Shown here: positions 1 to 64,000 of the stretch, piece by piece
Numbering within the stretch: position 1 is the first letter of the stretch
Layout of the letters: each line of letters begins with the position of its first letter
NCBI GenBank assembly: GCA_002722885.1
Contig: PBNE01000013.1
Location: 350,831-414,830 of the forward strand
Length of the DNA stretch: 64,000 nucleotides
DNA from: Rhodospirillaceae bacterium
GTDB lineage: Bacteria > Pseudomonadota > Alphaproteobacteria > SP197
Reading direction: 5' to 3'
The notes under the pieces: generated by a model
The model's input: the letters and a program-made list of their open reading frames with translations, nothing else
The model's database searches: none
What the model was told of the DNA's origin: nothing
Translations under genes and position numbers: made by a program

Positions 1-338
1 GGGGCATCAGCGTCGTGCGGATGGACTGAACATAGGCCCACAGCGCGGCCAGGGTAGCGTGCCACGGTCTCGGCAATGAATTCGGATGGCGTGTGGTTGC
101 CGCCGAACTTCGGCAGGGCGATGACCACGAACTTGTCGATGCCTGCTTCGTCGATGACCTGGGCATGGAGCTCTGGTTCGGCTTCACCATCGCCCAGAAC
201 ACCGCGTTGGGACTGCAGCGCGCGGTCTTCGTCGGTGCGGTGATCGTGGAGGAAACAATGGGTGTGCCAGTCGACCAGTTCCATCATAAGCCCAGATTCC
301 AACTCTGTTGCCGTGCCTGGAATTAGGGAGTTTGCCAT
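1..338 (-). CDS. Amidohydrolase-family protein, N-terminal part (cut by window edge)
   Basis: A minus-strand reading frame runs off the left edge without a stop; about 112 codons are visible. The ATG at 338 is preceded by GGAG six bases upstream, which fixes the start. Residues 23-29 read DWHTHCF, the H-x-H metal pair that opens the TIM barrel of amidohydrolase_2-type enzymes, and a later strand ending VVIALPKF fits the same fold. Such enzymes are cytosolic metal-dependent hydrolases or decarboxylases. The substrate cannot be told from this fragment. The upstream gene at 517 is divergent. Confidence 0.6.
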   Translation of the reverse strand, partial: MANSLIPGTATELESGLMMELVDWHTHCFLHDHRTDEDRALQSQRGVLGDGEAEPELHAQVIDEAGIDKFVVIALPKFGGNHTPSEFIAETVARYPGRAVGLCSVHPHDADA

Positions 339-516
339 GTTCTCCGGCGTGCATGAAACACCGACTCCTCCAAGACGAAAGGCGCGTCGTGTGGATGGTT
401 TTCCCTAATGCCGTGATTTTTCTGTATTCTTCGTTCACCTTGAGGTCGCGGTGGTATGACATTACATAGTCTTTCGCTGCCACGACCGTACTGACACGCT
501 GCAACGAGGTGTGGCC

Positions 517-1341
517 ATGGGACACTGGACGCTGGATGACATTGACTGGGCTGCCTTCGATAGGACGAAGGCGGACGTCGATACCGTGCGCATCATCAAG
601 GCTGCCTCGCTCGTTGAGCACAATGGTGACCTCTATGGACGTTACCTCGCCAACGTGTTTTCGGGCGATGAGGACTTTGTTGCAGCTGCCGAACAGTGGG
701 CCGTGGAAGAGGTCCAGCACGGTATCGCGCTGGCCCGCTGGGCCAACATGGCTGACCCGGACTGGGACTTCAAGGCGTCGCGCCAGCGATTCTGCGAGGG
801 TTATCAGCAGGTCGACATGGAGGCGGCCAGTTCGGTGCGCGGATCGCGCTGTGCCGAGTTGATCGCCCGCTGTATCGTAGAAGTCGGCACGTCGTCCTAC
901 TATTCAGCGCTGGCCGATTCGACCGACGAACCGGTCCTGAAGCAGATTTGCAAGCAGATCGCGGCCGACGAGTTTCGCCACTACAAGCTCTTCTATGAGC
1001 ACATGAAACGCTACAACGCCGACGAAAGCCTCAACACCGTCGCCCGGATCAAGGTCGCGTTGGTCCGGATGGCTGAAGGCGAAGATGATGAGCTGGCGTT
1101 TGCCTACTATGCGGCCAACGACATCGAAGGCCCCTATGACCGCAAGGCCTGTGCGGCTGCCCATGGCAGCAAAGCGCTGACCCGTTATCAGCCCGGCCAT
1201 ATCAAGCTTGCGACCAATATGACGATGAAGGCCGTGGGCCTGAAACCGCAGAGCCGACTTGGCGGCTGGTTTGGCCGCATCGTATGGCGCCTTTTCGACT
1301 GGCGCCGCGGCCGGATGGTCAAACAGGCGCCGGCGTTCTAG
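517..1341 (+). CDS. Ferritin-like di-iron protein
   Basis: This 274-residue protein has the spaced carboxylate/His pattern of a four-helix di-iron protein: E35, then E65-x2-H68 in the segment EEVQHG, E122, and E152-x2-H155 in DEFRHY. It therefore resembles ferritin-like oxygenases or acyl-ACP-desaturase-type folds, but no specific product is recognised. A GTG at 511 is in frame, but GAGG at 506-509 is spaced correctly only for the ATG at 517. The C terminus is basic (WRLFDWRRGRMVK) and may touch the membrane. It ends three bases before the convergent rppH, so a shared terminator is unlikely. The function is unknown. Confidence 0.7.
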   Translation: MGHWTLDDIDWAAFDRTKADVDTVRIIKAASLVEHNGDLYGRYLANVFSGDEDFVAAAEQWAVEEVQHGIALARWANMADPDWDFKASRQRFCEGYQQVDMEAASSVRGSRCAELIARCIVEVGTSSYYSALADSTDEPVLKQICKQIAADEFRHYKLFYEHMKRYNADESLNTVARIKVALVRMAEGEDDELAFAYYAANDIEGPYDRKACAAAHGSKALTRYQPGHIKLATNMTMKAVGLKPQSRLGGWFGRIVWRLFDWRRGRMVKQAPAF

Positions 1342-1344
1342 CGG

Positions 1345-1824
1345 TCAGCCCTCCAAAAGCGGCCTAAACTCTTCGAAGACATCTCTGTAGATGTGATGTT
1401 TGAACCCGATGACGCTTGCCTCGAGCGCTTCGGGCTTCATCCAGCGCCAGCTTGTGAACTCAGGATGATCGACGCCGATGACATTGATGTCTGAGTCCTG
1501 GCCGTCAAAGCGATAGGCGAACCAGCGCTGTCGCTGGCCCCTGTAACGGCCTTTGAGGGCCTTGCCGATGAGATCAGCAGGCAGATCGTAGTGCAGCCAG
1601 CGATCGATACGACCGATCTCCGTGACCGCGAGGATCCCGGTTTCCTCTTCAAGCTCGCGCAGAGCTGCGGCAGACGCCTCCTCGCCATTGTCGATGCCGC
1701 CCTGCGGCATTTGCCATGAGCCGGCCAGGGCGTTTCGCTCGCCCGCAAAGATGAGACGATCATTGTTAACGACCATCATGCCGACGCAATCGCGATAGGG
1801 CAGGTCATCTGCCGAAACAGCCAT
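1345..1824 (-). CDS. rppH: RNA pyrophosphohydrolase RppH
   Basis: RppH removes pyrophosphate from the 5' end of mRNA and so starts RNase E-dependent decay. The 159-residue length is normal for the family. The Nudix box is complete, starting GGIDNGEEA and ending RELEEETG, and the N-terminal YRDCVGMMV and the WRWMKPE segment are typical of RppH rather than of generic Nudix enzymes. It is the last gene of the minus-strand run that begins at rplU and lies 28 bases behind ctpA, an arrangement common in alphaproteobacteria. Confidence 0.93.
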   Translation of the reverse strand: MAVSADDLPYRDCVGMMVVNNDRLIFAGERNALAGSWQMPQGGIDNGEEASAAALRELEEETGILAVTEIGRIDRWLHYDLPADLIGKALKGRYRGQRQRWFAYRFDGQDSDINVIGVDHPEFTSWRWMKPEALEASVIGFKHHIYRDVFEEFRPLLEG

Positions 1825-1852
1825 GGCCCGAAACTCTAGCGCAAAGAGGCGA

Positions 1853-3124
1853 TCACTCGGCTACAGCGGTGTCGAGACTGCTGATCAGGGCAAGACCCTG
1901 AAGCAGGTCGAGGGCCCGGCCAAGCTGGTAATCCTCCAACGCTTCCTTGGTACGGTCGGAGAATTCGTCCTCGTTCTCCTCGGCTTCGAGACTGTTGCGC
2001 AGGTCCGCTTCGCTGGTCAGAAGGTCTTCTTCTTCCTCGGCTTCGATCACAACCTCCTCGACAACGATGTCGGGATGAATGCCGGTCGCCTGGATCGAAA
2101 CGCCCGATGGCGTGTAGTAACGCGCCGTCGTCAGGCGCATCGCTCCGTGGCTGGGAAGCGGGATGATGGTCTGCACCGAACCTTTACCGAAAGACTGCGT
2201 GCCCATGATTATGGCCCGCTGGTGGTCCTGCAGCGCGCCGGCCACAATCTCGGACGCTGACGCCGAGCCGCTGTTGATCAGCACGATGACAGGCAGCCCC
2301 TGCGCCAGATCACCGGGGCGGGCGTTGAAACGCTGGGTGCTCTCGTCACGGCGGCCACGGGTCGAGACAATCTCGCCCTTGTCCAGGAAGACATCGGACA
2401 CGGCGATGGCCTGATCCAGAAGGCCGCCGGGATTGTTGCGCAGATCGACAACGACACCCTCGAGTTCGTCGCCGGCTTCCGCCATCATGCCTTCGATGGC
2501 ATCAACCAGGCCTTCTTCTGTCTGCTCGTTGAATGATGTGATGCGGACATAGCCGGCATTGCCTTCCATGCGCCAGCGCACCGACTTGATGGTGATGATG
2601 TCGCGCGTGACGGTGATCTCGAGCGCTTCATCCTCGCCTTCGCGAACGATCGTGAGCACGATGTCGGTGTTGACCTGGCCACGCATCTTTTCGACCGCTT
2701 CGCCCAAGGTGAGGCCCAGCACAGGCTCGCCGTCGAGATGGGTCACAAAGTCACCGGCTTCGATACCGGCACGATCGGCCGGGGTATCATCGATCGGCGA
2801 GACGACCTTCACAAAGCCATCCTCCATGGTGACTTCGATGCCGAGACCGCCGAACTCGCCACGGGTCTGGACCTGCATTTCGTCGAAGTTCTCGGGGCTA
2901 AGATAGCTCGAATGAGGGTCCAGCGACGTCAGCATGCCGCGGATGGCAGCCTCGATGAGTTCCTCGTCGGTGACCGCTTCCACATACTCCGCACGAACGC
3001 GCTCGAAGACGTCTCCGAACAGGTTCAGCTGGCGATAGGTTTCACTGCTGGCGGCATCGACCTGGGTCACTCCAGGGCTCATCAGAGCCAAAATCGAGGC
3101 CACTACAAGTACAGATCTTTTCAT
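1853..3124 (-). CDS. ctpA: Carboxyl-terminal processing protease (S41)
   Basis: A 423-residue periplasmic serine protease of the CtpA/Prc family. The start at 3124 overlaps the envC-type stop as ATGA, and it begins directly with a signal peptide (MKRSVLVVASILALMSPG); an upstream in-frame start at 3160 would bury that peptide. A PDZ domain follows (about residues 85-165, GGLGIEV and GDFVTHLDG). The catalytic serine lies in NSGSASASEIVAGAL and the lysine in QSFGKGSVQT. The acidic C-terminal tail of about 50 residues is poorly conserved in the family. Coupling to the envC-type gene suggests a joint role in cell-wall remodelling. Confidence 0.92.
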   Translation of the reverse strand: MKRSVLVVASILALMSPGVTQVDAASSETYRQLNLFGDVFERVRAEYVEAVTDEELIEAAIRGMLTSLDPHSSYLSPENFDEMQVQTRGEFGGLGIEVTMEDGFVKVVSPIDDTPADRAGIEAGDFVTHLDGEPVLGLTLGEAVEKMRGQVNTDIVLTIVREGEDEALEITVTRDIITIKSVRWRMEGNAGYVRITSFNEQTEEGLVDAIEGMMAEAGDELEGVVVDLRNNPGGLLDQAIAVSDVFLDKGEIVSTRGRRDESTQRFNARPGDLAQGLPVIVLINSGSASASEIVAGALQDHQRAIIMGTQSFGKGSVQTIIPLPSHGAMRLTTARYYTPSGVSIQATGIHPDIVVEEVVIEAEEEEDLLTSEADLRNSLEAEENEDEFSDRTKEALEDYQLGRALDLLQGLALISSLDTAVAE

Positions 3125-4314
3125 CCGCCACTCACTTCGCTTGTCCCGGCCGCAATCCACGGAAGGGGGTTGATGGGATCACCGTTGCGGCGCAACTCGA
3201 CGTAGAGCAAACGACCGTCGGCTTCATTCGTGGGCATCACGCCAACCGGTTCGCCTGCCAGTAGCCACTGGCCAAGCGTTACGTGGACGCGCGCAAATCC
3301 TGCTAGCACAGTATGGTAGCCTTCGCCGTGATCAATGATCAACAAATGCCCGTAATCTCGGAAGGTCCCGGCGAAGGCAAGCTGGCCGTCATAAGGTGTG
3401 ATGATACGTGCACCCGGTGCCGACTCGATGGCGATTCCCCGGCTCGGCAGCCCTTCCGGAACGATTTCGCGAAAGGTGAGCGCGATCTGGCCTGTAACAG
3501 GTAGCGGAAGGCGCCCCTGCTGGGCGCTGAATCGATTGGCGGCGAGGGCATCCATGGCCGCGGCCATCTCTTCTGATTGCGCCAGAGATTGCTGTTCGGC
3601 CTCTGTCCAGAGGACGAGCAGGAGATCTTTCAGATCGGCGGCTTCACGGCTCAACTCGTTCTGTCGGCCGGCGAGCACCGCATCGTCCTGCTCTATCCGC
3701 GAGAGTAGATCGGATTTGCTGGCCACGGTGTACCGAGCAATGGCCAGTTTCGCGCGTATCAGAACCAGCGTTCGTTCCCGCTCGATTTCCTGTTGGGTCA
3801 TGTCGTCACGCAGTTCGACGAGGCTGCGTACGGCCGTTTCGATCTCTGTCATGCGCTGCTCGAGGCCGCGCGTGACAGAGGCCAATAGCATGGCCGTGCG
3901 TTGTGTCTCGGTCGGCGAACCCGGCATGGCGATCATCATGTCGGTCGGTTGCAGGGCAAGGCGCTGCAGGGCCGCCAGGACAGTTGCGAACTCGTCACGT
4001 CGCACAGTCAACTCCTGTTCCCGTTCCTCCATCTCCACAGCCAGGGCGGCGAGCGTCTCCTGGATCGTAGTCAGGGACTGCTCCAGATCTCTGATTTCGT
4101 GTTCGCTGGCAAGCAGCCGGACCCGCAGGATATCGAGCTCGTCGGCAATGGCACCGGCTTCCTCGCCCAGTGCGGCACGGGACGCTGCGGCTTCGGCCAG
4201 ACTTGCTTCGATGTCCTGAAGGCGCTGTGCTGTCTCATCGTTGTCCTGGGCTCCTGCACCCAGGCTCAAAACGACCGACACCATAAGGGCCAGGATCGGG
4301 CGGGCAGGGGCCAT
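3121..4314 (-). CDS. envC: EnvC-type murein hydrolase activator (degenerate M23)
   Basis: A 397-residue periplasmic protein with a signal peptide (residues 1-22), a long coiled coil (about 25-245, rich in E, L, R and A) and a C-terminal LytM/M23 domain (about 285-390). The domain lacks the usual metal pair: the first-His/Asp region reads ARIITPYDG and the H-x-H region reads LLYVELRRNG. This is the state expected of EnvC-type activators, which switch on cell-wall amidases during division without cutting peptidoglycan themselves. The start overlaps the gpmI stop by one base (TGATG). The symbol follows family architecture and context. Confidence 0.85.
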   Translation of the reverse strand: MAPARPILALMVSVVLSLGAGAQDNDETAQRLQDIEASLAEAAASRAALGEEAGAIADELDILRVRLLASEHEIRDLEQSLTTIQETLAALAVEMEEREQELTVRRDEFATVLAALQRLALQPTDMMIAMPGSPTETQRTAMLLASVTRGLEQRMTEIETAVRSLVELRDDMTQQEIERERTLVLIRAKLAIARYTVASKSDLLSRIEQDDAVLAGRQNELSREAADLKDLLLVLWTEAEQQSLAQSEEMAAAMDALAANRFSAQQGRLPLPVTGQIALTFREIVPEGLPSRGIAIESAPGARIITPYDGQLAFAGTFRDYGHLLIIDHGEGYHTVLAGFARVHVTLGQWLLAGEPVGVMPTNEADGRLLYVELRRNGDPINPLPWIAAGTSEVSGG

Positions 4315-5846
4315 CAGCTCCGGACCAGCAGGGAACGGCCGGTCATCTCGGAAGGCTGATCGATGTGCAAAAGATCGAGAAGTGTTGGCGCCAGATCGGC
4401 CATTCCACCCTCTTCGACATGGACGCCCTCTGGCGCGTTGACGATGACCAGCGGCACCGGATTGGTGGTGTGAGCGGTGTGAATCTCTCCTGTTTTTGGG
4501 TCACGCATGGTCTCAATGTTGCCGTGGTCTGCCGTCACCACCATGTGGCCGCCTGTGTCCTCAACCGCCCTGGCGATGCGTCCGAGACAATGGTCGACCG
4601 TTTCGACCGCCTTCAAGGCCGCTTCAAAGACGCCGGTGTGGCCCACCATGTCGGGATTGGCGAAGTTGCAGATCACCACGTCGAAGCGGTGGTCGTTGAT
4701 GGCTGCCACCAGCTTGTCGGTGACCTCTTCTGCGGACATCTCGGGCCTCAGGTCATAGGTCGCGACCTTCGGCGAGGGGATGAGAATCCGTTCCTCTCCC
4801 GCAAAGACCTGTTCTTCGCCACCGTTGAAAAAATAGGTGACATGCGCGTACTTCTCGGTCTCGGCAATCCGGAGCTGGCTCATGCCGGCGTCTGCCACAA
4901 GACTCCCAAGGCTCTTGGAGACGTTCTGCGGTGCGAAGAGTGCCGGCAGGAAGGGATCGAGTGCGCTGGAGTAGGACACCATGCCGGCCACGGCCGCGAA
5001 TTTGGGTGGCTTCGGTGCATCGTAGCCGTCAAAGGCCGGATCAAGCAGCACCGTGAGCAGCTGCCGTGCCCGGTCGGCGCGGAAGTTGGCCATGATTAGA
5101 CCGTCGCCGGCCTGCATGCCGGCAAAGTCCCCGATGATGACAGGCTCCACAAACTCGTCGGTCTGGCCTGCGTCGTAGGCCCCGGCAATGGCCGCATCAG
5201 CGCCTTCGGCGTGGTGTCCCTGGCCCTCCACCAAGGCGGATAGTGCATTGCCGACCCGTTCCCACCGCTTGTCCCGATCCATTGCATAGTAGCGCCCGAT
5301 AACGGTTGCGACCCGTGCTCGCGGCGCATCGGACTGGAACTGCGCGACGTAGCCCTTCGCGCTGGATGGTGGCGTGTCCCTGCCGTCGAGGAAGGCATGA
5401 ACCAGGACATCGATCCCATGTGCGGCGAGGATGTTGGCCAGCGCCGCCATGTGGTTCTGGTGCGAATGCACGCCGCCGGGCGAGAGCAGGCCCATCATGT
5501 GGCAGCGGCCACCGCTTTGCTTCAGCGCGGCAATGAGGGCGGTCAGGCGCGGATTGTCTTTGATCGAGCCATCGGCAATGGCGCGATCAATGCGCGGCAG
5601 ATTCTGCATGAAGATGCGGCCCGCCCCCATGGTGAGGTGGCCGACCTCGGAATTGCCCATCTGTCCGCAAGGCAAGCCGACGGCCTCGCCCGACGTTTCC
5701 AGCCGCGTCGTTGCGCAGTCCCTGAGCATGGTGTGCCACACCGGCGTCTTGGCCTGCAGGATCGCGTTATCGGGCCCGTCTTTGGCGAGACCCCAGCCGT
5801 CCAGAATGCAGAGGACGAGAGGGCCGGGACGCTGGGATGAACTCAT
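4314..5846 (-). CDS. gpmI: 2,3-bisphosphoglycerate-independent phosphoglycerate mutase
   Basis: GpmI interconverts 3- and 2-phosphoglycerate in glycolysis and gluconeogenesis, using two Mn ions and a phosphoserine intermediate. At 510 residues it has normal length. The first metal Asp is D16 in CILDGWG, the catalytic Ser is S66 in GQMGNSEVGH, and the second metal site is seen in VVTADHGNIE and HTAHTTNPVP. It lies 81 bases downstream of rlmH and is translationally coupled to the envC-type gene behind it, as in many alphaproteobacteria. Confidence 0.96.
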   Translation of the reverse strand: MSSSQRPGPLVLCILDGWGLAKDGPDNAILQAKTPVWHTMLRDCATTRLETSGEAVGLPCGQMGNSEVGHLTMGAGRIFMQNLPRIDRAIADGSIKDNPRLTALIAALKQSGGRCHMMGLLSPGGVHSHQNHMAALANILAAHGIDVLVHAFLDGRDTPPSSAKGYVAQFQSDAPRARVATVIGRYYAMDRDKRWERVGNALSALVEGQGHHAEGADAAIAGAYDAGQTDEFVEPVIIGDFAGMQAGDGLIMANFRADRARQLLTVLLDPAFDGYDAPKPPKFAAVAGMVSYSSALDPFLPALFAPQNVSKSLGSLVADAGMSQLRIAETEKYAHVTYFFNGGEEQVFAGEERILIPSPKVATYDLRPEMSAEEVTDKLVAAINDHRFDVVICNFANPDMVGHTGVFEAALKAVETVDHCLGRIARAVEDTGGHMVVTADHGNIETMRDPKTGEIHTAHTTNPVPLVIVNAPEGVHVEEGGMADLAPTLLDLLHIDQPSEMTGRSLLVRS

Positions 5847-5927
5847 GGCTGGCTCTTGGGTAGGGAGAGCATGGATGTATCTGTTGCCTCGCCCTGTGGC
5901 AACACGAAGGCAGGGGCAGGGCTGCTG

Positions 5928-6377
5928 TCAGTCACGATGGTAGGGGTGTCCGACCAGGATGGTGTGGGCGCGGTAGAGCTGCTCCAAGAGCATGACACGG
6001 ACCATCATGTGAGGCCATGTCATGGCACCCAGCGAAAGCAGAAGATCGGCGCGTTCACAGACGCTCTGGTCCAGGCCGTCGGCACCACCGATGATCAGGG
6101 CCATCTCGCGCCGGCCTTCGTCACGCTGCCGCTCGATCCAGCCGGCAAAGCCACGGCTGTCCAGCGTCTTACCCCGCTCATCCAGAGCGATGACAAGGGC
6201 CCCCTGCGGCACGGCGGACAGCAGTTTCTGGGCCTCACGCTGCTTTTTCGCAGGACCATCGGCGTCGTTGATTTCGACCAGGGAGAGATTCCAGGGTAGA
6301 CGGCGGGCATAGTCGTCCCACTGGCCGATGATCACGCGGTCGCGACAGCGCCCGACTGCCAGCACGATTACCCGCAT
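5928..6377 (-). CDS. rlmH: 23S rRNA (pseudouridine1915-N3)-methyltransferase
   Basis: RlmH is a small SPOUT methyltransferase that methylates the pseudouridine at position 1915 in helix 69 of assembled 70S ribosomes. The 149-residue protein shows the family features: an N-terminal strand RVIVLAVGR, the central LDERGKTLDSRGFA, the SAM-knot glycine run IIGGADGLD and the C-terminal MVRVMLLEQLYRAH ending in HPYHRD. It follows rsfS by 25 bases, the usual rsfS-rlmH pairing. Confidence 0.96.
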   Translation of the reverse strand: MRVIVLAVGRCRDRVIIGQWDDYARRLPWNLSLVEINDADGPAKKQREAQKLLSAVPQGALVIALDERGKTLDSRGFAGWIERQRDEGRREMALIIGGADGLDQSVCERADLLLSLGAMTWPHMMVRVMLLEQLYRAHTILVGHPYHRD

Positions 6378-6402
6378 GGTAGCACCGTTTGTGAGGACTG
6401 GG

Positions 6403-6810
6403 TCAGGCCGTGGCTTCCAGCGGCGTGGGGGCGGGGGCCGGCATCGGCATCGACCACATCTTTTCGAGGTTGTAGAGCTCGCGCACTTCGTTGCGGAAGA
6501 TGTGAACGATCACATCACCCAGGTCGACCAGCACCCAGTCGGCGCTGCCCTGTCCTTCGATGCCCTGAACCTTGTGGCCCTTGCCCCTGACCGCTTCGAC
6601 CAACCGGTCGGCAAGCGCAGAGACCTGTCTTTGGGACTGACCGCCGCAGATGATCATGTAATCCGCGAAGCTGGTTTTCCCGGCAAGGTCGATATCGACC
6701 ATTTCTTCGGCCTTGCCGTCTTCAAGTGTGCTCGTGATGAGCGCGACGAGTTTCAGGACCTGTTTCCTGGCAGCGTTTTGACGGGGAATGGAAGTCCTCC
6801 TCCCTGGCAT
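6403..6810 (-). CDS. rsfS: Ribosomal silencing factor RsfS
   Basis: RsfS binds ribosomal protein L14 and blocks 30S/50S joining when nutrients are scarce. The typical segments are KAEEMVDIDLAGKTSFADYM and WVLVDLGDVIVHIFRNEVRELYNLEKMW. The frame opens with an ATG at 6810, but the best Shine-Dalgarno (AGGAGG, 6796-6801) lies inside it and is correctly spaced for an in-frame ATT at 6789 (codon 8). Translation may therefore start at ATT as in infC, giving 128 instead of 135 residues. The proline/alanine-rich C terminus is not part of the core fold. Confidence 0.93.
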   Translation of the reverse strand: MPGRRTSIPRQNAARKQVLKLVALITSTLEDGKAEEMVDIDLAGKTSFADYMIICGGQSQRQVSALADRLVEAVRGKGHKVQGIEGQGSADWVLVDLGDVIVHIFRNEVRELYNLEKMWSMPMPAPAPTPLEATA

Positions 6811-6822
6811 GTTGCGTCAACG

Positions 6823-7455
6823 TTAGTTGTCAGTCTCCCCGGCGTGGCCAAACCGCGTGTCACCGGCGCGTATGGCGGTGGCAGAAGCGGGGTGCCTGGG
6901 ACCCAGAATGAAAGTCCAGACCGGAGGCGTCGTATCTACCAGCCCCCGGGCTCTCCATGTGCGGAGCCTGTGGCGCCTGAAACGAACAGCAGCCCGACTT
7001 GCAAGGCAGGAAAAAGAATACGGAGAACGATCGAACACCGCAACCGGGACCCGCTCAAAGATGGTCTCCCAATGACGCCAGCGGTGGACGGATGCCAGGT
7101 TGTCGGCGCCCATCAGCCAGACAAAACGGGTGTCATGGCAGCGGCGCTGAAGCTGGGTGACCGTATCGGCGGTGTAGCGGGTACCGAGGTCCTGTTCGAG
7201 CCCTGTGACGACGACATTCGGCAGGTCGACGAACGACCGTGCAGCTTTCAGGCGAGCAGCAAAGGGCGCCATGCCGGCTGTGGTCTTGAGCGGATTCTGC
7301 GGCGAGACAAGCCACCAGACTTCATCGAGGTCGAGCCGCTCCAAGGCCGCGCGGCTGACAAAAAGATGGCCGTCGTGGGCCGGGTTAAAGGAACCGCCGA
7401 GCAGGCCGATGCGGCGGCCCGCGGCATGGTTCAGAAGCGCGAGATGAGAGGTCAG
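6823..7455 (-). CDS. nadD: Nicotinate-nucleotide adenylyltransferase
   Basis: NadD makes deamido-NAD from nicotinate mononucleotide and ATP. The nucleotidyltransferase signature GGSFNPAHDGH, the WLMGADNL segment and the C-terminal ASATAIRAG (the ISSTxIR equivalent) are all present. The start is unclear: near the proA stop there is no in-frame ATG, GTG or TTG. The frame reads ATC-CTG-ACC across the proA stop, so a near-cognate CTG at 7455 (or ATC at 7458), coupled to proA, is the best guess and gives about 210 residues. The next upstream conventional starts are far inside proA. Confidence 0.9.
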   Translation of the reverse strand: MTSHLALLNHAAGRRIGLLGGSFNPAHDGHLFVSRAALERLDLDEVWWLVSPQNPLKTTAGMAPFAARLKAARSFVDLPNVVVTGLEQDLGTRYTADTVTQLQRRCHDTRFVWLMGADNLASVHRWRHWETIFERVPVAVFDRSPYSFSCLASRAAVRFRRHRLRTWRARGLVDTTPPVWTFILGPRHPASATAIRAGDTRFGHAGETDN

Positions 7456-8744
7456 GATCGGGTCTGTCCGCTGCCGCGCACGAGGTACTTCATGGTCGTG
7501 AGCTGATCCACGCCCACAGGGCCACGCGCATGCAGCCTGTTGGTCGAAATGCCGATCTCTGCACCCATGCCGAACTCGCCCCCGTCGGCGAACTGGGTCG
7601 AGGCGTTCCACATGGCAATGGCACTGGGGGTGCGGGCCAGGAACCTTTCAGCGACCTCACTGTCGTCCGTCACGATGGTTTCGGTGTGGTCGGAACCGTG
7701 GCGGGCGATGTGCTCCAGAGCGCCGTCGACGCCGGCCACCATGCGAGCCGAGATCACGGCATCGAGGTACTCGGTGTCCCAATCGGTGTCGGCAGCCGGC
7801 AGGACCCTCGAATCCATCGCCTGAACGGCTCTGTCACCGCGCACCTCGCACCCGTTGTCGAGGAGCGCCATGATGATGGAAGCCGGGGCCTCATCTTCCA
7901 GGGCTTCATCCAGCAGTAGAGTTTCGGCAGCGCCACAGATGCTGGTGCGTCGCAACTTGGCGTTGACCACGATGTCGCGGGCCATGGCAGGATCGGCTTT
8001 GCCATCGATGTAGACGTGACAAAGACCGATCAGGTGCGCGATGACGGATACGCGGCTTTCGCCCTGGATACGTTCGATCAGCGACTGGCCGCCACGCGGC
8101 ACAATGATGTCGATCCAGCGCGTCATGGTCAGCATCTCGCCCACCGCCGCGCGGTCCGTGGTTGGCACGAGCTGAACTGCTTCGGCGGGCAGGCCCGCGG
8201 CCTTCAGGCCCTCATGAAGGCAGGCCACGATGGCGCGTGATGAATGGAAACTCTCGGACCCGCCGCGCAGGATCGCTGCATTGCCCGACTTCAGGCACAG
8301 CGCCCCGGCATCGGCTGTCACATTGGGGCGTGACTCATAGATGATCCCTATGACGCCCAGAGGCACGGAGACGCGAGCGATATCGAGGCCGCTGGGGACC
8401 GTCCAGCGTTCCCGTTCGCGACCGACGGGGTCGTCGAGACCAGCGATGGTCTCGAGTCCAGCCGCCATGGCTTCGATCCGCTTGTCGTCGAGTGCTAGAC
8501 GGTCGAGCATGGGGCCGGACAAACCCTTGGCTTCCGCTTGCTCCATATCGAGCACATTGGCCGCCATCAGTTCGGCGGTGTTGGCACGCAGAGCACGGGC
8601 AGCGATGGTGAGAGCCGTGTTTTTGGCCTCCGAAGAGGCCAGAGCCAGTGTACCTGAGGCAGCGCGGGCGGACCGACCCAGGTCATCCATCATGGCGGCA
8701 ACGTCGTCGTCGGGGCCCGCTGAGGCGGCTTGTATTGCGTTCAT
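7452..8744 (-). CDS. proA: Gamma-glutamyl phosphate reductase
   Basis: ProA reduces gamma-glutamyl phosphate with NADPH to glutamate semialdehyde, the second step of proline synthesis. The 430-residue protein has the aldehyde-dehydrogenase fold; VPLGVIGIIYESRPNVT and the cysteine-bearing RRTSICGAAETLL are typical, as is the C-terminal GPVGVDQLTTMKYLVRG. It overlaps proB by four bases (ATGA) and is probably coupled to nadD. Having proB and proA next to obgE is a standard alphaproteobacterial arrangement. Confidence 0.96.
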   Translation of the reverse strand: MNAIQAASAGPDDDVAAMMDDLGRSARAASGTLALASSEAKNTALTIAARALRANTAELMAANVLDMEQAEAKGLSGPMLDRLALDDKRIEAMAAGLETIAGLDDPVGRERERWTVPSGLDIARVSVPLGVIGIIYESRPNVTADAGALCLKSGNAAILRGGSESFHSSRAIVACLHEGLKAAGLPAEAVQLVPTTDRAAVGEMLTMTRWIDIIVPRGGQSLIERIQGESRVSVIAHLIGLCHVYIDGKADPAMARDIVVNAKLRRTSICGAAETLLLDEALEDEAPASIIMALLDNGCEVRGDRAVQAMDSRVLPAADTDWDTEYLDAVISARMVAGVDGALEHIARHGSDHTETIVTDDSEVAERFLARTPSAIAMWNASTQFADGGEFGMGAEIGISTNRLHARGPVGVDQLTTMKYLVRGSGQTRS

Positions 8745-9856
8745 GACATCACCAGATCATCTCGGTGGATGAGTTCTTCGCGGCCACGGTAGCCGAGCAA
8801 TCGCTCGATTTCACCGCTTTTGTGCCCCGCGATCGAGCGTGCGTCAGCGCAGGAGTAGGCGACCAGGCCGCGGCCGATCTCCTTGCCATCGGCGGCTTTG
8901 ACAAGGACGGCATCGCCGCGATCAAAGCTGCCGTCGATACAGATGACGCCGGCGGGAAGAAGGCTGCGACCCCGCGACAGGGCGGCGAGAGCCCCGTCGT
9001 CGATGACAAGACTGCCGGTGGGTTTCAAAGCTCCTGCAATCCAGCGCTTGCGGGCGTTGGTCGGGTTTTCCGCGGCCGTAAACCAGGTGCAGAGCTTGCC
9101 CTCTTTGATGGCCAAAAGGGGATGATCGATCCGGCCATCGGCGATCGCCATGCTGCAGCCTGCCTGCATGCCGATTCTGGCGGCGATCAGCTTGGTCACC
9201 ATACCGCCCGACGAATCGCCGGCACGGACCTTGCCCGCCATGGCTTCTATGTCGGGCGTGATGGCGGGAACCTCGGGGATCAAGACGGCGTCGTCGTGTT
9301 CACGAGGATCCCGGTCGTAGAGACCGTCGATGTCGGAAAGAAGAACCAGAGCGTCGGCGCTGGCCATCATGGCAACACGTGCTGCCAGACGGTCGTTGTC
9401 GCCGAAACGGATCTCACCGGTCGCCACGGTATCGTTCTCATTGACGACAGGCACGGAACCCAACCGGAGCAGGGTGTTGAGGGTGCTCAGGGCGTTGAGG
9501 TAGCGCCGGCGATCTTCGGTGTCGTCCAGAGTTAACAGAAGCTGCGCGACGCCGATATCGTGACGGCCGAGCGCCTCCTGATAGGCGTGCGCCAGGCGAA
9601 TCTGGCCGCAGGCGGCTGCGGCCTGACTTTCTTCGAGTTTCAGCGTGCCAGGTGTCAGGCCGAGATGTCGGCGCCCAATGGCGATGGCTCCCGAGGTCAC
9701 GATCAGAACCTCGCGCCCTTCCTTCTTGAGTTCGGCAATGTCATCGGCGAGGGCATTCAGCCATGCGCGACGAATCCGGCCGTCTTGTCCCTCGACCAGC
9801 AGGGCAGAGCCGATCTTCACGACAACACGGCGTGCTGAATCGAGGGGAGAGGTCAT
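8741..9856 (-). CDS. proB: Glutamate 5-kinase
   Basis: ProB phosphorylates glutamate to start proline synthesis and is normally inhibited by proline. The 371-residue protein has an N-terminal amino-acid kinase domain ([43 protein letters not shown]) and a C-terminal PUA domain from about residue 280 ([23 protein letters not shown]), so it is the long, two-domain form. It overlaps obgE by four bases and proA by four bases. Confidence 0.96.
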
Positions 9857-10869
9857 GCCACGTCCTGGATGCGGCGTTGGCGTTCGCGCCTGACGTGGTC
9901 CATGAGCTGGCGGGTCACGGCCTCAACGCCTTCTCCACCGGCGCCCGACATCAGGCACACTTCCATGCCCGAAGCATCCGCGAGTTCCGCTGCTGCTTCC
10001 CGGCGAAGGTCATCCGTCAGGGCATCGACCTTGTTCAGGACCAGCACGACAGGTTTGTCCACCAGCCCGCCGCCATAGGCGTCGAGTTCGCCGCGAATCG
10101 TCTTATAGTTCTGTGTGATGGTCTCCGACGTGCCGTCGATGAGGTGGAGCAGGGCAGCACATCGCTCCGCATGACCCAGGAAACGGTCGCCAAGGCCGAC
10201 GCCTTCATGGGCACCTTCGATCAGGCCCGGAAGGTCGGCCATGACGAGCTCGTCGTCATCCACTCCCACGACACCCAGATTGGGGTGAAGCGTGGTGAAG
10301 GGGTAGTCGGCGATCTTGGGCCGGGCGCGGGAAACTGCCGAGAGCAGGGTGGATTTTCCGGCGTTGGGCAGGCCGATGAGGCCGACATCGGCGATCAGTT
10401 TCAGGCGAAGCCAGACCCAGCGTTCCTCTCCGGGCCAGCCGGGATCGGCACGCCGGGGTGCGCGGTTGGTCGAGGACTTGAAGCGGAGGTTCCCGCGTCC
10501 CCCGTCACCACCGTGAAGCAGCACGACCCGTTCGCCCGACTCCGTGAGGTCGGCCAGCATCGTGAGCTTGTCTTCCGCAAACACCTGGGTCCCGGGCGGC
10601 AGCGGTACAACCACCTCATCGGCGCTCGCGCCCGTGCGTTGCGAACCTTCGCCAGGGCGGCCGTTCTTGGCCTTGATGTGCTGTTGGAACCGGTAGTCGA
10701 TCAGCGTGTTGAGGTTGTCGACACACTCCAGGACGATGTCACCGCCGCGGCCGCCGTCACCGCCGTCGGGCCCGCCGAACTCGACATACTTCACCCGGCG
10801 GAAGCTGATGCAGCCCGCGCCGCCGTTTCCACTCTTGAGGAAGATTCTTGCTTCGTCGAGAAATTTCAT
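9853..10869 (-). CDS. obgE: Obg-family GTPase ObgE/CgtA
   Basis: ObgE is an essential GTPase that binds the 50S subunit and links ribosome assembly to stress and the cell cycle. Residues 1-158 form the glycine-rich Obg fold ([26 protein letters not shown]), followed by the G domain with G1 [10 protein letters not shown]3 DLPGLIEGA and G4 LNKVD. The 338-residue length fits forms without a long C-terminal extension. It lies downstream of the rpmA terminator at 10879-10909, so it may rely on read-through or its own promoter. Confidence 0.97.
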
Positions 10870-10878
10870 GATGAGCCT

Positions 10879-10909
10879 AAAAGAAAAGGGGAATGGCGCG
10901 CCATTCCCC
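10879..10909 (-). terminator. Intrinsic terminator after rpmA
   Basis: A perfect inverted repeat with 9-bp arms (GGGGAATGG and its complement) around a 4-base CGCG loop is followed on the minus strand by TTTTCTTTT. It lies 29 bases past the rpmA stop and directly before obgE, so it should reduce transcription from the ribosomal-protein promoter into obgE-proBA. Confidence 0.88.
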
Positions 10910-10938
10910 TCGTGTCTCGTTGTGGTGGGGCGGGACGC

Positions 10939-11208
10939 CTATTCAGCAGCCACCGCCGATGGGACCACATCGATGTACTGACGCTTGCCCGATGCCTTGC
11001 GGAATCGCACCTGACCATGGTCGGTCGCAAACAGCGTGTGATCCTTGCCCATGCCGACATTGTCGCCGGGATGGAACTTGGTGCCGCGCTGACGAACCAG
11101 GATGTTGCCGGCGACAACCTGCTCGCCGCCAAACTTCTTCACGCCCAGTCGCTGACCCGGAGAGTCGCGCCCGTTGCGTGAACTGCCGCCTGCCTTTTTA
11201 TGGGCCAT
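10939..11208 (-). CDS. rpmA: 50S ribosomal protein L27
   Basis: An 89-residue L27. The N terminus [19 protein letters not shown] needs no processing and reaches the peptidyl-transferase centre; the family core [21 protein letters not shown] and the [16 protein letters not shown] segment are intact. It lies 13 bases behind rplU, the standard pair. Confidence 0.97.
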
Positions 11209-11221
11209 GGGTCAGTCCTCC

Positions 11222-11611
11222 TCAGGCTTCGGCTGCGGCCGGAGCGGCCTCAGCATCGGATGCAGCCGCCTTCTTGGCGACCTTCTTGGCGGCGGGCTTC
11301 TTGGCGCCCTTTGCCAGAATCTCGGTGATCTTCACCACGGTCTGCTGCTGGCGGTGACCGCCGCGACGACGGTAGTGCTTGCGACGCTTCTTCTTGAAGA
11401 TCAGGATCTTGTCGGCACGGTTGTGTTCCAGAATCTCGGCCTTCACCGAAGCGCCATCGGCGACAACATCGATGTCGTCGCCTTCGCCGACCATCAGAAC
11501 CTTGTCAAAATCGATCGAATCGCCGGGCTCGCCGTCGAGGCGCTCCACGGAGAGGATATCGTTCTGGGCGACGCGGTACTGTTTGCCGCCGGTATGGATG
11601 ACTGCGAACAT
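11222..11611 (-). CDS. rplU: 50S ribosomal protein L21
   Basis: L21 binds 23S rRNA. The core (MFAVIHTGGKQYRV, KILIFKKKRRKHYRRRGGHRQQ) is canonical over the first 103 residues. A tail of about 25 residues rich in Ala and Lys (AKKPAAKKVAKKAAAS) follows; such tails are common in alphaproteobacterial L21. The strong promoter at 11692-11719 lies upstream, leaving a leader of about 75-80 bases. Confidence 0.97.
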   Translation of the reverse strand: MFAVIHTGGKQYRVAQNDILSVERLDGEPGDSIDFDKVLMVGEGDDIDVVADGASVKAEILEHNRADKILIFKKKRRKHYRRRGGHRQQQTVVKITEILAKGAKKPAAKKVAKKAAASDAEAAPAAAEA

Positions 11612-11691
11612 CGTTCTAAACCTTGTGTTTTAGTCCGCGGCAACGGCTGGCCCCGGAATAGTTCCAAGGCGCTCTCCGCGCGGACCGGCGG

Positions 11692-11719
11692 ACTATAGGG
11701 ATGGGAAGCCCGTTGTCAA
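11692..11719 (-). promoter_or_regulatory. Sigma70-type promoter of rplU-rpmA
   Basis: On the minus strand a consensus -35 TTGACA (11714-11719) and -10 TATAGT (11692-11697) are separated by 16 bases, placing the transcript start about 75-80 bases before rplU. It is the best-matching promoter I could see in the window. Confidence 0.8.
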
Positions 11720-11776
11720 CACGATCCGGGCCGGTTCAGCCCCGTTAATCACGGTCAGATAACGCGATACCCCGAC

Positions 11777-12202
11777 CTAGGCCCTGTAGAGCTGGTCCCA
11801 GAGGAAAATTGTGCAGATTTCGAAGGCGAGCAGCGCATAAAGCAGCGTTGTAATCACCTCGATCGGGGTGCAGGCGAACAGAGTCAGACGGCCCTGATCG
11901 TCACGTCCGAACAGCGGCGGCGCGTGTTCCGGGGTGCCGCGAATCACCAGGATCACGATCAGCGGAACAAGGCCCATAAGGAACGCGAACGGGGCCAGGA
12001 CACTGAGATCAAGCCACGGGAAGTACCGGCTGGCACCGAACATGGCGGCCGGTACGACGGACCAAAAGAAGCCCATGTTGGCCAGAAACTCGGGATTCAT
12101 CTCGGTCGACTTGCCGAATCCGCGGCACAGCATCGCGAACACTGCCGCGAGCACGAATCCACAAAAGAGCCAGACAGCCAGTCCGGTTTCAGAAAACTCC
12201 AT
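11777..12202 (-). CDS. Small multi-pass membrane protein of unknown function
   Basis: A 141-residue protein with about four hydrophobic helices: residues 6-24 (LAVWLFCGFVLAAVF), 43-57, 66-87 (VLAPFAFLMGLVPLIVILVI) and 117-135. A polar loop of about 25 residues (TPEHAPPLFGRDDQGR) precedes the last helix. An ATG at 12280 is in frame, but the stretch before residue 27 looks non-coding; the ATG at 12202 starts directly with the soluble N terminus MEFSETG. No family is recognised. It stands alone between an SDR gene and the rplU promoter. Confidence 0.6.
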   Translation of the reverse strand: MEFSETGLAVWLFCGFVLAAVFAMLCRGFGKSTEMNPEFLANMGFFWSVVPAAMFGASRYFPWLDLSVLAPFAFLMGLVPLIVILVIRGTPEHAPPLFGRDDQGRLTLFACTPIEVITTLLYALLAFEICTIFLWDQLYRA

Positions 12203-12295
12203 GATGAAAGCCCTGTTCCTGCTTTTGTTGCACGGCGCCCTGCGCTGATTATAGGAGCCAGCCACGGTCAGGCGCAACAAGCCCGGCGAAATCGC

Positions 12296-13051
12296 TCATC
12301 CGCGTCCAATATACGGCATTGTGTTCGACATTACGGTCATGAAGGGGACATTGGCGTCGAGCGGCATGTTGGCCATCAGCACGATGGAGCGCACCACATT
12401 GTCCACGTCCATGGTGGTTTCGGGCACGATACGACCGTCGGGCTGTTCAAGACCGTCACCGGACCCCGCAGTCATATCGGTCAGCGCGTTGCCGATATCA
12501 ATCTGGCCGCAGCAGATGTTGTCGGCGCGGCCATCGAGCGACGTGGAACGTGTCAGGCCGGAAATGGCGTGTTTGGTTGCTGTGTAGGGTGCTGAGCGCG
12601 GCCGCGGCACATGGGCTGAGATCGAGCCGTTGTTTACAATCCGACCGCCCTTAGGGGTCTGGGCCTTCATGATCCTCATGGCGTGCTGGGTACACAGGAA
12701 CGGACCGGTTAGATTGGTGTCGACCACCCGCTGCCATTGCTCGAAAGACAGGTCTTCCATGGGCACATCCGGCGCGCCGATGCCGGCGTTGTTGAATAAC
12801 AGGTCAAGCCTGCCCCACCTGTCTTCGACGGCCTTAAAGAGCATCGCGACCGAACCGGGGTCACCGACGTCGCAACGCACGGCCATCAGACGATCAGGTT
12901 CGGCGTGGCCGTCGACCACGGCATCGAGTTTTTCCTGGGTACGCCCGGCCAGAGCGACGTGGAAGCCGTCGTCTGTCAGACCCAGAGCAACGGCGCGTCC
13001 GATTCCTGTGCCTGCGCCGGTCACCACGGCCACCCTTAGACTGTCGGTCAT
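12296..13051 (-). CDS. SDR-family oxidoreductase
   Basis: A 251-residue short-chain dehydrogenase with the cofactor loop TGAGTGIGR at residues 11-19, the NNAG strand and a catalytic Ser...YTATK set. A C-terminal stretch ([23 protein letters not shown]) resembles classical SDRs acting on small hydroxyacids or polyols. The start at 13051 is supported by GGAGAG six bases upstream; longer in-frame extensions to 13375 have no such signal. It stands alone, and the substrate is unknown. Confidence 0.8.
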
Positions 13052-13487
13052 TGATTCTCTCCCCGTTTCGCACGGGATGTGACTCCTGTGTTCTCCCGGG
13101 GTCAAGCACTGCCGTCGTCGCGGATGATCGTGTTGCGGCCCGACATGACGGGATCGTGCGGCCCGATCCGATCCAGACGGCCCCGCGACTCTGACGCCCG
13201 TTCGGATAGCAGAAACTCGAAGATCGGGTGGCCGATGAGCCGATCGCTCGGACGCCCCATGACCGTGCAGTACGCCATCAGGATCATATCGACTGACCGG
13301 ATCGCCGCGGCTTGCTACCACGGCGTGATAAAGAGCCTCAAAATCCGGCGGTGGGGCTGATGCGTTACACTCCATGAAGGCAAAACGCTACAACCGTTCG
13401 CGGTTTTGACCACAAAAGGCGGGGCGCGAGACAGCACACACCTCAGCAAGGACTCAGGCGCGATACTGGCTTGTGACGCAAGATGCC
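13052..13487. other. Gene-poor interval with one doubtful short frame
   Basis: 436 bases separate the SDR start from the end of the secreted protein. The only thing that looks faintly protein-like is a minus-strand frame of about 70 codons ending at 13102 ([20 protein letters not shown]), reminiscent of the start of a PAS-type sensor domain. It has no convincing ribosome-binding site and stops early, so it may be a gene remnant or chance. No tRNA, hairpin terminator or repeat was seen. Confidence 0.25.
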
Positions 13488-13970
13488 CTAGTAGTTGTTG
13501 CCGGGGGTTCGCTCGGTGATGACGAGTGTTCCGATTTCCCCGGTACGCCGATTATAAGACCCAACCCATATGTTGTAGAGCCCATCAACCGCGTTAGGGA
13601 AAGTGATCAAAGGATCGTCGCCACCGCCGCTATCATCATCGAACCAGAATTCTCCATAGGGATCGGATATAAGCAGAACGGTATCTGCTCCTGAGCGAAC
13701 GTAGATGTTCAGGGTCGAACTGCCGCTTGTGCGGTAATAGAGGTCGAAATCCGGAGCTGCGGCAACAGTCCCTGACAGCGAATTATCCTGGAAGCATCGA
13801 GAAACACTGTGATTTCCACCCGCCTCAATCACTTTTGTATAGGGATCATTAGGGAAATACTCGTTCAACTCTATGCTGCCAAAAGCTGGATCCAATTCCC
13901 AATCAGGACAGGCCGATGCCACCCCTGTCAGCATGATGGTGAAGACTGCCGTCAAGAAAGTGCGTTTCAT
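13488..13970 (-). CDS. Secreted protein, PPC-like beta domain, function unknown
   Basis: A 160-residue protein with a Sec signal peptide (MKRTFLTAVFTIMLTGVASA, cut near residue 20). The mature part has two Cys (C21 and C59) that could pair, and a repeating beta pattern (LNIYVRSGADTVLLISDP, WFDDDSGGGDDPLITF, LYNIWVGSY) like the pre-peptidase C-terminal (PPC) beta-sandwich. That suggests a periplasmic or secreted binding module. AAGGAGG lies ten bases before the ATG. It is followed at some distance by the GMC/Rieske pair and shows no clear link to it. Confidence 0.7.
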   Translation of the reverse strand: MKRTFLTAVFTIMLTGVASACPDWELDPAFGSIELNEYFPNDPYTKVIEAGGNHSVSRCFQDNSLSGTVAAAPDFDLYYRTSGSSTLNIYVRSGADTVLLISDPYGEFWFDDDSGGGDDPLITFPNAVDGLYNIWVGSYNRRTGEIGTLVITERTPGNNY

Positions 13971-14072
13971 GGTCAGGTACCCTCCTTACGAAACCCCCAC
14001 GGGCAGCCTAGCGCAGGCCAAGGGCCGATAGCCAGTCCCGATCGACGGTGCGGGCAAGACGATGCCTGACAC

Positions 14073-15815
14073 TTACGTTTGTCTGAGAATATCTTCTGCG
14101 ATCTTTTCACCGATCATAATGGCTGTGAGGTTGGTTGTGGCGCGCACGATGACCGGCATGATCGAGGCGTCGGCCACACGCAGCCCTCCGACGCCACGAA
14201 CTCGCCCGGCGGTGTCGACAACGGTGTTGGGATCATCGGGCGCACCCATGCGGCAGGTGCCGACAGGGTGAAAGAAGCCCGTGATGTTGTCGCGCAGCCA
14301 TGCCTCAAGCGTCGCATCATCGGCGACCAGAGAATCAAGCTCCGTGTCCCCGGCCACGACATGGCGCATCAGCCAGTCGCGCAGCGGGGCGGGACCGTCG
14401 AGCAGAGCTGCACCGACCGAGGAGCGGAGGGCGTTGGTTTTCGTGTACGTGCTGAGCTGGCGGATGTGGTGTGTGAACGAGCCGCCGAAACAATGAGTGG
14501 CAAGCGCGCTGATGCCGGGTTGCCGCAGCAGCTCGGCAGCAAACCGCATGCCGGTCTTGGCTCGTTCGAGGTCTCGGGTATCACCAAAGGCGTCGTATCG
14601 GATAGAGGGCAGGTCTTGGTCGTGCGGTGACAACAGACTGATCCGGCCGCGCGAGAATGGACGCATGATCACCACAAACAGGCCGCCGATCTGTTCGCCG
14701 ACGGCGTGCCATCCCACCTTGTTGGCGATGGGCATGTACATATCGAGCGGCGGGCAACCCTCGAGCCCGGACGAAAAGAACAGTCCGGCATTGGCATGCG
14801 GTCTGAGATAGGGAATCTGCCGGGCGGATCTCTTCAGGTGGGCCGCGGCGGCGAAGGTCGGATGATCGTGGAGATTGCGGCCCACCCCCGGAACATCGGC
14901 GTGAACGTCGATTCCCAGGCCTGTGAGCTCGTCGCCCGGCCCGATGCCTGATCGCATCAGCAGCACCGGTGACCGTAGGGCGCCGGCCGTCACGACGACG
15001 TTGCTCGCCGTCACGTTTTCGCTTTGGCCGTTGCGTTCGATCTCGACACCGGTTGCGCGCCGGTTCTCCGTAATGATTCGCACGACGGTGGTTTCGGGAA
15101 GGATGGTGAGGTTGGGTCTGTGCCGGACCTTGGTGTCGAGGTAGCCCATGGCAGCGGACACGCGCTGGGTTTCCAGATTCGACATGGGAACCCGCCCGAC
15201 GCCTGCCCGGCCGCTGCCATTTACATCGTCGACATAGAGGTGACCGCGTGCGGCAAGTTCCTGGGCGACGGCCTTTACAAAGGGCGGCCAGTCTTCGCGC
15301 CGGTGACGCCGTACGGGAATCGGACCGTCGGAACCGTGGTTGTTGTTCCTGAAATCGAGATCGCGCTCCAGGCGGCGGTAGTGGGGCAGGACGTCATCCC
15401 AGGACCAGCCGGTGGCGCCGGCTGCGACCCAGTCGTCGAAGTCTTCCTTCAGCCCCCGCAGCGCGACCATGGCATTCACACTCGAGCCGCCGCCCATAAC
15501 ACGGCCTTGCTCATAGAAGCTCTCGGTGTGCGCGGCTTCGCCGTCGCGCGGCTCCAGCCACCGGACCCGCGTGTCGGGCCAGAGGTTCTCGTCGACATAA
15601 GCTGCCGTATAGAAGGTGTCGCGGATGGTCTCGGGCTCGGTGCCGGGCTCGAAATCGCGACCGGCCTCGATCAGCAGGACGCGGTTGGAGGGACGAGCCG
15701 AGAGCCGGTTCGCCAGGACACAGCCGGCGGCGCCACCACCGACAACGATGTAATCGTGATCAGGCAGCGAGCTTGCGGGCGATGTAACGCCCGAAATGCA
15801 TATTGGTGGTTTCAA
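14073..15815 (-). CDS. GMC-family FAD oxidoreductase
   Basis: GMC enzymes oxidise alcohols, such as choline, to aldehydes with FAD. The dinucleotide loop VGGGAAGCVLANRLS, the second signature GRVMGGGSSVNAMVALRG and the active-site FFHPVGTCRMG are all present. The only conventional start before the FAD loop is a TTG at 15815, inside the Rieske gene (56-base overlap); a CTG at the Rieske stop is also possible, so the start is uncertain. The overlap implies that the GMC and Rieske enzymes are co-translated and act in one pathway. The substrate is unknown. Confidence 0.85.
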   Translation of the reverse strand: MKPPICISGVTSPASSLPDHDYIVVGGGAAGCVLANRLSARPSNRVLLIEAGRDFEPGTEPETIRDTFYTAAYVDENLWPDTRVRWLEPRDGEAAHTESFYEQGRVMGGGSSVNAMVALRGLKEDFDDWVAAGATGWSWDDVLPHYRRLERDLDFRNNNHGSDGPIPVRRHRREDWPPFVKAVAQELAARGHLYVDDVNGSGRAGVGRVPMSNLETQRVSAAMGYLDTKVRHRPNLTILPETTVVRIITENRRATGVEIERNGQSENVTASNVVVTAGALRSPVLLMRSGIGPGDELTGLGIDVHADVPGVGRNLHDHPTFAAAAHLKRSARQIPYLRPHANAGLFFSSGLEGCPPLDMYMPIANKVGWHAVGEQIGGLFVVIMRPFSRGRISLLSPHDQDLPSIRYDAFGDTRDLERAKTGMRFAAELLRQPGISALATHCFGGSFTHHIRQLSTYTKTNALRSSVGAALLDGPAPLRDWLMRHVVAGDTELDSLVADDATLEAWLRDNITGFFHPVGTCRMGAPDDPNTVVDTAGRVRGVGGLRVADASIMPVIVRATTNLTAIMIGEKIAEDILRQT

Positions 15816-16881
15816 GCCACGACATCCGGCCGGGCCGGGCGAAGCGGCTGCCCACGCCCTGCTGAATGCGCTCGAGTGTGACCCGGTCTTCCTCGTTCAC
15901 CTGGCGGTAGAAACGCGCGATGTTTTCCCGGTTGTCGTTGCTGAACTCCTCACCGTAGCTAGCGACACCCCATTTGGTCCTCACATGCCCCACGCCCTGA
16001 GGGGTGATGCACATGTAGAACACCCTGTCGGGCGCCAGGGCCATCACGTGGGAGGGGAAGCTACAGATCATCAGAACGGTCTTGCGCTGGGTTTCGTCGA
16101 GATCCGGGCTGTGCGGTTCGCGCACCACCTCATCGGGCCCGGTGGGAGAATAAAAGGCGCTGAACGCCGGGTCGTCGTGGCCCCAGTAGGTCAGGTCGGT
16201 CGGTGTGGCGTTCTGCAGGCTCTTCGCGTGGGTCTGGAAGGTGTGGTAGCCCTCGGTGAAGTTCTCGACGAGAATTTTCCAGTTGCAGGCCCAGACTTCG
16301 TCTTCGCCGGTGAAGAGCGACATTTCGGCCATGCGATGGCCCGCGACAAGCGGTTCCAGATTGTTCAGCTTTTCTGCCAGCGGCACGGCGTCGGGGTCGA
16401 GGTTGACGAAGATGAAGCCGTGCCACAGCTCGCACCTGAGCTCGGGCAGAGCGCACTCCTCCTTCACGAAGCCTTCGGTCCGATCCATGTAGCGGGCGTT
16501 CACCAACCGGCCGTTCCGGCCATAGCTCCAGGCGTGATAGGGGCAGACAAAGAGCTTGGCGTTGCCCTTGCCTTGCGCCACCTGCGTCCACTTGTGGCGG
16601 CAAATGTTCGACAGAACACGGATTGTTCCATCATCGCCACGCACCACAAGCAGGGGCTCACCTGCCAGTTCCGAGGTGAAGTAGTCGCCGGGCTGTGGGA
16701 TTTCCTCCTGGCGGCCCAGGCAAATCCACTCCTTCTCGAAGATCGTGGACGTTTCGAGATCAAGCACCTCAGGCAGGGCATAACTCTGCGGCGGGATGGT
16801 TGTCGCAGCCGAGTCCGACTGATTTGCAAAGGCGACAAAGCGCCGTCTCAGATCGTCAAAGGTGTCAATGTCTGACCGCAT
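15760..16881 (-). CDS. Rieske non-heme iron oxygenase, alpha subunit
   Basis: A 373-residue ring-hydroxylating-type oxygenase. The Rieske [2Fe-2S] ligands are C94-x-H96 and C113-x2-H116. The mononuclear iron facial triad begins H213 and H218 within NFTEGYHTFQTH; the residue three before H213, usually the bridging Asp, is Glu (E210). From memory, that Glu is found in quaternary-amine oxygenases such as the carnitine oxygenase CntA. A betaine- or carnitine-like substrate is therefore possible, though other demethylating oxygenases remain open. The start at 16881 has AGGGGAG seven bases upstream. No reductase subunit gene is in the window. Confidence 0.85.
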   Translation of the reverse strand: MRSDIDTFDDLRRRFVAFANQSDSAATTIPPQSYALPEVLDLETSTIFEKEWICLGRQEEIPQPGDYFTSELAGEPLLVVRGDDGTIRVLSNICRHKWTQVAQGKGNAKLFVCPYHAWSYGRNGRLVNARYMDRTEGFVKEECALPELRCELWHGFIFVNLDPDAVPLAEKLNNLEPLVAGHRMAEMSLFTGEDEVWACNWKILVENFTEGYHTFQTHAKSLQNATPTDLTYWGHDDPAFSAFYSPTGPDEVVREPHSPDLDETQRKTVLMICSFPSHVMALAPDRVFYMCITPQGVGHVRTKWGVASYGEEFSNDNRENIARFYRQVNEEDRVTLERIQQGVGSRFARPGRMSWLETTNMHFGRYIARKLAA

Positions 16882-16985
16882 GTTGCACTCCCCTGAACAC
16901 CGCCGTTTGCACTCTGGCTCCCGGGCTGTCGCGCTTCTATTATATGGGTGGTGAGACAGAGATAGAAGCGGGTCTTGGGACGGAG

Positions 16986-18605
16986 ATGACACAACGATTC
17001 GATGTGATCGTGGCAGGCGGCGGGGTCAACGGCCTGGTCTGTGCCGGTTATCTGGTGCGCGCCGGGCTGAAGGTTCTGGTTCTGGAGCAGCGCGAGATCG
17101 TGGGTGGGCCCTGCGGCGACTACGAGTACTTCCCCGGCTATCACGCGTCGATCACCAACTCGCCCGGTTCGCTGGAGCCCAAGATCGTCCACGACCTCGA
17201 GCTTGAACAGCACGGTCTGACATTCACCAGGCCCGACCCTTCGCTGATGTTCCCCTTCCCGGATGGCCGTTCCTTTATGGCCTGGCGTGACCCGGCCCGG
17301 GTCGCACAGGAGATCGCGAAGTTCTCCAAAGCCGATGTCGAAGGCTACGCGGCGCTGTTCGAATACCTCAACGGGTTCGCCGAACGGTTGGGTGTTTCTC
17401 TTTTCGAGCCGCCTATCAGCATCGCGGAGCTGTGTTCGCGGCTCACGACACCGGAGGACGAGGAGGCGTTCGCCAGAATCTTCCTGGGCAGTGTGAACGA
17501 TCTTCTGGATCAGTTCATGGCATCCCCGGAACTGAAATCCATGGTCGCGATGCTAGGTGTGATGTCAAACTTCATCGGTCCGATGTCGCCGGGCTCTGCC
17601 TTTTTCCTGCTGATGCGCCCGATGTCGCTGGTCTCGAGCCAGGGCGAGGGGGATCACGATCCGCGGCGCCAGTACCTCAGGGGATCGACCGGACTGCCGC
17701 TGGGCGGCATGGGCAGCATTACCAAGGCGATGCAGGCCTCGATCGAAGCCCATGGCGGAACGGTTGTGACCGACGCACGGGTGGAACGGGTGCTGGCCGA
17801 CGCCTCGGGTGTGACCGGTGTGGCGTTGAGCGACGGGCGAGAGTTCTCGGCCCCGGTTGTGGCGTCCAATCTCAATCCGAAGATCACATTGCTCGATCTG
17901 GTGGAAGAAAATCTCATTGATCCTGAGATCCGTGCAGCGGTGGGTCACATCCCCGAGCGGGGCAATGCCTTCAAGGTTGCGCTCGGGCTCGACGGCCTGC
18001 CGCATTTTTCGTCCTCGCCTGAAGGCCTGGAGGACATCGCGTCGGGCTGCCAGTTCCGTGTGGCGCCCTCCATCGCCTATCAGGAGCGGGCGCTTGATGA
18101 CGCCAAGTACGGGCGCTGGTCACAGGACCCCGTGTTCTGGGGGCTCATCCCGTCGATGGCTGACCCCAGCCTGGCGCCCGAAGGCAAACACGTCATGAGC
18201 CTCAATGTCTTCCATGCGCCGCTGGAGCTGGCTGAAGGTGACTGGAGCACAGAGAAGGAGGCGTTCGGGAACCGGTGCATCGATGTGCTGGCGGAGTACA
18301 TGCCTGATTTGAAGGAGCGTATTGTTCACACACGGTTCTGGAGTCCTCAGGACCTGCTCGATGAGTTCGGGCTGGTCGGCGGCAACATCGCCCATCTCGA
18401 CATGACACCAAGGCACATGTTCGGCCTGCGTCCCCTGGCCGGATGGTCGCATTACCGCATGCCGCTTGATGGTCTTTACCTCTGCGGCTCCGGGGCCTGG
18501 CCCGGCGGCAATGTCACGGGCACCGCTGGCCACAATGCGAGCCAGCAGATTCTCAGCGATCTGCGGTCCGGCTGGCGTTCCGGTGCCGCTGCGGCGGAGC
18601 GCTGA
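16986..18605 (+). CDS. CrtI/PYROXD2-like FAD-dependent oxidoreductase
   Basis: A 539-residue flavoprotein. It opens with the dinucleotide fold FDVIVAGGGVNGLVCAGYL and LVLEQREIVGG, and closes with YLCGSGAWPGGNVTGTAGHN, the FAD-contacting end typical of phytoene-desaturase-like amine or carotenoid oxidases. No carotenoid genes are nearby, so a role in osmolyte or amine oxidation is more plausible than pigment synthesis. The ATG at 16986 begins right at the fold; an in-frame ATG at 16944 is possible. It is divergent from the Rieske gene and is followed two bases later by the decarboxylase alpha gene. Confidence 0.8.
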   Translation: MTQRFDVIVAGGGVNGLVCAGYLVRAGLKVLVLEQREIVGGPCGDYEYFPGYHASITNSPGSLEPKIVHDLELEQHGLTFTRPDPSLMFPFPDGRSFMAWRDPARVAQEIAKFSKADVEGYAALFEYLNGFAERLGVSLFEPPISIAELCSRLTTPEDEEAFARIFLGSVNDLLDQFMASPELKSMVAMLGVMSNFIGPMSPGSAFFLLMRPMSLVSSQGEGDHDPRRQYLRGSTGLPLGGMGSITKAMQASIEAHGGTVVTDARVERVLADASGVTGVALSDGREFSAPVVASNLNPKITLLDLVEENLIDPEIRAAVGHIPERGNAFKVALGLDGLPHFSSSPEGLEDIASGCQFRVAPSIAYQERALDDAKYGRWSQDPVFWGLIPSMADPSLAPEGKHVMSLNVFHAPLELAEGDWSTEKEAFGNRCIDVLAEYMPDLKERIVHTRFWSPQDLLDEFGLVGGNIAHLDMTPRHMFGLRPLAGWSHYRMPLDGLYLCGSGAWPGGNVTGTAGHNASQQILSDLRSGWRSGAAAAER

Positions 18606-18607
18606 CG

Positions 18608-19138
18608 ATGGCTGCGGCAACTGATCTCCATACCCTCCGTGGCACCGATATCCTGGCCGCGATCAAGCAGAGCGGCATCGAATTTGTCATCTCGGTCCCC
18701 GACATCACCACGAGCGGTGATCTGCTGTGGCCGTTGTCGCGTGATCCCGACCTTCGACATATACGGGTCTGTAAGGAGGATGAGGGCATCGGTATCTGCT
18801 CGGGCCTGTCCTACTGCGGCAGGCGTGGGCTGATGATGATGCAGCAGACCGGCATGTACGACAGTGTCAACGCGATCCGGGCCATCGGCGTGCAGTACGA
18901 GCTTCCGATCTGCATGCTTGTCGGGCTGCAGGGTTCTGACGCCTCGGAGCACCCCAACGAGTCCGACAAACACATCGTTCGTGTCGCCTTGCCCGTCCTT
19001 GAGGCGCTTAGCGTGCGGTACGAGCTCCTGCGCCACAAGAGTGATGTCGAGAAAATCAGACCGGCCATTGATCGCGCCTATGCGGAATCCCGTCCGCTGG
19101 CGCTTGTGGTCGCCACCATGCTCCCGGATACGCCATGA
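18608..19138 (+). CDS. TPP-dependent decarboxylase alpha subunit (ComD-like)
   Basis: A 176-residue protein matching the pyrimidine-binding half of a thiamine-diphosphate enzyme. The catalytic Glu region reads VCKEDEGIGICSGL, and DSVNAIRAIGVQYELPICMLVG is typical of sulfopyruvate or phosphonopyruvate decarboxylase-type enzymes. It overlaps the beta gene by four bases, so the two should form a mixed active site. In archaea the ComD/ComE pair decarboxylates sulfopyruvate; in bacteria related pairs act on sulfonates or phosphonates. The substrate here is unknown, and the neighbours (CrtI-like, GMC) do not decide it. Confidence 0.75.
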   Translation: MAAATDLHTLRGTDILAAIKQSGIEFVISVPDITTSGDLLWPLSRDPDLRHIRVCKEDEGIGICSGLSYCGRRGLMMMQQTGMYDSVNAIRAIGVQYELPICMLVGLQGSDASEHPNESDKHIVRVALPVLEALSVRYELLRHKSDVEKIRPAIDRAYAESRPLALVVATMLPDTP

Positions 19139-19698
19139 AACGAGATGACGTGATCCGCATCCTTGCGCGCCACCATACCGATGAGATTGTGGTGCCGCTC
19201 TATCAGGCAGCGTTTGAATGGATGGAGATCAAGCCATGGCCGCTGACACTCTATGCCTTTGGGGCCATGGGAACCGGGTCATCGCACGGTCTGGGCCTGG
19301 CGCTGGGACGGCCCGACAAGAGGGTGCTGGTGTTTGATGGTGACGGCAGCCTGCTGATGAACCTGGGTAGCCTTGTCACTATCGCCGAGGCCGCGCCGCC
19401 CAACCTGATCCACTTCGTCTTCGAGAACGGGGTCTACGAGGCCAACGGCAGCCTGCCGATACCCGGCCAGGATGTTGTCAGCTTTGCCGGGTTTGCCCGC
19501 AGCGCCGGCATCCCGTCCGTCTATGAGTTCGATAACATCGAGGCCTTCGAGGCTGAAATCGGCGCCATTCTGAAAGAGACGGGGCCTGTGTTCGTCTGTC
19601 TCAAGGTCGAGAAGGGGGGCGATTACCCCTATCGCTGGGACGTGATCCATGGCCCGGAATCGCGCGACGCATTCCGCAAGGCAATGCGAGAAACCTGA
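19135..19698 (+). CDS. TPP-dependent decarboxylase beta subunit (ComE-like)
   Basis: A 187-residue partner of the alpha subunit, carrying the TPP diphosphate/Mg site: GDGSLLMNLGSLVTIA (a G-D-G-S...N motif) followed by FVFENGVYEANG. The early GAMGTGSSHGLGLALG is the usual substrate-side loop. The end YPYRWDVIHGPESRDAFRKAM is typical of small beta subunits. Together with the upstream gene it should form a heteromeric alpha-keto-acid decarboxylase similar to sulfopyruvate decarboxylase. Confidence 0.77.
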   Translation: MKRDDVIRILARHHTDEIVVPLYQAAFEWMEIKPWPLTLYAFGAMGTGSSHGLGLALGRPDKRVLVFDGDGSLLMNLGSLVTIAEAAPPNLIHFVFENGVYEANGSLPIPGQDVVSFAGFARSAGIPSVYEFDNIEAFEAEIGAILKETGPVFVCLKVEKGGDYPYRWDVIHGPESRDAFRKAMRET

Positions 19699-19714
19699 CC
19701 GGTAGGAAACAATC

Positions 19715-21364
19715 ATGGTCGATGAGACATATGACTACATCATCGTAGGATCCGGCGCTGCCGGGGCCGTGCTGGCCTCGCGGCTGACCGAAGATGAGGG
19801 TTCCCGGGTACTGGTCCTGGAAGCAGGCGGCCAGGACGACAGCTTCTTCCGCAAGATTCCGGCCGCGCTGGATTATGCCCTGCTCGATAAAACTTACAAC
19901 TGGGACTACTACACCGATCCCGAGCCCCATATGGACGGGCGACAGGTCTACTGCCCGCGCGGCCGGGTGATCGGCGGGTCGAGCAGCATCAACGGCATGA
20001 TGTACATCCGTGGCCACCCCCTCGACTACGACGGCTGGGCCGGCAACGCGCTGCCGGAGTGGTCCTATGCCCACTGTCTGCCGTACTTCAAGAAGCTCGA
20101 GCACCACGAAGGCGGTGGCGATGACTATCGCGGAGGTGAGGGACCGTTCCGCGTCATGTCGGCCCGGCTTGAGAACCCGCTCGACCGGGCGTTTCTTGAA
20201 GCCGCGCTTCAGGCCGGGTTCCCCTTCACGGAAGACAACAACGGTTTCCAGCATGAGGGCTTCGGACGCACCGACAGCAACATCCACAACGGCGAGCGCT
20301 GGAGTGTGGCCGATGCGTATTTGCGGCCCGCGTCGAAGCGACCGAACCTCAACCTTGTCACACGCGCAATGACCCGGAAGGTGCTGTTCAACGGCAGGCG
20401 CGCTGTAGGTGTGGAGTATGCGGTGGGCGGCAACATCCGCACAGCGCATGCGGAACGCGAAGTGATCCTGTCATGTGGTTCGATCAACACGCCCCAGCTC
20501 CTTCTGTTGTCGGGCGTGGGCGCTGGCGATCACCTGGCCGAACACGACATTGCTGTTGTCGCCGATGTTCCCGGAGTCGGACGCAATCTTCAGGACCATC
20601 TGGACCTGCGCGTTCAGGTGCGGTGCAAACAGCCGGTCAGCGTCTACCCGCAGACCAAGGGCCTGGGGCGGTTGATGGCGGGGATCAAGTGGATCACGAC
20701 CCGCAAGGGTGTGGCATCGACCAATTTGTTCGAGGTGGCGGGCTACGTCCGATCTAATGATCAGGTTACCTATCCCAACCTGCAACTGGGTTTCATGGCC
20801 GTGGCCGCGAGCTATGACGGGGCCAAGAGCTACGAGGGACATGGCTATCAGGCGCATATCGACCTGATGCGACCGACCAGCCGTGGTCGGGTCAAACTAC
20901 GCTCGGCCGATCCGAACCAGTCACCGTCGATCGTGTTCAACTACCTCAGTACGGAGAACGACCGGCAGGAGGTGATCGATGCTCTGCGCATCACCCGTGA
21001 CATCCTGAACCAGGACGCCTTCAAGCCCTATGACGCCGGCGAGATCAGCCCCGGTCCGGATGTCCGCAGCGATGAAGATGTGTTGGCCTGGGCACGGCAG
21101 GAGGGTGAGACAGAGTATCACCCGACAAGCACCTGCACGATGGGGACCGATGACGATGCCGTGGTCGACGGCGAACTCAGGGTTCACGGCCTGGCGGGGC
21201 TGCGTGTGGTCGATGCCTCGATCATGCCCCGGGTGGTGACGGCCAACACCCAGTGCACCACAATCATGATTGCCGAGAAGGCGGCCGATATGATCAGGGG
21301 CCGAGATCCCCTTGAGCCTGAGTATAGGCCGCTCTATGCACCGGAGGCACCGTCTGCTGCCTGA
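19715..21364 (+). CDS. GMC-family FAD oxidoreductase (choline-dehydrogenase-like)
   Basis: A 549-residue GMC enzyme close to the BetA type: VGSGAAGAVLASRLTED, PRGRVIGGSSSINGMMYIRG, the active-site TEYHPTSTCTMGTDDDAVV and the C-terminal VDASIMPRVVTANTQCTTIMIAEKAADMI are all intact. BetA-type enzymes oxidise choline to betaine aldehyde; relatives oxidise other alcohols, so the substrate is not certain. It lies 16 bases behind the decarboxylase beta gene, suggesting that an aldehyde or keto acid made in the same operon is handled together. It converges on the aldo/keto reductase. Confidence 0.85.
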   Translation: MVDETYDYIIVGSGAAGAVLASRLTEDEGSRVLVLEAGGQDDSFFRKIPAALDYALLDKTYNWDYYTDPEPHMDGRQVYCPRGRVIGGSSSINGMMYIRGHPLDYDGWAGNALPEWSYAHCLPYFKKLEHHEGGGDDYRGGEGPFRVMSARLENPLDRAFLEAALQAGFPFTEDNNGFQHEGFGRTDSNIHNGERWSVADAYLRPASKRPNLNLVTRAMTRKVLFNGRRAVGVEYAVGGNIRTAHAEREVILSCGSINTPQLLLLSGVGAGDHLAEHDIAVVADVPGVGRNLQDHLDLRVQVRCKQPVSVYPQTKGLGRLMAGIKWITTRKGVASTNLFEVAGYVRSNDQVTYPNLQLGFMAVAASYDGAKSYEGHGYQAHIDLMRPTSRGRVKLRSADPNQSPSIVFNYLSTENDRQEVIDALRITRDILNQDAFKPYDAGEISPGPDVRSDEDVLAWARQEGETEYHPTSTCTMGTDDDAVVDGELRVHGLAGLRVVDASIMPRVVTANTQCTTIMIAEKAADMIRGRDPLEPEYRPLYAPEAPSAA

Positions 21365-21386
21365 GTCCTCTCAGGACACGGTGGCG

Positions 21387-22373
21387 CTAGCCATGCCGGA
21401 GCTGGGGCAGGCGGCGGGGCTCATAGAGCGTTTCCAACCGGCCGGCCTGATCGTCACTGAGGGTCTGGCCGATGGCCGCGACGGCGGTGTCGATGTGGCT
21501 GGGATCGGTGGCGCCGATCACCGGCGCAGTCAGCCCCGGCTGTTGCAGAACCCACATCAGCCCGACCTGGGCCGGAATGCAGCCGCGCTCTGACGCCATC
21601 GCACCGACGGCTTCGGCAACGGCGAAATCGGATTCGCGGAAATAGAGGTTTTGGGCGAAATCGTCCGACAGGGCGCGTGGGGTGGTGCCCCAGCCCTCGC
21701 GGCGACGGGTGCCGCACAGGAAACCACGGCCCATGGGGCTGTAGGGAATCCAGCCCAGGGACTGGTCGCGTAGCAGGGGAAGCAATTCGCGCTCGTCATC
21801 CCTGAAGATGAGGTTGTAGTGGTTCTGCACCGAAGCGAAGGCCGTTTGACCGCTCCGCTCGGCTGCGTGTTGCGCCTTGGCGAGCTGCCAGGCCGGCATA
21901 TCGGTGATGCCGATGTGACGAACCTTGCCCTCACGCACGACCTCGTCGAGGGCCGCCATCATTTCCTCGATGTCGGCGTCGCGATCCCAGATGTGAGTCT
22001 GATAGAGATCGATGTGATCGATCTGGAGCCGTTTCAGGGAGCCTTCGACGGCGCGCCTGACGTGTTCCCATGAATAGCGCCGGACTGTCTTGTCTTCGGC
22101 CAGAGGCATGCCGAACTTGGTGGCGATGACGACATCATTCCGGTCGAGGTTCTGCTTGATGAAGGTTCCGAGAATCCGTTCGCTCTCGCCCGAGGAATAA
22201 AAGTCGCATGTGTCGAAGGTGTTGATTCCGCAATCGACCGCACGTTTGAGGATGGCGAAACTCTCGTCGTCTTCGAGCACCCATTCACGCCAGCTCTTCG
22301 AGCCAAACCCCATAGCTCCCAGAATCAGACGGGAGACCCAGAGGTCGGTTTGTCCGAGTTGGATTTTCTTCAT
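21387..22373 (-). CDS. Aldo/keto reductase
   Basis: A 328-residue TIM-barrel NADPH-dependent reductase. The tetrad is visible: Asp and Tyr in NTFDTCDFYSSGESERIL, Lys in VVIATKFGMP and His in YQTHIWDRD. The C-terminal PVIGATDPSHIDTAVAAIG binds the cofactor. It probably reduces aldehydes or ketones; the exact substrate is unknown. The ATG at 22373 starts MKKIQLGQTDL, normal for the family, and an upstream in-frame start lacks support. It is divergent from the luciferase-like operon. Confidence 0.85.
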   Translation of the reverse strand: MKKIQLGQTDLWVSRLILGAMGFGSKSWREWVLEDDESFAILKRAVDCGINTFDTCDFYSSGESERILGTFIKQNLDRNDVVIATKFGMPLAEDKTVRRYSWEHVRRAVEGSLKRLQIDHIDLYQTHIWDRDADIEEMMAALDEVVREGKVRHIGITDMPAWQLAKAQHAAERSGQTAFASVQNHYNLIFRDDERELLPLLRDQSLGWIPYSPMGRGFLCGTRRREGWGTTPRALSDDFAQNLYFRESDFAVAEAVGAMASERGCIPAQVGLMWVLQQPGLTAPVIGATDPSHIDTAVAAIGQTLSDDQAGRLETLYEPRRLPQLRHG

Positions 22374-22432
22374 CGTGCGTATCCTTGTCCGGCTTGCCGA
22401 AAGGCCGGAGAGTCTGTGACAATATGGCCGAA

Positions 22433-22451
22433 TCGGCATGGGGTATGCCGA
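22433..22451. promoter_or_regulatory. Inverted repeat between divergent genes
   Basis: Seven-base arms (TCGGCAT / ATGCCGA) around GGGGT lie 22 bases before the ATG of the luciferase-like gene, in the 100-base divergent spacer. The position fits an operator, but no regulator for it is apparent nearby. Confidence 0.3.
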
Positions 22452-22473
22452 GCATCGCCGGAGGCAGACACCG

Positions 22474-23646
22474 ATGCAATTCGGGATCTTTCATATTCCT
22501 CACGATCTCACGGCCGAACGCGACTACCGTGAGGTGGTCGGCGAGATGCGGGAGCTGGCGAAGGCCTGTGATCAGAGCGGGTTCGATGTCTTCTGGATCG
22601 CCGAACACCACTTCAGCGTCTGGGGGCGGGAGCTTTGCCCCAATCCCATCCTTCTGGCGTCCGATGTCGCGGCGCGAACCGAGCGCCTGCGGGTCGGGCT
22701 GGCCGCTGCGATCATCACCTTCTGGCATCCGCTGCGGCTGGCCGAAGACGTCGCCACGCTGGACCATCTGGCCGACGGCCGGCTGGAGGTCGGAGTCGGT
22801 CGCGGGAACTACGGGCTTGAGGCCACCAACCTCAATCCGGCGGCTAACCCGAACAATCCGCAGGAGAACTTCAACGTCTTCAACGAGACCCTGCAGATCC
22901 TGAAAAAGGCGCTTTCGGAGGAGCGGTTCTCGCACAAGGGCGCGCTCTACGAGTTTCCCGCGCCGGGTTTTTCCGCCGATATGGCCCACACGGTGGACGA
23001 CCCGCGTTTTGCCGATCCCGAGACGGGAGAGCTAGTGAAGATCACCACGCTGCCCCACCCTCACCAGAAGCCGCACCCGCCGATGTGGGTCGTGGTGAAT
23101 TCCGATCTCTCGATCCAGCACGCGGCCGAGAACGGCTGCGGTATCATCATGTGGCGGCCGCCCAATGCCACGCTGAAGCAGCGCATCGACCACTACCGTG
23201 AGAGCTGGGCGCGGTCCGGTGACGGCCCGCATGGGCCGCGAACGGCGGTGATGCGCGATACCTTCGTGGCCGACAGCGAGGATCAGGCCCGCGAAATCGC
23301 GGGCGAAGCTGCAATGGGCGCGCTGAACTTTGCCAACTGGCGCGGTCCGTACATCTATCTGAACCCGGGCGAAGAACTCGACGAAGCAACCCAGGCGGCG
23401 CAGACCAAGGAGCTGAGCTTCGATTTCGTGAAAGACCGTTCGCTCCTGTTCGGCTCGCCCGATGATGTCACTGACAAGCTGATCGCGATGCATCGGGAAA
23501 CCGGCATTGATCAGGTGTCGTTCAAGACCGACTGGCCGGGCCTAGAGCACCGCCATGCCCTGCGTTCGGTCGAGCGCCTGCGTGACGACGTGATCCCCCG
23601 GGTGCGGCAGGCCATCGCTGCCGACAAGAGTGTGACGGTGCGCTGA
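22474..23646 (+). CDS. Luciferase-like flavin-dependent monooxygenase
   Basis: A 390-residue LLM-class protein. The N-terminal beta strand MQFGIFHIP, the WIAEHHFS active-site region and the GRLEVGVGRGN loop that binds flavin phosphate are typical of the bacterial luciferase group using FMNH2. GGAGG precedes the ATG at 22474 by nine bases; an upstream start at 22438 has no such signal. It leads an operon with a PhyH-type dioxygenase (17 bases on) and an alpha/beta hydrolase, so the product may be oxidised again and then hydrolysed. The substrate is unknown. Confidence 0.83.
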   Translation: MQFGIFHIPHDLTAERDYREVVGEMRELAKACDQSGFDVFWIAEHHFSVWGRELCPNPILLASDVAARTERLRVGLAAAIITFWHPLRLAEDVATLDHLADGRLEVGVGRGNYGLEATNLNPAANPNNPQENFNVFNETLQILKKALSEERFSHKGALYEFPAPGFSADMAHTVDDPRFADPETGELVKITTLPHPHQKPHPPMWVVVNSDLSIQHAAENGCGIIMWRPPNATLKQRIDHYRESWARSGDGPHGPRTAVMRDTFVADSEDQAREIAGEAAMGALNFANWRGPYIYLNPGEELDEATQAAQTKELSFDFVKDRSLLFGSPDDVTDKLIAMHRETGIDQVSFKTDWPGLEHRHALRSVERLRDDVIPRVRQAIAADKSVTVR

Positions 23647-23663
23647 TCCGGGATGAAGAAGCG

Positions 23664-24479
23664 ATGGTTCACAGCGTGATGATCACGGCTGAACAGAAGG
23701 CGGCCTTTGATGCCGATGGCGCGGTGGTCCTTCGCGGTGTGCTGGATGATCGCTGGATCGCGCGGGGTCGCGATGGGATCGAGCGGTGCCTTCAGGCGAC
23801 GAGCGAGAGCAACGACCCCGATGCCTATTTCAAGCAGCTCCGGGTCTGGGAGCAGGACGACGATCTTGCTGCCCTGTGCCGTGAGACGGCTCTTCCGATG
23901 ATTGCCTCAGCCCTGCTGGGAAGCGACAAGGTCAACCTGCTGTATGACCAGGTGTTTGTGAAGGAAGCGGGCGAGCATGCGCCGACGCCCTGGCACAACG
24001 ATCAGCCCTACTGGCCGGTATCGGGAACCCAGATTCTGACCGTCTGGCTGGCCTTTGATCATGTCACCGCCGAGAACGGTGCACTCGAGTTCGTGCGTGG
24101 TTCGCACCGGGATCGGGCCCGCTATCGGACGTTCCATACCGATGCCGACGGTGGTGTGTCCCAGCTCTATGATGCCGAAGACGCCGATGACTATGAGCCG
24201 CTGCCCGATTTCGACGCCATGCGGTCCGATCTCGATCTGATCAGCTGGGAGATGGAGTCCGGAGACGCCATCGCGTTTCATGCCTTCACCGTCCACCATG
24301 CCCCTGGCAACAGCCGGCTCGACCGCCGCCGCCGGGCCTATGCCGTGCGTATGACCGGCGATGACGTGCGTTACCAAGATGCTGATGTATGGAACCGCTT
24401 CATCAAGAATCCTGATCTCAAGACCGGCGATGCCCTCGACAGTGCGCAGTATCCGGTTTTGCTGGGAGGTGTGCCATGA
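23664..24479 (+). CDS. Phytanoyl-CoA-dioxygenase-family enzyme
   Basis: A 271-residue Fe(II)/2-oxoglutarate dioxygenase of the PhyH family. The metal H-x-D is H111/D113 in PWHNDQPYW; the distal His is in HAFTVHHAPGNSR, with the 2-oxoglutarate-binding Arg nearby. Bacterial PhyH-family proteins hydroxylate many small molecules, including ectoine. The specific substrate here is unknown. It overlaps the downstream hydrolase by four bases, so the two are coupled. Confidence 0.82.
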   Translation: MVHSVMITAEQKAAFDADGAVVLRGVLDDRWIARGRDGIERCLQATSESNDPDAYFKQLRVWEQDDDLAALCRETALPMIASALLGSDKVNLLYDQVFVKEAGEHAPTPWHNDQPYWPVSGTQILTVWLAFDHVTAENGALEFVRGSHRDRARYRTFHTDADGGVSQLYDAEDADDYEPLPDFDAMRSDLDLISWEMESGDAIAFHAFTVHHAPGNSRLDRRRRAYAVRMTGDDVRYQDADVWNRFIKNPDLKTGDALDSAQYPVLLGGVP

Positions 24480-25345
24480 CATCCATCGAGCCCGCCGGAC
24501 GCTACCTCGACGTCGGAGATATCCGCACCTTTGTGATAGAGGAAGGCGACGGTCCGCCGCTGGTGTTGTTGCACGGATCCAGTGCGGCACTCGATGCCCA
24601 TCTGACGTGGTACCGGACCATGCCGGCCTTCGCGCGCCATTTCCGGACCATCGCGCCGGACCTATTGGGTTTCGGACGCACGGCCATGATGCCGGACGGG
24701 CTCTATCGCAACCGGTTGGAACGCACACTGCATGTGATCGATCTGCTGGATGCCTTGGGCGTGAAGGGCGCGACGTTGGTCGGCCATTCCGAAGGTGGTT
24801 TTGTCGCCGCAAAGATTGCGATCGAACGCCCTGACCTTGTCGGCCGCATGGTGATCGTCACGAGCGGAGGCACGGCCCCAGCGATGGACGATGGCCAGGA
24901 TGCGGCATGGCACAAGGCGTCGGCCGCGGCTTACGACTATAAGGCCCAGACACGGGACGAAAAGACCTTCATCGCTTCACGCCGTGAAATGAGTGATCTC
25001 GACTCCACGCTGGAAGCCATCCTGCGCGCCAACTTCCGTCTTGCGGAGGAGACAGGGACCATCGAGCAGTTCCGCAATCTGCCGATCTCCGAGCAGAGCA
25101 TGCGGGACTACACGAAGCTCCAGGAGGAGCACCTCTTTCCCTATTTGGATCGGATCGAGGCACCGGCGCTTCTGATTTGGGCCGCCGATGACGGCACGGT
25201 GCCGGTTGCGCGCGGTGAAGCCCTGATGCGGATGCTGCCGCGGGCTGACCTGCATGTCTTCCAGCATGCCCGTCACATGGTGATGCACGACCGGGCCCAT
25301 GACTTCGCAAGACTGATCATCGACTGGTGCGCCGACAACACCTGA
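24476..25345 (+). CDS. Alpha/beta hydrolase
   Basis: A 289-residue alpha/beta-fold hydrolase. The oxyanion region is LLHGSS, the nucleophile elbow is GHSEGG, the acid is probably the Asp in AADDGTVP and the His is in HARHMVMHD. A lid of about 100 residues separates core strands, as in MhpC-type C-C bond hydrolases or esterases. It is the last gene of the operon beginning at 22474, stopping three bases before the convergent GMC gene. Confidence 0.82.
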   Translation: MTSIEPAGRYLDVGDIRTFVIEEGDGPPLVLLHGSSAALDAHLTWYRTMPAFARHFRTIAPDLLGFGRTAMMPDGLYRNRLERTLHVIDLLDALGVKGATLVGHSEGGFVAAKIAIERPDLVGRMVIVTSGGTAPAMDDGQDAAWHKASAAAYDYKAQTRDEKTFIASRREMSDLDSTLEAILRANFRLAEETGTIEQFRNLPISEQSMRDYTKLQEEHLFPYLDRIEAPALLIWAADDGTVPVARGEALMRMLPRADLHVFQHARHMVMHDRAHDFARLIIDWCADNT

Positions 25346-25348
25346 CAG

Positions 25349-27022
25349 CTAGAGGCTTCGTGCGGGGTCAGCGGGCCGCTGGCGCGCTTCCCAGTGTTCG
25401 GCGAGGCCGACATCGACCTGGGCGCGCGGCTCGCTGCGGCCGCGGATCATGTCTGACACCTTCTCGCCGATCATGATGGTCGGCGCATTGGTGTTGCCGC
25501 TGGTGATCGCAGGCATCACGGACGCATCGGCCACCCGCAGGCCTTCAACACCGCGAACACGGCATTCCGAATCCAGCACGGCGCCGTCGTCGCTGCCCAT
25601 GCGACAGGTGCCGCTGGCATGGAAGTTGGTGGTTGCCGTTTCGCGAATGAAGGCATCGATCTCATCAACGCTCCGGACATCGTCGCCCGGCATGAGCTCC
25701 CGCCCGCGGTAGCCGTCAAAGGCGGGTTGGCTAAAGACCTCGCGGGTCAGGTTGAACGATGCGCGCATGTCCTCCCAGTCCTCGTCACAGGCGAGATAGT
25801 TGAACCGGATCTTCGGCGCGTCGGAGGGACGGGACGAGGTGAGCGTGATCGACCCCCGGCTTTTCGGGCGCAGTGGTCCGATGTGGGCGGAATAGGCGTG
25901 CTGAACCGGCGCCAGGCTCATGTCTTCAAGGAATGCCGCGGGCACGAAATCGATCTGAACATCGGGCCAGGCGATGCCCGAGCGGCTGCGCATGAAGCCA
26001 TAGGCTTCGCCCTGGGTTCGGGCGGCCACTCCGGACTTGAAGAGAAGCCACTGCAGGCCCGTGAGCCAGCGCCGGGGCGGGCGCATGTGATGCTGCACAC
26101 TGACAGGCTTCAGGCACTCCCATTGGAGGTAGAGGCAGAGATGGTCCATCAGGTTGGCACCGACGCCGGGGCTTTCATGGATCACCTCGATCCCGTGCTC
26201 GGCAAGGTGGCCGCCCGGACCGATGCCCGAGAGCATGAGAAGCTGGGGGCTGTTGATTGCACCACCGCTCAGGATGACCTCGCCCGTGCAGTGTGCCTCG
26301 TGCACGGATCCGCCGCGTTCGTAGGCGACACCGACGGCACGGCCGTTTTCGATCAGGACGCGTTGGACGGCGGCCTGTGTTCTGACCTCAAGATTGGATC
26401 GTGATCTGATGGGATCGAGGAAGCTCTGGGCCGTGTTGGCGCGGCGGCCCTTCCAGACGGTGCTGTCGGCCTCTCCGAAGCCTTCCTGCATGCGGCCGTT
26501 GATCCGCCTGTTGTGCGGATACCCGGCTTCCGTACCCGCCGTGATGAAGGCATCGAAAAGCGGCGAGTCTTTTCCGCCCCGTTGGACGCCCAGGGGGCCG
26601 CTGCCGCCGCGATAGTCGTCGGCGCCGCCGTCATAGGTCTCGGCGCGGCGGAAGTAGGGCAGGACATCGGCATAGGCCCAGCCTTCGGCCCCGGCTTCGG
26701 CCCAGCCGTCGTAGTCGCCCGGGTTGCCGCGGGTGTACATCATGGCGTTGATTGAGGACGACCCGCCCAAAACCTTGCCGCGCTGCTGCCACATGCGCCT
26801 GTTGTTGAGCTGCGGTTCCGGTTCACTCTCGTAGGGCCACACAACCTTGGGATCGTTGACCACATAGATGAAACCGGCGGGCAGGTTGACGTAGAGACGG
26901 TCGTGGTCACCGCCGGCCTCCAGCAGAAGCACACGCGTTGAGGGGTCTTCGCTGAGTCGGTTCGCCAAAACGCAACCCGCTGAACCCGCTCCGACGATGA
27001 TCTGGTCGAACAGCTCCGCCAT
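25349..27022 (-). CDS. GMC-family FAD oxidoreductase
   Basis: A 557-residue GMC enzyme: VGAGSAGCVLANRLSEDP, QRGKVLGGSSSINAMMYTRG, the active-site NFHASGTCRMGSDDGAV and the C-terminal VADASVMPAITSGNTNAPTIMIGEK. The last two motifs make it choline-dehydrogenase-like. The start at 27022 begins MAELFDQIIVG just before the FAD loop; an in-frame start at 27289 lies inside the divergent gene and is unlikely. The spacer to the divergent dioxygenase is only 71 bases, so both may share control. Confidence 0.85.
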   Translation of the reverse strand: MAELFDQIIVGAGSAGCVLANRLSEDPSTRVLLLEAGGDHDRLYVNLPAGFIYVVNDPKVVWPYESEPEPQLNNRRMWQQRGKVLGGSSSINAMMYTRGNPGDYDGWAEAGAEGWAYADVLPYFRRAETYDGGADDYRGGSGPLGVQRGGKDSPLFDAFITAGTEAGYPHNRRINGRMQEGFGEADSTVWKGRRANTAQSFLDPIRSRSNLEVRTQAAVQRVLIENGRAVGVAYERGGSVHEAHCTGEVILSGGAINSPQLLMLSGIGPGGHLAEHGIEVIHESPGVGANLMDHLCLYLQWECLKPVSVQHHMRPPRRWLTGLQWLLFKSGVAARTQGEAYGFMRSRSGIAWPDVQIDFVPAAFLEDMSLAPVQHAYSAHIGPLRPKSRGSITLTSSRPSDAPKIRFNYLACDEDWEDMRASFNLTREVFSQPAFDGYRGRELMPGDDVRSVDEIDAFIRETATTNFHASGTCRMGSDDGAVLDSECRVRGVEGLRVADASVMPAITSGNTNAPTIMIGEKVSDMIRGRSEPRAQVDVGLAEHWEARQRPADPARSL

Positions 27023-27093
27023 GTCTGGTGCCTTTCTTCCCGTCTGCCGCGATTCGTAGTCTAATAGAGTTGGTTGCAACGGGGAGTCGTTCC

Positions 27094-27984
27094 ATGAATC
27101 GTGGGCTTCGACGTCCGATTTCGTCCGAAGAGATCGAGACCTTTCGCAGGGACGGTGTGGTGTGCCTGCGCGATATGTTTGACCAGGAGTGGTGCGACAG
27201 TCTACGCGAATCGGCGAACACGATTCCGGGTAACTACAGTGGCCGGTCCTTCCTCTGGCCTTTCTTCGAGCCGTTCCGGGAGCTGGCATTCGATTCGCCG
27301 GCCGGTGAGATTGCGGCCACGCTGATGGGGTCTGAAACCATCGGCCTTATGCTCGATCTCTGCTTTATCAAGGATCCCAACAGCAAGAGCCTGACGCCCT
27401 GGCACCACGATCAGCCCTACTACCAGATGCAGGGAAACCAGGTGTGCGGCATGTGGATCGGACTCGACCATTGCGACGCTGCGAACGGCGCGGTCGAGTG
27501 GATCAAGGGGTCCCATATGTGGAACCGCATGTTCGAACCGGACCCGTTCGACGGCTCCGGCCAGTTCGAGGTGGTTCATGACGGCCGTGAGCGGGTTCTC
27601 AACATCGACGCTGAACGTGACAAGTACGACATTGTCATGTTCGAGACCGAGCCCGGCGATTGCATTGTCGACTACGCCACAGTGCTGCACAGCGCCGGTG
27701 ACAATACGACGGACACACCGCGTCGTGCCGTGACCTATGCCCTGTTCGGTGGTGACGCTCGGTTTCAGGAGATTCCGCCCAGCCGGGGCGTTGAGGATAC
27801 CCGTGATCTCGGCCTTGCCACCGGCGATGTCATTCCGGCCGATCACGAACTGGCTCCGCAGATCTGGCCCAAGCAGCCCCGCGGGAGCTGGCCGGAGCCC
27901 AAGACATGGTCGTACACGGACGGCACCGAGGGTGATTTTGTGGCAATTCAGCCCGATGCGTTGGAGCAGGCCGGCGCGGACTAG
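27094..27984 (+). CDS. Phytanoyl-CoA-dioxygenase-family enzyme
   Basis: A 296-residue PhyH-family Fe(II)/2-oxoglutarate dioxygenase. The metal pair is H104-x-D106 in TPWHHDQPYY and the distal His is in YATVLHSAGDN, with Arg in PRRAVTY. GGGGAG eight bases upstream supports the ATG at 27094 over an in-frame one at 27028. The last codons and stop lie in the first copy of a 21-base tandem duplication. It is divergent from a GMC enzyme, suggesting joint oxidation of one substrate; the substrate is unknown. Confidence 0.82.
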   Translation: MNRGLRRPISSEEIETFRRDGVVCLRDMFDQEWCDSLRESANTIPGNYSGRSFLWPFFEPFRELAFDSPAGEIAATLMGSETIGLMLDLCFIKDPNSKSLTPWHHDQPYYQMQGNQVCGMWIGLDHCDAANGAVEWIKGSHMWNRMFEPDPFDGSGQFEVVHDGRERVLNIDAERDKYDIVMFETEPGDCIVDYATVLHSAGDNTTDTPRRAVTYALFGGDARFQEIPPSRGVEDTRDLGLATGDVIPADHELAPQIWPKQPRGSWPEPKTWSYTDGTEGDFVAIQPDALEQAGAD

Positions 27985-28017
27985 CCGTTCAGGGAGGCGG
28001 ACTAGCCGTTCAGGGAG
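27976..28017. repeat. 21-bp tandem duplication across two convergent stop codons
   Basis: Positions 27976-27996 and 27997-28017 are identical, including the CTAG that supplies a stop on both strands. The upstream dioxygenase uses the TAG in copy 1 and the convergent SDR uses the TAG in copy 2. With one copy removed, the two genes would share a single CTAG. Confidence 0.95.
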
Positions 28018-28769
28018 ATTGTCATACCACCGTCGACAGTCAGAACATGGCCGTTGACGTAGGCTGCGGCGTCGGACGCTAGATAAAGCGCGGCCCAGCC
28101 GATTTCGTTGGGCTCACCCCAGCGCCCGACAGGGGTCTGACGACAGACAAACGCGTTGAATTCGCTCTCATGAAGATCGCGGGTCAGTTCGGTTGCGATG
28201 TAGCCCGGAGCAATTGCGTTGACGGTCATGCCCTTGGGCCCCAGTTCGGTGGCCATTGAGCGGGTCAGCGCGTTGAGGCCGCCCTTGGCGGCGGCATAAG
28301 CGGGAACGGTGGCGCGGCCGGTTGAAGCCATGATCGATGACGTGAAGATGATCCGTCCTTTGCCCGCCGCATCCATGTGTTTCGCCGCCGCCTGAGCCAG
28401 ACGAAAACCGGCGGAAAGATGCACGTCCAACGTCGACTGCCAGGCCTCGAAGCCATGCTCCAAAAACGGAACCCGCATACCGTGGCCGGCATTGTGAACG
28501 AAGATATCGAGCCGTCCGGTCTCGTCATGGAAACGGTCGATGGCGGCTTGGCCTGCCGCCCCGTCGGCGACCTCGAAGGGGAGGGCGTGTGCCTGGATGC
28601 CGTCCCTTGCGAGGTCGCTGCAGGCTGCCTCGATCTGGTCCGGATTGCGGGCGTTGATGGCGACCGTCGCGCCGGCCGTCCCCAACGCGTGAGCGATGGC
28701 ATAACCCAGGCCGCGGGAAGCGCCCGTTATGACGGCGGTACGGCCCTCAAGAGAGAAGGGATTGGGCAT
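28002..28769 (-). CDS. SDR-family oxidoreductase
   Basis: A 255-residue classical SDR: TGASRGLG at residues 16-23, NAGHG, the catalytic Ser (FTSSIMAS) and YAAAK, then PVGRWGEPNEIGWAALYLASD and a C-terminal VNGHVLTVDGGM. It resembles gluconate 5-dehydrogenase or 3-oxoacyl reductase types. It is the last gene of the eight-gene run starting at 35538 and lies 18 bases behind the thioesterase gene. Its stop lies in the second copy of the tandem duplication at 27976-28017. Confidence 0.85.
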   Translation of the reverse strand: MPNPFSLEGRTAVITGASRGLGYAIAHALGTAGATVAINARNPDQIEAACSDLARDGIQAHALPFEVADGAAGQAAIDRFHDETGRLDIFVHNAGHGMRVPFLEHGFEAWQSTLDVHLSAGFRLAQAAAKHMDAAGKGRIIFTSSIMASTGRATVPAYAAAKGGLNALTRSMATELGPKGMTVNAIAPGYIATELTRDLHESEFNAFVCRQTPVGRWGEPNEIGWAALYLASDAAAYVNGHVLTVDGGMTISLNG

Positions 28770-28787
28770 GTCAGGCTCCGAAAGGCT

Positions 28788-29258
28788 TCATCGTCCTCCG
28801 GCGTACCACGCAAGGTCCTCGTCGGACAGCGTCAACACCATAGCGCCGATTCTCGCCCGGTCCCCGTCGCTCCATGGCTGGGTCTTGCGGGTTTCGAGGT
28901 TGAAGTGGGCTTCGGTCAGGTCCGATGTCGCCGAGATGCTGCCGGTCGCCACATTCATCAGGCGGCTAACATAACGAATGCTGGTGCCGCCCAGCCGGAC
29001 CACGGCGCTCTGGACGACATAGCGGTCCCCGTCGTGCAGTTCGTCGAGATAGCGGATCGTGTTGACGATCGAAACCAGGCCGCGCCCCTCGCTGGCGAGG
29101 TCGCTGTAGTAGATGCCCAGGTGCGAGGTCAGATAGTCCGACGCATCGCAGAAGATGCCGAAGTAGCTTTTGACGTTCAGATGACCATTCACGTCGCAAT
29201 CATCGATGTTGATCGTGCCGCGAACGGTGTCGATCCAGCCTTCCTCAAACTCAGGCAT
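28788..29258 (-). CDS. Hotdog-fold thioesterase, betainyl-CoA thioesterase-like
   Basis: A 156-residue 4HBT-type thioesterase: DDCDVNGHLNVKSYFGIFCDA is the catalytic D-x-x-G-H-x-N region. It overlaps the L-carnitine dehydrogenase-like gene by eight bases. In several alphaproteobacteria and others a thioesterase of this type is fused to L-carnitine dehydrogenase and hydrolyses betainyl-CoA to glycine betaine; here the two appear as separate, coupled genes. The match to that role is an inference from context plus fold. Confidence 0.75.
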   Translation of the reverse strand: MPEFEEGWIDTVRGTINIDDCDVNGHLNVKSYFGIFCDASDYLTSHLGIYYSDLASEGRGLVSIVNTIRYLDELHDGDRYVVQSAVVRLGGTSIRYVSRLMNVATGSISATSDLTEAHFNLETRKTQPWSDGDRARIGAMVLTLSDEDLAWYAGGR

Positions 29259-30243
29259 CGGCCGTTTCGAGCTCTGGCCAGCCGTCCTCTTCAGGCTGGT
29301 ACCAGTGCTCTTTCAGGACCTCCAGGAAACCGACGATACAGGCGTCGCGGCGGCGTTCGATCTCGCGGAAGTCGCGACTGCCGGCTTCGTCCTCGCTGCC
29401 GGTGATGATCGCTTCGCGCAGATCGTCGGTCAGCTTCGGCGGCTTCAGCTTGGTCCAGGGCAGGTCGAGCGCCGGCCCGAACTGTTCCATGGTGTGGCGC
29501 ATGCCACCGGGTCCGCCAGCGGCATGCCAGGCCAGGCACATCCCCATCACGGCCCAGCGCAGGCCCGGACCGCCGGTAATCGCGGCATCAAGCTCGGGCA
29601 CCGTGGCCACACCCTCGTCGATCAGGTGCAGGGCTTCATGCCACATGGCGCACTGCAGCCGGTCCGACAGATAGGCGTCGATCTCCTTTCGCACGTGCAG
29701 GGGGCGCATGCCGACCTTTTTGTAGAAGGCGCCTGCGGCCATGACGGCATCGTGGCTGGTCTGGTCGCCGCCGGTGATTTCGACCAGCGGCAGGGCATAA
29801 ACTGGCGAGAACGGATGGCCGATCACCAGGCGCTCGGGGCCGGTTGTCTGGGACTGAATGCGGCTGGGCAGGAGGCCCGATGAGCTCGAAGCAAGTACGA
29901 CGTCGTCGCGGCAGTGCTGGCTGATGTCGCGAAACACCGCAATCTTCACATCTTCGCGCTCAGGCACGCTTTCCTGAATGAAATCAGCGGCGGTGACCGC
30001 TTCAGCGAGCGTGCCGGCGAAGGTCAGCCGGTCGCGGCTTGCACCCGAGGCTGCCCCCAGCTTCTCGACAGCGGGCCAGGCGTTGTCGATGTTCTCGCGC
30101 ATCAGGTCCTCGGCACCGGGGCCGGAGTCATAGGCGATGACATCGAGCCCCGCGCCCAGGCAACGTGACGCCCAGCCACTTCCGATGACGCCGCCGCCGA
30201 CAATGCCGACGGTCTTGATATCCCTAGATTTGATCAACGACAT
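29251..30243 (-). CDS. lcdH: L-carnitine 3-dehydrogenase-like (3-hydroxyacyl-CoA dehydrogenase family)
   Basis: A 330-residue NAD-dependent dehydrogenase: VGIVGGGVIGSGWASR binds NAD, SSSSGLLPSRIQ and IGHPFSPVYALPLVEI hold the active Ser and His, and RPLHVRKEIDAYLSDRLQ plus GPGLRWAVMGM and GMRHTMEQFGPAL match L-carnitine dehydrogenases as I remember them. The reaction is carnitine to 3-dehydrocarnitine. GGAG six bases upstream supports the ATG at 30243 rather than one at 30390. The overlapping thioesterase gene strengthens the call. The cleavage enzyme (BKACE/DUF849) that normally follows is not in the window. Confidence 0.72.
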   Translation of the reverse strand: MSLIKSRDIKTVGIVGGGVIGSGWASRCLGAGLDVIAYDSGPGAEDLMRENIDNAWPAVEKLGAASGASRDRLTFAGTLAEAVTAADFIQESVPEREDVKIAVFRDISQHCRDDVVLASSSSGLLPSRIQSQTTGPERLVIGHPFSPVYALPLVEITGGDQTSHDAVMAAGAFYKKVGMRPLHVRKEIDAYLSDRLQCAMWHEALHLIDEGVATVPELDAAITGGPGLRWAVMGMCLAWHAAGGPGGMRHTMEQFGPALDLPWTKLKPPKLTDDLREAIITGSEDEAGSRDFREIERRRDACIVGFLEVLKEHWYQPEEDGWPELETADA

Positions 30244-30253
30244 AACGTGCTCC

Positions 30254-31006
30254 CTAAGCGGCGTAAGAGGGGTCTTCGGTGTCCAGCATACGGCGCAGTC
30301 CGGGCCATTCAACCGAACCATCGGCCTTCCAATCCCCGCCAAAGGCTGCGTCGTAGTGCCGATCGCAGGTTTCCTTCGGCGGCACGACATATGGTTCGCC
30401 CGACGCGGTGATGCTCATCTGAAGCTTACAGGCGACGTTCAGCGAGAAGGCATAGAAGAACGATTCGGAGACCGTTGCACCGACACTGGCAAAGGCATGA
30501 TGTCGATAAATCAGCGCACGGTTGTGGCCCAGGCATTGGGCGATTTCGGCGCAGTAGTCGGGTTCGAAGAAGAAGTCACCTTCGATGTAACCAAGCTGGT
30601 TGTAGAACGGAATCGCCGCTTCGGTGAGGCAGGGCAGAAGGCCGTTCGCTTGTGCCGCCACGGCCATCACGCCCATGCCGTGGGCATGGATGATCGCGTT
30701 CACGTCGGGCCGGGCCCGAAAGATCGAGGCGGCCGGGCGGCATACCGCAAAGTTTGTCGGCGTGCCCGGCATATCGATGGCGTTGCCGTCCATGTTGACC
30801 CGGATCAGATCCGACGCTTTCATCTCGTGAAAGAACAGGCCGTGGGGATGGGTCAGGAACCAGTTTTCCTCGCCGGGCAGCCGTGCGACAACGGAGCCGT
30901 TGGTCAGGTCAGACATGCCGTACTTATCGAGCAGGCGGAAGGCGGCCGCCGTGTCCTCGCGCAGTGCCTGTTCTTCGGCGCTGATCTCTCTTGTTCCTGT
31001 ACTCAT
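30254..31006 (-). CDS. Class II aldolase/adducin-family protein
   Basis: A 250-residue protein of the fuculose-aldolase/adducin fold. Zn ligands are visible in IIHAHG (H107, H109) and a later His pair in RHHAFAS. Members cleave or epimerise phosphosugars, or decarboxylate small keto acids; others only carry the fold. The ligand cannot be told here. It lies ten bases before the carnitine dehydrogenase-like gene and 61 after the flavin monooxygenase gene, within the BetI-linked operon. Confidence 0.8.
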   Translation of the reverse strand: MSTGTREISAEEQALREDTAAAFRLLDKYGMSDLTNGSVVARLPGEENWFLTHPHGLFFHEMKASDLIRVNMDGNAIDMPGTPTNFAVCRPAASIFRARPDVNAIIHAHGMGVMAVAAQANGLLPCLTEAAIPFYNQLGYIEGDFFFEPDYCAEIAQCLGHNRALIYRHHAFASVGATVSESFFYAFSLNVACKLQMSITASGEPYVVPPKETCDRHYDAAFGGDWKADGSVEWPGLRRMLDTEDPSYAA

Positions 31007-31067
31007 GCTTCGTCCTCCATCTTCATTGCATGCAGCTCGTCCGAAGCCTGTGCGGCCTGCGATGCTC

Positions 31068-32264
31068 CTAGTTGCGCAACCCCATTTTCTTGAGGATCGG
31101 CATGACCTTTTCGCCCATCATCGGCACCGCCTTGTGCGGATCGAAGAAGCCGACCACGGCGTTGTCGATACCGGTCTCATGCAGGACCCGCAGCTTTTCG
31201 GCCACGGTCTCCGGGCTGCCGAAGAGCTGAAAACCGGTCATGCCGAGCGCAACCTTTTTGTACTGGTCTTCGCCCAATCCGGCCCACTGATCGGGCTCGC
31301 CCATATCCATGGCGCTGTTGGTTCCCATCATGGCGCGTGAGTAATTCAGGATCGCCTCGTAGTCGGCCTCCTGTTCCAGCCAGGCCTGGGTTTCCTCGGC
31401 CCGGGCATCAGTCTCCTCGATAATCGAATAACACATGGCGCCGACATGCACCTTGCGCTCGTACTTGGCCGCATAGGTGTGGGCCTTGTTCACCATCGCC
31501 ACATAGTCTTCGAGGAAGCCTTTGGGCGGCACCACAAAGACCCAGTCGGCCTGGCGGCAGGCAAAATCGAACCCGGCATCGGACTGTCCGGCATTCATCA
31601 GGATCGGCCGCGGATTGCGCGCCGGCCTCGGCCCGACATAGCCGCCGTAGCACTGATAGTACTTGCCTTCGAAATCGACCGGCGCATCCGAGGTCCAAAG
31701 ATACTTCATAAGCGTCACGAACTCGTCGGCCATGGCATAACGCTCGGGCCCCGCCGGTCGCTCGGTTATGCCAAACTTGCGAAAATCCTCGGGGTTGGCG
31801 CCGGAGACCACATTGAGGCCCCATCGTCCTCCCGACACAAAGTCGATGCATGCGCCGATCTTGGCGATGTGCATGGGGTGAAACTTGTAGCCAACATGCA
31901 CGGTGGAGAAGAGGTTGAGGTTCTTTGTGACAACAGCGCTGGCTGAGGCGGCTGTAGCAAAGTCGAGCCCATCGTCGTTCCAACGCGACGGGCCGCCGTA
32001 GCCGCCCCACATGCCGTACTGCACCTGGTTATCGAAACCCAGTTCGTCGGCCCGGCGCAGGAGCTTCTCGGCTGATGGCCAGTGCCAGTAGTTAGCGTAA
32101 CGATCCTCATCGGACATCACGGCTTTGGTCGCCGACAGGCCGGATCGCACATTCCAGGCGAAGAGTGACAACTCGAGCGGCTGACCGCGGGACATCTCCG
32201 GCTGTCCTCCGGGATCGAACGGCCCCCGGAAAACCTCTGCCTTGATCGTCTTGCCGCTGTTCAC
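31068..32264 (-). CDS. Luciferase-like flavin monooxygenase (SsuD/SfnG/RutA type)
   Basis: A 398-residue FMNH2-dependent monooxygenase. Family segments include LFAWNVRSGLSATKA, YGGPSRWN, SGGRWGLNVVSGANPEDF (flavin-binding) and PILMNAGQSDAGFDFA. This subgroup includes SsuD (alkanesulfonates), SfnG (dimethyl sulfone) and RutA (uracil), so a C-S or C-N cleaving role is possible. A GTG at 32264, 13 bases after the upstream stop with GAGG five bases before it, is the best start; an in-frame start at 32387 lies inside the upstream gene. Confidence 0.8.
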   Translation of the reverse strand: MNSGKTIKAEVFRGPFDPGGQPEMSRGQPLELSLFAWNVRSGLSATKAVMSDEDRYANYWHWPSAEKLLRRADELGFDNQVQYGMWGGYGGPSRWNDDGLDFATAASASAVVTKNLNLFSTVHVGYKFHPMHIAKIGACIDFVSGGRWGLNVVSGANPEDFRKFGITERPAGPERYAMADEFVTLMKYLWTSDAPVDFEGKYYQCYGGYVGPRPARNPRPILMNAGQSDAGFDFACRQADWVFVVPPKGFLEDYVAMVNKAHTYAAKYERKVHVGAMCYSIIEETDARAEETQAWLEQEADYEAILNYSRAMMGTNSAMDMGEPDQWAGLGEDQYKKVALGMTGFQLFGSPETVAEKLRVLHETGIDNAVVGFFDPHKAVPMMGEKVMPILKKMGLRN

Positions 32265-32277
32265 CGCCGCCTCACTT

Positions 32278-33270
32278 CTACGCCTGGGGGCCGAAGGATT
32301 CGCGGAACAGGCGCAGCCAGTTTCCGCCCGCAATCTTGGCGATATCCTCTTCGGTGAAGCCCTTGTCGCGGAGGCCCTGCAGGACACCGGGGAAATCGGC
32401 CGGGGAGCGGAACCAGTCGGGCCATTCGGAGAAGGTGCTGGGAATCTTCAGCGGGCTCTGGCGCGCCCAGCGCCCGGCGCGCCACCAGGTGATGTTCTCG
32501 ACGGGCCAGCCGTCATAGAAATCCGTCCCGAAGGCGATGGAATCAATCCCGAAGCGCTCCGCCGACCAGTCGACCATGTTGCAGAAGTCTTCCATGGTCG
32601 CGTTGGACCCACCCTTCATGATCTTGGGGTACATGCCGAGCCCGATGATCCCGCCCGCTTCGGTCACGGCCTTAATCAGGTCGGTCGGCTTGTTGCGGCG
32701 GTTGAGCTCAATGTCGAAGCCTATATACTCGCTTGGGTTGGCATGAGTGATCGCAATAGGCCGTTCGGAAATCTCCAGCGCATCCCAGCCGCTCTTGATG
32801 TTGGTGTGCGAGATGTCGACCAGGATGCCGTGGCGGTTCATCTCCTTGATGACGTTCTTGCCGAAGAAGGGTGTGACACCCAGGGAGTCATCCTCCCAGC
32901 AGCCCGCGGCGACACTGTTCTGGGTGTTGTAGGTCAGCAGCACGATCCGCACGCCCAGGGAATGAAAAACCTCGACCAGATCGATGTCGTCCTCGAAGGC
33001 TGTGGTGTTCTGGAAGCCGAAGAGCACGGCGGTCCGTCCCGATGCCGCGATGGCTTCGATGTCGTCGGCCGATTTCGCGTGGGCGATCAGATCGCTGTGT
33101 TCGGCAAACTGCCGGTTCCAGCGACCGATCACCGAAAGCGTCTCGCGCGCGTTCTCCCATATGCTCAGCGTGACGTGGACACAGCCTACGCCCCCGGCCC
33201 GCCACTCCATGTAGCGTTCCCGTTCGGGCTTGGGGTGCTGCAGGCAATCGACAATCAGCGGTTCAGACAT
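32278..33270 (-). CDS. M19 (renal-dipeptidase-like) protein with altered metal site
   Basis: A 330-residue protein of the M19 membrane-dipeptidase fold, start supported by GGAGG seven bases upstream. Compared with classical M19 enzymes, H155 (VDISHTN), H176 (AITHANP), R192 and D250 (FGTDFYDG) are kept, but the N-terminal H-x-D is replaced (VDCLQHP, residues 7-13) and the bridging Glu region reads FGFQNT (85-90). The two-metal site is thus likely reduced to one metal or reworked. Its neighbour at 33284 shows the same changes. An M19-like gene of unclear function also occurs in the dimethylglycine/betaine cluster of Pseudomonas aeruginosa (from memory). Confidence 0.75.
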   Translation of the reverse strand: MSEPLIVDCLQHPKPERERYMEWRAGGVGCVHVTLSIWENARETLSVIGRWNRQFAEHSDLIAHAKSADDIEAIAASGRTAVLFGFQNTTAFEDDIDLVEVFHSLGVRIVLLTYNTQNSVAAGCWEDDSLGVTPFFGKNVIKEMNRHGILVDISHTNIKSGWDALEISERPIAITHANPSEYIGFDIELNRRNKPTDLIKAVTEAGGIIGLGMYPKIMKGGSNATMEDFCNMVDWSAERFGIDSIAFGTDFYDGWPVENITWWRAGRWARQSPLKIPSTFSEWPDWFRSPADFPGVLQGLRDKGFTEEDIAKIAGGNWLRLFRESFGPQA

Positions 33271-33283
33271 TTGCGTTCCTCCC

Positions 33284-34333
33284 TCAGGTCCTGCCTTCAC
33301 TGCCGAAGCAGGTTCCCACAATACGCATCCAGTTGCCGCCCATGATTGCCGCAACTTCATCCTCTGCAAAGCCGTGATCGAGCAGGCCTGCGGTCAGATT
33401 GGAGAAAGCGGCGGGCGAGGGCCACCAATCGGGCATCGAGTCCCAACCCGGATTATCCTTGGTGTGGGCGCCATAGTCGGCCTCGTGAGACCAGCGCCAC
33501 ATGTTGATGGTCATGGCATCTTCAGTCGTCCAGCCGTCGGCATAGTCGGTGCCGATGCCGACGTGGTCGATGCCCATGATGTCGACAGTTCGGGCGACCA
33601 TGGTGCACCAGTCCTTGAGGGCCGTGTCCTTGGGGCAGAGTGCGGGATAGGTCGCCAGACCGATCATGCCGCCGCAGCCGGCCAGAGCCCGCAGCAGGTC
33701 ATCACTCTTGTTGCGTTTGTGTTCGAAGAACAAGAGCGGATTGGCATGGGTGGCGACAACCGGTGCGCTTGATTGTTCGATGCAATCAAGCGCCGTGCGT
33801 TCACCGACATGGGACACGTCCATCACCATGCCGAGCCTGTTCATCTCCCCGAGTACAAAGGTACCGAACCGTGTCAGTCCGCCATCAACGGGGTCGTAGC
33901 AGCTGCCACCGAGATGGTTCTGGATGTTGTAGGTCGTCTGGGCGAAGCGGACGCCGAGCTTATGAAACACCTCCACGAGTCCTAGATCGGTTTCGAAGGG
34001 CGAGGCGTTCTGAAAGCCCATCACCACGGCCGTCTTGCCCTCGGCCTTGGCTCGCCGGATGTCGGCCGCCGAGGTCGCGAGAAGAACCAGATCCCCGTGA
34101 TCGCGGAACACACGGTTCCAGCGGGTGATGTTGTTGAGCGTTTCGCGCGCGTCTTCCCAGGTCGCGACGGTGACATGCGCCATGGTGACGCCGCCGTCGA
34201 CCCACTGCTGAAAGTACTTGCGTGTGACGTTGTAGACCTGGGGGTCGGCGTAGCTGCACTGGAAGTGATTGCAGACTGTGCAACCGTCCACGACGATCAG
34301 TCCGTCGTGAAACACCTGCGGATCGGTTGTCAT
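33284..34333 (-). CDS. M19 (renal-dipeptidase-like) protein with altered metal site, paralog
   Basis: A 349-residue paralog of the next gene: both share TWEDARETLN/WENARETLS, GFQN and a His-bearing MDVSH. The N-terminal metal motif is again missing (VVDGCTVCNHFQ) and the Glu region reads MGFQNASPFE, while HAN and GTDYADGW retain the other ligands. GGAGG lies just before the ATG at 34333; an ATG four codons earlier is inside that signal. It lies 20 bases after the flavin monooxygenase gene. The two M19-like proteins may form a heteromer or act in sequence. Confidence 0.75.
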   Translation of the reverse strand: MTTDPQVFHDGLIVVDGCTVCNHFQCSYADPQVYNVTRKYFQQWVDGGVTMAHVTVATWEDARETLNNITRWNRVFRDHGDLVLLATSAADIRRAKAEGKTAVVMGFQNASPFETDLGLVEVFHKLGVRFAQTTYNIQNHLGGSCYDPVDGGLTRFGTFVLGEMNRLGMVMDVSHVGERTALDCIEQSSAPVVATHANPLLFFEHKRNKSDDLLRALAGCGGMIGLATYPALCPKDTALKDWCTMVARTVDIMGIDHVGIGTDYADGWTTEDAMTINMWRWSHEADYGAHTKDNPGWDSMPDWWPSPAAFSNLTAGLLDHGFAEDEVAAIMGGNWMRIVGTCFGSEGRT

Positions 34334-34353
34334 GCCCCCCTCCATGCCGTGCG

Positions 34354-35538
34354 TTATTCGGCGGCCTGTGTCTGGCTCGTCTCGAACTGGGGAATCACAC
34401 GCTCGGCGAAGATCTCGATGCCCCGTAGCACCTTCTCGAAGGAAATGAAGCCCGGGTTAGGCCAAAGCGTGACGTGCTGGCAGTTGAACTCCTCGCGGAA
34501 CTTGTGAATGCGTTCGGCGACGAAGTCGGGTGAGCCCACCAGCAGCACCTCGTACTTCTGCAGGAAGTCGAACCAGTCGAGGTCGTTGTCTTCGGCCGAC
34601 AATTCTTCGCCTTTGGCCAGAAGCCCCTTGCGCGCCCAGTTCGGGTTGAGACCGGTGGCGGTTTCGTAGAAGGCATTGATCCCGGCCCGCGCTTCGCTTT
34701 CGGCCTGCTCCTGGGTCTCGGCGATGTGAAAGGTGCGCATGGCGTTCAGCGTTTGGCCGTTGGCGCAGACACCCAGGGAAAGCTCACGGCCACATTGTTC
34801 CGATGCCACGCTCTGGTAGGCCGTCCACGCTTCCTTGGTGCCCTGGAACGAGCGGTTGATGCCGATCACCGCATGGCCCTTCCTGGCGGCGAACTCGTAG
34901 GACTTCGTGTTGTCGGCCGATTGCCAGATTGGCGGATAGGGGGCCTGGTAGGGCTTGGGCATGACGCCCAGTGCCTTGAGGCCGCCATCGGGGTGATAGT
35001 GGTCGGGATCGTTCTTGTAAATCCGCTCGTCGGCCTCGGACCAGCCGGGCACGGGGAAGGTGTAGAACTCGCCATCATGGCTCATGGCATCCTGAGTCCA
35101 GCACTTGATCAGGATGTCGAGGACCTCCTCGAACAGACGATAGTTGGTGTCGGGATCGCGTCGGTCGGCCTCCCGCTTGAACTGGATGCCGGCGGTGCTG
35201 TTGGTGCCGCGTGCGATACCGACATCGAGCCGGCCCTTGATCATGTGATCGGCGGCGGCGAGATCCTCGGCCAGCCGGATCGGATGATGATCGGGCAGGA
35301 TGTTCGCACTCTGCCCCATGCGCAGGTTCTTGGTGACACTGGCAAGGTGCAGGCCGACCAGGACCGGATTGGGGCAGGCGACGGGGTATCCCTTATGCCA
35401 GAAGTGATGTTCGCCCAGCCAGCAGGTCGTGAAGCCGCCCTGGTCGAGCAGATGCGCGGTTTCGCGCCATTCGTCGAAGAGCTTGTCGGCCGGATACTGC
35501 TCCAGCTCGTGATAGTAGACGTTGCCGTCGAACCGCAT
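34354..35538 (-). CDS. Luciferase-like flavin-dependent monooxygenase
   Basis: A 394-residue LLM-class monooxygenase and first gene of the eight-gene operon. CWLGEHHFWHKG, ADHMIKGRLDVGIARGTN and PYPPIWQSADNTKSYEFAARKGHAV are typical of the luciferase group. GGGAGG six bases upstream fixes the ATG at 35538; a start at 35592 would lie inside the operator. It is divergent from the BetI-like regulator, with a promoter and operator array between them, so this gene should be directly repressed and de-repressed by the pathway substrate. Confidence 0.83.
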   Translation of the reverse strand: MRFDGNVYYHELEQYPADKLFDEWRETAHLLDQGGFTTCWLGEHHFWHKGYPVACPNPVLVGLHLASVTKNLRMGQSANILPDHHPIRLAEDLAAADHMIKGRLDVGIARGTNSTAGIQFKREADRRDPDTNYRLFEEVLDILIKCWTQDAMSHDGEFYTFPVPGWSEADERIYKNDPDHYHPDGGLKALGVMPKPYQAPYPPIWQSADNTKSYEFAARKGHAVIGINRSFQGTKEAWTAYQSVASEQCGRELSLGVCANGQTLNAMRTFHIAETQEQAESEARAGINAFYETATGLNPNWARKGLLAKGEELSAEDNDLDWFDFLQKYEVLLVGSPDFVAERIHKFREEFNCQHVTLWPNPGFISFEKVLRGIEIFAERVIPQFETSQTQAAE

Positions 35539-35578
35539 GGATGCCTCCCTGCTCCTGACGCTAGTGTCTGAATCGGAA

Positions 35579-35640
35579 AATTGGTCAGCCAACCAATTTA
35601 CAGATGATGTAACCAGTTTACCGATCTGTCAACCAATGTA
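35579..35640. promoter_or_regulatory. Operator array with exact 20-bp period
   Basis: Three copies of AACCARTKTA start at 35591, 35611 and 35631, each 20 bases apart. Between them lie dyads such as TTACA-GATGA-TGTAA (35598-35612), and AATTGGT...ACCAATT (35579-35598) frames the left end. The array lies between the regulator gene and the flavin monooxygenase operon, covering the predicted promoter. This looks like a tandem TetR-type operator bound on one face of the helix. Confidence 0.75.
35604..35632 (-). promoter_or_regulatory. Predicted sigma70 promoter of the eight-gene operon
   Basis: On the minus strand TTGACA (35627-35632) and CATCAT (35604-35609, 4 of 6 matches to TATAAT) are 17 bases apart. 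The -35 touches the third operator repeat, the second lies in the spacer and the first falls near +1, so a bound repressor would block RNA polymerase. Confidence 0.55.
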
Positions 35641-35652
35641 AGATTAGAGATC

Positions 35653-36237
35653 ATGAAGACCTCAATCGAAACGATCCGCCGCCGGGAGCTCTCGGAAGCC
35701 GCCTTCGAGGTGATGAAGGAACATGGCCTGCCAGGTACGACTGTGGCCCGCGTGGCCGAGCGTGCGGGCATGTCTCAGGGGCTTGTTCACCACTACTTCA
35801 AGGGTAAGTCCGACATGCTCGAGGGCGCGATCTGGCAGGTCACGAAGACCTTCCGTCAGCGCATCGTTGACGCGGTCTGCTCAACCGACGACCCCGAGAT
35901 CAGGCTTCACGCCCTGATCGAGGCGCTTTATCCCGCCGACCACTTTGATGTCCCCATGGCCCAGGCGTGGCTGTCGTCCTGTGGCGAGGCTGCGTTCAAC
36001 GAGGCCTATGCACGCCTGCAGCGCGTCATGTTCAACCGCATGCAGAGCAACTTCGCTTACCACCTGCGGGATTTCCTGGAGCCGGAGGCGGCACGGCGGG
36101 CGGCTCGTATGCTTTGCATGCAGTCCCATGGCATCTGGCTTCGCTGTGCGATCGACCGCGACGGCATTTCCAGAGACGACGCTCTGCGTCAGATGAAGGA
36201 GCTTCTGGCGACGCTGATCGGACGGCCTGCGCCCTAG
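35653..36237 (+). CDS. TetR-family regulator, BetI-like
   Basis: A 194-residue TetR repressor. The helix-turn-helix (about residues 22-50) reads GTTVARVAERAGMSQGLVHHYFKGK, and the start RRRELSEAAFEVM plus ALIEALYPADHF and RMLCMQSHGIWLRCAI match BetI, the choline-responsive repressor of betaine synthesis. The effector here is unknown and could be choline, carnitine or another quaternary amine. It is divergent from the monooxygenase operon; the array at 35579-35640 between them is the probable operator. Its own ribosome-binding site is weak. It is convergent with the acyl-CoA synthetase gene, one base apart. Confidence 0.8.
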   Translation: MKTSIETIRRRELSEAAFEVMKEHGLPGTTVARVAERAGMSQGLVHHYFKGKSDMLEGAIWQVTKTFRQRIVDAVCSTDDPEIRLHALIEALYPADHFDVPMAQAWLSSCGEAAFNEAYARLQRVMFNRMQSNFAYHLRDFLEPEAARRAARMLCMQSHGIWLRCAIDRDGISRDDALRQMKELLATLIGRPAP

Positions 36238-36238
36238 A

Positions 36239-38338
36239 TCAAACCTTGCCGACCTGCTTCGGCACGATCAATGCGTCGACCGCGGTGCAACCCTTGGCAT
36301 GGACAAGCAGCGGGTTGATGTCGATGCCTGCAATCCAATCAGCATGGTCCACGGCGAACGCTGCAAGGCTCTGCAGCACTGCGATGAGCGCGGTGCGGTC
36401 AGCGGGTTCTGCACCACGAAAGCCGTCGAGCAGGGTGGCAAGACGCCCGCCTTCGATCAGCGCTTCGATGTCGCCGGGGCGCGGCGGCAGGCAGCACATG
36501 GTGACCTCGTCGAACAGCTCCGCAAACACCCCACCGGGCCCGACCGCCAGAACGAGACCGTAGCCGGCGTCGTTGACGATGCCCGCAATGACCTCGACGC
36601 CACCGGCGGACATCTGCTGGACCACGATGGCTGTCTCTCCGGCGCTGTCGCCCATGGCGTCAAGACGGCCGGTGAGGCGGTCCCAGGCTGCTTGGACCGC
36701 GGCTTCGTCTGCCAGACGCAGTTCGATCAGGCCGTGTTCGCTGCGGTGGGGAATGTTGTCGCCCACCGCCTTCATCACGACGGGCCAGCCGATCTCACTG
36801 GCAGCGGCGACGGCATCGTCCGCCGAGGCGGCCAAGCGCTCACCTGTCGTGGCGAAACCGTAGTCAGCGAGCAGGCGCTTGGCGTCGTGCTCGTGGACCG
36901 AGACACGGCTTGCCCATGCGGGAGCGCTGCCGCTCCGGATTGCAGGCGCGGCGCGTGCGGCCGACGTCGTCCAGCGCGCGACCTTTCCGATCGCACCCAG
37001 GCCTTGCACCATGCCGGTGATCGCCGCGATGCCCAGGCTGCGCATTTGGTCAACCTGGGGCGTCTTGAGAACGCCGTGGCGCGTCGACATCAGATAGAAG
37101 GGCAGGGTGCGGCCTTCGAAGGCGCGGGTCATCATGGCGTTCACGATGTCATCCTGGCCGCGGTAGTCGACCGCCTGGCCATCGTTCGAATCCAGCAGGA
37201 CGGCGACAGCGTCGTAGTCACCACAGGTCGAGAGATTGTCGAGCGCAACCTCGAAGTTGGCGGCAAAGTCGCCCTGACCCCAGGCGTCGGCAGGGTTGCC
37301 GTCGCCGGTCAGTGGTCCGATCTCGTCCTCGATTGCCTTCCGAACCTCAGCCCGGAGCGGGGGCAAACGGAGATTATGGCGTTCGGATGTGTCGAGCAGA
37401 AGTTCGGCATGGCCGCCGGACCCTGTGACGACGGCCAGGCGGTCTCCCCTGGGAAGATTCTTGCCCTGCAGGACCGAAAGAACCTCGGTCATCTCCTCCA
37501 GGCTTTCGACCTCGATCGCGCGGTGTGCCCTGAGCATGGCGGAGAACACGCGGCCTTCGCCCGCCATGCCGCCGGTGTGGGTCTGGATGGCGGCCTGAGC
37601 GCGCGCCGATTGCCCGGCCTTCACAACCACCACGGGCTTGTTGGCATCAGCGGCGCGGTCGAGCGCTGCCACGTACCTTTCGGGGTCGTGAATGGATTCG
37701 GTGAAGAGTGCGATGATCCCGGTAGCGGGATCGTCGATCATCGCCTCCATGAACTGGGACGTGGTGGTGACGGCCTCGTTGCCGGTGGAGACGACATGGC
37801 TGAAGCCGAAGCGCCGGGTGTCGGACAGGAGTCCGATCGAAATCGAACCGCTCTGGGAGATCAGTCCGACATTGCCGGCAAGCCGTTCGGCATCGAGCAC
37901 GTCCATCATGTAGGCGTGGCTGCGGTGGTGCACGCTCATCACACCCATGCAGTTGGGCCCGCACAGCACGATGCCTTCCTGCCGGCACAGATCGACGATG
38001 TGTTCCTGCTGAGCGCGGCCTTCCTGTCCGGCTTCCGCGAATCCCCCGGCGTAGATCACCAGCGCGCCGACGTTCGATTCAGCTGCCTTTTCGACCTCGG
38101 CCACAACCCGTTCCTGGCTCAGGCAAATCGCGGCGAGGTCGACGGGTTTTTCGATGTCGGTGAGGCTGGCGTGGCAGGTGTGGCCCAGAACCGTTTCGTT
38201 CTTGGGGTGCACGGGCAGGATGGCACCGCCGTAACCCAGAACGCCGAGTGATTCGATGATCGTTCGCCCGATCGAAGGACGCTCGGACGCGCCCACGATG
38301 GCGATGGATTGCGGTTTGAACAGACGGTCCAGAGACAT
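36239..38338 (-). CDS. ADP-forming acyl-CoA synthetase (acetate-CoA ligase family)
   Basis: A 699-residue fused alpha-beta NDP-forming acyl-CoA synthetase. CoA-binding domain at residues 1-135 (SIAIVGASERPSIGRT), succinyl-CoA-ligase-like domains with GPNCMG and the phospho-His segment QTHTGGMAG, then an ATP-grasp domain from about residue 480 (VVMKAVGDNIPHRSEHGL, GIDINPLLV). It makes an acyl-CoA from an organic acid with ATP. Its place beside two acyl-CoA dehydrogenases and a CaiD match suggests it activates the same acid. A start at 38338 with GGAG eight bases upstream fits. Confidence 0.85.
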   Translation of the reverse strand: MSLDRLFKPQSIAIVGASERPSIGRTIIESLGVLGYGGAILPVHPKNETVLGHTCHASLTDIEKPVDLAAICLSQERVVAEVEKAAESNVGALVIYAGGFAEAGQEGRAQQEHIVDLCRQEGIVLCGPNCMGVMSVHHRSHAYMMDVLDAERLAGNVGLISQSGSISIGLLSDTRRFGFSHVVSTGNEAVTTTSQFMEAMIDDPATGIIALFTESIHDPERYVAALDRAADANKPVVVVKAGQSARAQAAIQTHTGGMAGEGRVFSAMLRAHRAIEVESLEEMTEVLSVLQGKNLPRGDRLAVVTGSGGHAELLLDTSERHNLRLPPLRAEVRKAIEDEIGPLTGDGNPADAWGQGDFAANFEVALDNLSTCGDYDAVAVLLDSNDGQAVDYRGQDDIVNAMMTRAFEGRTLPFYLMSTRHGVLKTPQVDQMRSLGIAAITGMVQGLGAIGKVARWTTSAARAAPAIRSGSAPAWASRVSVHEHDAKRLLADYGFATTGERLAASADDAVAAASEIGWPVVMKAVGDNIPHRSEHGLIELRLADEAAVQAAWDRLTGRLDAMGDSAGETAIVVQQMSAGGVEVIAGIVNDAGYGLVLAVGPGGVFAELFDEVTMCCLPPRPGDIEALIEGGRLATLLDGFRGAEPADRTALIAVLQSLAAFAVDHADWIAGIDINPLLVHAKGCTAVDALIVPKQVGKV

Positions 38339-38478
38339 GCGGCAACTCCGTCGAAAATCCAACGGGGATGTCGTTACGGTGGCCGGTCGCATTGGTCAAT
38401 CTCCGACTTGATCGTTGCATCGCCCGACGGTGCGCCATAGGTTCCGCTCAGCCTTGATGGTTTCTGTGGAGCAGCCGC

Positions 38479-39681
38479 TTGAACATCGACCTTGATGACG
38501 ATCTTGAAGCCTTCCGAGTCGACGTGAGGGCGTTTGTTCGCGCCAACCTGCCCGACGACATTCGCCGGAAGGTCCGGCGTGAGCATGCTGGCCTCACGCC
38601 CACGGACGTGAGCCGCTGGATGCGGATTCTCTATGATCATGGCGGATGGAGTGTGCCGAGCTGGCCCGTCGAACACGGCGGACCGGGTTGGAGCTACGAG
38701 CAGCAATACACCTTCGAGCGCGAATGTGCCCTGAATGACGCGCCCCCGCTCAACGTCTTTTCGTCTGGCATGGTCGGGCCGGCCCTGATCGAGTTCGGCA
38801 ACGACGATCACAAGCAGCGCTTCCTGCCCGGCCTCGCCAATGGCGATATCATCCTCTGCCAGGGTTATTCCGAACCCAATGCCGGCTCGGACCTGGCGTC
38901 CCTGCAGTGCAAGGCCGAACGTGACGGTGACGAGTATGTCATCAACGGCACGAAAATCTGGACCAGCGACGCAACCCACGCGAACTGGATGTTTGGTCTT
39001 TTCCGGACTGATTCATCGGGCAAGAAACAACACGGAATCAGCCTCCTGCTGATCGATATGGCCTCACCGGGCCTCACCATCAGCCCGATCGAGAGCTTCG
39101 AGGGTGGTGACGAGCTCAACCAGACCTATTTTGACAACGTCCACGTGCCGGTCGGGAACCGGGTGGGCGAGGAAAACAAGGGTTGGGGCATCGGCAAGTA
39201 CATCCTGGGCATGGAGCGGTTCGGGTCGGCCGAGGTCAGCCGCACCATGGCGATGATGGCGCGGCTCAAGGACGTCGCGAGCCGGGAACCGGCCCACGGC
39301 GGACGCCTGATTGATGACCCGCATTTCGCTGCCGCGCTGGCTCGTGCCGAGATTTCTCTGCGTCAGGTCGAACTGACGGAACAGCGCATGCTGTTCGGCC
39401 CCGGCGGCCCCGACGCCATGGGCTTTGAAGCTTCGCTACTGAAGGTGCGCGGCACGGAAGTCCAGCAGCAGGTGATGGGCCTGATGGTCGAGGCTCTGGG
39501 TGCCTACGGTCCGATGGCGATCGAGGACGTGGCGGCAGACGGCGACAACACCGAGCCCCTGGGTCCGGATGCTGCAGTCCATGCCTCGCGGATCTTCTAC
39601 AATCTTCGCAAGTCGACGATCTGGGGTGGCTCGACCGAGGTGCAGAAGAACATCATCGCCAAAGCCGTTTTGGGTCTTTAG
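38479..39681 (+). CDS. Acyl-CoA dehydrogenase
   Basis: A 400-residue FAD enzyme of the ACAD superfamily: CQGYSEPNAGSDLASLQ and GTKIWTSDATHAN bind flavin and substrate, and the C-terminal FYNLRKSTIWGGSTEVQKNIIAK is the family end. It probably starts at TTG 38479 with GGAG seven to eight bases upstream; no suitable ATG is near. It is followed 20 bases later by a second, more divergent ACAD, an arrangement typical of heteromeric ACADs (alpha2beta2). A role in carnitine-type acid oxidation is inferred from caiD downstream. Confidence 0.87.
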   Translation: MNIDLDDDLEAFRVDVRAFVRANLPDDIRRKVRREHAGLTPTDVSRWMRILYDHGGWSVPSWPVEHGGPGWSYEQQYTFERECALNDAPPLNVFSSGMVGPALIEFGNDDHKQRFLPGLANGDIILCQGYSEPNAGSDLASLQCKAERDGDEYVINGTKIWTSDATHANWMFGLFRTDSSGKKQHGISLLLIDMASPGLTISPIESFEGGDELNQTYFDNVHVPVGNRVGEENKGWGIGKYILGMERFGSAEVSRTMAMMARLKDVASREPAHGGRLIDDPHFAAALARAEISLRQVELTEQRMLFGPGGPDAMGFEASLLKVRGTEVQQQVMGLMVEALGAYGPMAIEDVAADGDNTEPLGPDAAVHASRIFYNLRKSTIWGGSTEVQKNIIAKAVLGL

Positions 39682-39701
39682 GGCGGAGACAGGAACACGA
39701 C

Positions 39702-40844
39702 ATGAATTTTGCCCTTTCCGAAGATCAGACTCTGTTCCGCGACAGCATTGCCCGTGTTGTCGCCGATCTGTTTCCTTTCGACCGGCGCCAGATTGCGGTC
39801 GCCGGCGAAAGAGGCTTCCGTGACGAGGACTGGCGGCAGCTCGCCGAGCTGGGCTGTATGGCCGCAGCCTTTCCCGAGGCCTATGGCGGCTTCGATGGTG
39901 GTGCCGAGGAGCTGATGATCATCGCGGATCAGTTCGGTCGCGGTCTGGTGTCCTTGCCCTACTTTGCCAGCGTGATTCTGGGCGGGCATGCCGTGCTGTT
40001 TTCCGGCAGCGAGGCGCATTGTGCCGCGATCCTTCCCGGCGTTGGCGAAGGCAGCACCAAGCTGGCTCTGGCCTGCGCGGAGCGTGACGCACGCTATGAC
40101 CTCGCCCATGTTGCGGCCCGTGCGACGGCTGATGGAGACGGCTATGTCCTGTCGGGTCAGAAGGACGTGGTGCTCTACGGTCAGTGCGCCGATCTTCTGA
40201 TCGTTTCGGCCCGGACAGCTGGCGAGGTCATCGACCCATCCGGTGTCTCGCTGTTTGTGATCGAGGCCGGAACGGCGGGGCTGTCCCATGCGGATTTCGC
40301 CACCCACGATGGAACACGGGCGTGCAACATTCTGCTCGATGACGTCAGGGTCGGGGCCGATGCCTTGTTGGGTACAGCCGGATCCGGCGTCGAGACGCTC
40401 GAACGCGTGGCCGATCACGCCAACGCGTTCCTGTGCGCCGATGCGACAGGGGCGATGTGGCATGTCTACGAGATGACGCTGGAGTATCTGAAGACGCGGA
40501 ACCAGTTCGGCCAGACCCTGGGGTCGTTCCAGGCGTTGCAACACCGGATGGTCGACGTTTACATGGAATGTGAGTTGGCCCAGTCGATGGTTCTGGAGGC
40601 CACGCTCAACCTCGACAAGGACGCCGCCACGCGGCGCAAGGCGGTGTCGGCTGCCAAGGTCGCCGTCGGCGAGGCCGCTCGCCACGTCTGCGAAGAAGGC
40701 GTCCAGCTTCACGGTGGCATCGGGATGACCATGGATTTCCCGGTCGGCCACTATCTTAAGCGGGTTATGGCGATGAATGCGCTGTTCGGTGACCCGCGCC
40801 ATCACACAGCCGCCTATGCCCAATCGCTGGGCAACGCGGCCTGA
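39702..40844 (+). CDS. Acyl-CoA dehydrogenase, divergent second subunit
   Basis: A 380-residue ACAD-type protein with the general fold (MNFALSEDQTLFRDSIARVV; YLKTRNQFGQTLGSFQALQHRMVD; CEEGVQLHGGIGMTMDFPVGHYLKRVMAM). The N-terminal half lacks several flavin-contact residues of its neighbour, as is common in the second subunit of heteromeric ACADs. It shares the operon 38479-41664 and likely pairs with the upstream ACAD. Confidence 0.84.
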   Translation: MNFALSEDQTLFRDSIARVVADLFPFDRRQIAVAGERGFRDEDWRQLAELGCMAAAFPEAYGGFDGGAEELMIIADQFGRGLVSLPYFASVILGGHAVLFSGSEAHCAAILPGVGEGSTKLALACAERDARYDLAHVAARATADGDGYVLSGQKDVVLYGQCADLLIVSARTAGEVIDPSGVSLFVIEAGTAGLSHADFATHDGTRACNILLDDVRVGADALLGTAGSGVETLERVADHANAFLCADATGAMWHVYEMTLEYLKTRNQFGQTLGSFQALQHRMVDVYMECELAQSMVLEATLNLDKDAATRRKAVSAAKVAVGEAARHVCEEGVQLHGGIGMTMDFPVGHYLKRVMAMNALFGDPRHHTAAYAQSLGNAA

Positions 40845-40863
40845 CCTCAAGGGGGGAAACCCA

Positions 40864-41664
40864 ATGTCTGATGCTGTCCGCACTGAACGCCGGGGCAAGG
40901 TTCTCGAAGTCACGCTGGACCGCCCGCCGGTCAACGCGATCGATGCCGCAACCTCGATGGAGCTCTACGAGGCGTTCCACATGCTGCAGGAGGACGACAG
41001 CCTGACGATCGGTATTGTCACCGGCGCGGGCGACCGCTGCTTCTCTGCCGGCTGGGACCTCAAGGCCGTCGCTGATGCGGAAAGCCTGGAAGATATCGAT
41101 GTCGATGAGTCGCCTGGCGGATTCGCCGGTCTCACCGAGAACTGGGAGCTCCAGAAGCCCGTGATCGGTGCCATCAACGGCATGGCGATCGGCGGCGGGT
41201 TTGAACTGGCACTTTCGACCGACATCATCATTGCCGTCGATTGGGCCGAGTTCTGGTTGCCGGAGATGGAACGTGGTTTCTTGGCCAGCGCCGGCGCGAT
41301 CCAGCGTCTGCCGCGCAGAATTCCCTATGACGTTGCCATGGATCTGTTCCTGACCGGTCGTCACATGTCGGCCCAGGAGGCCAAGCACTGGGGTCTGGTG
41401 CGTGATGTGGTCTCTTCAGAAAACCTCATGGATCACTGTCGCGAACTGGCCGACCAGTTGAGCGAGGGTGCGCCGCTGGCACTGCAGGCGATGAAAGCGA
41501 TCATGCCCGCGATCATGACGCTGCCGCTGCCCGAAGCGATGCGCAAGACCAAGATCGGCAACTCGGGTGTGCCGATCTACGAAAAGATGATGAACTCGGA
41601 AGATGCCCTGGAAGGGCCGCGCGCCTTTGCCGAGAAGCGCAAGCCTGTCTGGAAAGGCCGCTAG
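40864..41664 (+). CDS. caiD: Carnitinyl-CoA dehydratase (CaiD)
   Basis: A 266-residue crotonase. Long stretches agree with E. coli CaiD as I remember it: FSAGWDLKA (60-68), GGFAGLTE (85-92), the oxyanion GGGFELAL (110-117) with E114, and the C-terminal SEDALEGPRAFAEKRKPVWKGR region. CaiD interconverts carnitinyl-CoA and crotonobetainyl-CoA. The AAGGGGGG ribosome-binding site supports the ATG at 40864. No CaiB or CaiC lies directly beside it, but a CoA-transferase (53126) and an acyl-CoA synthetase (36239) are in the window and could supply the CoA ester. Confidence 0.82.
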   Translation: MSDAVRTERRGKVLEVTLDRPPVNAIDAATSMELYEAFHMLQEDDSLTIGIVTGAGDRCFSAGWDLKAVADAESLEDIDVDESPGGFAGLTENWELQKPVIGAINGMAIGGGFELALSTDIIIAVDWAEFWLPEMERGFLASAGAIQRLPRRIPYDVAMDLFLTGRHMSAQEAKHWGLVRDVVSSENLMDHCRELADQLSEGAPLALQAMKAIMPAIMTLPLPEAMRKTKIGNSGVPIYEKMMNSEDALEGPRAFAEKRKPVWKGR

Positions 41665-42166
41665 ATCATCAACTTGTTGTATGCGTCCAGGGCAGCGACC
41701 TTGTAGCACTTGGCCAGCGTCGGTTAGTTGAAGACGGTGTTCAGGGAGTAGTTGATGCCGCCGCCCAGTGCGATCACGGCCTGGCCGATATGGACCAGTT
41801 CGGTGGCCACTGTGCCGATCACATGCGCGACCATGAGCTTGTGACTCTCGGCGTGGAAGATCAGCTTCAGCATGCCGGAATCGTCGCCCAGGATCTGGCC
41901 ACAGGCGATTTCGCGATAACGCGTGATAGCGGTCTCGTAAGGGATCTTCTCACGCGTGAGCTCCAGTTCGGTCTGGCCAACCATGGAGATCTCGGGGATG
42001 GCGTAAATTCCGACCGGAAAGTGATCCGGCATAGGATCGGCGGGTACGGCGAAGGCATACCACGCTCGACGACGGCCGCACGCTTGCGCAGTTTCGCAGC
42101 CTGAACGGCGGCGCGCTGGCCGGCTGGTCCGCTGCCGATGCAGATCAGATCAAAGTCGTGACTCAT
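41661..42166 (-). pseudogene. sthA: Remnant of soluble transhydrogenase SthA
   Basis: Two parts of SthA survive. The N terminus MSHDFDLICIGSGPAGQRAA starts at 42166; after about 35 codons it jumps, in a different frame, to the C-terminal part GIYAIPEISMVGQTELELT. Roughly 300 internal codons are missing. The C-terminal part is cut by a TAA at 41724-41726 where the family has Tyr (FN-Y-PTLA), yet the normal last 20 codons (PTLAKCYKVAALDAYNKL) follow to a TAG at 41661-41663. That TAG overlaps the stop of caiD. A deletion plus a nonsense change shows the gene is dead. Confidence 0.88.
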
Positions 42167-42370
42167 ATCCGGTTGCCGCCCGGCGCTCGGCACGTACTGG
42201 GTCGGGTCGCTATGGAGCTTTTGCCTGCCCCGGCCCTGCTTCGGGTTCGATTGCGGCACGAAACGGCCGACACGATGACCATCGCATTGGACGCTCTGTT
42301 TACCTGACGATTAGAGTGGTTGCCTGTCAAACACGGCGACAGCGATGTCGCCCTTACAGGAGTATCCTTG

Positions 42371-43084
42371 ATGGCTCGAACAGCTCTGGTTACGGGCGGG
42401 AACCGTGGCATCGGACTCGAGATCTGTCGCCAGCTCGGTTCGGCCGGTCATATCGTCATTCTCGCGGCCCGCGATGCTGCGTTGGGTGAGGAGGCGTCGG
42501 CGTCGCTTTCCAGCGAAGGGCTTGATGTCACGGCCGTCACGCTCGATGTGCTCGATCATGCATCGATCCGCCGTTGCGCCGCAGAACTGACAGATCGTGG
42601 TGTCGAGGTCGATGTTCTGGTCAACAACGCCGGTGTCTTTGTCGGAGGGACCTTGCTGTCGGGTCCTGACCCCATGCCCGATTCTCTCGGGGTCAACCTG
42701 TTGGGAACGCTTGAGACGTCCCGGGCCTTTGTGCCTGCCATGATCGAGCGCGGCTGGGGTCGGGTGGTGAATGTGTCGTCGGCCTGGGGTTCGTTTGCCG
42801 AGGGGCTGGAAGGGGCGCCCGCCTATGCCGTCACCAAGGCGGCACTAAATGCTCTCACAGTTCACCTCGCGCGCGAGGCCGGTCCTGCCGTGCTGGTCAA
42901 CGCCATGTGCCCCGGTTGGGTCAACACGCGAATGGGTGTCGACAGCGCGCCCTGGGATCCCAGTGGTCTGATGCCCGACACGCCGCCGTCCGCCGGTGCC
43001 GACACCGCACTCTTCCTTGCGACCCTGCCTGATGATGGCCCCACGGGAGGGTTCTTCCGCGAGCGGGAGCCGCTGGCCTGGTGA
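42371..43084 (+). CDS. SDR-family oxidoreductase (carbonyl-reductase-like)
   Basis: A 237-residue SDR: TALVTGGNRGIGLEICRQL binds NAD(P), NNAG, catalytic Ser in NVSSAW and YAVTK, with GGFFRERE near the end. The type resembles plant and animal carbonyl reductases, which act on varied ketones. AGGAG eight bases before the ATG at 42371 fixes the start; an in-frame start at 42320 lacks such support. It stands between the sthA remnant and a convergent acetyltransferase. Confidence 0.83.
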   Translation: MARTALVTGGNRGIGLEICRQLGSAGHIVILAARDAALGEEASASLSSEGLDVTAVTLDVLDHASIRRCAAELTDRGVEVDVLVNNAGVFVGGTLLSGPDPMPDSLGVNLLGTLETSRAFVPAMIERGWGRVVNVSSAWGSFAEGLEGAPAYAVTKAALNALTVHLAREAGPAVLVNAMCPGWVNTRMGVDSAPWDPSGLMPDTPPSAGADTALFLATLPDDGPTGGFFREREPLAW

Positions 43085-43101
43085 ATGGGCATGGCCTTGT
43101 G

Positions 43102-43641
43102 TCAGGCGCTCCAGAGTTTGCGCTTGAGCCACATCTCAGGCAGGCAAAGAGAGCCGATGTGCTGCGTTGGTTGGCTCGAAAGTGAAAGCCCTTGCCAGGC
43201 ATCCTGCCATGATCCCGGCATCGGGTAGGGTGGAGCGACCAGATGCTCCGGCTGGAAACCGAACCGCCCGTAATAGGTGGGATCGCCCAGGACAAAGGCA
43301 CACGCGACACCGTCGTCCCTGAGGCATGCCAGTCCATTATGAACCAGGTGGCCTCCGATCCCCTGCTTGTGATTGTCCGGGCTGACGGCGAGTGGAGCAA
43401 GCAGGGCGGCTCGGACGTTATGCTCAGGGACAGTGCAAAACGTGAAGATGACATTACCCACCAGCAAGCCGTCGTCCATTGCAATCAGCGAAAGAACATC
43501 AGCCTGACCGGACAGCAATTCTGTCACGACCGGCAACAGGTCTTCTTCGGGAAAGGCGGCGTGGTAAAGCTGCTCGATCGCCGCCAGGTCACGGCAGGTG
43601 CTGTCCCGAACCTCGATGCCTTCGGGACCTGCCGTGGGCAT
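43102..43641 (-). CDS. GNAT-family N-acetyltransferase
   Basis: A 179-residue acetyltransferase of the YhbS type: IEVRDSTCRDLAAIEQLYHAAFPEE at the start, the acetyl-CoA loop LAVSPDNHKQGIGGHLV and a late DPTYYGRFGFQPE. The acceptor is unknown. It begins two bases after the stop of the PhyH-type gene, so the two are probably co-transcribed. Confidence 0.82.
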   Translation of the reverse strand: MPTAGPEGIEVRDSTCRDLAAIEQLYHAAFPEEDLLPVVTELLSGQADVLSLIAMDDGLLVGNVIFTFCTVPEHNVRAALLAPLAVSPDNHKQGIGGHLVHNGLACLRDDGVACAFVLGDPTYYGRFGFQPEHLVAPPYPMPGSWQDAWQGLSLSSQPTQHIGSLCLPEMWLKRKLWSA

Positions 43642-43643
43642 GC

Positions 43644-44549
43644 TCAGCTCAAGGTTCCCCGAAGTGGCGGGAAGCAGTCGGCGATCGGGATTGCCCCGTG
43701 TTCAAGATTGGGGTCGAGGCCGCCCGGTGCATCCACCGGCCCGGGCCGTCCGTCGTAGCGGATGCCGTCGCCGAGCAGGTTGAACGATGTGGCGTGCCGC
43801 CTGGTGGGTAGCGTATTGGCGGGCCCGGCATGCAATGTGCGCTGTGTGAACACGAGCACATCGCCGGGATCGACCGGCCAGTAGATCGTGCGGAATCGTG
43901 CGTCGAGTTCGGCCTGGCTTGGCATCGGGACGTGATCTTCCATCCAGTCGCCATACTCTTCACCTTTCAGGAAGGTCGACGCCATATAGATGGAATCCTC
44001 TTTAAGATGCGAGGCTTGCTTGTACTTCAGCGTGGTTTCGGCCGGCATGTGGTCGTAGGCCAGGAACATGGCCACGGCGCTTGTCCCCATCATGCGGTGG
44101 TACGAGGCGTCTTCGTGCCACGGCGTGGGTTTGTCCGATGCGCCCGCATCCTTCACGAACGTGTTGGTGTAGTGCAGCGACACGGCGTTCGAGCGCATTA
44201 GTGCCATGCCGAGGTCGGCGATCCGGCTCTCGAATAGGACGCGTTGCAGCTCCGGATGGCGCCGCCACAGATTGAACTCGTAGAAGAAAATCGCCGGATT
44301 GCCCTCGGTCTTCACGAAGCGGGCGTCTTCACTGGGGTTGGCCACGGCTGAGTCGGCCTCGTCACGGAGACGATCGACAGTCTCTGAATCGATCACATTG
44401 CGAAGGCAGATCACACCATCGGCTTCGAACTGCTCGATGGCTTCCTCTGGCAGAGGTTTGCCATCTCCGACGTCGAAGCTCGGCGGCATCGCACCGTCGT
44501 TGGCACTGGGCGGACGGATCGAATAGGACTCGGCTGTCGAGATGGACAT
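43644..44549 (-). CDS. Phytanoyl-CoA-dioxygenase-family enzyme
   Basis: A 301-residue PhyH-family Fe(II)/2-oxoglutarate dioxygenase. The metal H-x-D lies in TPWHEDASYH, the distal His in TQRTLHAGPANTL and an Arg in RRHATSFNL. GGAGG nine bases before the ATG at 44549 supports it over 44588. It is divergent from dmdA with a 140-base spacer, which might hold shared control. The substrate is unknown. Confidence 0.82.
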   Translation of the reverse strand: MSISTAESYSIRPPSANDGAMPPSFDVGDGKPLPEEAIEQFEADGVICLRNVIDSETVDRLRDEADSAVANPSEDARFVKTEGNPAIFFYEFNLWRRHPELQRVLFESRIADLGMALMRSNAVSLHYTNTFVKDAGASDKPTPWHEDASYHRMMGTSAVAMFLAYDHMPAETTLKYKQASHLKEDSIYMASTFLKGEEYGDWMEDHVPMPSQAELDARFRTIYWPVDPGDVLVFTQRTLHAGPANTLPTRRHATSFNLLGDGIRYDGRPGPVDAPGGLDPNLEHGAIPIADCFPPLRGTLS

Positions 44550-44689
44550 GATGGCTAGCCTCCGATGATGAGAGCCCTCCGATTTCACGACTTGTCCGAT
44601 GCCCGGTCAAGTTGGATCGCAACCTTTCCCGTTCGGGTTCTGATAGTGTATGGCGTCGTCGAATTTATCCGCCATTTGGGAATCAATCG

Positions 44690-45802
44690 ATGTCCGCACC
44701 CATTCTTGCGGTTTCTCGCCGCACTCGGCGCACGCCGTTTTCACCTCGCGTCGAAGCCCACGGTGTAAAGGGCTACACGGTCTACAACCATATGCTGTTG
44801 CCGACGGCCTTTCAGACGGTCGAGGAGGACTATCACCATCTCAAGCGCCACGTTCAGGTCTGGGATGTTTCCTGTGAGCGTCAGGTCGAGATTGTCGGCC
44901 CCGACGCGGCGCGGCTGACGCAGCTCATGACACCGCGGGATATGGGGCGCATCGTGGCCGGGCAGTGCGCCTATGCGCCTCTGGTCGATGAAAACGGCCG
45001 CATGATCAACGATCCCGTAATTCTCAAGCTGGCCGAAGACCGTTTCTGGATTTCGGTCGCCGATTCCGATGTTGTCCTTTGGGCGAAGGGGATTGCCTAC
45101 GGTATGGGTCTTGATGTGAAGGTGTTTGAGCCCGAAGTCGGACCGCTGGGCATACAGGGACCGCAGGCCGACGAACTGGCCTTGCGGGTTTTGGGCGAAG
45201 GTGTGCGGGACATCCGCTTCTTCCGCTTCGCCTGGCTGCCGTTCGAGGGGCACGAGTTTCTCGTTGCGCGCTCCGGTTGGTCGAAGCAGGGCGGCTTTGA
45301 AGTCTATGTCGACGATGCCGAGAGGGGCCTGGCACTCCACGATGCGCTGTTCGCTGCGGGCGAGGACCTGCAGGTGCGGCCCGGTTGTCCGAATTTGATC
45401 GAGCGGATCGAGGGTGGGCTCTACTCCTATGGCAACGACATGACCATTGAGCACGACCCCTATGAAAGCGGGCTCGCCAAGTACTGCAACCTCGACTCCG
45501 GCCATGACTTCATGGCGCGGGCCGCCCTGGAAAACCTGGTGGCCAAGGGCGGTCCTTCACGCATGATCCGCGGCGTGGTGTTCGAAGGTGAGAGCTGCCC
45601 GGCCTGTGTTGAAGCCTGGCCGGCGCATCAGGATGGCGCGCCGGTGGGGCAGGTCACGTCTGCGGCGCACTCGCCTGATCTCGTTACCAACGTGGCCTTC
45701 GGCATGATCGATCGTGGTGCGTGGGATACCGACACCGCGATCATTGTCGAAACACCGGAAGGTCCCCGGAACGGCAAGGTGACGGACATTCCGTTCATGT
45801 GA
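44690..45802 (+). CDS. dmdA: Dimethylsulfoniopropionate demethylase DmdA
   Basis: A 370-residue GcvT-fold protein that fits the DmdA family in length and sequence: the diagnostic GVKGYTVYNHMLLP (residues 25-38), HVQVWDVSCERQVEI, LIERIEGGLYSYGNDMT and VARSGWSKQGGFEVYV match DmdA of Ruegeria and Pelagibacter as I remember them. DmdA passes a methyl group from DMSP to tetrahydrofolate, giving methylmercaptopropionate. The downstream dmdB/C/D genes are not adjacent; acyl-CoA genes at 36-41 kb could serve other acids. A non-DMSP subfamily cannot be fully excluded. The ribosome-binding site is weak (GGGA). Confidence 0.78.
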   Translation: MSAPILAVSRRTRRTPFSPRVEAHGVKGYTVYNHMLLPTAFQTVEEDYHHLKRHVQVWDVSCERQVEIVGPDAARLTQLMTPRDMGRIVAGQCAYAPLVDENGRMINDPVILKLAEDRFWISVADSDVVLWAKGIAYGMGLDVKVFEPEVGPLGIQGPQADELALRVLGEGVRDIRFFRFAWLPFEGHEFLVARSGWSKQGGFEVYVDDAERGLALHDALFAAGEDLQVRPGCPNLIERIEGGLYSYGNDMTIEHDPYESGLAKYCNLDSGHDFMARAALENLVAKGGPSRMIRGVVFEGESCPACVEAWPAHQDGAPVGQVTSAAHSPDLVTNVAFGMIDRGAWDTDTAIIVETPEGPRNGKVTDIPFM

Positions 45803-45803
45803 T

Positions 45804-47618
45804 CTAGCGGTAGAACGAAGCCTTCTTTTCGAACATGGAACGATAGAGACCATCTTCGTCCAGCAAGTCGTCGTGCGTGCCGTCCTGCACAATCCGACCC
45901 TTATCGAGCACAATGATTCGGTCGGCATGGCGCAGGTTTGAGAGCCGATGGCTGATCAAAATCGTGGTGTGACCGGGGTCTTCGAGCTCGCTGATCAACA
46001 AGGCTTCGGCCTCGGGGTCGAGCGCTGCGGTCGGCTCGTCGAGAATCAGGGTTTCCGCGCCGGTCCTGATCATGGCCCGCGACAGAGCCAGCCGCTGCCA
46101 CTGGCCACCGGAAAGCTCACGTCCATCGAGAAACTGGCGTGAGAGTTTTGTCTCCAACCCATCGGGAAGCTCCTGAACGAGCTCATCAGAGAAGCCGCGT
46201 TTGGCAGCGTCCATGACCTTGTCGGGATCATCGGTCCGGAAGCCGTCTCCAATGGCGATGTTGTCTGCCACGGTCATGTTGTAGCGCTGGAACGGCTGGA
46301 ACATGGCTGCCGTCCGGCTGTAGAGCGCCGCGGCGTCCCAATCTGCAAGATCAAGTCCGTCGAGTGTGATGCGCCCGCTGCTCGGCAGGTAAAGTCCTAT
46401 GAGCAGCTTCACGAGCGTCGTCTTGCCCGACCCGTTTGCACCGACGATGCCGAGCCGGATGCCGTGGGAAATGTGAAGCGTGACGTCCTGGAGTGCTGGG
46501 CGGCGCCCGTTGGGATAGCTGAACGAAACGTCTTCGAGGCGATAACCGTCGTCCGGTTTGGGTCCGGCCGTCGCGCTGCCACGTGGCCGGCCTTCCTCGA
46601 GGCCCAGGAGATCGAAGAGCTTGGCCATATAGAGCAGATCTTCGAAGCTGGTGTTCAGCGTCGTGAACAATCCTGTGACAGCGCTTTGCCCTTGCCTCAG
46701 CAGGGCCGCGAACATGGTCATCTGCCCCAGAGTGATCGCGCCCAGAAGGGCGGTCCATGCAACCCAGAGCTGGCCCGAGATGAACACCAGGGAGCTGGCA
46801 CCGATCAGCCCGAGCCCGATCATCGTGTGGCGGAAATGCATGGCCCGATCCTGGCCGAACAGCCAGACAAAGAGATGGGCGTAGCGGCCACGCAGGGCTT
46901 CACTCGACTGGCTGTGAATGCGTTCCATGGCCGGACCGTCGCTGACCATGAGGCTTTCGAGATTGTTGCGTTCGCGCATCTCGGGTGTACGGCCGGTGTA
47001 GAACCGGAACGAGCGGCTCGAGAACCAGAGTTCACCGATGAACAGAGGCAGCCCGGCCGCCACGACCAACGCCAGTATCCAGGGCGAAAAGGTCCAGAGC
47101 AGAGCAGAGAGGGCGCCGAGCGTGATGGTGTACTGGAAGGTGTCGAAGCTGCGGTTCACGACGCCGTAGGGCCGCGATGTTGCAAACTGACGTGCCTGAA
47201 CGATCTGTTGCTGCACATCTGACCTCTCCATTGTTTCGAGGTCCAGCGCGGTCGTCTTCTTGTGGATCAGTGTGCCGACCTTGAAGCCGATCTCGGCGTG
47301 CAGAAGTCGTTTGAGGAAGGCAAGAAGTCGACGGCTCGCAAACAGCAACGCCAGGGCGCCGGCCTCGGCTGCAACCCAGACCAAAACGAGCATCCGATCG
47401 TCGTCACTACCGCTCTCCAGGGCGGCGAGGACGCCGTCGATGACCAGTTTGCCGATGTAGGCCGCCAGAACAGGAGCTGTCGCCACAACCACCGTGACCG
47501 CAGCGATGCCGGCGAGCAGTCGGCTATTGGTCTTTCCGGCAATGAGCAGCGTTCGAACGGCATCAATGACGAACGTGCGAAGCCCCGTGGGTCGGCTCGA
47601 ATTTGCCGGTTCGGTCAT
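45804..47618 (-). CDS. ABC transporter, fused permease and ATPase
   Basis: A 604-residue half transporter with an N-terminal membrane domain of about six helices (residues 35-335) and a C-terminal ATPase: Walker A GANGSGKTT at about 393-401, signature LSGGQ at 502-506 and Walker B LILDEPTAALDP at about 524-535. Type I exporters of this form move lipids, peptides or drugs and work as dimers. It lies 30 bases behind a glycosyltransferase-sulfotransferase fusion, so export of a sulfated product is possible but unproved. Confidence 0.88.
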   Translation of the reverse strand: MTEPANSSRPTGLRTFVIDAVRTLLIAGKTNSRLLAGIAAVTVVVATAPVLAAYIGKLVIDGVLAALESGSDDDRMLVLVWVAAEAGALALLFASRRLLAFLKRLLHAEIGFKVGTLIHKKTTALDLETMERSDVQQQIVQARQFATSRPYGVVNRSFDTFQYTITLGALSALLWTFSPWILALVVAAGLPLFIGELWFSSRSFRFYTGRTPEMRERNNLESLMVSDGPAMERIHSQSSEALRGRYAHLFVWLFGQDRAMHFRHTMIGLGLIGASSLVFISGQLWVAWTALLGAITLGQMTMFAALLRQGQSAVTGLFTTLNTSFEDLLYMAKLFDLLGLEEGRPRGSATAGPKPDDGYRLEDVSFSYPNGRRPALQDVTLHISHGIRLGIVGANGSGKTTLVKLLIGLYLPSSGRITLDGLDLADWDAAALYSRTAAMFQPFQRYNMTVADNIAIGDGFRTDDPDKVMDAAKRGFSDELVQELPDGLETKLSRQFLDGRELSGGQWQRLALSRAMIRTGAETLILDEPTAALDPEAEALLISELEDPGHTTILISHRLSNLRHADRIIVLDKGRIVQDGTHDDLLDEDGLYRSMFEKKASFYR

Positions 47619-47648
47619 GACCGGTGAGAGGTCGCTGACGAGATGACG

Positions 47649-49076
47649 CTACTCCGCCGCCGTCGCGACCGCGGCTTCTTCGGCCATGCGCCGCGACAAC
47701 ACGCTCCCCTTGTGCGGGAAGGGTTCGCTGGGTAGAGGGTAACCGAGGAACGGTGCGAGCAGCTCAAAGCCGTCTCCGTCGGCGATGTTCATGACCAGCA
47801 GATCGCGCGGCCGATCCTTGAAGTAGTTCATGACTTCGTCGACATGGCGATCGTAGACCCAGGTAAACCGCTCTGGCACGAAGTTGTAACAGCCGAAGAT
47901 CGCCGCGCGCAGAAGCTGCCGCATCAGCAGATATGTCTCCTCGTCGGGGTCTTCGACCCGCTTGAACGCCGGCCGGTTGAACCAGTGGTTCGCGCAGGAC
48001 TTCAGCCAGCCCTCCTTGTCGCGGACCGTCAGGATGAACTTGCTGCCGGGATAGATCTTGTCGAGTTGCTGGTAGTAGGGGACCGTGGTGATGTCGGTCA
48101 GCCCGTCATAGTCGCGCAGTACACTCAGTTCGCACTGGCCGTAGGCAAGTTCCGCATAGGTGTCTTCATCCGCTGGATAGTGGATCGTGTCGAAACCCAG
48201 GATCTGGAGTGCTTTGGTCAGGGAACGGGTCCCCGTACGTGACAAACCAATGCCAAAAACTTTGGGTTTTTCGGATTGCACGCCATAGGTCCGGCGCTCG
48301 CTATTCTGTTCGAGCCAGAGATCAAGCTCCTCGCGGGTGAAGTCCAGTTTCTCTTCGACACCAAGACGTTCGAGCTCAAGGCTTGCGTGTTCCGGTAAGG
48401 CTTTGATGAAGGCGTGAATGAACGCCGGCCCTGCTGAGGCGGGAACCTTGTCGCGGGCATAGCCGATGGCAAGCCGCGCCACGTCGAAATCCGTGACGAC
48501 ACCATCTCCGTCGGGCCAGCGATCCATCGCCAGTGTCAGGCGCTGATGCTGGATCTTCGTGCGGCTGCGTAACTCGCGCAGTGCGTACTTGGTGAAGATG
48601 CTGCGAAAGGACTGGAAGTGGTCATGCAGGATGTCGAAGTTACGGAACTGTTTGCTCATCCGCAGCGACTTCATGGCCAGGTTACGCAGCCGTGATTCGG
48701 GTCGCAGGATGTATTTCATGTCGTCGACTGGGGGTTCGGTCGCAGCCATCTGCCGAACGACATCGATGCGCGTGATGTGCGCGCCGCAGTGAATCCGGCC
48801 GCGAAACCGGTCGGATACATAACTGTCGATGTAGGGAACATCGCAGCCTTCGATATAGCCGCGCATGTCCTCGAGGATCAGGCAGTCGGCGTCGAGATAA
48901 ACGACATAGTCGCAGTCGTGGTCGATCTGCAGGAACGCATTGACACCTTCGGTGAAGGGTCTGACATCGTCGATGACATGGACGTTGTCAGGCCTGATGT
49001 GCTCCATGGCGAGATCCAGAGCCACGTGGCGCGTCCGCTCATCCACCTGCCGAAAGACGAGGTCGACCTTCTTCAT
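47649..49076 (-). CDS. Glycosyltransferase-like/sulfotransferase fusion protein
   Basis: A 475-residue two-domain protein. Residues 1-260 resemble a glycosyltransferase: YVVYLDADCLI contains D62-A-D64, a D-x-D for a nucleotide sugar, and FDILHDHFQSF follows. Residues 270-475 resemble a sulfotransferase: the PAPS-binding loop FGIGLSRTGTRSLTKAL (about 274-290), then DTIHYPADEDTY and FILTVRDKEGWLKS for the 3'-phosphate. It may build a sulfated glycan or lipid. It lies four bases after the second sulfotransferase gene, and an ABC exporter follows. Confidence 0.7.
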   Translation of the reverse strand: MKKVDLVFRQVDERTRHVALDLAMEHIRPDNVHVIDDVRPFTEGVNAFLQIDHDCDYVVYLDADCLILEDMRGYIEGCDVPYIDSYVSDRFRGRIHCGAHITRIDVVRQMAATEPPVDDMKYILRPESRLRNLAMKSLRMSKQFRNFDILHDHFQSFRSIFTKYALRELRSRTKIQHQRLTLAMDRWPDGDGVVTDFDVARLAIGYARDKVPASAGPAFIHAFIKALPEHASLELERLGVEEKLDFTREELDLWLEQNSERRTYGVQSEKPKVFGIGLSRTGTRSLTKALQILGFDTIHYPADEDTYAELAYGQCELSVLRDYDGLTDITTVPYYQQLDKIYPGSKFILTVRDKEGWLKSCANHWFNRPAFKRVEDPDEETYLLMRQLLRAAIFGCYNFVPERFTWVYDRHVDEVMNYFKDRPRDLLVMNIADGDGFELLAPFLGYPLPSEPFPHKGSVLSRRMAEEAAVATAAE

Positions 49077-49080
49077 CGCC

Positions 49081-49938
49081 TTAGTCCCCCCACCGCATAG
49101 GCTCATTGAACGAGCCCGCCATGCGGTCGAAAAGCATGGCGTGTTCCTCGGTCATCTCGTCCTTCCACCGATCGTCGAGTGCAATGGCAGGTGGGCGTGA
49201 ATCGTAGAATGCTTTTCTGCTGGGGCCGACGGTCGCAAAGATGGCATCGGGATTCCTAAATCGATGTCTGGCTGCGGCATACTGCGTGCCGTTGTTGCCA
49301 CCGAGCGGATGATGATCGCGTTCGTGGTAATCGAGCAAATCGTCGTTGAAGGGTTGCCCTAGGAACGCGCAGATGTTTCGAATCTCGGTATCCGGCTCTG
49401 TCGCCAGGGACTCGTATCGGACACGAAGCTTGGGGCCGTCAAAACTCTCGAAGAAGACCATGCTCTTTGAGACCTGAGTCATCCAATGCTGGATTTCCGC
49501 TTCAGGGTCACGATCGGGATACTTGCGCAGGCGAGAATTCACCACCGCACGACCATCGCGCAGGAGCTGGATCAGGTGAGATTGTCCGCCTGCCTGGAAA
49601 AGCTCTCCGGTTCGCTCGGCGATCCAATCCGTGCTCTTAGTCGAATCGATAACCAGCCGCGCGCCCGTATGTGCGGCGATCTGGGAATAGAGCGGACGGC
49701 TGCGGTCCCAGGAGAAGACAGACCAGATCGGGCAGTCTTCGCCGCAGATCTTGCAGACCCGCTTGCGCATCGGATAGCGATCATTGTTGAGGTAGCGGAC
49801 CTTGCCGCCTTCGCCCATGTAGAACGCCTCGGGCAGTCCGCTCAGCACCATGCCCAGCAGGGTCGACCCCGAATGGCCGGTTCCGCACATAGACACGCCG
49901 TCAAGGCGTTGTGTGTCAGTCAAAGAAACCGTCCCCAT
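49081..49938 (-). CDS. Sulfotransferase-family protein
   Basis: A 285-residue PAPS-dependent sulfotransferase-like protein: CGTGHSGSTLLGMVLSG is the 5'-phosphosulfate loop, QLLRDGRAVVNSRL the 3'-phosphate region. Four Cys lie in RVCKICGEDCPIW and may hold a structural metal. The acceptor is unknown. It leads an operon with the glycosyltransferase-sulfotransferase fusion and an ABC exporter. The ATG at 49938 is used; M17 (CGTGHSG) is an alternative. Confidence 0.75.
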   Translation of the reverse strand: MGTVSLTDTQRLDGVSMCGTGHSGSTLLGMVLSGLPEAFYMGEGGKVRYLNNDRYPMRKRVCKICGEDCPIWSVFSWDRSRPLYSQIAAHTGARLVIDSTKSTDWIAERTGELFQAGGQSHLIQLLRDGRAVVNSRLRKYPDRDPEAEIQHWMTQVSKSMVFFESFDGPKLRVRYESLATEPDTEIRNICAFLGQPFNDDLLDYHERDHHPLGGNNGTQYAAARHRFRNPDAIFATVGPSRKAFYDSRPPAIALDDRWKDEMTEEHAMLFDRMAGSFNEPMRWGD

Positions 49939-50124
49939 TCCGCATCATACCATCGTGTGGGACTCCGCAGAAAGCCATGGTTCGTACACCCTTCCGCAGA
50001 CAAGGCCCCCGCTCCGGCGGTCAAGGCCTGCTCCGCTGAAGGGCTACACGCTCCAAGACAAGCAAATTTTATGCGAGCGGTTGGCCTAGCCTCAAGGGTA
50101 GGGCCGAAAGAGCCGAAATCGGAG

Positions 50125-50580
50125 CTAAAGCAGCAGAGAATATGCGTTCTCGAACTTCAGCAGTGTAATTTTGGTCTCAACGCCACCTGCGGCAGAATAG
50201 CCGCCCAGTCCTTCAGCCCCAACCACACGGTGGCAGGGAATGATGACCGGGATCGGGTTTGATCCGCAGGCCTGCCCCACAGGCTGGGCCGGAACGCCGA
50301 GCTCGTTCGCGATGTCGCCGTAGGTTCTTGTGGCGCCCTTCGGAATGGCGAGCATGGCCTTGTAAACATCCTGTTGGAACGGAGACCCGGCAGGCGCCAG
50401 AGGAAGGTCAAAGTCGTCTCGCTCTCCCGCGAAGAAGGCTTCGAGTTGCTTCAGTCCTTCCTGAAGAGCCGGTGTCGTCTCACCCTGGTCGGTGTCGCCC
50501 CAGAGCAGCTTCACAATGGCGCCGTTCTCTTCTGCCAGACTCAATCGCCCGACGGGGGTGTAAAGGCCGGCGATGTTCAA
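50125..50580 (-). CDS. ogt: Methylated-DNA-[protein]-cysteine S-methyltransferase
   Basis: A 151-residue alkyltransferase that repairs O6-methylguanine by moving the methyl group to its own Cys in the IIPCHRVVG motif (about residue 115). The wing YGDIANELGVPAQPVGQACGSNP is typical. The full family length is present. It overlaps the SDR gene upstream by four bases. DNA repair beside methyl-donor metabolism is probably coincidence. Confidence 0.93.
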   Translation of the reverse strand: MNIAGLYTPVGRLSLAEENGAIVKLLWGDTDQGETTPALQEGLKQLEAFFAGERDDFDLPLAPAGSPFQQDVYKAMLAIPKGATRTYGDIANELGVPAQPVGQACGSNPIPVIIPCHRVVGAEGLGGYSAAGGVETKITLLKFENAYSLLL

Positions 50581-51371
50581 AGCTCCGGCAGCTCCTCGGG
50601 AACCGGCATCACGTAGTTTACGGGCTGGCGACCACCGTCGGGGTAGATGACCTGGCCGGTGACATAGGAGGCCTCGTCGCTGGCGAGGAAGGACACCACA
50701 CTCGCCACCTCGCTGGCTTCACCCAGACGCCCCAGCGGCGTGCGTGAGAGGATCATGCGATAGGCCGCGTCGCTCGAGAGCACGGCGTTGCGCGCCATGT
50801 CGGTGTTGATCGTGCCGGGGCCGACCGCGTTGCAGCGAACATTCTTGTCGGCCAACGAGACCGCAAAGATGCGGGTCAACTGGTTGATGCCGGCCTTGGA
50901 AATGCCATAGGGCACACTGTTGGGAATCGCGAGCAGGGCCTGGGCCGAGGACATGTTGACGATCGCGCCGCCATTTTCCTGTTCGACCATCACGCGCGCG
51001 GCCGCCTGGGAACCGAACAAGGTGCCCTTGAGATTGATCCCGATGATGCGGTCGAAATCCTCTTCGGTGATCTCCAGAACCGTTGCGGCGACGCCGAGGC
51101 CCGCGTTATTCACCATGATGTCCAGGCGCCCGAATGTGTCGGTGGCCTTTGCGGCCAGCGCGTTGATCTCGGCTTGGCTGGACACGTCGCATGCCATACC
51201 AATTGCTGTGGCGCCGCTGGCATCCAGCGCGGCGGCGGCCTCGGCGACCTTGTCGCCCTGAACATCTCCCATCACGACCTTCGCACCTTCGGCATGAAGC
51301 TTCTCGGCACAGGCCAGTCCGATGCCTTGTGCCGCCCCGGTCACCACTGCGATCTTGCCGTCGTGTTGCAT
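50577..51371 (-). CDS. SDR-family oxidoreductase
   Basis: A 264-residue SDR: KIAVVTGAAQGIGLACAEKL, NNAGLG, the catalytic Ser in NMSSAQ and YGISK, PLGRLGEASEVASVVSFLASDEASYVTGQ near the end. It resembles glucose dehydrogenase or 3-hydroxy-acid dehydrogenase types. AGGAG nine bases before the ATG at 51371 supports the start; a start at 51446 lies in non-coding-like sequence. Its coupling to ogt may just be local packing. Confidence 0.83.
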   Translation of the reverse strand: MQHDGKIAVVTGAAQGIGLACAEKLHAEGAKVVMGDVQGDKVAEAAAALDASGATAIGMACDVSSQAEINALAAKATDTFGRLDIMVNNAGLGVAATVLEITEEDFDRIIGINLKGTLFGSQAAARVMVEQENGGAIVNMSSAQALLAIPNSVPYGISKAGINQLTRIFAVSLADKNVRCNAVGPGTINTDMARNAVLSSDAAYRMILSRTPLGRLGEASEVASVVSFLASDEASYVTGQVIYPDGGRQPVNYVMPVPEELPEL

Positions 51372-51546
51372 GATCTGTTGCTCCTGAGAGATATCATCTG
51401 TGGGCAGCGTTATACGCGGATCGCAACGTTTCGCCACCACCAGCAAAGATGTGTGTCATCTTGTACATTGAGTTGGCACGTTATGATGTTCTGGGCTTCG
51501 GTTCCGGTTCGGTGTTGCGGCCATTTCTGAGCCGTTCACACGTACC

Positions 51547-52745
51547 CTACTTCTGCCGCTCGTATTCCTCCGGGGAGAGGTCTGCGGCGAAAGTGTCGAG
51601 CCGAAGGCCAAACGTTCGGGGGCTCAACCTGCCTTCGTCCAGCATGCCGTTGTAGCGGGTGCGCATGACCTCCTTCTTTGTCTTGTGGTGCTCCTGCGCG
51701 GATCGACCCCCCGGGTGATCGTGAGATATCCCACCTCTTCAGCCGCATCGATCAGGTTCATACCAGCCTTCGTGCGAACAATGCAGTGTTCGTGCCCTTG
51801 GCCGTCTTCGGCTGATCATAATATGGGATGCCGTCGACTGTTTCGTCGCATGCGGCGATATCGGCGTCGTCGCCGGGTCCGTTCGGGCAGACCTTGCAAC
51901 GGAATGGCAGTTGCCAGTCGGCTTCGTCGAGGCCGCCATAGGATTCGTACATGTTGGTGGTGAAGAATGCGCCGTCCGTGGTCTCGAACTCGACCTCATC
52001 GGGGATGCCGTCACCGCGGCACTTGAACCAGGCGAGGTCGTGACGGGTGTACGAGCGGCGGGCCAGGAACTTGTCCATTTCGGGCGGTTTCACCATGCCG
52101 CCGCACACTGGCGTGAGCCAATAGCGCAGCAGGGCATCGACCCGGTCGTCGAAGCGGGCTTAGGCGCGCAGAGCCGAGATGTCGCAGGGTTTGCCGATAA
52201 AGGCGAAGGGCTCGCCAAGTTCAAGCACGGTTCGGATGTCAGTCAGCACCGGCGATGGTCCGTAGATCGAACCCATGCCGTTCGCCACCTTATCGGGGTC
52301 GTCGGCCACATTGGCGACGCCGAAGGTCTTGTCATCGTCTGAGAAACGCGCGTTGTGCACGAAGGCCACGCGTCTGCTTTCGACGAGATAGCGGCCCAGC
52401 GCGGTCAGCACCCCGCCGGAGGCGGCGGGCACTCGGATCGCACCGTCGGGTGGCGAAGCCGCTGAACATACGCCGGTAGGGGTCGATTGCGGTGCCGTCA
52501 TCGATCAGGTGCTCCGGCAGACTCTCAAGCCGCAGGCCAGGACAGGTGTCGTAGATCAGATCGACTGTCTCCTGATCGAGGGCTCCCGTGACCACCGGCC
52601 GCTGGTAGCCGTTTTCGACTGTCACGACTTCAACGCTGTCCCGGCCGGCGATGCTCTCGCACAAACCGCAGCCGATGCAGAGACCGTCTTCGACGATCCG
52701 CTAGAGACGTTCCTCCGGTGTGACGGCCTGTGTCATCTGCCTCAT
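51547..52745 (-). pseudogene. Decayed FrhB-type Fe-S oxidoreductase
   Basis: The pieces read as one coenzyme F420 hydrogenase/dehydrogenase beta-subunit-like protein of about 390 residues. The start MRQMTQAVTPEERL hits a TAG, then RIVEDGLCIGCGLCESIAG continues with a [4Fe-4S] motif. A frameshift near 52450, a TAA at 52160-52162 after SALRA, another shift near 51780 and one near 51715 follow; the last part ends SPEEYERQK at 51547. Between breaks the protein is well kept, so the decay is recent. It lies directly downstream of a tautomerase gene. Confidence 0.85.
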
Positions 52746-52748
52746 GGT

Positions 52749-52958
52749 TCAGCCGCCGGCTTCGCGTTCCCGCTTGATCTGCGCCAAGCTCTTGTCAGCC
52801 ATGAACCAGTCACCGGCGTCGGTATCGCGATAGATGATCCAGGTGGCCTGCGGCGGCACATCCATTTCCTCACCCATGGCTTCGACGATGCGTTTGGAGA
52901 GCGCATCTTTTTGCTCCTGGGTGCGTCCAGGGAGCATATCGACAGTAACGAGTGGCAT
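52749..52958 (-). CDS. 4-oxalocrotonate tautomerase-family protein
   Basis: A 69-residue tautomerase-fold protein. After start Met removal, Pro1 (MPLVTVDML) is the general base. PGRTQEQKDALSKRIVEAM and WIIYRD fit the family. It is a small cytosolic enzyme that isomerises or dehalogenates enol acids. It lies three bases before the start of the FrhB-type pseudogene. It looks intact. Confidence 0.83.
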   Translation of the reverse strand: MPLVTVDMLPGRTQEQKDALSKRIVEAMGEEMDVPPQATWIIYRDTDAGDWFMADKSLAQIKREREAGG

Positions 52959-53125
52959 GCGTTGTCCTTTCAGTGGAGGCGATGATCGGGTTCCAACGAT
53001 AGGCTGAGCAACATGGACTGCAATGCAATTTCCTATTGTTCAAGGCTCTCCCGCACTTGACGGTCGGCTTTGCGTGGGCGAGGTGCTGTCCACCACCTCG
53101 TATGGTCACAACAGGGAACCCCGCC

Positions 53126-54337
53126 ATGACTGGAGCACTCTCCGGCGTCACCGTGCTGGACCTGACACAAATGATGTCGGGGCCGTTCTGCACTATGATG
53201 CTTGCCGACCAGGGAGCTGACGTCATCAAGATCGAGCCACCGACGGGTGAGGTCGCCCGAGGCTATGGTCCTTTTCTGGATGATGATGAGGACCGGCACT
53301 ACGGCGGTTACTTTCAGAGCATCAACCGCAACAAACGTTCGATCTCGATTGACCTGAAAACCGAAGCGGGCTGCGCGGTGTTTCGGCGGCTGGTGGCCGA
53401 TGCCGATGTCGTGATCGAGAACTTTCGCGCCGGCGTCATGGAAAGGCTTGGTCTGCCCTATGAAGACCTTGCAGCGATCAACCCACGCCTTGTTTATGCG
53501 ACGATCCGCGGCTTCGGAGATTCACGGGCCGGGATCAGTCCCTATCAGGACTGGCCGGCCTACGACATCGTGGCCCAGGCCATGGGCGGCCTCATGCACA
53601 TGACGGGCCCCGAAGAGGGACCGCCCACCAAGGTGGGGCCTGGTGTCGGCGACACCGTCACCGCGATGTTCACGGCCTTCGGTGTTCTTGCTGCTGTGAT
53701 CCAGGCGCGCGAATCCGGCAAGGGCCAATTTGTCGACGTTGCTATGCTGGATTCGATCTTCGCGCTGTGCGAACGCGCGGCGACCTTTCATGGCTACGAC
53801 GGTTCCATCGCCGGAGCCGTGGGCAACCATCACCCCTTTTTCACCCCGTTCGGCACCTATCCCTGCCGGGATGGCTGGGTTGCGATCGGCTGCCCCGTCG
53901 ACCGGTTCTGGACCGAGCTGGCGCGCCTGATGGGTGATCCGGAAATCGGCAGCGACCCACGTTACGCCGCCAACGACGAACGGGTCGCCCGACGCCAGGA
54001 GGTTGATGCCATCGTCACGAATTGGACCCGTGATCGTACCAAGGCCGAGCTGGCCGACCTGATTGGCGGCAAAGTTCCGTTTGGCCCCGTCAACAACATC
54101 GGTGACCTGGCCGATGATCCGCACCTTGCGGCCCGCTCCATGCTGGCGGAGTTGCCGCATCCGGGCTCCGAGCGCACCGTCACCGTCGCAAACACGCCGA
54201 TCAAGCTGACCGGGACGCCAGGCGGTGCAAGACGACAGGCGCCAACACTGGGTGAAGATACCGATATCGTGCTCAGGAACGCGGGCTATGCCGATGACGA
54301 GATCGCCGCGATGCGGGAGGCAGGAACCGTCAGGTAG
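53126..54337 (+). CDS. CaiB/BaiF-type CoA transferase
   Basis: A 403-residue Family III CoA transferase: VTVLDLTQMMSGPFCTMMLADQGADVIKIE at the start, NRNKRSISIDLK, VVIENFRAGVMERLG and the catalytic Asp D176 in GPGVGDTVTAMF. Such enzymes move CoA between small acids; CaiB acts on carnitine and crotonobetaine. With CaiD in the window, a carnitine role is possible, but formyl-, succinyl- and other acceptors cannot be ruled out. It starts at ATG 53126 after AGGGA. Its last bases overlap a decayed minus-strand frame. Confidence 0.86.
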   Translation: MTGALSGVTVLDLTQMMSGPFCTMMLADQGADVIKIEPPTGEVARGYGPFLDDDEDRHYGGYFQSINRNKRSISIDLKTEAGCAVFRRLVADADVVIENFRAGVMERLGLPYEDLAAINPRLVYATIRGFGDSRAGISPYQDWPAYDIVAQAMGGLMHMTGPEEGPPTKVGPGVGDTVTAMFTAFGVLAAVIQARESGKGQFVDVAMLDSIFALCERAATFHGYDGSIAGAVGNHHPFFTPFGTYPCRDGWVAIGCPVDRFWTELARLMGDPEIGSDPRYAANDERVARRQEVDAIVTNWTRDRTKAELADLIGGKVPFGPVNNIGDLADDPHLAARSMLAELPHPGSERTVTVANTPIKLTGTPGGARRQAPTLGEDTDIVLRNAGYADDEIAAMREAGTVR

Positions 54338-54707
54338 CCGTTGCTCCATCGTCATCAACGACGCGGATGGTTTGGCAGGAGCAGTTGGTGGCGTGCCGAA
54401 GAGTCCAGGACCGGATCTCTTCGAGCATGCGCGTTGATCTGGGCCCCGGTGACAACAGCTTGTCGATGACCAGAACACGCTTCTCGAACGTGTCCTGATC
54501 GACGCTGTAGTGGAACAGGCTGCGCATGTAGTCCTTGGTATCGCTGACGAAAGCCCAGCCGCAGACGTTATCGTTGCGGCACTGGCCGACCCGCCAGCGT
54601 CAGGCTTCCAGACAGGTGATGCCGTCATCAAGGCGGGCCAGCGCGTAGGCCTGCTCAATGTGTTGCTCGTCAAGCCGGCGGACCGAGAGGGTCTTGTCCC
54701 TGTCCAT
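54330..54707 (-). pseudogene. Possible acetyltransferase remnant with in-frame TGA
   Basis: A minus-strand frame starts at ATG 54707 (MDRDKTLSVRRLDEQHIEQA), is cut by TGA at 54600-54602 just after TCLEA, and continues in the same frame (WAFVSDTKDYMRSLFHYSV, LVIDKLLSPG) to a stop at 54330-54332. The pattern, with a hydrophobic strand then DTFEKRVLVIDKL, is like a GNAT acetyltransferase, but the match is weak. A W-to-stop change would explain it. It could also be two small unrelated frames. The FNR-type box at 54741-54754 lies upstream. Confidence 0.45.
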
Positions 54708-54740
54708 GCCGGAGCATGGGCGCGGCTCGGTTCAGCAACC

Positions 54741-54754
54741 TTGATTCATGTCAA
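54741..54754. promoter_or_regulatory. FNR-type anaerobox before the broken fnr gene
   Basis: TTGATTCATGTCAA matches the FNR/FixK box TTGAT-N4-ATCAA at nine of ten positions. It lies between the minus-strand frame ending at 54330 and the fnr pseudogene starting at 54837, where self-regulation of fnr would be expected. Confidence 0.65.
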
Positions 54755-54836
54755 GCAATTGGCAAAGTAGCCAACGGGCATGTGTCGCCCGATCGAAGCA
54801 CCGCTGATTCGGCCGCCGCATGGTTCAGGAGAGTCG

Positions 54837-55558
54837 ATGTTGCGTTTTCAGATCCTGCCGGAGGCTGTCGAGGCCAGCGATTGCACGCTGATGCCCTGTG
54901 CGGCCTGCGACGTCCGCGAAATGGCGGTCTGTTCCGTGCTCCAACGCACGGAGTTTGATCATCTCACGCGCATTGTCGCCAGGGTTCCCGTCGCCTCGGG
55001 GTAGACGATTTTCCAGGAAGGCGATGACGCCGAGCATGTGTTCAACATCGTCAGCGGTGCGGTGCGCCTGTTCAAGCTGTTGCCGGATCGTCGACGCCAG
55101 ATCACGGGCTTTCTGTTCGACTCTGATTTTCTGGGTCTCGCACTGAAGGAACACTGCGCCTACAGCCCCGAGGCTGTGGTAGAAACGATTATCTGCCGCT
55201 TTCCTCGCGGCAAGCTGGAACGGCTCTTCGACGAGATGCGGAAACTTGAAAAACGGCTGCTCGACGAAGCATCCAACGAACTCATTGCGGCGCAGGATCA
55301 GATGCTCCTGTTGGGGCGTAAGACGGCGATCGAACGCTGTCGACGTTCCTGTTTGCCTTAGCCGAACGGCAGAACACAAACAACGTCACGTTGCCGATGA
55401 CCCGAACCGATGTGGTCAACTACCTCGGCCTCACAATCGAGACGGTGAGCCGGACATTCACCAAACTGCGCAAGAGCGGTGTGATCGACACGCCTGATGC
55501 CCATAGTTTGATCATCCTCGACCGAGACGGTCTGAATGACATGACCGAAGGCGAATAG
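54837..55558 (+). pseudogene. fnr: Decayed Fnr-type oxygen-sensing regulator
   Basis: The reading frame from ATG 54837 (AGGAG upstream) matches FnrL-type CRP/FNR proteins. The Fe-S cysteines C21-x2-C24-x7-C32 and the later Cys in TIICRFP are recognisable. A TAG at 55002-55004 replaces a Gln before TIFQEGDDAEHVFN. Near 55337 one base is lost (ER then CRRS instead of ERVSTFL), after which the DNA-binding part TRTDVVNYLGLTIETVSRTF follows in another frame to 55558. The regulator should be non-functional. Confidence 0.88.
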
Positions 55559-55562
55559 CGCT

Positions 55563-55701
55563 TCAATCCTCGTCGTGCAGAATCCGTACCGCCGCGCCTT
55601 CGAGATCGTCGTATTGTCCCGACCGCAGGCTTCACAGGAAAGCACAGAGCGCCACAAGACCAAGAGCCAGGGCGAGGCAGTAGCACGATCAGGCCGTCCA
55701 T
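55563..55701 (-). pseudogene. ccoS: Decayed cbb3 oxidase assembly gene ccoS
   Basis: CcoS is a protein of about 50 residues needed for cbb3 cytochrome oxidase assembly. The start MDGLIVLL is at 55701; after one frameshift come LALALGLVALCAFL, a TGA at 55632-55634 where Trp is expected, and then SLRSGQYDDLEGAAVRILHDED to a TGA at 55563. The pieces together match the full family. It overlaps the hemerythrin/ccoI frame by 13 bases, as ccoS normally does with ccoI. Confidence 0.8.
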
Positions 55702-56315
55702 GCGCGCCTCCGGGCCAGCCGCAGGGCATTGTCCACAACCGTCAGGGATGATGCCGACATGGCGATAGCGGCAATCAGCGGTGTGACGACACCGGCAATA
55801 GCCAAGGGCATCATCACAATGTTGTAGGCCAGAGACAGCGCGAAGTTCTGTGTCATCAGACGCCTTGCGCGACCGCCTGTTTCCAGCGCCAACAGGACCG
55901 GTGCCAACCGACGCTCTTGGAACACAGCATCGGCCGCATTCTGGCTGATGTCGGCTGCCGTCTGACCCGCGATCGCCTTGAGTGCTGCAACGAGGCGCTC
56001 ATGGAGCTCCATGTCGGTCTCATGCTCGGCCTCCAGCAGAACGATCAGCTCATCAAAGCCATCGTGCTCCGTGCTCCGTTCCCGCATGAGCAGAAAAAGA
56101 CCCTGCTCTTCATCGGCAATGTGCAGCGGTAGCTCGATTTCGAAGTAATCCAGGGTCATCGTCGCGGTTTCGACCGCTTCTTCGCCGGAACTGTCCTGCG
56201 CCAGCCTCTCCAGAGAGGTACAGATCAGACGCTGGCGGTCATGGTGGCCTTCCAGAAACTCGATCGGCCGCTTGACCTCCGGCAGTCTCGCCGGGCCGTT
56301 GCCCATGGGTTCCAT
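55689..56315 (-). CDS. Hemerythrin domain fused to the C-terminal end of CcoI
   Basis: A 208-residue open frame with AGGAGG eight bases before the ATG at 56315. Residues 1-115 form a hemerythrin-like domain (H24/H25, H65, E69, H98, D101). From about residue 117 the sequence is that of the last 90 residues of the cbb3 copper-transport ATPase CcoI/FixI: AADISQNAADAVFQERRLAPV, QNFALSLAYN and the last two helices. The ATPase core is missing, so it looks like a deletion that joined two genes in frame. It may be a fossil, or the hemerythrin part may still be used. Confidence 0.7.
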   Translation of the reverse strand: MEPMGNGPARLPEVKRPIEFLEGHHDRQRLICTSLERLAQDSSGEEAVETATMTLDYFEIELPLHIADEEQGLFLLMRERSTEHDGFDELIVLLEAEHETDMELHERLVAALKAIAGQTAADISQNAADAVFQERRLAPVLLALETGGRARRLMTQNFALSLAYNIVMMPLAIAGVVTPLIAAIAMSASSLTVVDNALRLARRRAWTA

Positions 56316-56370
56316 TACTGAATCCTCCTGTGGATTCAGAGCACCATAGTGGTGTCAGCTCCTGGTGAAC

Positions 56371-56384
56371 TTGACCTGCATCAA
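56371..56384. promoter_or_regulatory. FNR-type anaerobox before the hemerythrin/ccoI gene
   Basis: TTGACCTGCATCAA matches TTGAT-N4-ATCAA at nine of ten positions and lies 55 bases before the ATG at 56315, a usual distance for an FNR-activated promoter. The fnr gene next door is broken, so control would need another FNR/FixK protein. Confidence 0.6.
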
Positions 56385-56394
56385 ATGCGGTTTT

Positions 56395-58080
56395 TCAGGC
56401 CGCGTGGCTCAGGCGGCAGTAACAGGACGCCTTGATCGGCACGTCGGCGCGCGCCATGGCCAGAGTCAATGCGGGTTCGATCAACACGCGCTCGTCTTCC
56501 TTGCCCTGCCGTTTTAGGCATTCATGAAGGCCGTGCAGGCTCCACACGTTGTCGGGATGGCGCCGAGCGCGGATGACGCTGGGGTCATAGCCGAGATCGG
56601 CCCGATAAACGGCTTCAGCTTCCTCCAGGCGCCCCTGCTCCAGGGTCAGTGCGCCCAGGGCATGGCGGGCCGGCTGCATCCAGCCCCACGGCTCGTCATA
56701 GGGCAGCTCGTCTTCTCGCTTTACAGCGGTTCGCAGATGCTCGAACGCGAGGTCGTGGCTGCCCCTGCGGTACTCAATCTCGCCACGCAACATCGCGGCG
56801 GCGACGGCCAGGATGTCGAGGCAGGTGTTATTAAAGAGCGTCCTGCTTTCCGGTACGCGTGCGCGTGCGGCCTCGAACAGCTCGGCATGGCGCTCGCCTC
56901 CGGCGACGTCGCCGGACGCCGCATGGGCCACCGCCTTGGCGTAGTGGCAGATGGCCGTGGTGACGAGATAGAGATCGGGGTCGTGGGGCAGGGGCTCGTC
57001 GATGATGTCCTGCCAGCGGCCGAACCGGATTAGCGCGTGGTACTTCAGGCCGTAGTAGCCCTCCAGCATGTCGGCCATGGGCGGGCTTTCCATGCGGATC
57101 AGGGCTACAGGCACGGTGTCTTCGAACTCCCGCACGGCCTCCATCGCAGCGCCGTACTGCGCCAGGAACATGGCGCCATAAAGCTTGAAATGAATGTTGT
57201 GGATACGGGAGTATGAGAACAGGTTAAGCGGACCGACCTCTTCCAGAAGCTTGTTGTCGGCCACGATTGCTGCGGAGTTGCGCAGCAGGACATTGAAGTA
57301 GTGGCCGCACTGAAAATCGATATGGGTCGGCATGTGGTGCAGGTGACCGCAGTCGGGTACCAGGTTGCAGAGTTCGTCGCCGGCGCGCAGGGCGGCTTCC
57401 GGCCGCGGCGACATCTCCATGACGTGGATGTAGTAGTGCAGGAGACCGGCATGGCGTTCAGGCCCGCGCGCCTCGACCTTCGCGATGGCGCTTTCGAGAA
57501 CCTCGACCGCCTCGACCGTTGAAGCGCCCTCGCGCGGTTCACCGGTGTTGAGATCCCAGAGCTTCCAGGGCGTGCGTGACATGATGGCTTCGGCAAACAG
57601 CGATGCCACATCGGGGTTGTCCGGGTGCGCGTGATAGACCGTGCGCATCGCATCGGCATAAGCCTCGGTCCAGACCATGAAGTCATCTGGCGCTTCGTCC
57701 GACGGGTGACGCGCGGTCAGTGCTTCGATCAGGGCCTGTTCCAGCGGGCTGGCCTTGGTGTGCAGGGCCATGGCGTGCTGCGATGCACTATGGGTTTCCT
57801 TCAGGATGCGCGGCAGCTCGATCCGATCGAATTTGGTCCAGCCCCGGTTGTAGACCGGACCGCCGGCGTAACCCACGCCCCACCAAGCCATCGCGCAATC
57901 GGGATCGGCTTCGGTGGCACGCTTGAAGCAGCGCACGGCCTCTTCGTAGTTAAAGCCGTAGCACCAGGCGAGCCCGCGGTCGAACCACACCTGAGCCTCG
58001 GAATGCTGGGTGGTGACCGGCATCGTGTAGCTGCCGGTGTCGTAATAGGACTCCAAGACCGTTCTCCCGTTGATCTCCAA
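56395..58080 (-). CDS. Tetratricopeptide-repeat protein
   Basis: A 561-residue protein of TPR-type helical hairpins. EAQVWFDRGLAWCYGFNYEEAVRCFKRATEADPDCAMAWWGVG is a typical opening; repeats recur through FEARARGPERHAGLLHYYIHVMEMS and REGEIEYRRGSHDLAFEHLRTAV. Residues HLHHMPTHIDF near 250 are His-rich and may bind a metal. The frame opens at a TTG (58080); the following ESYYDTGSYTMPVTTQ is family-typical, so a start at M20 would be too late. The function is unknown. Confidence 0.75.
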   Translation of the reverse strand: MEINGRTVLESYYDTGSYTMPVTTQHSEAQVWFDRGLAWCYGFNYEEAVRCFKRATEADPDCAMAWWGVGYAGGPVYNRGWTKFDRIELPRILKETHSASQHAMALHTKASPLEQALIEALTARHPSDEAPDDFMVWTEAYADAMRTVYHAHPDNPDVASLFAEAIMSRTPWKLWDLNTGEPREGASTVEAVEVLESAIAKVEARGPERHAGLLHYYIHVMEMSPRPEAALRAGDELCNLVPDCGHLHHMPTHIDFQCGHYFNVLLRNSAAIVADNKLLEEVGPLNLFSYSRIHNIHFKLYGAMFLAQYGAAMEAVREFEDTVPVALIRMESPPMADMLEGYYGLKYHALIRFGRWQDIIDEPLPHDPDLYLVTTAICHYAKAVAHAASGDVAGGERHAELFEAARARVPESRTLFNNTCLDILAVAAAMLRGEIEYRRGSHDLAFEHLRTAVKREDELPYDEPWGWMQPARHALGALTLEQGRLEEAEAVYRADLGYDPSVIRARRHPDNVWSLHGLHECLKRQGKEDERVLIEPALTLAMARADVPIKASCYCRLSHAA

Positions 58081-58135
58081 GAACGTTCAGCAGCCTTCCG
58101 CGAAACGCGGCAGGGCGCAACCGCTTCGGCAGAGG

Positions 58136-58477
58136 TCAGGGTTTGGCTGGTGAATAGTTGGTTGGAGTTTCCTGGGCGATGGCGAGAGAGCGGACGAAGT
58201 CATTTGCCTCCATCAACGGCACGGTCTTGGAGTACTTGGCGAGCCCATAAGAGTCCGTGAGGTGCAGGTTCGCTGCGAGTGCGGCATCGTCGGGCATTTC
58301 GTAGATGTAGACCATGTCGTACTCACCATAGCTGCCGTACTGGGCGATCGGTTTGCCTCCGAAATCGCTGATGGCCTGACGATGGATTGCTGCGCGGTCG
58401 CGCATGGTTTCGTCGGAAACCATGGCGGTCTTCTGATCGTTCTCGTATTTCACCATGTAGAGCACCAACACGCCCAT
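58136..58477 (-). CDS. GYD-domain protein
   Basis: A 113-residue ferredoxin-fold protein with the GYD signature in SYGEYDMVYIYEMPDDAALA. GYD proteins are small homo-oligomers of unknown role. GGGAG six bases before the ATG at 58477 supports the start over one at 58585. It lies 25 bases behind the TauD-type gene and is probably co-transcribed with it. Confidence 0.8.
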   Translation of the reverse strand: MGVLVLYMVKYENDQKTAMVSDETMRDRAAIHRQAISDFGGKPIAQYGSYGEYDMVYIYEMPDDAALAANLHLTDSYGLAKYSKTVPLMEANDFVRSLAIAQETPTNYSPAKP

Positions 58478-58502
58478 GGCCGTCTCCCTTGTGTTCCGTG
58501 GT

Positions 58503-59438
58503 TCACGCCGATGGCGTTGCGGGTTCGATCGGTTCGCCCTCAAGAGCTGTCGATGGTAGTCCATCGGCTCCCACCGGCACATCACCCATCAGGGTCACAC
58601 GATAGAACTGCCGGTCGAACTCCGTGTCATAGATGTCGGTCGGTGCCAGATGGGCCGTCGCACGGTTGTCCCAGAAGGCGATGGATCCCGGCTCCCAACG
58701 GAAGCGCACCGTGAACTCCGGCCGGATGATGTGCTCGAACAGCATGGTCATGATGTTCTGGCTCTCCTGTGGGGTGAGACCAACGATCGATCGCAGGAAC
58801 CCGGGGTTGGCATAAAGCACCTTCTCGCCGGTCTCCGGATGCACCGTGACCAGGGGGTGCTCCGAGACCATCAGGCGCTTGTTGACGGCATCCTCATAGG
58901 CTGTCGGCCCCTTGTCGGGCTCCGGCGGCACGAAGCGGTGTACGCCGCGAAGCCCTTCCAGAAATGTCTGCATCGTCGGCGAGAGCGCGCGATAGGCCGC
59001 GGCAAGGTTCGTCCATTGCGTGTCGCCGCCATAGGGCGGCACGGTCACACCACGCAGGATCGAGGCACCCGGCGGGTTGATTGCTGCGGTGATGTCCGTA
59101 TGCCAGCCGCTCCAGGGCCGGACCATGGCTGCCTCACGGTTGGTGTTGGCCGTGCGGAACTTGGCGACCGAGTAGATTTCGGGATGATGGGGATCCTGGC
59201 CGCCGAACACGACATGGGCCGGCGTCGGTGCGCCGAACTGTCGCGCGAAGGCGACATGCTGGCCGTGATCAAGATGTTGATTGCTGAAGAACACCACTTT
59301 CCGGTCAAGCAGCGCCTGCCGGATGACGGCGACCTGATCGTCCGCAAGCGTGCGAGTCAGGTCGACGCCGCTGATCTCCGCGCCAATGTGGACGGCGCTG
59401 GGCGCCACCTTGATCGTTAGTTCAGTCGCACCGGTCAC
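58503..59438 (-). CDS. TauD/TfdA-family dioxygenase
   Basis: A 311-residue Fe(II)/2-oxoglutarate dioxygenase: H113-x-D115 in WSGWHTDITA, distal His in DNRATAHLAPTD and Arg in QFYRVTLMGD. TauD releases sulfite from taurine; relatives act on other sulfonates, herbicides or carnitine-like compounds, so the substrate is not certain. DRKVVFFSNQHLDHGQHVAFARQFG is typical. It is divergent from the Ldh-type pseudogene with 145 bases between. Confidence 0.86.
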   Translation of the reverse strand: MTGATELTIKVAPSAVHIGAEISGVDLTRTLADDQVAVIRQALLDRKVVFFSNQHLDHGQHVAFARQFGAPTPAHVVFGGQDPHHPEIYSVAKFRTANTNREAAMVRPWSGWHTDITAAINPPGASILRGVTVPPYGGDTQWTNLAAAYRALSPTMQTFLEGLRGVHRFVPPEPDKGPTAYEDAVNKRLMVSEHPLVTVHPETGEKVLYANPGFLRSIVGLTPQESQNIMTMLFEHIIRPEFTVRFRWEPGSIAFWDNRATAHLAPTDIYDTEFDRQFYRVTLMGDVPVGADGLPSTALEGEPIEPATPSA

Positions 59439-59583
59439 GGATATGGACCTCTGTGTTTTCCAAGCCTGATACTCACCTCAGCAGCGAGCGACTGCCACCA
59501 AATTGTGTGCCTTGGCGACGTCTCGCAGTCCCCGTCGCGCAGCGTCATAACGCCGTGGAAGCCCCGAACATGGAGTGTCTGAC

Positions 59584-60717
59584 ATGAGCGAGCTGGAGAC
59601 CAGACAGGAGAACGCTGACTTTCTTGAACACGTCTACTTTGAGCTCTGGCAGGCCGCCGGTGCTTCGGAGGAGCATGCCCGCGCGGTAGCACGAGGTGTC
59701 TCCCTGGGTGATCGCATGGGCAAACTCACGCAAGGCATGGGTGTGCTGGATGCCATCTTCTATTCGCTCGAAGCCGGCTGTCTCGACATGAACGTCGTGC
59801 CGCAGATTGTCGACGAGGGGCCGACATGGGCCCTCTACGACGGCGGCACCTCGACCGGGTGCTGGACGTTGGAAATGGCGACTAAAACGGCGATCGAAAA
59901 AGCCCGGGAGTACGGCATTGCCATCGCCATGGACTGCAACCACAACGACGCCGGCAGCTTCTACACCTATACCTCGCTTGCCATCGAGCAAGACATGATG
60001 GCGATTGCGACCAACAGTTCCGTGCCGCTCACCGCACCCTGGGCTGGGCGCGAGAACAAGATCTCAGGCGCGCCGTTCAGCGCCGCCACCCCCGGTGGCG
60101 AAGAGTATCTGCTCGTCGCCGACATCGCCTGTATCGAGGTTAATGACGGCAATTGGTCCGAGGCCGCCTACAACGGCACCCGGCTCCCGGTGAAGTGCAT
60201 GGTCGACCCCGACACCTTCGAACTGACCGATGATCCGGCCCCCTAACATCCCGCCGGTTGAAGGCTATGGCCGTATCTGCGGTAGCAGGGCGGCGACGGT
60301 GTTCGGCACGACGCGTCTTTATGCCATGAACGTTTTCACCGAGATGCTCTCAAGCCTGATCGTACCCGGCGGCACCATCACGCCGGATCTGCCCCACGGT
60401 CCCGAGGCTTCGCAGCGCCGCAAAAAGGGCGTGGCTTCGGTCGGCGGAAGCTGTGTCATCGTGATTGATCACTCTCACTTCGGGGCTATCGAAGGTTTGA
60501 AGGAGCTATCATATCGCTTCGCGAGCACTCTCAAGAACAGCGCGAAGCTTCCGGAGTCGATGAGATTTTGCTGCCGGGCGAACGCGGCTTCCGCAGCATG
60601 AAAGCGCAGGAACCGGTGCCGATTCTGGAATCCCATTGGGAACCGTTTGTTGCCCGCGCCGCCAAGTACGGTGTTGATGTCGAAGAGTTGCGCGCCAAAT
60701 GGAAGGCGCAACAGTGA
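59584..60717 (+). pseudogene. Decayed Ldh-family (malate/L-lactate dehydrogenase) oxidoreductase
   Basis: The frame from ATG 59584 (GGAG eight bases upstream) reads well for about 220 codons (WTLEMATKTAIEKAREYGIA, ENKISGAPFSAATPGG) and then stops. Sequence after 60240 resumes in another frame (VFGTTRLYAMNVFTEMLSSL, GSCVIVIDHSHFG), and from about 60510 in a third frame (REASGVDEILLPGERGFRSM) to a TGA at 60715-60717. The three parts together give the usual length of about 350 residues. Two frameshifts make it a pseudogene. Confidence 0.85.
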
Positions 60718-60744
60718 CGGCGACGATGCGGCATTGAAGCGACG

Positions 60745-61977
60745 TCAGTCCAGCAACGCCTCTTCGAACGGGAAGGTCGAGATCATCTCGTAACCGTCGT
60801 AGGTGACAAGGATCTGTTCCTCGAGCTTCACGCCGTCGCGCTCGCCCTTCGGTCCCATGAAACTTTCCACCGTGATGACCATGCCGGCTTCCAGTGTGCC
60901 GTCGAAAGGATTGAGACCGCGATGGTATGGGTCGATGCGCGGGTACTCATCGCACATGCCGACGCCGTGATAGATGCAGGTATAGGCGTTCTCCTGGCAC
61001 TCTTCCGGAATTGGGTACGATTGCCGTTGCAGCTCGTGAAAGCTTATGCCCGCACGCACCACGCCCATGTTGTGCTGAATCTCGTCATACGCCATCCGAT
61101 AGATTTCCTTCTGCCGCCTGGTGGGCTTGCCTGGGCCGCAATGGAAGGTGCGTGAGATGTCGCAGAAGTATCCCTTGGGGCCCACCATGTCGGTGTCGAA
61201 GCCGACAAGATCGCCCGACTGGATGACTCGCTGGGTCGCTTCCTGCAGCCAGGGATTGATGCGGTCGCCCGAGGCCAGCATGCGGCCTTCATGCCATTCG
61301 CCGTGGTTGGCTAGGTTGGTGTAGTTGAGCAGGCCCCAGAGCTGGAGTTCCGTGACGCCAGGCTGCAACGCCTGCTTCATCTTGGCCATGCCCAGTTCGG
61401 CCACGGCGGTGGCCCATCGGATGCAGGCGATTTCTTCTTCGGACTTGATGATCCGCGCCTTTTCCGAAAGGGCAATGCCGTCGAGCACCTCCAGCCCGCG
61501 CTGCAGGCAGGCCTGGGTGACACTGGGGTTGGAAAGTTCAATCGCGACGCGCCGATTGTCGCTGCCGATTTCATCGAGGTAACGCACGAGGCTGTCAGCC
61601 AGCAGGCGTGCGTTGTCGGCCATGTTGTCGGCGGCATCGAAGAACGTGATGGCGTTGGCTTCCTCGTAGCGGTCGATGAGAGGGGTGTCGCCATAGGCTC
61701 CGTACATCACCGTGGGGCCGTCCTGCGCCATGAAGAGGTATACGGACGGGATGCGGGACTGGAACAGCGAATAGGTGCTGTAGTCGACCGCATAACGCAG
61801 GCTGATCGGATTGAATGTGACCGTTGCTGCCACATCGGCCGCTTTCATTTCGTTGCGCAGCCGTTCGGTCCGATAGGCATAGAGCTTGTCGAGGTCGATC
61901 TCGGGCAGCGGCAGAAAATCGCGAAGGTCACTCCAGTCGTCAAGGGCGACGAGCTGATCGGGTGTTGTCTGGGTCAT
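60745..61977 (-). CDS. M24 metallopeptidase-fold protein, DddP-like
   Basis: A 410-residue creatinase-fold protein. Metal ligands are D261 and D263 (GFDTDMVG), D273 (FCDISRTF), H337 (YHGVGMCDE), E371 and E386; their spacing (2, 10, 64, 34, 15) nearly matches that of Ruegeria DddP (D295, D297, D307, H371, E406, E421, from memory). GRMLASGDRINPWLQE and LEAGMVITVESF also resemble DddP. DddP is a DMSP lyase giving DMS and acrylate. A prolidase or other M24 activity is not excluded, but with dmdA in the window a DMSP role is attractive. Confidence 0.65.
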   Translation of the reverse strand: MTQTTPDQLVALDDWSDLRDFLPLPEIDLDKLYAYRTERLRNEMKAADVAATVTFNPISLRYAVDYSTYSLFQSRIPSVYLFMAQDGPTVMYGAYGDTPLIDRYEEANAITFFDAADNMADNARLLADSLVRYLDEIGSDNRRVAIELSNPSVTQACLQRGLEVLDGIALSEKARIIKSEEEIACIRWATAVAELGMAKMKQALQPGVTELQLWGLLNYTNLANHGEWHEGRMLASGDRINPWLQEATQRVIQSGDLVGFDTDMVGPKGYFCDISRTFHCGPGKPTRRQKEIYRMAYDEIQHNMGVVRAGISFHELQRQSYPIPEECQENAYTCIYHGVGMCDEYPRIDPYHRGLNPFDGTLEAGMVITVESFMGPKGERDGVKLEEQILVTYDGYEMISTFPFEEALLD

Positions 61978-62000
61978 GGGGGGAGCTCCGGAGGCCGATA

Positions 62001-62055
62001 GCGTGAATTTTAGTTCCTAGGATTTCACGCCCGGCCTTTCAGCTTGGCAAGCCAA
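62001..62055. promoter_or_regulatory. Two inverted repeats in divergent spacer
   Basis: In the 193-base spacer between the DddP-like and GcvT-like genes, GCGTGAA...TTCACGC (62001-62030) and the perfect TTGGC-AA-GCCAA (62044-62055) are candidate operators. No regulator gene is adjacent. Confidence 0.3.
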
Positions 62056-62170
62056 ATCGATCTCATCTGTGTTGCTGCTCTGCGGTCAGAAAACACTTGA
62101 TCAGCAAAGCAACGTCATGGTCTGACCAACAGCTACCTGCAGAGTCCCTCGAGCGCTCGGAGAGCTGTTC

Positions 62171-63352
62171 ATGGCGAACCTTCAAGAACCCGATGACCTC
62201 AACAACACCGTCCGCGTCAGTGCGCGGGTCCATGAGGAGTCGCCCTATGTCTCCCGTTACGAAACCGATGCCATGGTCCGCGGTGTTTACGCTGGCCGCT
62301 TCTTTCCGATCTACAACGGAGAAGACGCCGTCCATAAGTACTGGGTCCTGCGGCGCAAGGCTCTGATTTACGATGTCCCCGAAAAGCCTGTCGAGATATC
62401 AGGTCCGGATGCCGTGCCGTTCCTGGAAAAGGTTGTGACCCGCCATGTTGCCAACCTTAAGGAAGGCCGTGGCCGCTATACGCTGGCCTGTACGCCCCAG
62501 GGTGGCATCTTCATGGACGGTGTACTGTTCCATCTTTCGACCGATCGCTACTGGTACGTGCAGGCTGACGGGGCCTTCGAGACCTGGCTTCTGGCACATA
62601 GCGGCGGCTTTGATGTCGAGATCTCGGATCCGAACTCCCGCGTGATTCAGATTCAGGGACCGAATGCGCAGGCAATCATGCACGCGGCAAGCGATGGCCG
62701 GATCGACGACAGTATGAAGTACTTTCACGCCGGGTTCTTCGAACTTGGTGGTCAGGAGGTCTATGTCTCGCGCACAGGGTTCACCGGCGAACTGGGTTTC
62801 GAGATCTATGCGATGGGCGAGGCAACGGACCATCTGGCCCTTTGGGATCATCTGATGGCCTGTGGCGAACCGTATGGCATGGAGTTTTCAAGCACGATCT
62901 CGATGACGGCCCGCCGTGTTGAGGCCGGCATCCTCGGAAACCTGACCGACATCGATACCACCATGACGCCGTATGAAGCGGGGCTGGGTTGGGTTGTCGA
63001 TCTCGACAAGGATGATTTCATCGGCCGTGACGCGCTTCTCAACGCGGATCAGCGCTCGCTTCTCTTCGGTCTGACGTGCGCCGATGCCCTGCCGTCGGCC
63101 ACCAGCGATGTGCTCGATGGTGACAGGACTGTGGGGCGCATGACTATGGGTGTGCACTCGCACACGCTCGGTTGCGGTGTCGGCTATGTCCGCTTTGACA
63201 AGCCGGGTGAATGGCCAGGTCGCGTACTCAGAATTCGCCTGCCGAACGATGAAGTTCATGACTGCGAGATTGTTGATCTTCCGTTCTTTGATCCCGAGAA
63301 GAAAATCGCCAGAGGCTTGGACAGAACCATTCCCACTGATGGATTTGCTTAG
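62171..63352 (+). CDS. GcvT-fold aminomethyltransferase-like protein
   Basis: A 393-residue tetrahydrofolate-binding protein of the GcvT/DmdA superfamily: YWVLRRKALIYDVPEKPVEISGPDA, VIQIQGPNAQAIM, VSRTGFTGELGFEIYA and RVEAGILGNLTDIDTTMTPYEAGL are family segments. It lacks the YNHMLLP signature of DmdA and is about 20 residues longer, so it is probably another folate-dependent demethylase or methyl carrier. GGAG eight bases upstream supports the ATG at 62171. It is divergent from the DddP-like gene. Confidence 0.75.
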   Translation: MANLQEPDDLNNTVRVSARVHEESPYVSRYETDAMVRGVYAGRFFPIYNGEDAVHKYWVLRRKALIYDVPEKPVEISGPDAVPFLEKVVTRHVANLKEGRGRYTLACTPQGGIFMDGVLFHLSTDRYWYVQADGAFETWLLAHSGGFDVEISDPNSRVIQIQGPNAQAIMHAASDGRIDDSMKYFHAGFFELGGQEVYVSRTGFTGELGFEIYAMGEATDHLALWDHLMACGEPYGMEFSSTISMTARRVEAGILGNLTDIDTTMTPYEAGLGWVVDLDKDDFIGRDALLNADQRSLLFGLTCADALPSATSDVLDGDRTVGRMTMGVHSHTLGCGVGYVRFDKPGEWPGRVLRIRLPNDEVHDCEIVDLPFFDPEKKIARGLDRTIPTDGFA

Positions 63353-63486
63353 CCTCCCGCTCGGCATAACTACAACGATCTGGTCGTCACGATCTCTCTC
63401 CTGTCCTGGAGCCCCGGCGACGACTGGCTGCTCTGACGGCTTCGCCGAAGACAATCAGCCTTCGTTGAGCCTTCGGAAGACCTGGG

Positions 63487-64000
63487 TCAGGGGGTATCGT
63501 CACGCATCCTGTCGGCGATCAGGCAGATCATTTCCATCATCATGGCGGCGGCCAGATGGGAGGTCATCTTGTTGGGGGCGTCCTTGGTCGGCATCAGGCA
63601 GACGACATCACCACCAATGATATTCATGCCGCGTACGCCATGCAGGATGTGCATCACATCCCGTTGCCAGAGGCCCTCGACACTGCACTCCAGGTTCGCA
63701 ACACCCGGCGCCACGATGGCATCGAAACAATCCAGATCCAGTGTGATGTAGAGCGGCATGTCGCCCACGCGCTCGCGGATGATCTCGACCGTCTGTTCCG
63801 GGCCGATCTCGCGGTAGCGGTCGATGTCAATCATCTCGTAGCCGAGATCGGTGCTGGTCTTGGTCCAGTTGAGCGTGCGCGGATAACCGCGGATCCCCAG
63901 CTGGACACTGCGCGTGGCATCGACATGGCAGTTGCGCACGAGATAGGCCGCCCAATGGGCCGCCGACTTGTAGGCGCCCAGGAAGTGGGGAATCTGCTCG
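63487..64000 (-). CDS. Arginase/agmatinase-family protein, C-terminal part (cut by window edge)
   Basis: The minus-strand frame reaches the right edge open; about 170 codons are seen. YITLDLDCFDAIVAPGVANLE has the metal-binding D-x-D-x-x-D of the ureohydrolase fold, and GGDVVCLMPTKD and the C-terminal AAAMMMEMICLIADRM fit. The first metal motifs lie outside the window. The substrate (agmatine, guanidino acids or others) cannot be told. Confidence 0.8.
   Translation of the reverse strand, partial: EQIPHFLGAYKSAAHWAAYLVRNCHVDATRSVQLGIRGYPRTLNWTKTSTDLGYEMIDIDRYREIGPEQTVEIIRERVGDMPLYITLDLDCFDAIVAPGVANLECSVEGLWQRDVMHILHGVRGMNIIGGDVVCLMPTKDAPNKMTSHLAAAMMMEMICLIADRMRDDTP

Follow-up and report, generated by a model that had tools for sequence, protein, structure and literature searches.

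The window analysed here is a 64-kb stretch of DNA from the draft genome of Rhodospirillaceae bacterium (G000 below), and all positions without a contig or locus label follow its numbering. Between 54330 and 56384 the following features were found:

54330..54707, minus strand: remnant of a small gene divergent from fnr, with an in-frame TGA at 54600-54602
54741..54754, no strand assigned: FNR-type box TTGATTCATGTCAA, between the divergent small gene and fnr
54837..55558, plus strand: fnr pseudogene, for an Fnr-type regulator that has the N-terminal cysteines, interrupted by a TAG (55002-55004) and shifted in frame near 55335
55563..55701, minus strand: ccoS (FixS) remnant, with a frame change near 55673 and a TGA at 55632-55634
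55689..56315, minus strand: hemerythrin::CcoI chimera of 208 aa, hemerythrin over residues 1 to ~117 followed by the last ~91 residues of CcoI
56371..56384, no strand assigned: FNR-type box TTGACCTGCATCAA, upstream of the chimera and 55 bases from its ATG

A preliminary description of this DNA had reported an fnr gene with an amber codon and a frameshift, a ccoS with a frameshift and a TGA, and a hemerythrin domain joined in frame to the last 90 residues of CcoI, and all three reports agree with the lesions and the fusion listed above. Comparison of the chimera with homologues of each half placed the switch from hemerythrin to CcoI at about residue 117/118 (~55964). The hemerythrin domain (PF01814) was detected at residues 17-122 (39.4 bits, E 1e-9), while residues 110-200 aligned with positions 446-541 of the 542 in TIGR01511, a profile of P1B-type copper ATPases. 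The CcoI part is closest to the CcoI of genomes of the same genus, with 70% identity in G005 and G009. The hemerythrin part does not contain all four HHE helices, as its match covers positions 2-103 of the 127 in PF01814, compared with 2-127 for the hemerythrin of G002. The fourth helix with its HxxxE pair is missing; in the hemerythrins of G002 and G005 the corresponding helix bears RRHLAWEN. The CcoI side likewise lacks the phosphorylation and metal-entry parts of P1B ATPases. A match at locus L059 that apparently covered both halves of the chimera (residues 12-204, 42% identity) was rejected: the protein there is an ordinary CcoI, and its alignment to the hemerythrin half was spurious. A single-sequence structure model of the chimera had a mean pLDDT of 43, too poor for use.

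The fnr remnant starts with an ATG at 54837, ends at 55558 and is convergent on the ccoS remnant. Its two pieces are 77% and 68% identical to the Fnr of G003 and include one TAG. Although the cysteines are retained, no functional Fnr is left in one open frame, since the TAG at 55002 interrupts it and the frame changes ahead of the helix-turn-helix. The ccoS remnant lies downstream of the chimera on the same strand and was recognised by PF03597 with 55.2 bits, above the cut-off (contig C13:406399-406506, one TGA). The segment 54330-54707 is a fourth broken gene, in addition to those in the preliminary description. When its pieces were kept separate in tblastn searches, the second matched G009 (E 1.6e-12), G014 (6e-7), G003 (0.002) and G012 (0.005). 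In G009, G012, G014 and G015 a homolog lies upstream of fnr and is divergent from it, and a Pfam search of the G012 homolog returned no match.

Both boxes conform to the pattern TTGAYNNNNRTCAA, an FNR-type consensus. Exact matches to TTGAYNNNNRTCAA occurred at two sites in the 64-kb window and at none in 386 kb of other sampled G000 sequence. In relatives, an exact box preceded the hemerythrin gene in all four loci that have that gene (G002, G005, G012 and G015), ccoN in six of six loci, and fnr in six of seven fnr loci, the one without being that of G005 (L042). The box at 56371..56384 is taken to be that of the original hemerythrin promoter; the box of ccoN would have been removed along with the deleted interval described below. 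Genome-wide, G000 has six exact boxes, equal to G003. Within the genus, counts were 4-8 in five genomes without fnr and 6, 10, 13 and 17 in genomes with fnr; they were not used as evidence because they do not cleanly separate the genomes.

The arrangement of the pieces was compared with that in relatives, where ccoN, O, P, G, H and I were read. G002, G012 and G015 share the order hemerythrin, a formate/nitrite transporter gene, ccoN-O-P-G-H-I and then a convergent fnr; the transporter gene (PF01226) and ccoH (PF05751) were both identified in G012, and in G002 the transporter gene itself fell into two tblastn pieces. In G005 the hemerythrin gene, the transporter gene and ccoN are on one contig and the end of ccoP, ccoG, ccoH, ccoI and ccoS/fnr on another. 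The cluster is on broken contigs in both G005 and G009, ccoI of G005 is split over two frames, and a search for ccoO in G005 found none. In G003 and G014, both of which have cbb3 genes and fnr, a search with the chimera gave no hemerythrin gene, so the order hemerythrin-cco is not universal. The preliminary statement that ccoI-ccoS ends the cbb3 cluster in relatives held in the comparison, which also revealed the larger block from hemerythrin through ccoN to ccoI-ccoS/fnr.

From hemerythrin residue 117 to the fusion point in CcoI, the distance is ~8.3 kb in G002 and ~8.5 kb in both G012 and G015. A single deletion between these points would therefore take the oxidase genes and most of ccoI. 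The preliminary description had proposed that a deletion removed most of ccoI and whatever preceded it, and this can now be refined: the interval missing from G000 corresponds in relatives to ~8.4 kb comprising the transporter gene, ccoN, O, P, G, H and most of ccoI. The pieces left in the window are collinear with the relatives' genes and carry disabling lesions. The hemerythrin, CcoI and Fnr pieces are ~55-78% identical to genes from genomes of the same taxonomic order, and their relative order and strands also match, which is more than chance would give.

These observations are best explained by an ancestral hemerythrin-cco-fnr module that lost its oxidase through a deletion of ~8.4 kb fusing two stumps, after which the neighbouring genes decayed; we put the probability of this reading at about 0.9. 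The ancestor would have had an FNR-controlled low-oxygen module consisting of hemerythrin, the formate/nitrite transporter and ccoN-O-P-G-H-I-S, with fnr convergent on them and the small gene diverging from fnr. A single deletion, ~8.4 kb long and running from within the hemerythrin gene to a point that leaves the final ~91 codons of ccoI, would have removed the oxidase and nearly all of the assembly genes and joined the stumps in frame. With the chief target of Fnr lost, the fnr gene, what remained of ccoS and the small gene would then have been free to gain stops and frameshifts. Both the single deletion and its precedence over the point mutations are inferred; alternatively, the breakage of fnr could have come first and shut the operon down.

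The assembly of G000 is a draft (3.71 Mb in 23 contigs, completeness 98.56, contamination 8.66%), and some relatives' assemblies are noisy, so an artefact has to be considered, in which the operon would have been collapsed or omitted and miscalled bases would account for the stops and frameshifts. Frame breaks were surveyed with a codon-usage frame-switch scan, which replaced one with strict penalties that missed most breaks; because overlapping genes of the ordinary kind are flagged in places too, the comparison was limited to rates. It flagged 49 switches in 450 kb of G000 (2.2 per 20 kb) and 24 in 198 kb of G003, G004, G007 and G008 (2.4 per 20 kb), showing no excess in G000; three G002 stretches (27 flagged in 60 kb) were excluded as noisy. 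The densest cluster in the window consists of four breaks in 4.2 kb from 51699 (51.7-55.4 kb), a density matched once elsewhere in the sampled G000 sequence (L151). In the same genome rpoB is open over 1,378 codons and ctaD over 543 codons, and the frame change in fnr lies outside homopolymers (longest run 2). An artefact would, moreover, have to break four adjacent genes, fuse the stumps in frame and lose both CcoO and CcoG although the genome is 98.6% complete, and we regard it as very unlikely. Noise of this sort is seen in G002, where at L040 22 of 27 raw frame switches fall from 14289 onward and a second COX1 is in pieces. G002 was rejected as a second decaying genome: the damage to its fnr and ccoI tail is probably assembly noise, and for that reason it was left out of the count of decaying genomes.

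The rest of the G000 genome was searched for other oxidases and oxygen sensors. Its single COX1-family gene is CtaD, of the aa3 type (TIGR02891, 717 bits against a cut-off of 670.75). Genome searches for FixO/CcoO, CcoG and bd oxidase subunit I gave no hit, which answers the earlier suggestion to look for a cbb3 oxidase elsewhere in the genome. Thus G000 does not have the CcoN and CcoO of a functional cbb3 oxidase, nor intact ccoG, ccoI and ccoS: CcoG is absent, ccoI is reduced to its tail and ccoS has a TGA and a frame change. No second Fnr-like oxygen sensor was found among Fnr matches at E 0.001 or better. The only other Crp-type match at that threshold (C14:208246, 27% identical) is, by eye, without an Fnr-like N-terminal cysteine cluster. 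Open Fnr genes are present in G003, G005, G009 and G012. Judging from its gene content, G000 seems to depend on one aa3-type oxidase.

The order is represented by 16 genomes, all of one family. Oxidase subunits were found in six of these (FixO in G002, G003, G012, G014 and G015; ccoN in G005), one is uncertain, two are scarred (G000 and G013) and seven show no trace of the system, the searches for FixO, FixS and CcoG having found none in G001, G004, G006, G007, G008, G010 and G011. In G009, the uncertain genome, a 3.1-kb contig carries the open end of ccoI, ccoS and fnr; G009 gave no CcoO or CcoG match and only one COX1 match, which scored like CtaD genes. An rpoB tree of 15 genomes, some with partial rpoB (G002 gave no match and G013-G015 were outside the search), grouped G000 with G003, G008, G009 and G005 with a support of 0.96. 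Nodes inside this group were weak (0.46 and 0.68) except for G003 with G008 (0.985), and G008 is without cbb3. It is well supported, as far as gene content can be used to infer physiology, that high-affinity respiration has been lost in the G000 genome and that this loss does not extend to all of its relatives. The preliminary description had read the result as pointing to a loss in this lineage; this stands for the genome of the window and fails for its group as a whole, in which G003 and G005 keep cbb3 genes.

A different origin, in which the oxidase module was never complete in G000 and the fragment arrived by horizontal transfer, would fit the variation of the neighbours outside the module among the species compared. 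The rpoB tree, however, places G000 with relatives that carry the module, and the order, strands and promoter boxes agree with theirs. The fnr pieces, too, are as close to the Fnr of G003 (181 of 237 positions identical) as are the genes of G005 (180) and G009 (186). Transfer is the least probable of the explanations considered and is barely credible.

How far the remnants have decayed was estimated from conserved positions. With its pieces taken separately, the fnr remnant retains 119 of the 127 positions invariant in six intact homologs and departs at eight. In leave-one-out comparisons, intact Fnr sequences departed at 3/130 (G003), 8/135 (G005) and 2/129 (G009) positions, and G000 departed at 10, 9 and 8 on those same sets. 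Identity to the outgroup G012 is 142/237 for G000, compared with 152, 149 and 155 for G003, G005 and G009, respectively. For CcoI, 90 distinct tails were collected from 107 loci after dropping matches with <45% identity, a short span or stops; the tail of the chimera showed no departures at the 24 columns conserved at ≥95% across them. It departed at four columns conserved at ≥75%, and at three of these every one of the 90 tails is represented. The pieces have a GC3 of 0.70-0.79, compared with 0.73-0.82 in three intact genes. Since fnr keeps so many invariant positions and relaxation in the remnants looks slight, the loss looks recent.

The same figures bear on whether the fused ORF has been retained as a new protein, for example as a membrane-anchored hemerythrin-like domain. 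It is still one open, in-frame reading frame of 208 codons with coding-like codon usage, all of the 24 most conserved positions of the CcoI tail are kept and an FNR-type box persists upstream. A recent origin accounts equally well for the missing decay, and retention is hard to square with the loss of hemerythrin helix 4 and its HxxxE pair, the four departures in the tail, the breakage of fnr as the likely activator and the presence of the chimera in only 1 of the 16 genomes, that is, without the wide conservation of an intact chimera that had been named as evidence against a fossil. Lacking both the HxxxE-bearing fourth helix and the catalytic portion of CcoI, the fused ORF is in all likelihood an inert by-product of the deletion without a function, and its retention as a protein is very unlikely.

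A second scar was found in G013, which belongs to another genus of the family and in which a FixO search found none. At its locus L048, the last ~16 codons of ccoP are followed by the first ~84 of ccoG (11924-12154) and, in another frame, by the last ~110 of ccoI (12199-12525); ccoS is open (FixS, E 1.1e-16). Evidence for this scar comes from a single draft contig, and the statements on ccoG and ccoS apply to that locus. Its junctions are unlike those in the window, which indicates independent events, and the two scars together suggest at least two separate losses in the family.

The window locus resembles the cbb3 operon ccoNOQP-ccoGHIS under FnrL/FixK-type control in its recognisable ccoI end, ccoS, convergent Fnr and FNR-type boxes. 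It differs in being without ccoN, O, P, G and H, in its broken ccoS and fnr, in a ccoI of ~91 codons and in having no genomic CcoO or CcoG match. One paper names hemerythrin, alongside the cco operon, among the genes that respond to a regulator of the FNR type (PMC6446978). The HHE/hemerythrin proteins of the FNR regulon have a counterpart in G002, G005, G012 and G015, where hemerythrin lies upstream in the cco block with an FNR-type box; unlike them, the G000 hemerythrin has lost its last helix to the fusion. The closest precedent seen is that of the CHUG roseobacters, whose populations differ by presence or absence of cbb3 and the FnrL gene while all keep aa3, and in which differences in O2 affinity were measured by O2 uptake in culture (PMC9426536). 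Close relatives of G000 likewise differ in cbb3 and the Fnr gene. G000, however, shows a deletion junction and decaying neighbours, whereas for CHUG the passages cited describe O2 uptake measurements and no scar (PMC9426536). Among the titles and abstract openings listed in literature searches on cbb3 oxidases, Fnr, hemerythrin and terminal oxidase loss, none described such a scar.

Taken as a whole, the G000 scar is a young fossil of a known, ordinary kind of event, unusually clear and caught in mid-erosion. The preliminary description was correct in its essentials, and the scar in G013 strengthens the finding. A broader possibility, put forward tentatively and with the odds against it, is that low-oxygen respiration has been lost repeatedly and independently in this one small alphaproteobacterial family through internal deletions that tend to spare the 3' end of the operon (the ccoI tail and ccoS), one scar now being an expressed hemerythrin-membrane fusion. 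Loss of a whole operon is usually visible as mere absence; in G000 the junction, the stranded regulator and the remaining operator-like boxes reveal the route and recency of the loss, and with the differently built scar in the related genus, it becomes possible to test within one family whether microaerobic respiration has been lost repeatedly.

A second cbb3 scar was found at locus L048 of the related genome G013, and its junctions are unlike those of the first scar in the window, which is made up of the hemerythrin-CcoI chimera and the broken ccoS and fnr genes. The pieces of the second scar are as follows:

G013:C1, ~11850-12680: end of ccoP, start of ccoG, out-of-frame tail of ccoI and open ccoS

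A genome search of G013 gave no match to FixO (CcoO, a cbb3 subunit).

Frame breaks were also observed in the cco loci of two other relatives. In locus L040 (G002:C37), they were dense from 14289 to 20000, across the ccoI tail, ccoS, fnr and further on, and the adjoining ccoP and ccoG were open; this is probably a low-quality stretch of the G002 assembly. The ccoI of G005 (locus L042, G005:C294) matched in two frames meeting at ~4048, reflecting either an assembly error or a true break, and G005 was counted among the genomes with cbb3 genes. The rpoB frame of G004, G006 and G007 was 1,618 codons long with a family match in two parts, compared with 1,378 codons and a single family match in the source genome.

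In G008, a genome without cbb3, a second, distant COX1-family gene (C1:2264159-2265493; frame of 768 codons) had a Crp/Fnr-type match ~1 kb away. The length of this gene suggests that it may encode a quinol-type NO reductase.

Two further genes were noted in the window:

56395-58080 (-): TPR protein, 561 aa
51758-52664 (-): coenzyme F420 hydrogenase/dehydrogenase beta-like gene, split over frames

The TPR protein gave one to four matches per genome in all nine same-genus relatives, and a 58% paralogue of it lies elsewhere in the source genome, at C13:180239. The F420-type gene matched PF04422, and weakly PF04432; being split over frames, it constitutes a further broken gene ~1.7 kb from the small-gene remnant that lies divergent from fnr.
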